Shown piece after piece: positions 1-38,647 of a stretch of DNA of 38,647 nt. The first letter of the stretch is position 1. Each line of letters begins with the position of its first letter. This DNA comes from Verrucomicrobiota bacterium (lineage in GTDB: Bacteria > Verrucomicrobiota > Verrucomicrobiia > Limisphaerales > UBA9464): the NCBI GenBank assembly GCA_016871615.1, contig VHCX01000029.1:1-38647 (forward strand). Direction: 5' to 3'. Both the position numbers and the translations under genes were made by a program. The notes beneath the pieces are model-generated. The model was not told where the DNA came from. It worked only from the letters and a program-made list of their open reading frames with translations, and did not search any database.

Positions 1-1
1 C

Positions 2-439
2 GCTGACCAAGGATTTTGGAACGCACAAGACGCCGCCAATGCGGAATTGGAACCCTCCGGTCTGTACATCACCCACCTTTTCCCATCGGACATGGTGATT
101 CTGCGGGCGGACTGGTTGGATCATCTTGTCGCGTTGAAACAACCTTCAACCCGACATCTCAGGCTGTATCGTCCCGGAACCGTGGATCTGGTGCTCACGA
201 AGATGATGCGCGGTCTGGATCCTCAGGATCTCGAAGACGCCGCCTTCCTCTGCCGGAACGGGGGGCTCTCGCGCCAAGAGTTGGAACGCGCTCTCTCCAA
301 TGCGGTGGTTCCCGACATCCCAGAGATTCGGCAGTCGTTCGACCTGTGTCGACCTCGTGTGTTGCACATGGCAATCGCCCGACCCCATCCCAGGCCCGAT
401 CCTCCTTCGGGGCCTTCGCATGGGATCATCGATCCATGA
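2..439 (+). CDS. DUF6036-like nucleotidyltransferase-fold protein, 3' part only
   Basis: The frame is open from the first bases, so the true start lies outside the window and at least 145 C-terminal residues are visible. The segment VDLVLTKMMRGLDPQDLEDA followed by FLCRNGG resembles the part of DUF6036/AbiEii-like proteins where a conserved K-x-R stretch precedes a D-x-x-D-x-x-F-L motif. In that family the N-terminal half holds the nucleotidyltransferase signature, which is not visible here. Such genes often sit beside a small DNA-binding or antitoxin gene; any partner would lie upstream. The last 30 residues are proline-rich and look poorly conserved. The family call rests on one motif and is tentative. 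Confidence 0.5.
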   Translation, partial: ADQGFWNAQDAANAELEPSGLYITHLFPSDMVILRADWLDHLVALKQPSTRHLRLYRPGTVDLVLTKMMRGLDPQDLEDAAFLCRNGGLSRQELERALSNAVVPDIPEIRQSFDLCRPRVLHMAIARPHPRPDPPSGPSHGIIDP

Positions 440-468
440 GGGGCGGGCCGTGATCGCTTCTCAAACCC

Positions 469-1536
469 TCACTTCGCGCCGCCCAGGAAATCGACGGTGG
501 CGCTGAGCTCGGGGGTGAGGAAGCGGTCGGGCTCGAGGATCTGCACCTTGACCTGCACGGTGCCCTTGGCGCGGTTGGCCTCGGGGGCGATCTCGGCGAC
601 GCGGCCCTGGTAGTGCTTGTCCGGATAGGACACCGGCGAGATGACGCACCCCTGGCCGAGTGCCACCCGGGCCAGCTTGGATTCGTCGATGTCCACCTCG
701 ACCTGCAGGTCGCGCAGGTCGGCCACGGCCACCAGCGAGGAACTCGGGCCCCGGGTGCCGCCGAAGGTCTGCGGGGTCACCAGTTCACCGGGATCGACCA
801 GCTTCTCGAGCACCACGCCGGTGACCGGCGAGCGGATGATGCACCAGTCGATCACCGTCTCGATGCTCTTGCGGGCGCCCAGCACCTGGAGCCGCTGGGC
901 CTCGGCGGTCCGCAGCGCCAGGCGGGCGTCGTCGAGCGCCTTCTGGGTCTCCACCCGCCCGGACACCAGGGGCTCGGACCGCCGAAGGTCGACATGCGCG
1001 CGCTCGATGGCCACCTCGGCCACCGCCAGCGCCCCGTCGTTCTCGGCAAGGCGGGCGCGGTACTCGGCATCGTCGAGCCGGACGACCACCTGACCGTTGG
1101 TCACCGCGTCCCCTTTCTTGACGCCCACCCACTGCACCACCCCCATGAAGCGCGGACTGATCTCGATGCGCTCACGGGCGATGATGTAGCCCGACACGGT
1201 GAGCAGCGATCCGGGCGTGGCCCCCGTGGACGAACCGCCCCCCGCCCCGGCGACGACGGCCCCACCGGCCGCCGGGTTGGTCCCGGCACCCTGCCCCGTC
1301 CGCTCCGCCGCGCCCTCCGCCGCGGGCTTCGCCGTCGATGCGGCCGGAGCGCCCCCGGAGTTCCTCGACCCCGACTTCATGCCCGAGCGCACGTCGTCGC
1401 CGGCCCGGGGCACGGCCCACCAGGCCACGGCTCCGGTGAGGAGCACCACGGCGCCGAGGATCATCAGGGTCGGCAGGGACGATCGACGCTTCTGGTGCGA
1501 GGCGATCCGGAGGCGTTCTAGACGTTCATCGCTCAT
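469..1536 (-). CDS. HlyD/MacA-type periplasmic adaptor of an ABC exporter
   Basis: A 355-residue membrane-fusion protein. One membrane anchor lies at about residues 22-42, followed by a Gly/Ala-rich linker to about residue 105. The first lipoyl half follows (GVVQWVGVKKGDAVTNGQ), then an Ala/Arg-rich alpha-helical hairpin, then the second lipoyl half (SPVTGVVLEKLVDPGELV) and a beta-barrel region. This order is standard for MacA/HlyD adaptors, which link an inner-membrane ABC transporter to an outer-membrane channel. It is the last gene of the operon, starting 7 bases after the upstream permease stop. The low-complexity linker between anchor and lipoyl domain is longer than usual. The transported substrate cannot be inferred. 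Confidence 0.9.
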   Translation of the reverse strand: MSDERLERLRIASHQKRRSSLPTLMILGAVVLLTGAVAWWAVPRAGDDVRSGMKSGSRNSGGAPAASTAKPAAEGAAERTGQGAGTNPAAGGAVVAGAGGGSSTGATPGSLLTVSGYIIARERIEISPRFMGVVQWVGVKKGDAVTNGQVVVRLDDAEYRARLAENDGALAVAEVAIERAHVDLRRSEPLVSGRVETQKALDDARLALRTAEAQRLQVLGARKSIETVIDWCIIRSPVTGVVLEKLVDPGELVTPQTFGGTRGPSSSLVAVADLRDLQVEVDIDESKLARVALGQGCVISPVSYPDKHYQGRVAEIAPEANRAKGTVQVKVQILEPDRFLTPELSATVDFLGGAK

Positions 1537-1543
1537 GGGAGGC

Positions 1544-2728
1544 TCACAGGGATTTCAGGGCGGAGATCACCGGCAACCGCGAGGCGCGCAGGGCCGGCAA
1601 CAGGCTGCCGACCAGTCCGATGACCATGGAGAAGGCCAGGCCCAGCAGCATGAGGTCGGGAGTCACCCGGAACTGGTACACCGTCTCGGCGAAGGACTGG
1701 AAATCCATCGTCCCAAAGGTCACGCCCCGGGCCACCACATAGGTGTAGACCCCCAGCGACAGGCCGCAGCCCACGAGGCCACCGAGGCCGGACAGGATCA
1801 CCCCCTCGATGAGGAAACACACCACCACCGCCCCCCGCGAATAGCCCAGGACCCTCAGGGTGCCGATCTCGCGGGTGCGGGACGCGACATTGGCGTACAT
1901 GGTGTTCATCGCAGCAAAGACGGCCCCGACCGACATCGCCGTGCCGAGCAGGCCCGCCAGGATGTTGAAGGGCACCGCAGTGGCGGTCTGCTGGGCGTAG
2001 TAGTCGGTCTCGGGCTCGACGCGCAGCCCGAGCCGCTTGTCCTGGGCGATCCGGTTGGTGAGCGAGCGCATCGCCGCCTCATCCCGGGGCCGCAGGAGGA
2101 TGCTCGAGTACATCTCCGAACGGTCGAAGATCGCCCGGGCCTCGTCGGCGTCCATCCAGGCCTCGGAATCGAAGGCGCTGCCGCCGGCCTCGAACTGGCC
2201 GACGACCTTCAGGCGATCGGGCCCGGCCTTGAGCACGCCGCCGACCTCGAACCCCTCGAAGCGGTCCGCCAGCTTGCGCGACACGGTCACCTCGCGCTGC
2301 CCGGGGTTGAACCACCGGCCCTCGACCAGCCGGACCTTCGGGCGCAGCTCCAGGCCCCGGGGCGTCACCCCCCGGATCAACGTGTTGGCCGAGCCGGCCC
2401 CGCCGCGTCGCGGGGCGTTGATGATCATGACCAGCTCGGCCGAAACCACGGGCTGCCCGGCCGCATTGCGGTCGATCTCCTCGAAGAACTGCAGGGTGCG
2501 GAACTGGTCGCGGGTGACCAGGCTGCCCGACTCGGCCTGCGAGCCCTTGCGCACGACCAGCAGATTGCCCGGCTCGCCGGTGCGGGCGCTGCTCGACTCG
2601 ATGCCCTTGGCCAGCGCCTTGAGCAGGATGACCACCGACACCACCGCCGCGACGCCTGCCACGGTGAACAGCGTGGTCCTCCACCGGATGAGGACGTTGC
2701 GGTAGTTGTACTTGAGCGGCAGGGCCAT
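1544..2728 (-). CDS. FtsX/MacB-type ABC transporter permease (second of two)
   Basis: A 394-residue permease with the MacB/FtsX plan. One N-terminal membrane segment (about 20-38) is followed by a large periplasmic domain (about 40-260). Three C-terminal membrane segments then surround the conserved cytoplasmic stretch NVASRTREIGTLRVLGYSRG, which is typical of FtsX-like domains. It starts 4 bases after the stop of the neighbouring permease and is followed closely by the HlyD adaptor, so it belongs to the same transcript. It has no ATPase domain and must rely on the separate ATPase at the head of the operon. It probably forms a heterodimer with the other permease. Substrate unknown. Confidence 0.9.
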   Translation of the reverse strand: MALPLKYNYRNVLIRWRTTLFTVAGVAAVVSVVILLKALAKGIESSSARTGEPGNLLVVRKGSQAESGSLVTRDQFRTLQFFEEIDRNAAGQPVVSAELVMIINAPRRGGAGSANTLIRGVTPRGLELRPKVRLVEGRWFNPGQREVTVSRKLADRFEGFEVGGVLKAGPDRLKVVGQFEAGGSAFDSEAWMDADEARAIFDRSEMYSSILLRPRDEAAMRSLTNRIAQDKRLGLRVEPETDYYAQQTATAVPFNILAGLLGTAMSVGAVFAAMNTMYANVASRTREIGTLRVLGYSRGAVVVCFLIEGVILSGLGGLVGCGLSLGVYTYVVARGVTFGTMDFQSFAETVYQFRVTPDLMLLGLAFSMVIGLVGSLLPALRASRLPVISALKSL

Positions 2729-2732
2729 GGGG

Positions 2733-3944
2733 TCAGTCGAGGGTCTTGAGCCCGGCCACGACGCTGGTGCGCGCCACCGAGACCGACGGCCCGAGCGCCG
2801 CCAGGATGCCCAGCAGCGCCGCCACGATGCCGCCGGTGGCCATGATCCGCGGGGTCACCTCGAAGTAGACGAGGAAGCCCTGCGTGAGCTTCTGCAGGTT
2901 GATGGACGACCAGAACAGCCACGCGCCCCCGATGCCGACCACAGCCCCGAGCATGGACAGGCCGAAGCTCTCGGCCAGGATGAAGGCGAAGAGCTCGCGC
3001 CGCCGGAACCCGAGCGCCTTGAGCACGGCCAGTTCGCGGAACCGCTCCCGGATGGCCATGCTCATGGTGCTGACACAGACCAGGATGAGCGTGAAGACCA
3101 CCACCGCGCTGATGCTGCCGAAGAGCAGCTTGACGTTGCCGATCATGCTGATGAACCCGAGCTGGAAGGCCCGCTCGGTCTCGGCACGCACCTCGGCCGA
3201 GGTGTTCTCGAAGGCGGCGTTGACGCGTTCCAAGACGCCGTCCACCGCGTCGGCCGAGTCGGCGATGAGGTACCAGGTGCCCACCATTCCCCAGTCGTCC
3301 ATGAGCTGGTCGAGCAGCGCGTGGTGGAAAAAGCAGTTCCGGTCGTCCACGGTGCCCGCGTAGACGGCGGCGATGGTGAGCTGGAGGTCCACGGGGTAGA
3401 AGGTGCCCCGGAACCGGAGCGAATCCCCCACCTTGAGGCCGTAGCGGCGCATCGTGTCCGCGCCCATCAGGCAGGAGTTCCGGTCGCGCACCCACGCCTC
3501 GTAGGTGCCCTCGAGGATCTTGCCCTCGAGGATGAGTTCGCGGAAGCGGGCTGGATCGACGGCAAACTGGGCCCAGCTGGTGACGGTCTCATCCCGGAAG
3601 AGGCCGCCGAAGTAGGTGAAGGGCGAGACCTGCCGCACGCCGGGAAGCTTCTCGATGGTGGTGATCTGCCGTGCCGGCAGGGGCTGGGCCAGCGACACCT
3701 TGTTCCGGGCGATGATGCGGAAGGAGGCCGACTCGCTCTCCGGCGGCACGGTCAGCTCGCGCTGCAGCGTCATCAGGGTCACCAGCAGGGCGCAACTGAT
3801 GGCCACGCTGAGGATGGTGAGGAGCGCCCGCCGCCCGTTGCGCAGGGCGTTCTTCAGCACGAAGCCCGCGATGCTGATGCCCGGGGCGCGGTGACGCCCT
3901 GGAGGGGTCGCCGCCGGCTGCGGATGGACCCCGGCGTCGCTCAT
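2733..3944 (-). CDS. FtsX/MacB-type ABC transporter permease (first of two)
   Basis: A 403-residue FtsX-like permease. The frame is open far upstream, but the chosen ATG overlaps the ATPase stop as ATGA, and the protein then has the normal family length. A proline-rich start (about 20 residues) precedes an N-terminal membrane segment (about 38-56) and a periplasmic domain. Three C-terminal membrane segments surround a cytoplasmic loop containing RERFRELAVLKALGFRRREL, the usual FtsX signature. It differs clearly from the downstream permease, so the pair is not a recent duplication. Family knowledge suggests a mechanotransmission-type exporter or lipoprotein-type transporter; the substrate is not visible from sequence. 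Confidence 0.88.
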   Translation of the reverse strand: MSDAGVHPQPAATPPGRHRAPGISIAGFVLKNALRNGRRALLTILSVAISCALLVTLMTLQRELTVPPESESASFRIIARNKVSLAQPLPARQITTIEKLPGVRQVSPFTYFGGLFRDETVTSWAQFAVDPARFRELILEGKILEGTYEAWVRDRNSCLMGADTMRRYGLKVGDSLRFRGTFYPVDLQLTIAAVYAGTVDDRNCFFHHALLDQLMDDWGMVGTWYLIADSADAVDGVLERVNAAFENTSAEVRAETERAFQLGFISMIGNVKLLFGSISAVVVFTLILVCVSTMSMAIRERFRELAVLKALGFRRRELFAFILAESFGLSMLGAVVGIGGAWLFWSSINLQKLTQGFLVYFEVTPRIMATGGIVAALLGILAALGPSVSVARTSVVAGLKTLD

Positions 3945-4630
3945 GCCACGAACTCGCCCTTCTCGAGGTGGAGGCTGCGGGTGCCGTAGGCGGCGGCCTT
4001 GGGATCGTGCGTGACCATGACCACGGTCTTGCCGGCCTCCCGGGCCAGCGACTGAAGGATGCCGAGCACATCGGCCGCAGACTTCGAGTCGAGGTTGCCC
4101 GTGGGCTCGTCGGCGATGATGAGGGCCGGGTCGGTGGCGATGGCCCGGGCGATGGCCACCCGCTGCTGCTGACCGCCGGACATCTGGTCGGGCCGGTGGT
4201 GTCCGCGGTCCACCAGGCCCACCAGGTCGAGGGACGTCTCGACCTGACGCCGCCGCTCGGCCCGGGACAGGGCCGTAAGCAACAGCGGCAGCTCGACGTT
4301 CTCGAAGGCCGTCAGCACCGGGATGAGGTTGAAGCTCTGGAAGACGAAGCCGACGTTCTGGTTGCGCCAGTCGGCCAACTCGGACTCGTTGAGGCCGGCG
4401 ACATTGACGCCCTGCACCTCCACCGTGCCCCGGGTTGCCGTGTCGATGCCGGCCAGGATGTGGAGCAGCGTGGACTTGCCCGAGCCCGAGGGTCCCATGA
4501 GCACCACGAACTCGCCGGGGGAGATTTCGAGCGAGACGCCGTTGAGGGCCGTCACGTCGATGTCGCCCTGGCGGTAGATCTTGAACAGGTCGCGGATCCG
4601 GACGATCGGTTGGCGAGGGCTCTCCGTCAT
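3941..4630 (-). CDS. ABC transporter ATP-binding protein, MacB/LolD type
   Basis: A 229-residue ATPase with all motifs intact: Walker [10 protein letters not shown] at about residues 46-54, the Q-loop in [10 protein letters not shown], the signature [14 protein letters not shown], Walker [14 protein letters not shown], and the switch histidine in MVTHD. Length and the [14 protein letters not shown] context match the LolD/MacB/FtsE subfamily that drives FtsX-type permeases. It is the first gene of the export operon; its stop overlaps the next start as ATGA. The A-type Fe-S carrier gene lies 63 bases upstream on the same strand and may or may not share the promoter. Confidence 0.95.
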
Positions 4631-4693
4631 GGGGGCGTCCGGAGGCGAATCCGGTGGTTCTTGTGGCGGCGGGACGCGGCGGGTTTGGACGGG

Positions 4694-5083
4694 TCAGGCG
4701 CTGAAGCTCTCGCCGCAGGAGCAGCTCGTGGCCGCATTGGGGTTCTTGACCTTGAAGCCACCCTCCTGCAGGGCCTCCACATAATCCAGTTCGCTGCCCG
4801 TCACATAAAGGGCGCTCTTGGGATCCACCACCACGCGGACGCCGGCACTCTCGACGAGGATGTCGCGGTTCTGCGGCTTGTCCTGCAGGTCCATCTTGTA
4901 CTGGAGGCCGGAACACCCGCCCCCGACGACGGACACCCGCAGCACGCCCTGGGGTCGCCCCTGCTTGGTCAGCAATCCGGACACCTTGCGGCCGGCGCTG
5001 TCGGTGAGCTTGATCAACCGCTCGTCGCCCACGCGGAAGGAGGGTTGCTGGCTGGCTACAGCTCCAATTTTTCCTGCGATCAT
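4694..5083 (-). CDS. A-type iron-sulfur cluster carrier (IscA/ErpA/SufA family)
   Basis: A 129-residue protein with the three invariant cysteines of A-type carriers: Cys57 in [11 protein letters not shown] and Cys121/Cys123 in the terminal CSCGESF motif. The family motif [14 protein letters not shown] is complete. These proteins accept Fe-S clusters from the assembly scaffold and pass them to apo-enzymes in the cytoplasm. The N-terminus is about 20 residues longer than in E. coli IscA. No isc or suf genes lie nearby, so it cannot be assigned to ErpA, IscA or SufA. It is divergent from the prepilin-like gene at 5272. Confidence 0.92.
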
Positions 5084-5271
5084 CGTTGAGCTCCCAAGCT
5101 ACGAACGGACCCCGGCCAAGTCAACGAAGCCACCGGACCGTCTTCCCGGGTCTGCGACCGCACCGTCCCACCCTGCCAACCGTCACAAAAACGCGATTCA
5201 TCGGCCGGCCGGCCTTGCTCCATGCTTCAGGTACACAGCACCCGTCGGCGTCTCCTCGAACCGTCATACCC

Positions 5272-6097
5272 ATGAGCCCAGGAATCCACCGCCCACATCG
5301 CCCCAAAGCCGTCCGTCATGGCTTCACCCTCATCGAATTGCTGGTGGTGATCGCCATCATCGCCATCTTGGCCGGGATGCTCCTGCCGGCGCTGGCCAAG
5401 GCCAAGTCCAAGGCCACGGGCATCCAGTGCATGAACAACGGCCAGCAACTGATGCTCGGCTGGAGGCTCTACGTCGACGACCACTAGGACCGCCTGCCGC
5501 AGTCCTATGGTCCCAACGAGTGGGTGCACGGCTCCCTCGACTTCAACGGCGGCAACCGCAGCAACTGGGACGTCGACCAGGATCTTTCGAAGGGGCTGCT
5601 CTGGTCCTACGTGGGAAAATCGGCGCAGGTCTTCAAGTGCCCGGCCGACCTGAGCACGGTGCTCGTCTCCGGGGCTCGAAAAGCCCGCGTCCGCAGCATG
5701 TCGATGAACGGATGGATCGATTCGACCGACGTGACCTCCTTCGGCGGAGCCTTCCGGGTCTACAAGAAGTACTCCGACTTCAACGACCCCGGCCCCTCGA
5801 TGACCCGGGTGTTCAAGGACGAGCGCGAGGACAGCATGAACGACGGCGAGATGATCGTGGGCATGTTCGGCCACCCGGGCAATCCGGGCGCCTGGAAGAT
5901 CGTCGACTACCCCGCCAGCTACCACAACCAGGCCGGGGGACTGTCGTTCGCCGACGGGCACTCCGGAATCAAGCGCTGGGTCGATCGCCGGACCTTCCCC
6001 GTGCTCAAAAAAGGGCGTCGAGATCCCCCTCAACCTGGCCTCCCCCAACAATCCCGACGTGCTCTGGCTCATGGAGCGGACCACCCGCCCGCTCTGA
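5272..6097 (+). pseudogene. Prepilin-type H-X9-DG protein, interrupted by an amber stop and a frameshift
   Basis: The N-terminus carries a type IV prepilin cleavage signal ([19 protein letters not shown]) about 15 residues after the chosen ATG. The C-terminal half carries the planctomycete/verrucomicrobial processing-associated motif H-x9-DG (His in SYHNQAGG, then DGHSG). Two lesions interrupt the frame. A TAG at 5485-5487 falls after LYVDDH, and the same frame resumes with DRLPQSYGPNEW. At the A6-G3 run (6007-6015) one extra base shifts the frame; the restored frame reads GVEIPLNLASPNNPDVLW and stops at 6095-6097. Repaired, it would be about 274 residues, normal for the family. The lesions could be mutations or read errors. 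As it stands only a short N-terminal peptide would be made. Confidence 0.85.
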
Positions 6098-6123
6098 ATC
6101 GTCCCGGCCGGGGCCGGTGATCC

Positions 6124-7521
6124 CTAGCCCTGATAGCCCAGCAGGTGGCGCTGCTTGATGAGGGCGGCGACTTCGTTGGGCACCATGGGTTCCCAGCCGG
6201 GTTCGTTGTCCTGCAGCATCTTGAGCACGTTGCGGCTCAGGACGGTGAGGTTCGCCTCGTTCACGTCGCGCAGGCCCTGGATGAAGAAGTTCTCCATGAG
6301 GAACAGGTACAGGTGTCGCAGGTGCGGGGCCACGCGCAGGTTGCCGGCCGTGATGATCGCCCCGCTCTGGGGATCCTTGAATGGGTAGACGAAGAGCTTC
6401 AGGTCGTTTTTGAACATGCGCCCAAAGCTTTCCAGGATGCCGCCCGACAGCCCGGTGTAGTAGCGCTCCTCGAAGAGTTCCTTGAGTGTCGGAATGCCCA
6501 TCACGAAGCCCACCGGATTCTTGGTGAAGCGGTGGAGGTAGGTGGCCAGGCGGTGGAACTCGCCATAGTTGGAGATGAGCACCGGATGCCCCAGGGTCGC
6601 CAGCATGTCCACCCGGTCGAGGAAGTCCTGGTGGTCGATGCGGCCCTCGGCGCTGAGGTTCTTGAGGGTCATCTCCATCAGCACGACGAGGTTCTTGCCG
6701 TCGACGTTGGGCTCCTGGATGAACTGGGCCTGGGCCCCGCGGACCATGTCGACCGTCACGTGGGTGACCGGGCGGAACGATCCGCGTTCGACCAGGATGC
6801 TCTTCTTGTAGAGGGCGTCGGCCGGTTGGACGATGCGACCGTCGGGCATGAACATCGCCGCGTTGGTCAGCCCCTTCTCCACCAATTGCAGGGCCAGGAG
6901 GCGGTTGTCGACCCCGGCGAATTCCTTGCCCCGGAACTCGATCATGTCGACCTCGATGCGATCGATGGAGAGGCTGTCGAGCAGCGCGTTGACGATGGCC
7001 TGGGGGTTCGAGATCAAGTACATCGCCGCGTGGATGAGGTTCACGCCCAGGATGCCGACGGCCTCGGCCTGCTGGAGGCTGTCGCGGTCCCACATCGCCA
7101 CGTGCATGAGGATGTCGCTCGGCTCGGAACCCGGCTCGCTCTGGAAGCGGATGCCCATCCAGCCGTGGGTCTCGTCCTTCCGCTGGAAGCTCTTGGCGGC
7201 GACGGTGGTGGCGAAGGCGAAGAAGCGCGTGGTCGACCCACGCTGCTCCTTGAGGCGCTCGACCAGAAGCGGGTACTCGTGGTCGAGCATGGCGATCAGG
7301 CGCTTGCGGCTCACGTACCGGTCGCTCTGCCCGTAGATGGCATCGCTGACCGTCATGTCGTAGGCCGAGATGGTCTTGGCGATGGTGCCACTGGCCCCGC
7401 CGACCCGGAAGAACCATCGCGCGACCTCCTGACCGGCGCCGATCTCGGCGAACACGCCGTACTTCGTCGGGTCGAGGTTTATCTGCAGGGCCTTCTGGTG
7501 GGTGTCGAGTTGGTCGCTCAT
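6124..7521 (-). CDS. Conserved protein of unknown function, about 465 residues
   Basis: Start chosen at the ATG giving MSDQLDTHQKAL; the frame is open further upstream but that part is low-complexity and crosses the divergent gene's promoter. The protein has no signal peptide and no clear membrane segment, and looks cytoplasmic. The N-terminus contains FAEIGAGQEVARWFFRVGGA, then TIAKTISAYDMTVSDAIYG, both very well-ordered blocks, and the centre has ESFGRMFKNDLKLFVYPFKD. I recognise it as a conserved bacterial protein but cannot assign a reaction; automatic labels such as TonB receptor would not fit its lack of a signal sequence or barrel. It is divergent from the GT2 gene. Confidence 0.8.
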   Translation of the reverse strand: MSDQLDTHQKALQINLDPTKYGVFAEIGAGQEVARWFFRVGGASGTIAKTISAYDMTVSDAIYGQSDRYVSRKRLIAMLDHEYPLLVERLKEQRGSTTRFFAFATTVAAKSFQRKDETHGWMGIRFQSEPGSEPSDILMHVAMWDRDSLQQAEAVGILGVNLIHAAMYLISNPQAIVNALLDSLSIDRIEVDMIEFRGKEFAGVDNRLLALQLVEKGLTNAAMFMPDGRIVQPADALYKKSILVERGSFRPVTHVTVDMVRGAQAQFIQEPNVDGKNLVVLMEMTLKNLSAEGRIDHQDFLDRVDMLATLGHPVLISNYGEFHRLATYLHRFTKNPVGFVMGIPTLKELFEERYYTGLSGGILESFGRMFKNDLKLFVYPFKDPQSGAIITAGNLRVAPHLRHLYLFLMENFFIQGLRDVNEANLTVLSRNVLKMLQDNEPGWEPMVPNEVAALIKQRHLLGYQG

Positions 7522-7599
7522 TCCTTGATTCGTATGGAAAACCGGAATCGGCCGGCATGCAACTCCGGGAAGTCCCCCCGATGCAGGCCCCGCGCCCAT

Positions 7600-7635
7600 G
7601 AATCCGGCGAATCCGGCGAATCCGGCGGATCCGAC
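7600..7635. repeat. 9-bp tandem repeat, three copies plus a degenerate fourth
   Basis: GAATCCGGC occurs at 7600-7608, 7609-7617 and 7618-7626, followed by the imperfect GGATCCGAC. It lies in the 180-base region between the divergent genes at 7521 and 7702, so it may be spacer or regulatory DNA. The copy number is too low and the spacing too tight for CRISPR. Confidence 0.8.
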
Positions 7636-7701
7636 AGCGCACCGTCTCGAGGCTGGGCATGGAATCCGGCCTGCCCTACGATCAGCCGGTCGCACACCCG
7701 C

Positions 7702-8547
7702 ATGGCCCGCCCCGCCCTCAGCATCGTCATCCGCACCCTCGACGCCGCCGACACCCTCGGCGAGGTGCTGGGGCAACTCCGGCGCGACCCCGACGACCAG
7801 TTGATCGTGGTGGACTCGGGCTCGACCGACGGGACGGTGGAACTCGCCCGCGGCCAGGGCGCGGAGATTGTGCCGATCGTCCGGGGGGAGTTCACCTACG
7901 GCCGGGCGTTGAACCGGGGGTTCGCGGCCGCCCGCCACGCGTGGGTCCTGAGCCTCAGCGCGCACACCGTGCCGGCCGGTGCCGGGTTCCTCGACGCGTA
8001 CCGACGGGCCATCGGCCGGTTCCCGGGCACGGTCACCGCCGCCGTGGGGCCGATCCTCGGGGAGTTCGACGCGGCCCTCAGCGGGGGCATCACCTACTTC
8101 GAGGGCGACGATCTGCGGCGGGGATTCGGATTCGGGGCGGGAAATCCCAACAGCCTCTACCGCGCCGACGCTTGGCGTGGACGCCCCTTCGACGAGGAGA
8201 TCGGCGGCGGCGAGGACCTGCAGTGGTACTTCGATGCGCTGGCGGCCGGGGAGACGATCGCCGCGGTCCACGCCGCCGGGGTGCACTACCGGAACCGCCG
8301 GTCGATGCGGGCCTTCTACCGGAAGGGCCGTGTGGATTTCCGGGCCATGGCCCGGTTCATCGAACCCCACCGCCCCAGCCTGGCGGGCCTCGTGATCCGG
8401 GCCGCCAAGCTCGCGCTGTATGTGCCCCTGGGCCGCGTCGACTGGGCGGGGGCCAAGGGAAGCCTCGCCCACTGCCTCGGGACCTACGTCGAGGCACGGG
8501 CCCTGGCGAAACCTCGTGCGGCGACTCCGGGTGGCTCCCGGGATTGA
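7702..8547 (+). CDS. Family 2 glycosyltransferase
   Basis: A 281-residue GT-A fold enzyme without membrane segments. The nucleotide-sugar site is visible as LSIVIRTLDAADT and VVDSGSTDGT, and the catalytic-base region as GGGEDLQWYFDAL. Start chosen at the ATG giving MARPALSIV; the frame extends upstream only as a shadow. Oddly, the place where a DxD metal motif is expected reads SLSAHTVP, so the usual aspartates are replaced by Ser-Ala-His, which may mean altered metal use. No other polysaccharide genes are adjacent, so the acceptor is unknown. A second GT2 domain occurs in the fusion protein at 19759. Confidence 0.9.
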   Translation: MARPALSIVIRTLDAADTLGEVLGQLRRDPDDQLIVVDSGSTDGTVELARGQGAEIVPIVRGEFTYGRALNRGFAAARHAWVLSLSAHTVPAGAGFLDAYRRAIGRFPGTVTAAVGPILGEFDAALSGGITYFEGDDLRRGFGFGAGNPNSLYRADAWRGRPFDEEIGGGEDLQWYFDALAAGETIAAVHAAGVHYRNRRSMRAFYRKGRVDFRAMARFIEPHRPSLAGLVIRAAKLALYVPLGRVDWAGAKGSLAHCLGTYVEARALAKPRAATPGGSRD

Positions 8548-8598
8548 TTCCCCGGACCGGAGCGGCTAAATCAGCCCCAAGCACCTCAGTCCTTCCCC

Positions 8599-9681
8599 AT
8601 GAGCCCGTCCACCCGCCTTCCGATCCGCGCCATCCTTTCCTGCCTCGTCGCCACGCTGCTGGCCGCCGGCCATCCGGCCCACGCGGCTCGGCCCGACCCG
8701 GCGGCCGCCCGGCTCAAGCCGGCCAAGCCGGCCCCGAAATACGCGACCACAGGCCGCGTCGAGCGTCTCACCCCGGAATTCGACGCCCTGGTCGCGCCGG
8801 GCGCCGAACTGGAACTTCTGGCCGAGGGCTTCGACTGGTCCGAGGGTCCGGTTTGGATCGGGAAGAACCGGGAACTGCTCTTCTCCGACGTGCCGGTGAA
8901 CAAGGTCTACCGGTGGACCAAGCGGGACGGCCTGAGCGTCTTCCTGAACCCCAGCGGCTACACGGGCCGGGCGCTGAAGTTCCGCGAGCAGGGTTCGAAC
9001 GGCCTGGCCACCGACCGCGGCGGGCGCCTGATCCTCTGCCAGCACGGCAACCGCCAGATCGCCCGCCTGGAGGCCGACGGCTCCTTCACGCCGCTGGCCG
9101 AATATTTCCAAGGCCGGCGCTTCAACTCGCCGAACGACCTGTGCCTCGCCTCGAACGGCAATCTCTACTTCACCGATCCGCCCTACGGGCTGGAAGGCAT
9201 GGACAGGAGCCCGGTCAAGGAGTTGATGTTCAACGGCGTGTACCTCCGCCGCCGGTCCGGCGAGGTCGTGCTGCTCTCGCGCCAGCTCGCCTTCCCCAAC
9301 GGCATCGCCCTGTCGCCGGACGAGAAGACCCTGTACGTCAACCAGTCGGATCCGCGGGCGGCGACCATCACCGCCTTCCCGGTGTTGCCGGATGGGACGG
9401 TGGCCGAGGGAAGGCTCTTCTACGATGCGACCCCGAGGGTCGCCGGCAACAAGGGACTGCCCGACGGCCTGAAGGTCGACGAGCGGGGCAACCTGTGGAC
9501 CAGCGGACCGGGCGGCATCCTGGTCCTCTCGCCCGAGGGTCGACTCTTGGGCGTGCTCAACACCGGCGAGGCCACGGCCAACTGCGCGTGGGGCGATGAC
9601 GGCCGGACCCTCTACATCACGGCCGACAGCAAGCTCGTCCGGATCCGCACCCTCACGCGCGGTGCCAACTGGCCGCGCTGA
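8599..9681 (+). CDS. Secreted SMP-30/gluconolactonase-like beta-propeller
   Basis: A 360-residue protein with a signal peptide (hydrophobic core ILSCLVATLLAAG, cleavage near HAARP). The six-bladed propeller family motifs appear in order: EGFDWSEGPVWI, SNGLATDRGGRLILCQHGNR, FNSPNDLCLASNGNLYFTDP, LAFPNGIALSPDEKTLYVNQ and LPDGLKVDERGNLWTSGPGG. The Glu of SEGP, the Asn of NSPND and the Asp of LPDG match the metal ligands of SMP-30/gluconolactonases. Such enzymes hydrolyse sugar lactones, and a periplasmic location is likely. The exact substrate cannot be told. It stands alone between the GT2 and yqgE genes on the same strand. Confidence 0.9.
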   Translation: MSPSTRLPIRAILSCLVATLLAAGHPAHAARPDPAAARLKPAKPAPKYATTGRVERLTPEFDALVAPGAELELLAEGFDWSEGPVWIGKNRELLFSDVPVNKVYRWTKRDGLSVFLNPSGYTGRALKFREQGSNGLATDRGGRLILCQHGNRQIARLEADGSFTPLAEYFQGRRFNSPNDLCLASNGNLYFTDPPYGLEGMDRSPVKELMFNGVYLRRRSGEVVLLSRQLAFPNGIALSPDEKTLYVNQSDPRAATITAFPVLPDGTVAEGRLFYDATPRVAGNKGLPDGLKVDERGNLWTSGPGGILVLSPEGRLLGVLNTGEATANCAWGDDGRTLYITADSKLVRIRTLTRGANWPR

Positions 9682-9816
9682 CGACCCGGCGAATCCGGGG
9701 ACGACCCCGCTCCCGGCGGGGACGGGGTCGTCAGGTCCGCGGTGGCACCGGCATCCCGGTTCGACGTCCACGACCCACAGCGCCCTGTCCCCGGCTCCAC
9801 CCCTTCCCGACGGGTC

Positions 9817-10392
9817 ATGCCCAAGGCACCCCAACGAACCTTCCAAAGCCTGAGGGGCCACTTCCTGCTCGATGGCGGCACCCTGGGGGGCTCGTGCTTC
9901 CACCGGTCGGTGGTGCTGGTCTGCGAGCACACCCCGGAAGGAGCCCTCGGGCTGGTCCTGACCCGGCCGGGCTCGCTGCGGCTTGAGGAATCCCTGCCCG
10001 GGGAGGTCCCCCAGGGGTTCCACGGCACGCCGCTCTTCGACGGCGGCCCGGTCCAGCCCACGGCCCTGAGCTACCTGCACAGCACCCCGGCCCACCTGCT
10101 GGGCAACGTGCTGCCGGGCCTGAGCATCGGGCACCAAATCGTGGATCTTCACGAGCTGATGGCCTCCGGCCCGCCGAAGCTCCGGCTGAAGGTGTTCGCG
10201 GGCTACGCCGGCTGGTCTCCGGGCCAACTGGACGGGGAACTCCGGAGGGGAAGCTGGCTCACGGCCCCGGCCGAGGTGGCGGCGGTGTTCGACATCCCGC
10301 CGGAGGACCTGTGGAGACACCTGATCCGCCGCCGTGAATCCTGGCAGGAACGCCTGCTCGCCGACGCGCCCGAGGACCTCGCCTCCAATTGA
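9817..10392 (+). CDS. yqgE: YqgE/AlgH family protein (UPF0301)
   Basis: A 191-residue cytoplasmic protein with the family hallmarks: the N-terminal LRGHFLLDGGTLGGSCFHRS, then VVLVCEHTPEGALGLVLTRP, the central GTPLFDGGPV, and FAGYAGWSPGQLDGEL. The ATG giving MPKAPQRTF is preferred because it yields the standard family length; an upstream in-frame ATG at 9742 would add a non-conserved tail. The biochemical role of the family is not settled; it was linked to alginate regulation in Pseudomonas. The stop lies just before the next start, so it is probably cotranscribed with the nucleosidase gene. Confidence 0.93.
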   Translation: MPKAPQRTFQSLRGHFLLDGGTLGGSCFHRSVVLVCEHTPEGALGLVLTRPGSLRLEESLPGEVPQGFHGTPLFDGGPVQPTALSYLHSTPAHLLGNVLPGLSIGHQIVDLHELMASGPPKLRLKVFAGYAGWSPGQLDGELRRGSWLTAPAEVAAVFDIPPEDLWRHLIRRRESWQERLLADAPEDLASN

Positions 10393-10394
10393 GC

Positions 10395-11102
10395 ATGGAA
10401 CCCACCCTCATCGCCTTCGCCATGCCCGGGGAGGCGGCCGCCTTCCTGCAGCGGGCCCGACGCCTCGGCCTGCGCCTGCCGCCGGTCACGGCACCCCTGC
10501 CGGGCGCCTCCGCGCGTCGGTACCGGGAGGGGTCGCTCGAAGTGTGGGTCACCGGCGTCGGCATGACCAACGCCGGGCGCGTGGGGGCGGCGGCCCTCGA
10601 GGCGGCGCGCCCAGCCCGGCTGATCACCTCCGGCGTCGCCGGGGCCCTCGACCCCGAGGTGTCGGTCGGGCGGGTGTACCACGACCACGACGACGGGTTT
10701 CCGGGGGCCGATCGCCTCCGGGCGGCGGGATCCACGCCGGGCCGGATGGTCACCCGGGACCAGGTGGTGGTGACGCGGGCCGCGAAGGCCCGGTTGCTGG
10801 AAGAGACCGGCGCACACCTTGTGGACATGGAGTCGTCGGTGCTCCGCGAGCTGGCCCGGTCGGCGGGCGTGCCCTCGGCGACGGTGCGCTCGGTGTCCGA
10901 CACCGCCCACCAGGACCTGCCCCTGGATTTCAACCGCACCTACAGCCCCGACAAGCGGCTGCTGCCGGGCCGCCTGGCCCTGGAGATCGCCCGCGCCCCA
11001 TGGACGATCCCGGCGTTGATCCGCTTCGGGCGGGATGCCCGGACGGCCTCGGAGCGCCTGGCGGCCGTGCTGTGCGCGGCCTTCACATCCCCAACTGCTT
11101 GA
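10395..11102 (+). CDS. Nucleoside phosphorylase/hydrolase superfamily protein (MTA/SAH nucleosidase-like)
   Basis: About 235 residues of the PNP/UDP phosphorylase fold. Seen motifs are TGVGMTNAGR, SGVAGALDPEVSVGRV, the base/ribose-binding VDMESSVLRELARSAGVP and the catalytic-aspartate region RSVSDTAHQDLP. ATG at 10395 lies two bases after the yqgE stop; a TTG at 10389 would overlap it. Possible roles are methylthioadenosine/S-adenosylhomocysteine cleavage or a hopanoid-type phosphorylase; the sequence does not decide. Its 3' end overlaps the convergent CPBP gene by 20 bases. Confidence 0.85.
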   Translation: MEPTLIAFAMPGEAAAFLQRARRLGLRLPPVTAPLPGASARRYREGSLEVWVTGVGMTNAGRVGAAALEAARPARLITSGVAGALDPEVSVGRVYHDHDDGFPGADRLRAAGSTPGRMVTRDQVVVTRAAKARLLEETGAHLVDMESSVLRELARSAGVPSATVRSVSDTAHQDLPLDFNRTYSPDKRLLPGRLALEIARAPWTIPALIRFGRDARTASERLAAVLCAAFTSPTA

Positions 11103-12207
11103 GGAGATCCGGGGCGAGGCGACGGATCGTCTCCTGGTTGCGCACGATGACGGCCAGGAGCACGAAGGTGCTGGCGTCGAAGAATCCGTGCGCCAGGACC
11201 GCCACCCAGATCGAGCGGTGGCCGATCATGACCATCGCAAGGATGAAGCCGACGACGCCGGTGAGCACCACCCCGCCGGCCCCCTGGGGCAGGTGGCCCA
11301 AGCCGAAGATCACGGCGGCCAGCAACGCGACGGACACCGTGGGTCCCCACCGCCGCGCCTGCCAGCGGAGCCACCCCTCGGCGGCATCGCGCGGCCTCGG
11401 GGTCCACCACCGGTCTGGCAGGAGGTCGCGCACCGCGGCCATGAAACCCGCCCGCCACAACTCCTCGCGCAGGCCGGCCGTGATGAAGCTGAGCAGCGTG
11501 ACGGCCAACAGCAGGTAGAGCGGATCGCCCAGCGCGTCGAACTGCAGCAGCGACTCCAGCCGGGGCCGGAACTCCTGGAGACGCTCCTCGACCGAGGGGC
11601 CCGCGGACCCGCCGGCGGCCGCCTTGGATCGCAGGGCCTCGGCGATCCAGACCGGCAGCAGGGCGCCATAGACCATGACCACCGCCCCGAGGCGCACCCC
11701 GATCGACCAGAGCGCCCCCCAGAGCCAGTCCCTCCAGCGCAGGGGGCGCCAGAACAACTCGGACCGCGTCGGTCGTCCCACCCAGGCGCCGAAGCCGAAG
11801 AACACGGCGAAGACGGCCACGCTCTCGCCACAGACCAGGACCAGGCCCGCGGCATCCGGCGGCAGCGCCGGCCCCCGGTCGGCACGTCCGGACTGCATGA
11901 GATACCCCAGGAGACCCACGAACAGCGGATAGAAGCCCACCAGCACCAGGAAGACCGCCGCGCGCCACCGCCGGCGCCGCGTCGGCAGCAACGGTGGCGG
12001 GGTGGGCAACGGCAGGACCGGCGGCACCAGGGGCGGCCGGACCGGAGGCGCCTCAGGCCAGTCCGGAAGGGACGGCGGCTCCGGCCACGCCGGCAGGGGC
12101 GGTGGCTCCACCGGTCGGGTTGCGACCGGCGGTGGACCGGCCGGCTGCGGCGGCGGCGGCGACGAAGGGGTCCACGAAGGCGGCGGCTCATTGTCCATGG
12201 GCGTCAT
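11083..12207 (-). CDS. CPBP-family intramembrane metalloprotease with proline-rich N-terminus
   Basis: A 374-residue membrane protein. The first 75 residues are extremely proline-rich and probably cytoplasmic. Several membrane segments follow. The family's three sites are present: LREELWRAGF (motif 1), VIFGLGHLPQG (FxxxH, motif 2) and LAHGFFDASTF (motif 3). Motif 1 is unusual: the Arg sits three residues after the second Glu (EExxR) instead of the usual EExxxR. CPBP proteins cleave prenylated or other membrane substrates, or serve in bacteriocin self-immunity; nothing nearby indicates the substrate. It sits 3' to 3' against the nucleosidase gene, and its start lies next to the end of the marR-like gene. 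Confidence 0.85.
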   Translation of the reverse strand: MTPMDNEPPPSWTPSSPPPPQPAGPPPVATRPVEPPPLPAWPEPPSLPDWPEAPPVRPPLVPPVLPLPTPPPLLPTRRRRWRAAVFLVLVGFYPLFVGLLGYLMQSGRADRGPALPPDAAGLVLVCGESVAVFAVFFGFGAWVGRPTRSELFWRPLRWRDWLWGALWSIGVRLGAVVMVYGALLPVWIAEALRSKAAAGGSAGPSVEERLQEFRPRLESLLQFDALGDPLYLLLAVTLLSFITAGLREELWRAGFMAAVRDLLPDRWWTPRPRDAAEGWLRWQARRWGPTVSVALLAAVIFGLGHLPQGAGGVVLTGVVGFILAMVMIGHRSIWVAVLAHGFFDASTFVLLAVIVRNQETIRRLAPDLLKQLGM

Positions 12208-12713
12208 CGGGGAGCCGTCTTGGCCGAGGCCTCGGCCGCGCGCCGGCAGGCCTGGGCCACGACCTCAAGCTGCTCGAGAAACCGCTCCCGATCGGATTCG
12301 GGCAGGTCGGCCAGCACGTCGCTCTGGAGGACCACCGCCAAGTCGCGGACCTCCCGGAACTTCTCAAGCCCCTCTGGAAGGAGGTTGATGCGGTAGGCCC
12401 GGCGGTCCCGCTCATGCGCCCGCCGCCCGATCCAGCCCGACTCCTCCATCCGCTCGAGCAGCGAGGCGACGGTGTTTGGGTCGCTCGACATGGCCTCGGT
12501 GAGGCCGCGCTGGGTCATCCCCTCGGAGTCGCCCTCGAGCAGCGTCCGCAGGGCCGTGAACTGGTCCGGGGTGACGCCGGTGTGGGCGATGCGCCGGCGG
12601 AAGGTCTGGTTGAGGCTGTACCAGGCCCGCCGCAGGAGGGGCGGCAGCCGGCGGCGGACCGGGGAATCCAGCGGAATCACCGGACCGGAGGGAGGAGAGG
12701 CGGATCGGGACAC
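12204..12713 (-). CDS. MarR-family transcriptional regulator
   Basis: About 169 residues with a winged helix-turn-helix. The recognition region reads MTQRGLTEAMSSDPNTVASL and the wing ERDRRAYRINLLPEG, which match MarR proteins. These act as dimeric, often ligand-responsive, repressors. The start is uncertain: the GTG at 12713 gives the full N-terminal helix, while a GTG at 12678-12680 would shorten it by 11 residues. It overlaps the start of the CPBP gene by 4 bases and may be cotranscribed with it. It is divergent from the DUF1501 gene, so it could control that promoter. Confidence 0.88.
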   Translation of the reverse strand: MSRSASPPSGPVIPLDSPVRRRLPPLLRRAWYSLNQTFRRRIAHTGVTPDQFTALRTLLEGDSEGMTQRGLTEAMSSDPNTVASLLERMEESGWIGRRAHERDRRAYRINLLPEGLEKFREVRDLAVVLQSDVLADLPESDRERFLEQLEVVAQACRRAAEASAKTAPR

Positions 12714-12857
12714 AACGTCCCGGGCGTTGTCGCGGACAGGGTCCGCTTTGGCAAGGCCCGTTCCCGGGCCGGCGCCCTCCGGCCGCGGTCGACCCGGGTT
12801 TTCCGGTGGCGGCCTCGAACAATCGTCGTAGCTTCCTCTTCGTAGAGCCGCCGCGCC
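12714..12857. promoter_or_regulatory. Divergent promoter region between marR-like and DUF1501 genes
   Basis: This 144-base non-coding stretch separates two oppositely transcribed genes and must hold both promoters. I see no convincing -35/-10 pair or clear palindromic MarR operator by eye. The functional label is positional only. Confidence 0.4.
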
Positions 12858-14312
<1,455 letters not shown>

Positions 14313-14484
14313 GGGCCTCCCGCAGCGTCCCTCCGTGCGGCAGGTTTCGGGCCGGTTTCCACCGAACTCCGGATTGCCCTTGCCAAACATCGGGGGCTGC
14401 CAAGTCTGTCGGGGAAACCGTCCCACGCCTCTTCCCCGGAGCGATGCGGACCGCTTCGACGTGGGGCCCGACGTCGCGATCGCC

Positions 14485-15794
14485 ATGAACCCATCCGCCA
14501 CCCATCCCCGGAGGCCCCGGTCGGCCCGGGCAGCCCTGTCCGTCGCCCTGATCCTGACGACGCTGTGGGCTCCCCCGACCCCCAGAGCCGCCGATGCCGA
14601 ATCCGGAGCCCGGCCGGCCCGGATCAGCGGCGTCGTGCCCGTGCTGCGCAAGAAGGCCCCGTCGGCGGTCAAGGACTACGGGCCTCCACCGGCCTTCAAG
14701 GTCGACAAGCCCGAGCCGCCGAAAAGCGCCGTCTGGGTGGGCTCCGGGGCCCCGCCGACCCAGCCGGCCAGGTCGCGGGTGGCCGCAGGCATCTCCCGGG
14801 GAGATGCGGAGGTGTCGGTGGAGGATGCGAAGTCACCGATCCTCGCCGTGCAACGTCCCTTCAAGGCGAGCGACGGCGCCCTGGTCGTGATCGCCACGCT
14901 CGGCCCCATGCGCGCGGCCGAGCGCGGCTGTTGCTCACCGGGGCCGGGGCGGCGGCGCTGGCGCTCGGGGTGGGCGTGGCCTCGGCGGCCCTGATGGGCC
15001 GGGGCCTCTCGCGGCCCGTGGCGGCCCTGTCGGCGGCGGCCGAGCGCATCGAGGGCGGCGACTTCGCCGTCCGGGTCGATGCGGGGGGCCGCGATGAATT
15101 GTCGCGGCTGGGGGCCCGTTTCAACTCCATGGCCGAGGGTCTGGCGCAGCGCGAGAGGTTCCGGCGCGTGCTCGACGCCGTGACCGACCCCGAGGTCGCC
15201 AGCGAACTGGTGGCCGGCCGGCTGGACCTGACCGGTTCCGAGCAGGAGGTGGGCGTGCTCTTCTGCGACATCCGGGGGTTCACCTCGCTCACCGAGGGCA
15301 AGGAACCCCGGGCGGTGATCGCCCTGCTCAACGAGCACATGACGCTGCTGACCGACGTGGCCTACGCCCACGGAGGCACCGTCGACAAGTTCGTGGGCGA
15401 CCTGATCATGGTGACCTTCGGCGCCCCGCGGACGGCCGCCGACGACGCCCTTCGCATGGCCCGTTGCGCCCTGGCCATGGTGGCGGCCCGGTCGCGGGCC
15501 AACGAGGGGGCCGCCGAGCCGATCCGCATCGGCGTGGGCTGCGCCTACGGCCGGGTCGTGGCGGGCTGCATGGGCAGCGCGCGGCGGCTCGACTACACGG
15601 TGCTGGGCGAACGGGTGAACCTGGCCGCGCGCCGGTGCTCCAAGGCCCCGGCCATGCGGGTGTGGGTCGACCTGGGGACCCGCGACGCCCTCGGGGGCCG
15701 GGCCCGCTTCTCCGGGCTTCCGCCCATCGAGGCCAAGGGATTCTCAAGACCTGTCGAAGCCTTCGAACTCGCAACCTTGGAGGAGACCGCATGA
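14485..15794 (+). pseudogene. Membrane-bound class III adenylate cyclase with HAMP domain, frameshifted
   Basis: The N-terminal part (14485 to about 14925) has a signal-anchor (ALSVALILTTLWAPP), a proline-rich stretch and a short extracytoplasmic segment ending DGALVVIATLGPM. The rest is in another frame: a membrane helix (LLLTGAGAAALALGVGVAS), a HAMP domain (GLSRPVAALSAAAERIEGG) and a complete cyclase domain. The cyclase has metal aspartates in FCDIRGFTSL and KFVGDLIM, the ATP-selecting Lys/Asp pair (DKFVGD; LDYTVLGER) and the transition-state Asn/Arg in RVNLAAR. One missing base between about 14900 and 14932 would join the parts. The sensor segment is short, so an earlier deletion or fusion is also possible. 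The stop overlaps the next gene as ATGA. Confidence 0.8.
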
Positions 15795-17051
15795 CCCAGC
15801 GCGCCCACCTCGCGACCACGGCCGCAACCGCCGGACTCTTGGCGCTGACCCAAAACGCCTCGGCCGACCGGCTCGACGACCTCGCCGACACCTTCCGCGA
15901 GGCGACCTTCTTACAGTCGGAGGGTGGCGACCTGACCTTCGACACCGACCTGTACCTCACCAGCGACACCCTCGTCACCAGCCGCCCGGCCCCCGGCATC
16001 TACCAGTCGGGAGGCGACGTGCTCGCCAGCCCGAGGGTCAGCGTGCTCGGGCAGTTGGACTACGGGGAGAAGCTCACACTCTTCGCCCTCGGCCGCGCCG
16101 ACCGGGGCTTCGACGCCACCGACGGGGTGGCCAAGGCCCGCCCCGACGAGTACTACCTGCGGCTGGACCCGTTCGAGGGACCCATGCGCTTCACCGTGGG
16201 GAAGTTCGGCACGGCCTACGGGCAATGGGCGCGACGCTACCTCGAATGGGACAACCCCATGATCACCGCGCCGCTGGCCTACGAGTGGGTCACCACCGCC
16301 GGCGACGGCCTGACGGCTCCCACCGTCGCGCCGCCCGTGCCGGGATTCCTGGCCCGCAAAGGACGCCTGGCCGACCGCACCCGGTGGGCCCCCGTGGTCT
16401 GGGGCCCCTCCTACTGCAGCGGGTTCCGCCTCGATGGCACCGTCTCGCGCTTCGACTACGCCTTCGAGATCAAGAACAACGCGCTGAGTTCGCGCCCCTC
16501 CGAATGGGACCTGTGGGACCGCGGGCTCAACGCCGCATCGCTGACCTACCAGGGCCGGTTCGGATTCCGGCCGGTCACCGACTGGAACCTCGGGCTCAGC
16601 GCTTCCAGCGGCTCGTACCTCACGGCCGAATCGCCGGGCATTCCGGCGGGCACCCGGTGGCACGATCCCACCCAGGACGCCGTGGGGGTCGACCTGTCGT
16701 GGGCGCACGGCCCGCTGGAGGTGTGGTCCGAATTGCATTGGAACCGCTTCGAGATCCCCGGCCCGGTGGGTTCGGTGGGGTTGGTCTCGTTTCATCGAGT
16801 CGAAGTGGAAGTTCGCGCCCGGATGGTGGCTGTCCGGCCGCTGGAATCAGCAGCTGCCCGAGCGGATCACCAACCCGGCAACGGGTCGCCCGACGACCTG
16901 GGAAAACGAGGTCTGGCGCATCGAGGCCTGCGTCGGCTGGCAGGTCAACCGCACGGCGAGCCTGAAGGCGGGCTACAGCTTCGCCGACCAGGACGGACCG
17001 ATCTCGCAGGGCCGGGACCTCGCGGCGTTCCAGGTGATCCTGGGCTTCTGA
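15791..17051 (+). pseudogene. Outer-membrane porin-like protein, frameshifted near its 3' end
   Basis: The ATG overlaps the cyclase stop. A signal peptide (ATTAATAGLLALTQNASA) precedes a sequence rich in alternating polar/hydrophobic strands, Trp/Tyr-Gly pairs and blocks such as RFTVGKFGTAYGQWARRYLE and FDYAFEIKNNALSS, as in outer-membrane beta-barrels. The frame breaks at 16776-16793. In the +1 frame it continues with FIESKWKFAPGWWLSGRWNQ, then SLKAGYSFADQDGPISQGRD, and ends FQVILGF, an aromatic C-terminal residue typical of barrels. One extra base in the run near 16790 explains the break. Repaired length is about 419 residues. Substrate unknown; coupling to the cyclase suggests a joint sensing or uptake role. 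Confidence 0.75.
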
Positions 17052-17076
17052 GGGCCGGGACCGCCCCCGCCCGGCG

Positions 17077-17688
17077 TCACCCGGGACGAGCCCATCCATC
17101 CTCGGAGACGGGCCCCGCCGTCGGCGGTAGGATCTCGAGGATATCGGCCAGGGGATGGCCATCCGGGGCGGACAGGGTGTTGCGCCGGCCGTAGAGGGGC
17201 ACCGGGACCCGCAGGCCGAGGGCCGCCCGGATGCGCTCGTCGCCTTCGGTCCGGAAGAAGGCCGAGGGGCGGCTGCGATAGGCGATGCCCCAGGCGTTGA
17301 GGATGCCCCCCAGGGGGCGTTCGCCGGCGAGGATGAGCCCCCGCCACGGCTCGGGGAAGCGCTCCAGATGGACCCGGGTGGCCCCGAACTCCACGGGCCG
17401 CCCGGATCGCTCCAGCTCCAGGACCACCCGGCGCCGGTAGACGCCTTCCTTGAGGGAGCTGGCGGCGGTGCGCAGGCGGATCGAGTCGCCATGATGCGCC
17501 TCGAGCGTCCGCGTCATGTCACGGTCATGCACCAGCAGGCCCCGGTAGGGCTCCGGGATGTCCGCGCCGTCGAGGATCTCGAGCCGGGGCAGCGAGAACC
17601 CCTCCCCACCGTAGATCTCCCGGAGCGGTTGCAGCAGCTCCGATTCCCCGGGGACGGGGCCGGTCGGGGAATTCTCAGGAGGGGTCAT
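17077..17688 (-). CDS. Chorismate lyase-like (DUF98/UTRA-fold) protein
   Basis: A 203-residue cytoplasmic protein. The segment GLLVHDRDMTRTLEAHHGD, followed by YRRRVVLELE, PVEFGATRVHLERFPEPW and LILAGERPLGGILNAWGI, follows the order seen in chorismate pyruvate-lyase-like DUF98 proteins. In these an Arg in the YRRR block and a later Glu bind the substrate. The family makes 4-hydroxybenzoate from chorismate or a related product. No quinone pathway genes lie nearby, and the enzymatic call is from motif memory only. It runs towards the porin-like gene and shares its strand with the M16 peptidase. Confidence 0.6.
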   Translation of the reverse strand: MTPPENSPTGPVPGESELLQPLREIYGGEGFSLPRLEILDGADIPEPYRGLLVHDRDMTRTLEAHHGDSIRLRTAASSLKEGVYRRRVVLELERSGRPVEFGATRVHLERFPEPWRGLILAGERPLGGILNAWGIAYRSRPSAFFRTEGDERIRAALGLRVPVPLYGRRNTLSAPDGHPLADILEILPPTAGPVSEDGWARPG

Positions 17689-17757
17689 CGGCAGGACGTT
17701 GCGGACAGGTGGGGGACGCTTCGGGCGACGGGGAGCTTCAACCCGGCGCGAAAGGTC

Positions 17758-19566
17758 TCAAGGCCGCTCCAGGTCCGCGAGCCGGGCTGTGATCTTGCGG
17801 ATCATGTATTTCTGGAGCGGCTGCCTCCGGGGATCGGCGGCACCCAGGGCCGCCTCGATCCTGGCCAGCTGGGCCTTGAGGCCGGCGACGTCCTTCTCGG
17901 CCGCGATGGCCGCGGAGATCTGGCGGGCCACGGGCTTCTGGTCGGCCGAGAGACCTGCCATGTCGGGGTCCTCCGAGGCGGCGCCGCCCGGGCCGGCCTT
18001 CCGCGTGTAGATCGCCACGGCCCGGTTCTCCCGGGTGAAATACCGGCCCGTCACGCGCTGCATATCGGCCGCGGTGACGGCCTGGATCTTCGCCCCGGCC
18101 GTGTTGACCTCACGCCAGTCGCCCAGGCCCTCGTTGAAGATGAGCTGGAAGAGGATGGGCGTGTTGGCCGAGAGCTTGCGGTACTCGGCAGCCGCGAAGT
18201 TGTTCTTCACCTTCTGCAATTCGTCGGGTGGCACCTCCTCGGTCTTGAGCCGCTCCAGCTCCCTGGCGATGGCCGCTTCGACCTCGTCCGGCGTGTGGCC
18301 GTCCTTGACCTCGGCGCTGATGTTGAAGAGCCCGGCCCACTTGCGGCTGTCCTGCTGGGCCGACACGTCGGTGGCCACCTGGGCCCCGAGGACCAGCCCC
18401 TTGTGCAGGCGGCCCGTGCGCCCCAGCAGCAACTGCTGCACGACCTCGAGGGCGTAGCTGTCCTTGTGGCCGAATCCCACCGTGCGCCACAGGATGTCCA
18501 CCTGCGGGTTGGTCTCGGCCTCGGCATGGTAGCGCTTCTCGCCCAGCGACGGGATCTCCAGCGTGGTCACCTCCGGCGGCGGTTGCGACCCGCGTGGGAT
18601 TCGGCCGAAGAAGCGCTCGGCCATGGGCACGGCCTCAGTGGCCTTGAAGTCGCCCACGAGGATGAGCGTGAGGTTCTGCGGCTGGTAGTAGAGGGCGTAG
18701 AACTCGTCGGCCTGCTTCTTGGAGATGGCGGGGATGTCGCTCGGCCAGCCGATCACCGGCCAGTGGTAGGGGTGGGCGTCCCAGAAGAGCGCGTTGAACT
18801 GCTCGGCGAACTTGCCGGTGGGGGTCGATTCGGTGCGCATCCGCCGCTCCTCGAAGACCACGTCGCGCTCCGCGTAAAACTCGCGGAAGACCGGCCGGAG
18901 GAGCCGCTCGCTTTCCATCCACATCCACAGCTCCAGCTTGTTGGCCGGCACGGAGATGAAGTAGGCCGTCATGTCCTCGGAGGTGAAGGCGTTCATGCCG
19001 GAGGCCCCGGCGGTCGTGTAGATCCGGTCGAACTCGTTCTTCACGAGCACCTCGCGCTGGGCGTCGATGAGCTTCTTGAACTGCGCCTCCAGCTCACGGT
19101 GACGTGGGCTCTTGGACTCCGGGCTGGTGATGTCGGTGACCTCGCCCCGGCGCAGCGCCGCGCGCAGCTTGGCCTCTTCGGCCCGGATCTCGTCGCGCAG
19201 GCGCTCCTGCTGTTCCATGATCTCGCGGTCCTTGACCGCGTCCTTGGTGCCCAGGGTCGGCGTGCCCTTGAACATCATGTGCTCGAAGAGGTGGGCGATG
19301 CCGGTCATGCCGGGCTTCTCGTTGGACGAGCCCACGTGGGCGACCCATCCCCCCGAGATGCGCGGTTCCCCGGAACGCTCGACCATCAGGAGCTTCATGC
19401 CGTTCGAGAGCTCCTTCTCGAGGACTGGGATCTGCTGCGCTGTCAGCCGGGGGGATCCGCCGAGCATCAGGATCACCGCGACGACGACGACGGCGACGAC
19501 GCTCACCGCGCTCCAGCGAAGGGATCGGACGGGCCGCCGGGTCTTTCTCAAGGTCTTGGACGTCAC
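17758..19566 (-). CDS. M16 family zinc metallopeptidase with a helical insertion
   Basis: About 602 residues from the GTG start, which is followed by an N-terminal membrane anchor or signal (about residues 19-36). The inverted zinc motif HxxEH is at 92-96 (HLFEH), and the third ligand lies near Glu233 in YAERDVVFEE. The gap to Glu233 is about 60 residues longer than in usual M16 enzymes, because of a charged, coiled-coil-like insertion around residues 110-175. The second M16 domain follows (PQVDILWRTVGFGHKDSYA, then KNNFAAAEYRKLS). M16 peptidases cleave peptides in the periplasm. Usually two M16 genes are paired; here only one is seen. The start is uncertain, as the frame is open upstream. 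Confidence 0.87.
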   Translation of the reverse strand: MTSKTLRKTRRPVRSLRWSAVSVVAVVVVAVILMLGGSPRLTAQQIPVLEKELSNGMKLLMVERSGEPRISGGWVAHVGSSNEKPGMTGIAHLFEHMMFKGTPTLGTKDAVKDREIMEQQERLRDEIRAEEAKLRAALRRGEVTDITSPESKSPRHRELEAQFKKLIDAQREVLVKNEFDRIYTTAGASGMNAFTSEDMTAYFISVPANKLELWMWMESERLLRPVFREFYAERDVVFEERRMRTESTPTGKFAEQFNALFWDAHPYHWPVIGWPSDIPAISKKQADEFYALYYQPQNLTLILVGDFKATEAVPMAERFFGRIPRGSQPPPEVTTLEIPSLGEKRYHAEAETNPQVDILWRTVGFGHKDSYALEVVQQLLLGRTGRLHKGLVLGAQVATDVSAQQDSRKWAGLFNISAEVKDGHTPDEVEAAIARELERLKTEEVPPDELQKVKNNFAAAEYRKLSANTPILFQLIFNEGLGDWREVNTAGAKIQAVTAADMQRVTGRYFTRENRAVAIYTRKAGPGGAASEDPDMAGLSADQKPVARQISAAIAAEKDVAGLKAQLARIEAALGAADPRRQPLQKYMIRKITARLADLERP

Positions 19567-19758
19567 GGCCTCCAAGGAAGCAGCGGAGCAGGGCCTAGGC
19601 AACGGCAGAGATGGGGCCGACCGGCGAGGCCAGGGCGGTCGGGGTGCCGCGGCGCAGGCGGCTCGGCGACCGGCCGGAGCCAAGGCTCCCTGAATGCTCA
19701 CGGGACGGGGGGCGTCCATCCCCGCGTCGGCGCCCGGTGCGCCTTGCCACGCAACCCG

Positions 19759-22512
19759 ATGAAACCTCCCGACCTGGACCACGAACTCGCCTCGGCTGGC
19801 CCGGGCGACATCGACGGTGGGGAGGATCGCGTCCCGGAGCCGATCCGGACGAGGTCGGACCGGGCCCGCATTGAGGCTTCCGTTCCAGCAGGGGCAGTAG
19901 GATCCTCACCTCCCGTGTCGGCACCCTTGAGTCCTCCGGGTGCGGCCCCGGTGAATCCCGCCCCCGCAACATCCCGAGTCCGCGTCACGGTCGACGGCAA
20001 AGGCTTTCGCCTGGGCACGGCCAAGTTCCACGCCAAGGGCGTCACCTATGGACCCCTGGCACCCGGCGCGGAGGGCATTCCGTTCGCCACGCCAGAGATC
20101 ACCCGCCGCGACTTCCGCCAGATCGCCGACCTCGGAGCCAACCTGCTGCGGGTGTACCACGTGCCACCCCGGTGGTTCCTCGATCTGGCGCACGAGCACG
20201 GCCTCAAGCTGCTGGTGGATGTGCCATGGAACCGCCAGCAGTGCTTCCTCGATGCGGCCGACACCCGGCGTGACCTGGTCGAATCGGTCCGGCAGGCGGC
20301 CCGCCGATGCGCCGGCCATCCGGCGGTCTTCGCCCTCAGCGTGGCCAACGAGATCCCCGCCGACATCGTCCGCTGGAGCGGCGCCGGAGCGGTCGCCGGA
20401 TTCCTCGATGAACTGATCCGGGCGGCCAAGGCCGAGGATCCCGAACTGCTCTGCACCTTCGGGAATTTCCCCACGACCGAGTTCCTCCGTGCCGAGTCGG
20501 CCGATTTCCTCTGCTTCAACGTCTACCTGCATGACCGGCAGCCCTTCGAGAACTACCTGGCCCGGCTCCAGATGCTCTCGGACACCCGGCCCCTGATGCT
20601 CGGGGAGATCGGCATCGACACGGTGCGCGAAGGCGAGGAGCGCCAATCGGAGGTCCTGCGCTGGAAGATCGAGAGCGCCTTCCGCTGCGGCTGCTCCGGG
20701 GTGGTGGTCTACGCCTTCACCGATGAGTGGTGGAATGGCGGCCGGCTGGTCGAGGATTGGGCCTTCGGGCTCACCCGCTTGGAGCGGACGCCGAAGCCTG
20801 CCTTCGAGACGGTCCGCCGGCAGTTCGCCGTGGCGCCCTACTTCCCGCTGCCCGCCACCCCGAAGGTGTCGGTGGTCATCGCCAGCTACAACGGGGCCAC
20901 CACGCTCAAGTCCTGCCTGCAATCGCTCGAGCACCTCAACTACCCCGACTACGAGGTCATCTTGGTCGACGACGGCTCGACCGACGGGACCCCGTCGATC
21001 GTGGCGCTGTTTCCGCGCATCATCAGCCTGCGGCACCCGAAGAACCTGGGACTGAGCGCGGCCCGCAACACGGGCATCGAGGCGGCCACCGGCACGATCG
21101 TCGCCTTCACCGACTCGGACTGCCGGGCCGACGAGGACTGGCTCCACTACCTGGTGGGAGACCTGCTGCGCTCGCGCTTCACCGGCATCGGCGGCCACAA
21201 CCTGCTGCCCCCGGACGACTCGCCCACGGCCGCGGCCGTGATGGTGTCGCCCGGGGGGCCTGCCCATGTGATGCTCAATGACCGGGTCGCCGAGCACATC
21301 CCGGGCTGCAACATGGCCTTCTACCGGTGGGCCCTGAGGGAGATCGGCGGCTTCAACCCGATCTACCGGAGGGCCGGCGACGACGTGGACATCTGCTGGC
21401 GGCTCCAGCAGCGGGGGTACCAGATCGGCTTCAGCCCGGCCGGCTTCGTCTGGCACTACCGGCGCAACACCGTGGCCGCCTACCTCCGCCAGCAGACCGG
21501 CTACGGCGAGGCCGAGTCGCTGCTCGAGCGCCGGCACCCGGAGAACTTCAACCGCTTCGGCGGCTCGGTCTGGCATGGCCGCATCTACACCGCGGCCAAG
21601 ATCGGCGTGGAGACGCGCCGGCCGGTCATCTACCACGGCATCTTCGGTAGCGCCCCCTTCCAGAGCATCTACACCCGCGACGCGAGCCTGACCCTCGTGG
21701 TCGGGACCAGCCTGGAGTTCCACGTTCTGGTGACCCTGCCCCTGCTGGTCGTCAGCGCGGTGGTTCCCTTCGTCTGGACCCTCGGCGTCGCCAGCCTCGT
21801 CTTCTCGCTGGGCCTGTGCTTGACGGCCGCGCTGCAGGCCGAGATCCCGGCCAGCAAGTCGCGCTTCTGGTCGCGGCCACTGGTGGCCCTGCTGTTCCTG
21901 CTCCAGCCCATCGTCCGTGGCTGGGCGAGGCACCGGGGCAACCTGCTGGGCAACCAGACGCCCCTGAGCGCGCGGGAGACCCTCGATTCCCTGAGCCTCG
22001 GCACCCGGGGCGAGGACCTCGACCACCTGCTGTACTGGGCCGAACAGGGCATCGACCGGATGACCTTCCTCGCGCACCTGCTCGAGCGATTGGACGCGCT
22101 GGGCTGGCAGAACAAGCCCGATGCCGGCTGGAGCCGGTTCGACGTGGAGATCCACGGCTCCCGCTGGTCGCGGCTGCAGCTGCTCACGGCGGTGGAGTTC
22201 CACGAGGGCGGGCGGCGGATGCTGCGTTGCCGGCTGCGCTCGGAGTGGAGCTCATTCGCCCGCGTGGTCTTCGCGACGGTGGCGGGCACGCTGCTGGTGT
22301 TCATCGGCATCTGGAGCCGGCTGCCCTTCCCGGAACCGTCGACCCCGCCGAGCCTGTTGCGGTTCTGGCCGTGGCTGAGCCTGCTCCTGCTGTGGCCGCT
22401 GGCCTGGAAACTCAATGGGGCCAAGCGGGACCTGCACCGGCTCGTGGCGTCGTTCCTCGACGGCTGCGCCAAGGAGTTCCGCTTCGTCCGGGTGCCCCAC
22501 GCCGGGGAGTGA
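19759..22512 (+). CDS. Fusion of a clan GH-A glycoside hydrolase-like domain and a membrane GT2 glycosyltransferase
   Basis: A 917-residue protein. A variable, proline-rich N-terminus (about 1-75) is followed by a TIM-barrel hydrolase-like domain (about 76-365) with the acid/base Glu198 in SVANEIPAD and the nucleophile Glu283 in LMLGEIGID, plus YAFTDEWWNGG. A complete GT2 domain spans about 370-640: KVSVVIASYNG, DDGSTDGT at about 404, FTDSDCRADEDW, and GDDVDICWRLQQRG as the catalytic base region. Membrane helices lie around 650-715 and 835-885, flanking a cytoplasmic stretch. One chain thus pairs sugar-bond-cleaving and sugar-adding folds, suggesting polysaccharide synthesis with trimming. 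The product is unknown. Start: the ATG giving MKPPDLDHE; a later GTG is possible. Confidence 0.88.
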   Translation: MKPPDLDHELASAGPGDIDGGEDRVPEPIRTRSDRARIEASVPAGAVGSSPPVSAPLSPPGAAPVNPAPATSRVRVTVDGKGFRLGTAKFHAKGVTYGPLAPGAEGIPFATPEITRRDFRQIADLGANLLRVYHVPPRWFLDLAHEHGLKLLVDVPWNRQQCFLDAADTRRDLVESVRQAARRCAGHPAVFALSVANEIPADIVRWSGAGAVAGFLDELIRAAKAEDPELLCTFGNFPTTEFLRAESADFLCFNVYLHDRQPFENYLARLQMLSDTRPLMLGEIGIDTVREGEERQSEVLRWKIESAFRCGCSGVVVYAFTDEWWNGGRLVEDWAFGLTRLERTPKPAFETVRRQFAVAPYFPLPATPKVSVVIASYNGATTLKSCLQSLEHLNYPDYEVILVDDGSTDGTPSIVALFPRIISLRHPKNLGLSAARNTGIEAATGTIVAFTDSDCRADEDWLHYLVGDLLRSRFTGIGGHNLLPPDDSPTAAAVMVSPGGPAHVMLNDRVAEHIPGCNMAFYRWALREIGGFNPIYRRAGDDVDICWRLQQRGYQIGFSPAGFVWHYRRNTVAAYLRQQTGYGEAESLLERRHPENFNRFGGSVWHGRIYTAAKIGVETRRPVIYHGIFGSAPFQSIYTRDASLTLVVGTSLEFHVLVTLPLLVVSAVVPFVWTLGVASLVFSLGLCLTAALQAEIPASKSRFWSRPLVALLFLLQPIVRGWARHRGNLLGNQTPLSARETLDSLSLGTRGEDLDHLLYWAEQGIDRMTFLAHLLERLDALGWQNKPDAGWSRFDVEIHGSRWSRLQLLTAVEFHEGGRRMLRCRLRSEWSSFARVVFATVAGTLLVFIGIWSRLPFPEPSTPPSLLRFWPWLSLLLLWPLAWKLNGAKRDLHRLVASFLDGCAKEFRFVRVPHAGE

Positions 22513-22599
22513 CCTCGGCACCGGTCCCGAGCGGCCGCCCGCCGCACCGGTGCCCGCGCTTGCGGCGAGGGGCTGCCTGTCGGCACCATCCGGGGCGTG

Positions 22600-23982
22600 A
22601 TGGTCGATTCGATGTTCCTCCCGGCCCCGAAGCTCGCGCCCGTGCTGGACCCCGGATTCCGACCGGCGGCCCTGGCCCGGAAGGCCTTCGCGGCCCAGGC
22701 CACCGTGCCGGTCCGGGTCGCTCTCGAGCAGGCCGACGGGTCGGTGTTCCACCACGACACGTCGGTGCTGGCCGACTCCCACCCGGGGTCCGCCGCCAAC
22801 GCCTTCTTCCTCGAGCGCCTGTGCAAGACGCTGCTGTGGACCTACGGCGGCCGGCGCCTCTGGATCCAGGGCCCGGCCGGGTTGGCCGCAGGACTGCAGG
22901 CCCACTACCGCGACACGGCCGTGGGTCGGTTCGACTCGGAGATCATCGGTGAGCGCATCTTCGGTGGACCGATCGAGGTGATCGCCACGGGCGCCCCGCC
23001 GCCGGCCAAGTCGACCTCGGCGCCGCTCGGGCGCCACCTCGAGGGCTGCCGGATCGGCTTCGACCTCGGCGGGTCCGACCGCAAGGTGGCGGCCGTGCAG
23101 GACGGCAAGGTGGTCTTCAGCGAGGAGATCGTCTGGGACCCGTACTTCCAGTCCGACCCAAGGTACCACCTGGAAGGCATCCAGGACTCTCTCCAGCGCG
23201 CCGCGGCCCACCTGCCCCGCGTCGACGCCATCGGCGGCAGCGCCGCCGGGGTGTACGTCAACAACCGGGTGAAGGTGGCCTCGCTGTTCCGAGGCGTGTC
23301 CAAGGAAGACTTCACCACCCATGTGCAGGACCTCTTCCTGACCCTGCGCCGGCGCTGGAACGGGATCCCCTTCGACGTCGTGAACGACGGCGAGGTCACC
23401 GCGCTGGCGGCCTCGATGTCGCTGGGCGTGAACTCCGTGCTCGGGGTCTCGATGGGCACCAGCACCGCCGGCGGCTTCGTGACCGCCGAGGGCAACATCA
23501 CCAGCTGGCTCAACGAGCTGGCCTTCGCGCCGGTCGACTACCGCCCGGACGGGCCGCCCGACGAGTGGAGCGGCGACCGCGGCTGCGGCGTGCAGTTCTT
23601 CAGCCAGCAGGCCGTCGGACGGCTCATCCCGGCCTCGGGCCTGGAGATCGCCTCCAGCCTGCCGCTGCCCGAGCGGCTGGTGAAGGTGCAGGAGGCCATG
23701 GCGTCGGGCGACGACCGGGCCGCCCGGATCTACCGGACCATCGGCACCTGCTTCGGCTACGCCATCGCGCACTGGTCCGACCTCTACGACCTGCGCCACC
23801 TGCTCATCCTCGGCCGGGTCACCAGCGGTGCCGGCGGCGGGGTGATCCTCGGCGAGGCCAGGTCGGTGCTGGAGGCCGAGTTCCCGGCGCTTTCGTCCCA
23901 GGTCCGGTTCCACATGCCCGACGAGAAGGACAAGCGCCACGGCCAGGCGATCGCGGCGGCCAGCCTGCCCTCGTTGCGATGA
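22600..23982 (+). CDS. ROK-family sugar kinase-like protein with N-terminal extension
   Basis: A 460-residue protein. Residues 1 to about 145 form an extension without recognisable motifs. The ROK/ASKHA core starts at IGFDLGGSDRKVAAV (phosphate-1 loop), continues with IGGSAAGVYVNN, the catalytic region FDVVNDGEVTALA and the adenosine/phosphate-2 loop GVSMGTSTAGGFV. The Cys-rich zinc motif of typical ROK repressors and kinases is absent, and no DNA-binding domain is seen. It probably phosphorylates a sugar; which one is unknown. It precedes lutA by 97 bases on the same strand, so a link to carbohydrate-to-lactate catabolism is possible but not shown. ATG at 22600 preferred over GTG at 22597. 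Confidence 0.82.
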   Translation: MVDSMFLPAPKLAPVLDPGFRPAALARKAFAAQATVPVRVALEQADGSVFHHDTSVLADSHPGSAANAFFLERLCKTLLWTYGGRRLWIQGPAGLAAGLQAHYRDTAVGRFDSEIIGERIFGGPIEVIATGAPPPAKSTSAPLGRHLEGCRIGFDLGGSDRKVAAVQDGKVVFSEEIVWDPYFQSDPRYHLEGIQDSLQRAAAHLPRVDAIGGSAAGVYVNNRVKVASLFRGVSKEDFTTHVQDLFLTLRRRWNGIPFDVVNDGEVTALAASMSLGVNSVLGVSMGTSTAGGFVTAEGNITSWLNELAFAPVDYRPDGPPDEWSGDRGCGVQFFSQQAVGRLIPASGLEIASSLPLPERLVKVQEAMASGDDRAARIYRTIGTCFGYAIAHWSDLYDLRHLLILGRVTSGAGGGVILGEARSVLEAEFPALSSQVRFHMPDEKDKRHGQAIAAASLPSLR

Positions 23983-24079
23983 ACCGGTACCGGAGTATGG
24001 GTGACGGGTCCTGCGCGGGGCGCGGGCCCGGTTTCGGACCGATGCCCGCACCCGAAGGCGAATGCGCCCCCACGACCGA

Positions 24080-24796
24080 ATGAACATCACCCTCTTCATC
24101 CCCTGCTTCGTCGACACCTGCTTCCCCGAGGTGGGGCGGCACATGGTGCGCATCCTCGAGCGCCTTGGCCATCGGGTCACCTGCCCCGAGGCCGTCGCCT
24201 GCTGCGGTCAGCCGGCCTTCAACTCGGGCTATTGGGACGAGGCTCGGCAGGTCGCCGGCAAGACCCTCCACCACCTGCGGGACGCCGAGGCCGTGGTCAT
24301 CGCCTCCGGGTCGTGCGGGGCGATGCTCAAGGTGTTCTATCCCCAGCTCTACGAGGGACGGCCCGAGGCGGACGCCGCGCGGGCCCTGTCGGAGCGCACC
24401 TGGGAGTTCTCGGACTTCCTGGTCAACCGCCTCGGGGTCACCGACCTCGGCGCACGCTTTCCGGCCAAGGTCACGTTCCACGACGGCTGCCACGGGCTGC
24501 GCGAGCTGGGCATCAAGTCGGCCCCGCGCAAGCTGCTCGAGAAGGTCCGGGACCTCGAGCTGGTTGAGATGACCGACGCCGAGACGTGCTGCGGCTTCGG
24601 CGGCACCTTCGCGGCCAAGTTCCCGATGATCTCGACGGCGATGGGCGAGGTGAAGTGCGCGAGCGCCGCCGACACCGGGGCCGAGTACATGGTCTCCAAC
24701 GACTCGAGCTGCCTGATGCACCTGCAGGGCCTCCTGAGCCGTCAGAGCAAGCCCCTCAAGACGATCCACCTAGCCCAGATCCTCGACCCTCAATGA
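24080..24796 (+). CDS. lutA: LutA, (Fe-S)-binding subunit of L-lactate oxidation complex
   Basis: A 238-residue protein with two CCG-type cysteine-rich blocks: VACCGQPAFNSG with GSCGAML, and HDGCHGLRELG with ETCCGFGGTFAAKFP and NDSSCLMH. These match LutA/YkgE-type subunits, which bind Fe-S clusters and work with LutB and LutC to oxidise L-lactate to pyruvate. The length equals the family norm. ATG at 24080 gives the usual MNITLFIPCFVDTCF start; an upstream ATG at 24062 adds six residues. The stop overlaps lutB as ATGA. Confidence 0.95.
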   Translation: MNITLFIPCFVDTCFPEVGRHMVRILERLGHRVTCPEAVACCGQPAFNSGYWDEARQVAGKTLHHLRDAEAVVIASGSCGAMLKVFYPQLYEGRPEADAARALSERTWEFSDFLVNRLGVTDLGARFPAKVTFHDGCHGLRELGIKSAPRKLLEKVRDLELVEMTDAETCCGFGGTFAAKFPMISTAMGEVKCASAADTGAEYMVSNDSSCLMHLQGLLSRQSKPLKTIHLAQILDPQ

Positions 24797-26187
24797 GCAT
24801 CGCCGCGCAACAATTCCTGGAGGCGGCCGGGTCCATCACCCGGAACCTCCGCCACCGGGGCCTGATCCAGACGGCCCTGCGCAAGTACGAGGCCGCCCGC
24901 GACCGCAAGAAGTCGGCCTTCAACGACTGGTCGGCCGCCCGCCAGTCGGCCGCCGAGACGAAGTGGGACGCCATCAACCACCTCGACACCTACCTGGCCG
25001 AGTTCGCCTCGAAACTCGAGGCGCGGGGCACGAAGGTCCACTGGTGCCCGACCGAGCCCGAAGCCCGCGACACGATCCGCGGCATCATCCGCGACTCGCA
25101 GGCCAGGTGCATCGTGAAGTCCAAGGCGATGACGGCCGAAGAGATCCACCTCAATGAGGCCCTCGAGAAGGACGGCTTCGAGGTGGTGGAGTCCGACCTG
25201 GGCGAGTTCATCGTGCAGCTCCGGCAGGAGCCGCCCTACCACATCGTCTTCCCGGCCATGCACCTGACCCGGGACGAGATCAGCGACCTCTTCGAGCGCG
25301 AACTCGGTAGCGACCCCACCCGCGAGCCCGAGGAGCTGACGATGATCGCCCGGCGCGCCCTGCGCCGGAAGTACCTCCAGGCCGATGTCGGCATCACCGG
25401 CGCCAACTTCGCGATCGCCGAGACGGGCATGGTGTCGATCACCGAGAACGAGGGGAATGCCCGGCTCACCTCCGCCCTGCCCCGCGTGATGGTCACGCTG
25501 CTGGGCATCGAGAAAGTGCTGCCCAAGCTCGAGGACCTCGCGCTGTTCCTGCCCCTCCTGGCCACGGCCGGGGCCGGGCAGACCGTCACGGGCTACAACA
25601 CGCTCTACGGCGGCCCCAGGCAACCGGGCGAGTCCGACGGGCCGGTCGAATGGCACGTGGTGCTGCTCGACAACCGGCGCACCGAACTCCTGGCCGACCC
25701 CGAGCAACGCGACGCCCTGCACTGCATCCGCTGCGGGGCCTGCCTGAATGTCTGCCCGATCTTCCGCAACGTCGGCGGGCACACCTATGGCACGACCTAC
25801 AGCGGCCCGGTGGGCAGCGTCATCACGCCGCACCTGCGGGGCCTCCAGGACTGGAAGCACCTGAGCAACGCCTCGTCGTTGTGCGGGGCCTGCACGGAGG
25901 CATGCCCGGTGAAGATCGACCTGCACCACCACCTGCTGCAGAACCGGCGCAACGCCGTCGGGGATGCACCCTCATGGATCGAGCGGGTGGCCTGGCGAGC
26001 CCATGCCTTCGTGGTCAACACGCCGGCCCTCTACCAGTTCGCCCAGGAGGTGGGCCGCATCGTGGAACCGCTCCGGAGGCGCCTGCAGGGAACCCCGCTC
26101 GATCCGGCGCAATCGTGGACCCGGACGCGCGACCTGCCGCCGGTGGCCGGTGAAAGCTTCAAGGAATGGTGGAGGAACCGCCGATGA
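24793..26187 (+). CDS. lutB: LutB, ferredoxin-domain subunit of L-lactate oxidation complex
   Basis: A 464-residue protein. The N-terminal LUD-type domain has ARCIVKSKAMTAEEIHLN and DVGITGANFAIAETGMVSI. It is followed by two ferredoxin-like 4Fe-4S motifs, CIRCGACLNVCPIF and SLCGACTEACPVKIDLH. This is the standard LutB/YkgF architecture and length. It takes electrons from lactate and passes them towards the respiratory chain. Both junctions, with lutA and lutC, are ATGA overlaps, indicating coupled translation of stoichiometric subunits. Confidence 0.96.
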   Translation: MSIAAQQFLEAAGSITRNLRHRGLIQTALRKYEAARDRKKSAFNDWSAARQSAAETKWDAINHLDTYLAEFASKLEARGTKVHWCPTEPEARDTIRGIIRDSQARCIVKSKAMTAEEIHLNEALEKDGFEVVESDLGEFIVQLRQEPPYHIVFPAMHLTRDEISDLFERELGSDPTREPEELTMIARRALRRKYLQADVGITGANFAIAETGMVSITENEGNARLTSALPRVMVTLLGIEKVLPKLEDLALFLPLLATAGAGQTVTGYNTLYGGPRQPGESDGPVEWHVVLLDNRRTELLADPEQRDALHCIRCGACLNVCPIFRNVGGHTYGTTYSGPVGSVITPHLRGLQDWKHLSNASSLCGACTEACPVKIDLHHHLLQNRRNAVGDAPSWIERVAWRAHAFVVNTPALYQFAQEVGRIVEPLRRRLQGTPLDPAQSWTRTRDLPPVAGESFKEWWRNRR

Positions 26188-26909
26188 ATGCCCGCGAACG
26201 CATCCTCGCCCGCATCCGCGAGGCCCTGACCGTGCCGGCCCCGAAACCGGGATCGCACGGGCACGTGCACGGGAGCCACCCACCTCACGTGGGCTCCCAG
26301 GACGCCCAACCGATCGGCTTCCGCAACCGCCCGGTGCACGAGGCGCGCGCCTGGCTGCCGAAGGGCGGCACCACCCCGGCCGAGCATCTCGCGCGCTTCG
26401 CGGCGGCGTCCTCCGAGCTGAAGACCGACTTCCGCTCCGTGGATTCCGAGGCCGAGGCCCACGCCGCGCTACGGCGGATCGCCGATGACGAGGGCTGGCG
26501 CCGCGTGGCCTCCCACCATCATGCGTTGACCGACGCGGCCGTCGCCGCCCTCGGGCGCACGGCCCTGTTCACCGATGGCGGCTACCCGCCCGACGATCTC
26601 GAGGCCTGCGAGGCGGGCATCACCACCTGCGACGTGCTCGTCGCCCAGACCGGGTCGCTGGTGGTCAACAGCCGCACCTCCGGCGGACGCGCCCTGAGCG
26701 TGCTGCCGCCGCACCATGTGGTGCTGGCCCGGCGTGACCAACTGGTCTCGGACCTCACCGACGCCTTCGAGCGGGTCGAGGCCCTGCATGGCCGCCAGTG
26801 GCCCTCGATGATCTCGCTGGTCACCGGTCCGAGCCGGACGGGCGACATCGAGCGGATCCTCGTGCTGGGCGCCCACGGCCCGAAGAAGCTCACCGTCCTG
26901 ATGTGGTAG
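26184..26909 (+). CDS. lutC: LutC, LUD-domain subunit of L-lactate oxidation complex
   Basis: A 241-residue LUD-domain protein. The N-terminus MNARERILARIREAL is typical, and the core includes CEAGITTCDVLVAQTGSLVV, LSVLPPHHVVLAR and the closing SRTGDIERILVLGAHGPKK. These match LutC/YkgG. The ATG overlaps the lutB stop (ATGA). It completes the three-gene operon for L-lactate use, often found in organisms that degrade fucose or rhamnose to lactate. No LutR-type regulator or lactate permease is visible nearby. Confidence 0.94.
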   Translation: MNARERILARIREALTVPAPKPGSHGHVHGSHPPHVGSQDAQPIGFRNRPVHEARAWLPKGGTTPAEHLARFAAASSELKTDFRSVDSEAEAHAALRRIADDEGWRRVASHHHALTDAAVAALGRTALFTDGGYPPDDLEACEAGITTCDVLVAQTGSLVVNSRTSGGRALSVLPPHHVVLARRDQLVSDLTDAFERVEALHGRQWPSMISLVTGPSRTGDIERILVLGAHGPKKLTVLMW

Positions 26910-26956
26910 CGCCGCGCACGACGCCCCTTTGGGTTTTCGGCGCCTGGGTGGCCCTT

Positions 26957-27703
26957 TCAGCGCTGCGGCCGCCTGGCCCCCAAGGTCGTGCGCACCAGCA
27001 GTTCGGTGGCCAGGGGAGCGATTCCCTGCAGGCCCACGAGATTCGTGAGGACCCTCCGGTTGATGTTGAGGGCGGCCACCTTCTCGGCCATGGGATCTTT
27101 CATGTCCACGAAGCGAACCCGGCCGAGGGTGAGTTCCAGTCGGTCGACGCCAACGAAGGTCAGGTTGCCGACCCGCTGGCCCTGAGCCAGCTCCTGCCGA
27201 TTGGTCAACTCGCCGAGACGATTGGTGTAGGCGTTGACGAGTTCCGAGTATTCCTGCAGGCGTTGGAACATGTTGGTCCGGGAGCCGGCGAAGCCGTCGA
27301 CCAGCGTGAGTTCATTCAGGCGGATGCGCAGGAGTCGCAGCTGCAGTTCCTGCCGCTTCAGGGCCTCGCGATCGTATTCGACCCGCAGTTCGGGCAGGTC
27401 GAGGATCTGGACGCCGCCGAACTGCGACTGCCCGAACACCTTGAGGTCCCGCACCTGCAGATGCGGACGAAGGAGCCCGATGTCGAGGCTGCCGATCTCG
27501 ACCTCGGCCACGCCGCTGGCGTTGACGCGGGATTGGATGGCCCGTTTGACGATCCAGTCGAAGGACAGCAGGCCGAGCACCAGGAGGGTCGCCAGAAGGG
27601 CGAGGGCCCCGAGCAGCAGCCGGATGAGGATCCGCAGCCCGCGAGGCAGGCGCCGGTCCGGGATGGTCGGCAGGACGGCACCCGGAGGAAGGCTCCCGCT
27701 CAC
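26957..27703 (-). CDS. AsmA-like membrane-anchored protein
   Basis: About 248 residues. A basic N-terminus is followed by a single membrane helix (ILIRLLLGALALLATLLVLG, about residues 27-48), then an AsmA/DUF748-like segment: VEIGSLDIGLLRPHLQVRDL and LPELRVEYDREALKRQELQL, typical of the N-terminal repeat of AsmA-fold lipid-transfer proteins. The protein is much shorter than full AsmA proteins. The start is the GTG overlapping the upstream stop as GTGA. It is cotranscribed with the zinc-ribbon protein. Location: inner membrane with a periplasmic body. Confidence 0.72.
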   Translation of the reverse strand: MSGSLPPGAVLPTIPDRRLPRGLRILIRLLLGALALLATLLVLGLLSFDWIVKRAIQSRVNASGVAEVEIGSLDIGLLRPHLQVRDLKVFGQSQFGGVQILDLPELRVEYDREALKRQELQLRLLRIRLNELTLVDGFAGSRTNMFQRLQEYSELVNAYTNRLGELTNRQELAQGQRVGNLTFVGVDRLELTLGRVRFVDMKDPMAEKVAALNINRRVLTNLVGLQGIAPLATELLVRTTLGARRPQR

Positions 27704-28311
27704 AGGATCACGTCCTCCGGCCGCACCTCTAGGCATTCGTCCTGATCCTCCCAGATCACCGCCGGGTAGACCTCCAGGAGCGGTGGCATGAGTTCGGTGG
27801 CCGCCGAGACGAGGAGCTTCTCGGCATCCTGGGCGGCATCCTCGAACGCCGCGTCGTAGTCCTTGGATTTCTTGCGTTGCCTGTCGTCCCAATGGGCCAC
27901 TTCGTGGGCCTCGTCGTACTGGTCGGCCCAGCGCTCGAAGCGGGCTCGGAAGGTTTCAGGAATCTCCTCGAAGGGCACGCAGGTCTCCCCGCAGTGGTGG
28001 CAGCGGAGCCCGTTGGAAACGACGTCCCGGGTGAAGAGCGGCAGCAGGGGAGCCCGACAGCAGGGCGATTCCACGTATCCGGCAGGGATGCTGACCAGAC
28101 GCTTGAGCCAGATCTGGCGGTCGTGCGCGAGCTGCGAACCGAGCCGGTAGGCACCGACCAGCGGATGCGACAGCCGCCAGACCTGCCCGTGCAGCTGGCC
28201 CAGGGTCTGGGAACACCACCGGGCGAGGGTCAGGTCGTCGAAGTGCCGGAACGTCCGGGCGTACTCCTTCCAGAGCCGATCCAGCGGCGAATCCTCCTGA
28301 ATCTCGGACAT
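27700..28311 (-). CDS. Hypothetical cytoplasmic protein with a zinc-ribbon-like motif
   Basis: A 203-residue acidic protein. In the centre, SPCCRAPLLPLF and GLRCHHCGETCVPFEEIP form a possible CC-x(about 20)-CxxC zinc ribbon. The C-terminus is acidic (IWEDQDECLEVRPEDVIL). No membrane segment and no enzyme motif is seen. The gene is followed, with a 4-base GTGA overlap, by the AsmA-like gene, so the two products are probably made together. I do not recognise a family. Confidence 0.75.
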   Translation of the reverse strand: MSEIQEDSPLDRLWKEYARTFRHFDDLTLARWCSQTLGQLHGQVWRLSHPLVGAYRLGSQLAHDRQIWLKRLVSIPAGYVESPCCRAPLLPLFTRDVVSNGLRCHHCGETCVPFEEIPETFRARFERWADQYDEAHEVAHWDDRQRKKSKDYDAAFEDAAQDAEKLLVSAATELMPPLLEVYPAVIWEDQDECLEVRPEDVIL

Positions 28312-28691
28312 AGGAAGAAAGGTTAGCGTCTCCGATGGGGAAATCCAAGGACCGTGCAAGGCGGCAATCCCCACCCTCGCGCCGTCGGCGGGGTGGGATG
28401 GATTCTGCCGGACAGGGTTCGGATCCATGGAAGCGGACTTGCCGGCGCCTTTGGAGGAAGCGCCCCCAATCCCCGGAGCGCCCGGAGATTTGACCCGCGG
28501 ACGCCCGCCGCACCCCAGCGGAAACCCCCTCGGGCATCCAGCGCTGCTTGCCCGCCTGGAATTGGCTCTCGAGGCCACGGGAACCAAGGTGTCGGTGGGA
28601 GAGTGCGCCCTGCCAAGCGCACCAAAAAAGGGGCTGGCCCGAAGGCCAACCCCTTTTGCAATTCAGGTCACCGGACCTGCGATGGACCGGA
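28312..28691. other. Intergenic region without a convincing gene
   Basis: About 380 bases between the end of the CBM9-like gene and the start of the zinc-ribbon gene, both on the minus strand. It holds the terminator at 28624-28657 and presumably the promoter of the zinc-ribbon gene near 28312-28400. A plus-strand frame from 28427 encodes about 70 residues before running into the terminator; its proline-rich sequence and lack of a ribosome binding site argue against a gene. Confidence 0.6.
28624..28657 (-). terminator. Rho-independent terminator of the CBM9-like gene
   Basis: On the minus strand the RNA reads AAAAGGGGUUGGCC, a UUCG tetraloop, then GGCCAGCCCCUUUUUU. All ten core pairs form, one as a U-G wobble, closed by the stable C(UUCG)G loop and followed by six U. 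Read on the plus strand the wobble becomes a C-A mismatch, so it is built for the minus-strand gene ending at 28692. Confidence 0.92.
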
Positions 28692-31600
28692 TCACTGGTA
28701 GGTGATCACCAGTTTGCCATTCTCGTTCTTGATCGAGATGATCGTGACCGAGGGGCTGATGCTCAGATAACCGGCGGTCCCGGTGGTCGGGATGTCGGCG
28801 GTCACCGTCTTGGTGGCCTCGGAGAGGCTCACGCCAGTGAGCGGCGTGCCGGTCAGACCGGCCGGGACCTTGCCGACGGCGACGCGGGTGGACTTGGCCG
28901 GGGCAACGCCGACGCGGTAGGCCTTGAAGCCACCGTTCTCGAGGTCGTTGAGCAGCACCTTGTCGCCGTTGGCCTTGACGCTGGCGATCTCGATGTGGGC
29001 GGCGCCACCGCTGTCTTGGAACAGGACCCGGATCGGGTAGATGCCGGCATCCTTCACGAAGAACCGGATCGGGGCGTTGGCGTTGGCTCCGTTGAGGTCG
29101 ACGCCGGCCTCACCGAGGAGGATGCCATCGGCAGGCTTGCCGATGGGGCCACCCTGGGCGCGAACCCGGTCGTCGCTGAACAGGGACAAGGTCACCACGC
29201 CGGCCGGAAGCTCGACGAAGGTGGTGATCTCGGCGGCGATGCCCGTGGTGGCACCGCTGGTGCCGGGGAGACCCGGCATCCCCTCGTCCGGCACGAAGGC
29301 ACCCGCGCTGGATTCGGCCACGGAATTGAGGTTGATCGTGGTGGCGATCTCGAACTTGACGGTCTTGCCGTCGCGGACGCCCGCCGCCAGGGAGTTGCCC
29401 GGCTCACCCTCGTTGGCGAAGTTGTCGATCACGGCACCGGAATCGTCCTTGAGCGTTCCCAGGAGGGCCAACTCGACATCGTCCAGAGACTTCGTGGTCA
29501 TGGCCTCGTTGTGCACGATACGCCAGATGAAGCCGGGCTTGGTCTTGTCGACCGAGACGGCCTGATGGACCGCAGTCAGCACGCCGGTCTTGGGCGAGAT
29601 GAAGGTGCCGGCATCGGTCACGACCTTGCCGGTGGTGTCCTTCACCGCGATGAGGTAAGTGTGGTTGCCCTCGGCAAACGGAGCTGCCGCCGTGTAGGTC
29701 ACGTCGGTGGCGTCACCGCTCTTCGGAGCCACGGACACCGTCACGTCCTTGCCGTCGATGGAGAGCTTGATGCCCTTGGGATCGGCGATCGCGCCGCCCT
29801 TGTCGTTGATGCGGAACGAGAAGGTGATGATGCTGGGGTTGACCGCCGAGAGGAACAGGCTGTCCGAACCCGTGGAGGCCGTGCCGAGCGAGACCAGCGC
29901 GGTCTCCTTGGGCGACTTGCCGAACACGATGGCGTGGGCACCCAGACCGCCCCAGCCCTTCTGGCCCGCCTGCCCGGGACCGTTGTCGCCGTCGTTGATG
30001 GCCATGCCGAGACCGAACTGGGCGCCCAAGGTCAGCGGCGGGGTCTTGCCGATGGCCGAGGCCGGGAGCTTGATCTCGTAATAGGTCTTCTTCTTCGCGG
30101 TGTCGCGGGTCACGACCGCCTCGGTGCCGCCGGGGCCGGCCTCGTGCATCACGATCACGTCGCCGAGGTCACCATCCACGCCACCCAAGGCGTAATTGTA
30201 GAGGGCCACCTGGGTCTGACGATCGGCGCTGGCGATCATCAACTGCACGGAGTCGCCGTTCCAGGCGCTCTTGGCGGCGTTCTCGTGGTAATCGTCGGTG
30301 ACCACGAAGCCGAAGTAGACGTTGTCGGCGTCATAGACGACCTGCACGGCCGAGGTCTGGTCATCCGGGCCGGACCAAGTGCCACCCGCGTATTCCTCAA
30401 ACAGCACGTACTTGCCGGTGCCGGCGGCGCCGGAACCCTTGGGCACCGAGAACTTCGGGTCCGAGAGGACGGGCACGCCGCCCCACTCGGTGAGCTTGCC
30501 GTCGATCACGATCGGAGCGGTGACCGCGGTGGCGGTGTAGAACTCCTTGCCCGGCTCGATGTCGTTCGGGACGACCGAGCTCAGGGTGAACAGCGCGGTC
30601 TCGGCCGGGGTCTTGCCGAAGACGATGGAGTGGGCGCCGAGGCCGCCCCAGCCCTTCTGGCCGGCCTGACCAGCACCGGCGTCGCCGTCATTGATGGCCA
30701 TGCCCAGACCGAACTGGACTCCGCCCTGCAGGGTCTCGATGGCCAAGGAAGCCTTCGGGAGCTTGATCTCGTAGGTGGTGCGCTTGGTGGCGCCGTTGCG
30801 CGTCACGACCGCCTCGGTGCCGCCGGGGCCGGCCTCGTGCATGACGATGGTCTCGCCGAGGTCGCCCTCGACGCCGCCCAGTGCATAGTTGTAGAGGGCC
30901 ACCTGCTTGGTGCGGTCGGCGCTGGCGATCATGAGCTGGATCGAGTCGCCATTCCACGCGCTCTTGGCGGCGTTCTCGTGGTAGTCGTCGGTCACCACGA
31001 AGCCGAAATAGACGTTCTCGGAGTCGAAGATGACCTGCACGGCCGAGGTCTGGTCATCCGGACCGGACCAGGTGCCACCGGCGTACTCCTCGAAGAGCAC
31101 GTACTTGCCGTTCGGGCCGGAACCCTTGGGGATGGAGAACTTCGGGTCGGCCAGAACCGGCACGCCCTTCCACTCGTCGAGCTTGCCATCGATGGTGATG
31201 GTGCCCTGGGCGCGGTTGACCGTGTAGAACTCCTTGCCCGGCTCGATGTCGTTCTTTTTGGTGAGGGTGATCTCGGCGGTCTCGCCCGGGGTCTTGCCGA
31301 ACACGATGGCGTGTGCGCCCAAACCACCCCAGCCCTTCTGGCCGGCCTGCCCGGCGCCGTTGTCGCCGTCGTTGATGGCCATGCCCAAGCCAAACTTCAC
31401 GCCGCCCTCGAGCTTCCCGATGGCCAGCGAGGCCTTCGGGAGCTTGATCTCGTAGATGGTGCGCTTGCTGGTCCCGTTGCGCGTCACGATCGCCTCGGTG
31501 CCGCCGGGTCCCGCCTCGTGCATGACGATGGTCTCACCGAGATCGCCCTCGACGCCACCCAACGCGTAGTTGTAGAGGGCCACCTGCTTGGTGCGGTCGG

Positions 31601-32024
31601 CACTGGCGATCATGAGCTGGATCGAGTCGCCATTCCACGCGCTCTTGGCGGCGTTTTCGTGGTAGTCGTCGGTCACCACGAAGCCAAAGTAGACGTTCTC
31701 GGCATCATAGACGATCTGGACCGCCGAGGTCTGGTCGTTCGGACCAGACCAGGTGCCGCCGGCATACTCCTCGAACAGAACGTACTTGCCCGTACCCTTC
31801 GGGCCGGACCCCTTGGGTATCGCAAACTTCGGGTCGGCCAGCACAGGCACGCCCGACCACTCGTTGAGATTGCCATCGAGGACGATGGGTTTCGGGGCAA
31901 AAACGACCGAGTAGGTCTCCTTGCCCGGTTCGATGTCGTTGGTCGGGGTCGACTGGGCGGCCGCGCTGAAGGCGAGGAAGCCAGCCGCCAAACCCAACAA
32001 GGATTGGTGGATGTTGGTTTTCAT
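28692..32024 (-). CDS. Large secreted protein with three tandem CBM9-like domains
   Basis: An 1110-residue protein with a signal peptide (LLGLAAGFLAFSAAA, cleavage near Gln24). Three repeats begin with NDIEPGKE at residues 29, 258 and 487, a period of exactly 229. Each contains IDGKLDEW-like, YVLFEEYAGGTWSGP, VYFGFVVTDDYHENAAKSAW, NGDSIQLMIASADR and AINDGD...GQKGWGGLG blocks, as expected of CBM9-type carbohydrate-binding beta-sandwiches. From about residue 716 an Ig-like region follows, and the protein ends GKLVITYQ. No catalytic domain is seen, so binding or adhesion is likely. ATG chosen because AAGG lies about 10 bases upstream and the signal peptide starts there. The gene has its own terminator. 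Confidence 0.88.
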   Translation of the reverse strand: MKTNIHQSLLGLAAGFLAFSAAAQSTPTNDIEPGKETYSVVFAPKPIVLDGNLNEWSGVPVLADPKFAIPKGSGPKGTGKYVLFEEYAGGTWSGPNDQTSAVQIVYDAENVYFGFVVTDDYHENAAKSAWNGDSIQLMIASADRTKQVALYNYALGGVEGDLGETIVMHEAGPGGTEAIVTRNGTSKRTIYEIKLPKASLAIGKLEGGVKFGLGMAINDGDNGAGQAGQKGWGGLGAHAIVFGKTPGETAEITLTKKNDIEPGKEFYTVNRAQGTITIDGKLDEWKGVPVLADPKFSIPKGSGPNGKYVLFEEYAGGTWSGPDDQTSAVQVIFDSENVYFGFVVTDDYHENAAKSAWNGDSIQLMIASADRTKQVALYNYALGGVEGDLGETIVMHEAGPGGTEAVVTRNGATKRTTYEIKLPKASLAIETLQGGVQFGLGMAINDGDAGAGQAGQKGWGGLGAHSIVFGKTPAETALFTLSSVVPNDIEPGKEFYTATAVTAPIVIDGKLTEWGGVPVLSDPKFSVPKGSGAAGTGKYVLFEEYAGGTWSGPDDQTSAVQVVYDADNVYFGFVVTDDYHENAAKSAWNGDSVQLMIASADRQTQVALYNYALGGVDGDLGDVIVMHEAGPGGTEAVVTRDTAKKKTYYEIKLPASAIGKTPPLTLGAQFGLGMAINDGDNGPGQAGQKGWGGLGAHAIVFGKSPKETALVSLGTASTGSDSLFLSAVNPSIITFSFRINDKGGAIADPKGIKLSIDGKDVTVSVAPKSGDATDVTYTAAAPFAEGNHTYLIAVKDTTGKVVTDAGTFISPKTGVLTAVHQAVSVDKTKPGFIWRIVHNEAMTTKSLDDVELALLGTLKDDSGAVIDNFANEGEPGNSLAAGVRDGKTVKFEIATTINLNSVAESSAGAFVPDEGMPGLPGTSGATTGIAAEITTFVELPAGVVTLSLFSDDRVRAQGGPIGKPADGILLGEAGVDLNGANANAPIRFFVKDAGIYPIRVLFQDSGGAAHIEIASVKANGDKVLLNDLENGGFKAYRVGVAPAKSTRVAVGKVPAGLTGTPLTGVSLSEATKTVTADIPTTGTAGYLSISPSVTIISIKNENGKLVITYQ
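29880..30566 (-). repeat. CBM9-like repeat unit 3 (about 687 bp)
   Basis: Codes for residues from 487 to about 715. It is the most diverged unit: GVDGDLGDVIV replaces GVEGDLGETIV, RQTQVAL replaces RTKQVAL, and the GGV/LEGGV part is PPLTLGA. The right boundary is approximate because the C-terminal Ig-like region follows directly. Confidence 0.85.
30567..31253 (-). repeat. CBM9-like repeat unit 2 (687 bp)
   Basis: Codes for residues 258-486. It is two residues shorter at GPNGKYV but regains the length with the extra linker SSVVP before unit 3, keeping the period at 229. Confidence 0.9.
31254..31940 (-). repeat. CBM9-like repeat unit 1 (687 bp)
   Basis: Codes for residues 29-257 of the secreted protein. 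Compared with unit 2, a 70-residue stretch in the middle (from ENVYFGF to GPGGTEA) is identical. The unit has GPKGTGKYV where unit 2 has GPNGKYV. Confidence 0.9.
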
Positions 32025-32299
32025 TTCTTGATTGCCTTGGTAGGGGGCCATGCCGGACCCGTGACGGCAACAGAAATGTGGCGAACCGGATGATGATGTT
32101 CCGGAACGGTCATTTTTGGGGAACAGGCCTCCCCTCAACCAACCCGAAAGCCCCCTTCCGGGCGAGGGAGTTCGCCGGTTTCGAACCAACGCGTTCCACC
32201 CCGAGGCATCCGGTGGCGACGGTCGGCCCCCAGCGTCGTTCCTGCCGGCGCAACCCCGAACGATCCACGACGGTTCCACACCAAGGCCCCGGTAGCCCT
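32025..32299. other. Intergenic region between the CBM9-like gene and tRNA-Leu
   Basis: About 275 bases that must hold the promoter of the minus-strand CBM9-like gene. A TTCCGGAA palindrome lies near 32100. No clear -35/-10 pair is visible. No gene is supported here. Confidence 0.5.
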
Positions 32300-32385
<86 letters not shown>

Positions 32386-32428
32386 GACCGTGTTTTTGTT
32401 GGGGTTTTTGGGGTCACCCCACGATTTC

Positions 32429-32462
32429 AGTGGGCTTGGATACACTTTTGGATACACTTGCC
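32429..32462. repeat. Direct repeat TTGGATACACTT x2 before the integrase
   Basis: Between the tRNA 5' end and the integrase start, GGATACACTT occurs twice in tandem (near 32438 and 32450). Spacing of 12 bases and position suggest binding sites for the integrase or a regulator, or part of the attachment site. Function is inferred from position only. Confidence 0.5.
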
Positions 32463-32467
32463 ACCCA

Positions 32468-33616
32468 GTGAAACCCGCTGAAACGAAACGATCAGATGTG
32501 CGAGGGTACAAGACGGTCTTGGACGGTCGCAACCAACCTGTTCGACGTTTGTACCGCCGAGACGGCGTCTTCTACACGCGTTTCACGACAATCGACCAGG
32601 CCGGACGAAAGCGGAAGGTGTGGAGATCTCTGAAGACGGCAACGACGGTCGCAGCGGCCAAGGCGGCGATGCTGAAGCTGATCTCCGACGCGGCTGAGAC
32701 CAGCATTCCGGTTCAGGGGCGCTGCCCCACATTCGCCGCCTACTCCGAGCGCTTTCTCGAAGAAGCTTCCCCTAACAAGCGCCCAGCGACGCAGCGGAAG
32801 GAGAAGACTCACATCGCCTGGTGGGTTGAGCGAATCGGCGCGCAGCCGGTAAGCCGAATTCATCGGACCCACATCAACAATGCCATCGCCGACCTGAGAA
32901 AAAACGGGCTCAGCCCGCGCACCTGTAACCTGTACGTCATCACTCTCCGATGCGTGCTGAAGCGCGCCCTGGAGGAAGGCTTGATCACCTCGCTGCCGAC
33001 ACTAGGACTCCGCCCACTCAAGGTGACGCAAATCAAACGGCAACTGGTGAGCATGGAAACCTTTGAGCGGATGCTCGAGGTGGGAGCCCCCTCGGGCACG
33101 AAGAACCACCAGCAATTTCGGGATTACTACCGGTTCCTCCTGCTCACCGGCGCCCGTGAGAAGGAAGCTCTTCGAGTCCGCTGGGCCGACGTCGACTTTG
33201 ATAATCGCCAAGTGACAATCGGAGCGGATGGCTTGGCCAAAAACCATGAACACCGGGTCGTCGACTTCGACTCTGCCCTGGAGGCCCTGCTTAGGGAACT
33301 GGCCGACCGCCGTGACCCGGACTCGCAATGGCTGTTTCCTTCGCCGCAACGAGGTGAGAAGGACACTCCGGCCAAAACCTTCCGGGAGAGCCTAAGACTC
33401 GCCTGCGACCACGCTGGTGTTGCACGAGTCGGTTTCCACGATGCGCGTCACCACTTCGTTTCCAAGTGCGTCATGGCGGGAATCGATTTCATGACCATCG
33501 CGGCCTGGGTCGGCCACAAAGACGGCGGAGTGCTGATCGGCAAGGTCTACGGCCACCTTGCCAGCGAGCACCGGAAGGCTATGGCGGCCAAACGATACCA
33601 AGGCACAAACCGATGA
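32468..33616 (+). CDS. Tyrosine recombinase (site-specific integrase)
   Basis: About 382 residues from the GTG at 32468; GTG at 32498 or a TTG-type start at 32390 are alternatives. An N-terminal core-binding domain (YSERFLEEASPNKRPATQRK) precedes the catalytic domain with the full set of residues: Arg230 in LTGAREKEALR, Lys in GLAKNHEHR, His324 and Arg327 in FHDARHHF, His350 in WVGHKDG and the nucleophile Tyr361 in GKVYGHL. It recombines the element's attachment site with the chromosome, presumably near tRNA-Leu. Its stop overlaps the next start as ATGA. Confidence 0.94.
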   Translation: MKPAETKRSDVRGYKTVLDGRNQPVRRLYRRDGVFYTRFTTIDQAGRKRKVWRSLKTATTVAAAKAAMLKLISDAAETSIPVQGRCPTFAAYSERFLEEASPNKRPATQRKEKTHIAWWVERIGAQPVSRIHRTHINNAIADLRKNGLSPRTCNLYVITLRCVLKRALEEGLITSLPTLGLRPLKVTQIKRQLVSMETFERMLEVGAPSGTKNHQQFRDYYRFLLLTGAREKEALRVRWADVDFDNRQVTIGADGLAKNHEHRVVDFDSALEALLRELADRRDPDSQWLFPSPQRGEKDTPAKTFRESLRLACDHAGVARVGFHDARHHFVSKCVMAGIDFMTIAAWVGHKDGGVLIGKVYGHLASEHRKAMAAKRYQGTNR

Positions 33617-34458
33617 AGACCAAGAACAAGCCATTGAAGGCTCCACCAACGCCCGGCCACGGCCCACCGAAAGGGGGCAAGATTGCAAGCCCCGGCGCTG
33701 GGTTGGCAGGCACAGAGTTCAGCAAACTCGCGCCCGAGGAATACGAGGCGGCCTGCGTTTTTGAAATGATCGTGGACATGAGTCCCAGTGAACGCAAAGC
33801 GATCCCTGAACACCTGCAACCTTTCGTGCGAGCGGTTGAGGCTGTCGAGGTAGAACCGGAGCGCGCGCGCTCAAACCGTCCAAGCTGGATGCAATGGCGG
33901 GAAAGCAACCCCAGACTCAAGAGTTGGATGGTCCGAAAAACGCGCGGATCCATAGTCGCGGTCGGTCAAGGAAACGGCCCTGCGGTCAGCGTCATCACCG
34001 GGGACGAAGCTGCTTTCATCAACGATCAAGTGCGTATTCTGCCTCAGCCCGAGAGGGTGATGTCCGACACCAGCTGGCATTTGACTCTGCCCACCAAAAA
34101 CCCAGATCCCCAAACCATCGCCCTAACGATTCGTTGGGAGGCTGGCCTCCACCAGATTGGGTCCGAGATCACTCAATGGTTGGAGAAAAACGCACCGCCA
34201 GGGACTCCCGGGGGCGGAGTCAGCGCGATCGTTGACCTGTCCGCGCCAACCAAAGGGAAGTCACCCTTCAAACGACCGGCATCCATCCTTCGTCTGATTT
34301 GGATTTGCCGTATGCTGAGGTCCGGGTCGAAACCGAAGGCGATTCCCAACAAATTGGCATCCCAGAGCTCGGTTGCTCACGCCAAGGGCAATCTGATCAG
34401 AGAGTACGGGCGAATTCTCAAAGTAAATCCGCCGCGTCACCTCGCGAAAGCACGCTGA
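33613..34458 (+). CDS. Hypothetical protein encoded in the mobile element
   Basis: A 281-residue protein, translationally coupled to the integrase (ATGA). The first 40 residues are basic and Pro/Gly-rich. The centre has PSERKAIPEHLQPFVRAVEA and MQWRESNPRLKSWMVRKTRG. Near the C-terminus SILRLIWICRMLRSGSKPKA, with the following IPNKLASQSSVAHAKG, could form a helix-turn-helix. I do not recognise a family. Its 3' end touches the decayed IS21 fragment, so the natural C-terminus may have been changed by the insertion. Confidence 0.7.
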   Translation: MKTKNKPLKAPPTPGHGPPKGGKIASPGAGLAGTEFSKLAPEEYEAACVFEMIVDMSPSERKAIPEHLQPFVRAVEAVEVEPERARSNRPSWMQWRESNPRLKSWMVRKTRGSIVAVGQGNGPAVSVITGDEAAFINDQVRILPQPERVMSDTSWHLTLPTKNPDPQTIALTIRWEAGLHQIGSEITQWLEKNAPPGTPGGGVSAIVDLSAPTKGKSPFKRPASILRLIWICRMLRSGSKPKAIPNKLASQSSVAHAKGNLIREYGRILKVNPPRHLAKAR

Positions 34459-35055
34459 CCAGCGAGACGACGCCTCTCTGTCACCCTGGGAGAAAAGCTC
34501 AAGACCACCCGAAGGACCCAGGGACGACGGCGAACGCCGGTGACTGGATCGATCACCCAGGCACCGGTGCCGAAGTCAACTCGAGCTTCCTAACCCGGCT
34601 GGGCCTTGATGCGCCAAACGCACTCCAAGGCCGCACCGCGCAAGCGCCGAACGAAGCGTTTGACCGACTGGTAGGATCCGGTGAACCCGACCTCGGCCAC
34701 GAGGTCCTGGTGGATGCGCTGGGCACTCAGGCCGGCCTCGAGCTTGGCTTCGATGAGCGCCGAATGAGGAGAGCAACGACTGGGGCGCCCCGGATCGGCA
34801 CCCGCCGGTGGAACGGGCCTTGGACCGGCCGGCAAACCGGGGGCCAAAGAGGCAGGAGCCGGACCGGAAGCAGCCTCGTTCCCGGCGGTCGAAATGGTGG
34901 GCACTTAGGATCCGGCGGATGCGCAGGTAGCGGCGGATGGCCTGACGATCCGGTCCGAGATGGAGCGAAAAGCGCTGGATTGGCCTCCCGCCACATCGGG
35001 GAGAGTGTCGAACTCCTGAGATCCAAACTTGAACCGAGTCGGGCACCGGCATCGA
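34459..35055 (-). pseudogene. istA: Decayed IS21-family transposase (istA) fragment
   Basis: Pieces of IstA are spread over several minus-strand frames. The N-terminal helix-turn-helix appears as FSLHLGPDRQAIRRYLRIRR. A second frame gives ALIEAKLEAGLSAQRIHQDL and then GFTGSYQSVKRFVRRLRG. After a stop at the end of VWRIKAQPG the same frame goes on with EARVDFGTGAWVIDP and RRPWVLRVVLSFS, as in the start of the IstA catalytic core. Later sequence is lost or shifted again. No istB is visible and neither terminal inverted repeat could be fixed by eye. This is a dead insertion relic within the element. Confidence 0.82.
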
Positions 35056-35258
35056 GTGTCACCCCGCGCAGTCCTCCAAGCCCCTGAGAAGTGCAGAAGC
35101 ATCGCTTGAATCCGCCGTGATTGAATTTTTTTCGCAGGTGTTCTCGAACCGCGAAGCTCTGAGATTCAACGGGTTTTGGCTTGCGCCCGACCTGCACGGA
35201 AATACCGCCATCATCTTGCAGGAGACCCCGTCGAATACCTTGGTAAAGTTGGGATTGT
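35056..35258. other. Non-coding region upstream of the excisionase-like gene
   Basis: About 200 bases between the IS21 relic and the excisionase-like start. I see no gene in it. It probably contains the promoter for the three-gene replication module, but no convincing -35/-10 pair is visible. Confidence 0.4.
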
Positions 35259-35531
35259 ATGAACGCATTTGAACCCACCCAACCACCGTTAGCCCTCAGG
35301 AGATTCCAGGACCTGATGGGTATCTCCCGTTGCACCATGTACCGTTACCGCCGCCTGGGGTGGCTTTCGGTCATCAACATCGCAGGACGCCCTTACGTAA
35401 CCCCCGAATCTGCCGCCGAATTCAACCGTCGCGCCGCAGCCGGAGAGTTCAAGAAGGCGCCGCATGGGGCGGCTCAACAAACACTAGCTTCAGGGGGCAC
35501 GGCGACCAACCAAGGGAGGGTGCAAGCGTGA
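35259..35531 (+). CDS. Excisionase/AlpA-like helix-turn-helix protein
   Basis: A 90-residue protein with a MerR-like winged helix: ALRRFQDLMGISRCTMYRYR, then LGWLSVINIAGRPYVTPESA, the normal layout of excisionase-type HTH proteins. The tail is not conserved. Such proteins assist the integrase in excision or regulate element genes. The stop overlaps the start of the primase gene as GTGA, making it the first gene of the replication module. Confidence 0.78.
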   Translation: MNAFEPTQPPLALRRFQDLMGISRCTMYRYRRLGWLSVINIAGRPYVTPESAAEFNRRAAAGEFKKAPHGAAQQTLASGGTATNQGRVQA

Positions 35532-36469
35532 ACTTGGAACAAGTGATTGCCGAATCAGTCCTCGGCTCAATTCAATGGAAGACCGACACTGAGGGTTTTT
35601 GTCGTTGCCCGGGGGCTCAGTTCCATACCTCAAAAAACCTAAAGACCGACTGCCTCGTAAAGATCTCCAAGCCATCGACAGTGTTCTGCTTCCATAGTTC
35701 ATGCATGGCGGAGATAGTAAAGGCGAGGTCAAACCTATTCCGCGCGTTGACGGCATCGGATCAGGGGTCAGGACGAGCCAAGAGACTAAAACTGACTTCA
35801 GAGGAAACCAACCGACGACGCGACGCAGCTAGGATTCGAGGAATGACATTAAGGGCTAAAAATGCTCTTGCAGTAATCATCAAAGAATTCCACCTATCAG
35901 AAGAGGATCTCCTTGAGGAATCACCCATCTTGATTCCAATTCATATTCCTGTTCATTCAAGATTACTCATTCAACATTTGTTTGAACCAGAGGACGTAAT
36001 CTGGATAGGCAACACTTATGATTCCGGAAAACCTTGGCATGCAAGGCACTTCAAGACCGCAAAGGATTGGGGCGAAAAAAGATCAATCACTGATCCTTTT
36101 GTTGTTCCATCCACCTTCAAACCGGGCTCAGTGTCTCGTTCCAAGTCAAATACGCTGTCGCGTCGCTATCTAGTTGTTGAAAGCGACACAGTGCCTGCGG
36201 AAGATTTCTTATCGGTCATAAACTGGTGTCGGCAATTCATGCCACTCCATGCAGTAGTTCACACTGGAGGTAAGAGTCGACACGGATGGTTTGATACCTC
36301 TTGCCTCGATCCTGAGGCGTGGACGCAACTTCGTTCGATTCTGCCCGCCCTTCAAGTTGACTCTGCATTGTTCAGAGAATCGCAACCGGTTCGCCTGCCT
36401 GGGGTGCGAAGAGATAACAGCCATTGGCAGCGGTTGCTGTTCTTGGCTCCAAGAAAGGGGGTCTTGTGA
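35528..36469 (+). CDS. Element primase: CHC2-like zinc finger with AEP-like catalytic motifs
   Basis: A 313-residue protein starting at a GTG that overlaps the previous stop. The N-terminus has a zinc-finger pattern: CRCPGAQFHTS (Cys27, His33) and FCFHSSCMAE (Cys54, His56, Cys59), as in CHC2-like primase fingers. Near the C-terminus RRYLVVESDTVPAEDFL and HAVVHTGGKSRHGWFD resemble the acidic motif and SGGKSxH motif of archaeo-eukaryotic-type primases in mobile elements. It probably primes element DNA replication together with the helicase downstream. Codon use and base composition become clearly AT-richer from about 35.8 kb. The exact family is inferred from motifs. Confidence 0.75.
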   Translation: MNLEQVIAESVLGSIQWKTDTEGFCRCPGAQFHTSKNLKTDCLVKISKPSTVFCFHSSCMAEIVKARSNLFRALTASDQGSGRAKRLKLTSEETNRRRDAARIRGMTLRAKNALAVIIKEFHLSEEDLLEESPILIPIHIPVHSRLLIQHLFEPEDVIWIGNTYDSGKPWHARHFKTAKDWGEKRSITDPFVVPSTFKPGSVSRSKSNTLSRRYLVVESDTVPAEDFLSVINWCRQFMPLHAVVHTGGKSRHGWFDTSCLDPEAWTQLRSILPALQVDSALFRESQPVRLPGVRRDNSHWQRLLFLAPRKGVL

Positions 36470-37743
36470 GCGCCCCTCAACCAAGCGACTATTTGCCGAT
36501 TTCTGACATTGTATACAACTCTCAAAAACGCACTTGGTATACAAGGGATCTATCGGGCAAGTGGATTAACATCAATGAAGAATCAGTTAAACGACGCCTT
36601 GTTGCAATTGGTTTCACAAGAGATAAAATGCCATATGGTAGCTATATAGAAAAAGAAATGACTCGTATTGAAAACGAACAAAATGTCTCCTTTGTGGGAC
36701 CGCTAGCAGGTTGGCCTGTAGGAATTCATAAACATGGCGACGACAGATTCTTAGTAACGAAAGCAGCAAGACCACTGACCACAAAGGACACCCGATGTGA
36801 TATTTTACTAAAAATCCTCGTATCCGTATTGGGTGGCGAACCACAGTTTGAATGGTTTAAGGGCTTGATGAGGACTCGACGTGAAGCCATACGAAATCGC
36901 CGTTTCGTTCCCGGCCCCATAGTAATATTGGTAGGCCCCGCTAAAAGCTACAAGTCATTCATTCAAATGATAATCACAGAATTGCTCGGCGGTCGACAGG
37001 CTAGACCTTGGCGCTATATGAGCGGTCAAACAACATTTAACGGCGATTTATTCGGAGCCGAGCACTTATGCATCGAGGATGAGGCTCCGCCTACTGATAG
37101 CGCAACTCAAACCAAAATAGGTTCTCACATCAAATCACTCTTATTCGCAGATAACCTAAGCGCACACTTCAAGGGACTTGATGCCACATATCTTAAACCG
37201 ATATGGACCATGAGCATGTCGACCAATGATGAGCCTTCAAACCTTTTATGCATACCACCAATTGACGAATCGTTAGAAGACAAAATAGCACTTATTAAAA
37301 CCACTTGCATTGATTCGCCTTGGACCGACGACGAACACAAGCAGACTTGGATGCGCGAGCATTTTTCAGAAGAGGTTCAAGGACTCGCCTACATTATTGA
37401 CCAACAAGCAATTCGACCTGAATGGCGTAACGACAGGACAATTATCAAAGCATACAAGAATATTGATCTATTAACCATGATCAATAACGTTTCCCCAGAA
37501 GAGCAACTACTTAATATGCTAGATATGATCACCAATGGCGCAACGATCAAGGGGACAGCCGTCGAAATTGATCTTAAAATTAGAGCTAGGTTTTCAAGAC
37601 AAACAGAGAAGATCGCTGACACTCATTGGAAAATCGGAGTTCTATTGGGAAAGCTGGCCAAAAAACACCCAAAGCGTGTCACGAAAAAGACTATTCGGGG
37701 ATCAGCTGAGTGGAGAATACTACCTCCTCTCAACCTCGTCTGA
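36466..37743 (+). CDS. SF3-like replicative helicase (D5/DUF5906 type) with atypical Walker A
   Basis: About 425 residues. The GTG start overlaps the primase stop (GTGA) and is preceded by AAAGGGGG, a strong ribosome binding site. The core shows Walker A at 157-164 as GPAKSYKS, where Tyr replaces the invariant Gly before Lys; Walker B HLCIEDEA at 200-207; FKGLDATYLKP; and motif C SMSTND with Asn254. This order fits SF3/D5-type helicases that unwind the element origin. The sequence is AT-rich and unlike the chromosomal genes in codon use, which indicates transfer. No downstream replication gene on this strand is seen. Confidence 0.8.
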   Translation: MSAPQPSDYLPISDIVYNSQKRTWYTRDLSGKWININEESVKRRLVAIGFTRDKMPYGSYIEKEMTRIENEQNVSFVGPLAGWPVGIHKHGDDRFLVTKAARPLTTKDTRCDILLKILVSVLGGEPQFEWFKGLMRTRREAIRNRRFVPGPIVILVGPAKSYKSFIQMIITELLGGRQARPWRYMSGQTTFNGDLFGAEHLCIEDEAPPTDSATQTKIGSHIKSLLFADNLSAHFKGLDATYLKPIWTMSMSTNDEPSNLLCIPPIDESLEDKIALIKTTCIDSPWTDDEHKQTWMREHFSEEVQGLAYIIDQQAIRPEWRNDRTIIKAYKNIDLLTMINNVSPEEQLLNMLDMITNGATIKGTAVEIDLKIRARFSRQTEKIADTHWKIGVLLGKLAKKHPKRVTKKTIRGSAEWRILPPLNLV

Positions 37744-37819
37744 GCCAATTACAAGCCGAATGGAGCGTGAAACACGAATGCGGCAAATGACAAAACGACC
37801 GCAGGGGCTCGACCAGTCC

Positions 37820-38155
37820 TCAGCACTCCTTGTTCTGGGGCTTCGCCCGCTCTGCAGAACGCTGATGGCAACCAGAGGGGCAAACCAAATCGTCCAGAGT
37901 AGAGCGAAAATCTGCGCGAAAGATCCCGGCTACCAACCCACGCCGCAGTGCGCACGTTAGATCGAGACGCATGCAAACAAGGCAGGAAGCGGATTGCGGT
38001 GGATGCTCCCGCGTCTGCTCCTGCAAGGCATCCAGTGACCCATCGATGAAAGCATTTACAAGGGTACCGAGAGCGGTCACCAGCAACCATCTGGGGGGGG
38101 CAGCGCCTCCGTGAATATTCCGCTGAAGTTGAAGCCAGGGTGGACTGGTGGACAT
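37820..38155 (-). CDS. Possible small hypothetical protein, uncertain
   Basis: About 111 residues from an ATG at 38155 at the edge of the left arm of the 18-bp inverted repeat. The stretch LVTALGTLVNAFIDGSLDAL, followed by CALRRGLVAGIFRADFRSTL, looks protein-like rather than random, and the gene faces the helicase gene. A run of eight G at 38093-38100 lies within it and could hide a frameshift. No family is recognised. It might be non-coding. Confidence 0.35.
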   Translation of the reverse strand: MSTSPPWLQLQRNIHGGAAPPRWLLVTALGTLVNAFIDGSLDALQEQTREHPPQSASCLVCMRLDLTCALRRGLVAGIFRADFRSTLDDLVCPSGCHQRSAERAKPQNKEC

Positions 38156-38228
38156 CTCCCGGACCTTCTTAGTCCTTTTTAGACTTAGTCCCCAAGAACA
38201 TTGGTTAGTAGTCCACCAGTCCACCCTG
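38136..38228. repeat. 18-bp perfect inverted repeat with a 57-base spacer
   Basis: CAGGGTGGACTGGTGGAC at 38136-38153 is the exact reverse complement of 38211-38228. The 57-base spacer contains two copies of CTTAGTCC around a T-rich stretch. It lies between two minus-strand genes near the right side of the element. It could be a replication origin, a recombination or regulatory site, or the remains of a larger palindrome. Confidence 0.85.
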
Positions 38229-38264
38229 ATCGCTGTAATCCCTGTTTTTGCCCGCAAAAACCCC

Positions 38265-38585
38265 TCACACACCCACCGGCGCCACCACCGGCAGCTCATA
38301 GGTAGCCCCACCCGACCTTCCCTTGGGCAACGGATCCCCGGCCAAGATCCTCAGGGCCTCTGCAGCCTCTGCAAGCGCCTTGGTGGCCTGAACCAGCTCC
38401 ATGGTGGGTATATCCGGCTGGGAGACCCGGTCAGTGAGCAAGGACACCGCCTGCCAAAGGCCCCGAGCCGAGTGTGCTCGGTAGGACTGGCGGACCTTGA
38501 GCATCACCCCCATGGCCCTCTTGGGATTGGCGTGAAGGCGTTTACGAATAGGAAAATCCCGGCTTTGACTGAATGATGGTTCCAT
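38265..38585 (-). CDS. Hypothetical protein with Ala/Glu-rich helix
   Basis: About 106 residues from the ATG at 38585; an ATG at 38636 would add 17. The N-terminal part KRAMGVMLKVRQSYRAHSAR is basic, and TMELVQATKALAEAAEALRI is a likely amphipathic helix. The C-terminus is GATYELPVVAPVGV. No family is recognised. It probably belongs to the mobile element, on the strand opposite the replication genes. Confidence 0.55.
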   Translation of the reverse strand: MEPSFSQSRDFPIRKRLHANPKRAMGVMLKVRQSYRAHSARGLWQAVSLLTDRVSQPDIPTMELVQATKALAEAAEALRILAGDPLPKGRSGGATYELPVVAPVGV

Positions 38586-38595
38586 AACTGCACGG

Positions 38596-38604
38596 ATTGT
38601 ATCA
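38596..38604 (-). promoter_or_regulatory. Possible extended -10 promoter
   Basis: The minus strand reads TG-A-TACAAT, an extended -10 element, about 10 bases before the ATG at 38585, so the message would be nearly leaderless from that start. A weak TTGTAA lies 19 bases upstream. Seen by eye only. Confidence 0.35.
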
Positions 38605-38647
38605 CAATACCAACCCAAAATTACAACATGATTCATCGATAAGCGCT

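Follow-up and report, generated by a model that had tools for sequence, protein, structure and literature searches.

The window, a 38,647-nt stretch of contig VHCX01000029.1, encodes at 19759-22512 of the plus strand a single protein of 917 aa. It consists of an N-terminal tail, a clan GH-A barrel, a GT2 glycosyltransferase domain, two membrane helices, a small domain and two further helices, located as follows.

19759-22512, plus strand: GH-A barrel/GT2/membrane fusion protein, 917 aa (open frame, Pfam, genome search)
19984-20829, plus strand: clan GH-A (GH157/GH2-like) barrel, residues about 76-357 (Pfam, domain model, VIA)
20350-20352, plus strand: Glu198, predicted acid/base, NE motif (motif position, conservation)
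20605-20607, plus strand: Glu283, predicted nucleophile (alignment with the position changed in LaGH157 E224A, conservation)
20860-21558, plus strand: GT2 domain, MftF-like, residues about 368-600 (Pfam, TIGR03965)
21691-21753, plus strand: predicted membrane helix 1, residues 645-665 (hydropathy, model)
21766-21837, plus strand: predicted membrane helix 2, residues 670-693 (hydropathy, model)
21964-22251, plus strand: small alpha/beta domain, residues 736-831 (model)
22252-22320, plus strand: predicted membrane helix 3, residues 832-854 (hydropathy, model)
22354-22476, plus strand: long helix, residues 866-906, probably membrane helix 4 (model; the membrane assignment is ours)

The reading frame is free of stops from 17155 through 22512 (1785 aa). 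Its segment before 19759 opposes minus-strand frames, mainly an M16-peptidase-like one for which every family match lies below cut-off. As this upstream part is antisense to other frames and the alignment with the closest homologue (locus L030, 91% identical) starts at Met1 of the 917-aa call, a start at 19759 is reasonable. Structure prediction gave a pLDDT of 87.6 and a pTM of 0.80 for the full-length protein and a pLDDT of 93.7 for the barrel alone; a Pfam scan of the C-terminal third returned no match. The protein's own genome contains one full-length match, and the remaining four matches span the GT2 domain only.

An earlier note, made from the letters of this DNA, had proposed that a hydrolase-like barrel and a membrane GT2 share one chain, and had named a fusion artefact as the alternative should homologues always be two separate genes. 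Both halves (query start at or before 160, end at or after 600) lie in one open frame at 180 of 189 loci, a count that includes the own copy and duplicates, many of the loci being the same genome twice. Seven of the nine exceptions run off a contig edge, L098 starts 66 bases from an edge and L108 is frameshifted. A profile of the barrel alone matched 9 of 145 genomes of the phylum at E≤1e-30 (own genome included, one match each), and the open frames that contain these matches measure 808-1793 aa. Together these results rule out a fusion artefact and bear out the one-chain arrangement. One internal stop codon occurs in some genome matches (e.g., in G009, G051, G052, G136, G066, G210 and G124), and the copy in G044 (L211, G044:C44) ends inside the GT2 domain.

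At E≤1e-60, 53 of 59 near-kin genomes and 27 of 288 genomes sampled across the phylum gave a match, the own genome counted in both; with L129 as query, 175 of 245 genomes of the order matched. Named records contributed 79 loci. All of these records bear Verrucomicrobiota names but that of L102, where the copy is partial and the contig, labelled Phycisphaerae, could be misbinned. Since the scan of named genomes used exact peptide patterns from one protein (80 of 81 matches retained), other phyla are thinly covered by it. No plasmid record reaches 80% coverage of the protein, and none matches the barrel on its own; of the two best-listed matches, H2 is a GT2 protein in which Pfam finds no GH domain, and H1 shows GT2 motifs by eye in an open frame that leaves no room for a barrel. 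A search of open-licence full text found no published description of this GH-A barrel/GT2 family.

The barrel was weakly recognized by Pfam as Glyco_hydro_2_C (E=1.2e-4; its 21.8 bits exceed the cut-off of 21). Glu198 lies within SVANE and Glu283 within LGEIG, at the positions that the earlier note had given for a clan GH-A catalytic pair. Both residues, together with N197, R131 and N254, are present in all 86 distinct full-length sequences, so that homologues stripped of the catalytic residues, which would have spoken against the proposal, did not appear. After dereplication at 85% identity (84 rows), N197 and E198 occur in all 82 rows having the column and E283 in all 83; the truncated rows L102 and L160 account for the gaps. 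As judged from the alignment, conservation of the putative catalytic pair is far above chance, and the sequence rows show the two glutamates, with Asn preceding the acid/base, that characterize clan GH-A. The TIM-barrel fold of the clan was likewise recovered, with VIA scores of Z 32.4 (9g4n), 30.6 and 30.3 to GH157 entries and up to 31.4 to GH2.

The nearest relatives of the barrel differ with the method. In a profile search of solved structures (34 matches, the majority GH2-type enzymes), GH157 ranked first at 4.8e-24, followed by a GH2 beta-galacturonidase as best GH2 (3.1e-16), GH158 (1.9e-8) and a 1,3-beta-glucanosyltransferase (5.4e-7). A single-sequence search placed a GH2 enzyme ahead of GH157 (8e-8 vs 3.2e-5), whereas in Foldseek GH157 (8.2e-17) came out ahead of a GH2 enzyme (2.5e-16). 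By fold, GH157 and GH2 are thus tied; by sequence profile, GH157 is nearer. GH2 enzymes carry beta-sandwich domains before the barrel, a feature not seen in the window protein, where approximately 75 residues lie ahead of the barrel; in L118-L121, L127 and L051 the open frame has no more than 20 residues ahead of the residue-84 column. E283 aligns, in a single-sequence alignment, with the residue altered in LaGH157 E224A. A GH157 enzyme from Bacteroides is described as hydrolytic and active on linear beta-1,3-glucan (PMC10229575). Given the tie by fold and the single-sequence search favouring GH2, the hint that beta-1,3-glucan may be the barrel's substrate is real but weak.

The GT2 domain matches PF00535 at E=1.9e-31 and, as the earlier note had stated, its site is intact, with DDGS at 404, DSD at 452, DDVD at 541 and QQTGYG at 578, and is followed by the membrane helices. 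The acidic residues D452 and D454 are kept in 83 of 83 rows with the column and D541, D542 and D544 in 84 of 84; Pfam match, DxD and catalytic acidic motif together identify the domain as GT2. The motif QxxRW is absent from the whole 917-aa protein. The top-scoring NCBIfam model is MftF (TIGR03965, residues 363-629), and three divergent members score 175.7-186.8 bits against it. The 180.6 bits of the window protein fall short of the cut-off of 280, so that by this model its GT2 domain is MftF-like rather than an MftF. The model leaves the barrel uncovered, and a search of the own genome for the mycofactocin radical-SAM gave no match. MftF itself is described as adding a cellulose-like chain (PMC7491314). 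A second GT2-like sequence was noted by eye at 7755-8547 of the plus strand (DSGSTDGT); the scanned stretch has no Pfam match.

Hydrophobic stretches in the window protein are confined to the part after the GT2 domain (642-699 and 830-857). A 19-residue window averaging at least 1.6 was taken as hydrophobic, and a row as testable if it had at least 19 open-frame residues before the residue-84 column. Ahead of the barrel, none of the 71 testable dereplicated rows is hydrophobic, 11 of 82 being too short. The test applies to 169 of the 180 two-half loci, of which a single one, L126, is hydrophobic (1.68), in the upstream open frame; its near relative L167 has merely 26 residues ahead of the barrel. 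Between barrel and GT no hydrophobic segment occurs in 82 dereplicated rows, and over the span from barrel to GT end a single row, L127, reaches the limit (1.64), with its peak within the barrel. The C-terminal part reaches at least 1.84 in 78 rows and 0.5-1.22 in L118-L121, which form one clade (support 99; quick tree drawn with midpoint, L102 omitted) and are predicted by hydropathy to be soluble, with no membrane helix. As GT2 enzymes draw on cytoplasmic nucleotide sugars, as an upstream hydrophobic segment is found in 1 of 169 loci and 0 of 71 rows, and as one clade appears to be helix-less, the barrel is predicted to be cytoplasmic together with the GT. This prediction is well supported and agrees with what the earlier note had supposed. 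The note's further idea, a transferase or proofreader at work during chain synthesis, is thereby supported in part, the sequence being compatible with a transferase, a proofreader or a hydrolase alike.

Of the domain order and genomic partners for which the earlier note had suggested a search, the order recurs, and an exporter as partner is found beside paralogues. An MsbA/ChvA-type ABC exporter gene lies downstream on the same strand beside paralogues in 14 genomes (G136, G323, G130, G100, G210, G042, G051, G457, G439, G376, G363, G419, G487 and G507) and at L102; at L158 it is separated from the fusion gene by a methyltransferase gene and a further open frame. Two of these exporters were scanned, and MsbA-related models scored highest, glucan-exporter models also matching, all below cut-off. 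In the tree, all 8 rows of one clade are exporter-linked, as are 4 of the 5 rows in a second. These counts describe the clades and not a random sample, the paralogues having been chosen chiefly by resemblance to the exporter-linked L129 or because they came from families already seen to have the exporter. A PMT-like membrane gene lies downstream in 14 other loci, and APH-like kinase and SAM-methyltransferase genes are close to some paralogues. At L155 and L159, APH-like phosphotransferase coding adjoins the exporter, at L155 with both in one frame.

The window gene's subfamily has neither ABC exporter nor PMT-like gene adjacent. The window itself contains a single ABC-type ATPase stretch, about 15 kb off on the opposite strand, and three regions read around ABC exporters of the own genome revealed no recognizable partner. 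A conserved operon was considered for the window gene and rejected, as its neighbours recur in close relatives only: among 188 loci, many with short flanks, M16-like genes were seen at 14, UbiC-like (named by eye) at 5, ROK-like (weak, below cut-off) at 19, LutA at 6, LutB at 4 and LutC at 4. The lactate oxidation genes in the window (LutA/LutB/LutC-like, 24062-26909, plus strand; LutB above curated cut-off) are among these neighbours.

Besides MftF, three known systems resemble the fusion in part. Cyclic glucan synthase (Cgs) shares a GT2-like GT and GH domains in one membrane protein with all soluble domains cytoplasmic (PMC10901819). It differs in being composed of GT84, cyclase (GH189) and GH94, whereas the family here has a GH-A barrel N-terminal to an MftF-like GT2; a Pfam scan of the window protein found no GH94 phosphorylase domain. 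The cyclic glucan of Cgs has a known ABC transporter, whereas here the exporter stands beside paralogues only. Pseudomonas NdvB/Orphan GH17-GT2 proteins likewise place a GH TIM barrel ahead of a membrane GT2 within a single polypeptide, but their GH17 is proposed to be periplasmic, membrane helices link it to the GT2 and the GT2 has Q(Q/R)xRW (PMC10237404). The same paper mentions P. syringae GH17-GT2 proteins with no signal peptide and a GH17 predicted to be cytoplasmic, that of DC3000 being suggested to be non-functional (PMC10237404). In the window protein no GH17 match was listed up to E=1 and no hydrophobic stretch separates the domains, which sets it apart from the NdvB type. GH157 endo-beta-1,3-glucanases, finally, rank first for the barrel in both the profile and the fold comparison; LaGH157, however, is longer, at about 527 residues, and the Bacteroides GH157, a predicted cell-surface degrader (PMC10229575), contrasts with a barrel fused to a GT.

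These features would fit a cytoplasmic glycan synthase that is anchored to the membrane and carries an in-line remodelling domain of glycosidase fold, probably a transglycosylase, a reading to which we give an even chance. The GT2 domain would use a nucleotide sugar to elongate a sugar chain, the product possibly being a beta-glucan-type glycan. The GH157-like barrel would work on the chain while it is still cytoplasmic, most likely as a transglycosylase that releases, branches or cyclises it and not as a digestive hydrolase. In the exporter-linked paralogues, the adjacent MsbA/ChvA-type transporter may then send the product out. The linked exporters favour a product finished in the cytoplasm, although they adjoin paralogues of the window gene. 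The best reading is an arrangement resembling Cgs plus exporter with different GH parts, in which the barrel would transglycosylate or trim. Against synthesis with remodelling stand the window subfamily's lack of an adjacent exporter, the upstream hydrophobic stretch of L126 and the truncated gene of G044.

The likeness to MftF weakens the case for a polymer, a small acceptor being possible instead. In the main rival explanation the GT2 domain adds one or a few sugars to a small molecule, peptide or lipid and the barrel trims the product in the cytoplasm. MsbA-type exporters transport lipids too, which would suit such a product, as would MftF as best model of the GT2 half, the missing QxxRW and the APH-like kinase and SAM-methyltransferase genes by some paralogues; the sub-threshold TIGR03965 score and the genome's lack of a mycofactocin radical-SAM match leave it rather unlikely, with perhaps one chance in a few. 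Slightly less probable again is a purely hydrolytic proofreader or length controller that solely cuts wrong or over-long chains. The intact catalytic pair would allow this, and GH157, to which the barrel is closest by profile among solved families, is hydrolytic on beta-1,3-glucan (PMC10229575), but an ever-present hydrolase next to a synthase would presumably waste product unless controlled, and in Cgs length control is attributed to the phosphorylase domain (PMC10901819). A barrel that serves for binding or scaffolding and catalyses little is very improbable given a predicted acid/base and nucleophile invariant in the 82 and 83 rows with these columns.

A more specific form of the synthase-remodelling reading, advanced tentatively and with less than even confidence, is an undescribed class of cytoplasmic glycan synthase-transglycosylases convergent with cyclic glucan synthase, in which a GH157-like beta-glucanosyltransferase would finish (cyclise, branch or release) the glucan of an MftF-like GT2 in the same polypeptide for secretion by an ABC exporter. 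To our knowledge, little is known about the envelope glycans of Verrucomicrobiota; if true, the phylum would possess a periplasmic or surface glucan system using no OpgG, Cgs or NdvB parts. Glycosidase folds are usually taken for outward-facing degraders. One conserved beside a cytoplasmic GT, even in members predicted to be soluble, would amount to a distinct way of finishing glycans before export, and such genes should not be labelled plain hydrolases.

Replacement of OpgG-type periplasmic glucan synthesis by the GH-GT2 protein was also considered, as G044 combines its truncated gene with OpgG, and was dropped for want of clean exclusivity. In a tally by eye from two lists over 245 genomes of the order (G482, below cut-off, counted as OpgG-negative), 26 of the 44 OpgG-positive genomes carry GH-GT2, the truncated copy of G044 among them, and the 18 that lack it include 13 from a single genus; the 201 OpgG-negative genomes divide into 149 with and 52 without.

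Elsewhere in the window, a long protein on the minus strand (28692-32240) has three CBM9-like stretches (PF06452, 3.9e-28). At 32390-38090 the GC content drops from about 0.60 to 0.47, and by eye the region holds an integrase-like frame (32390-33616) and a P-loop frame (36424-37743), which together suggest an integrated mobile element.
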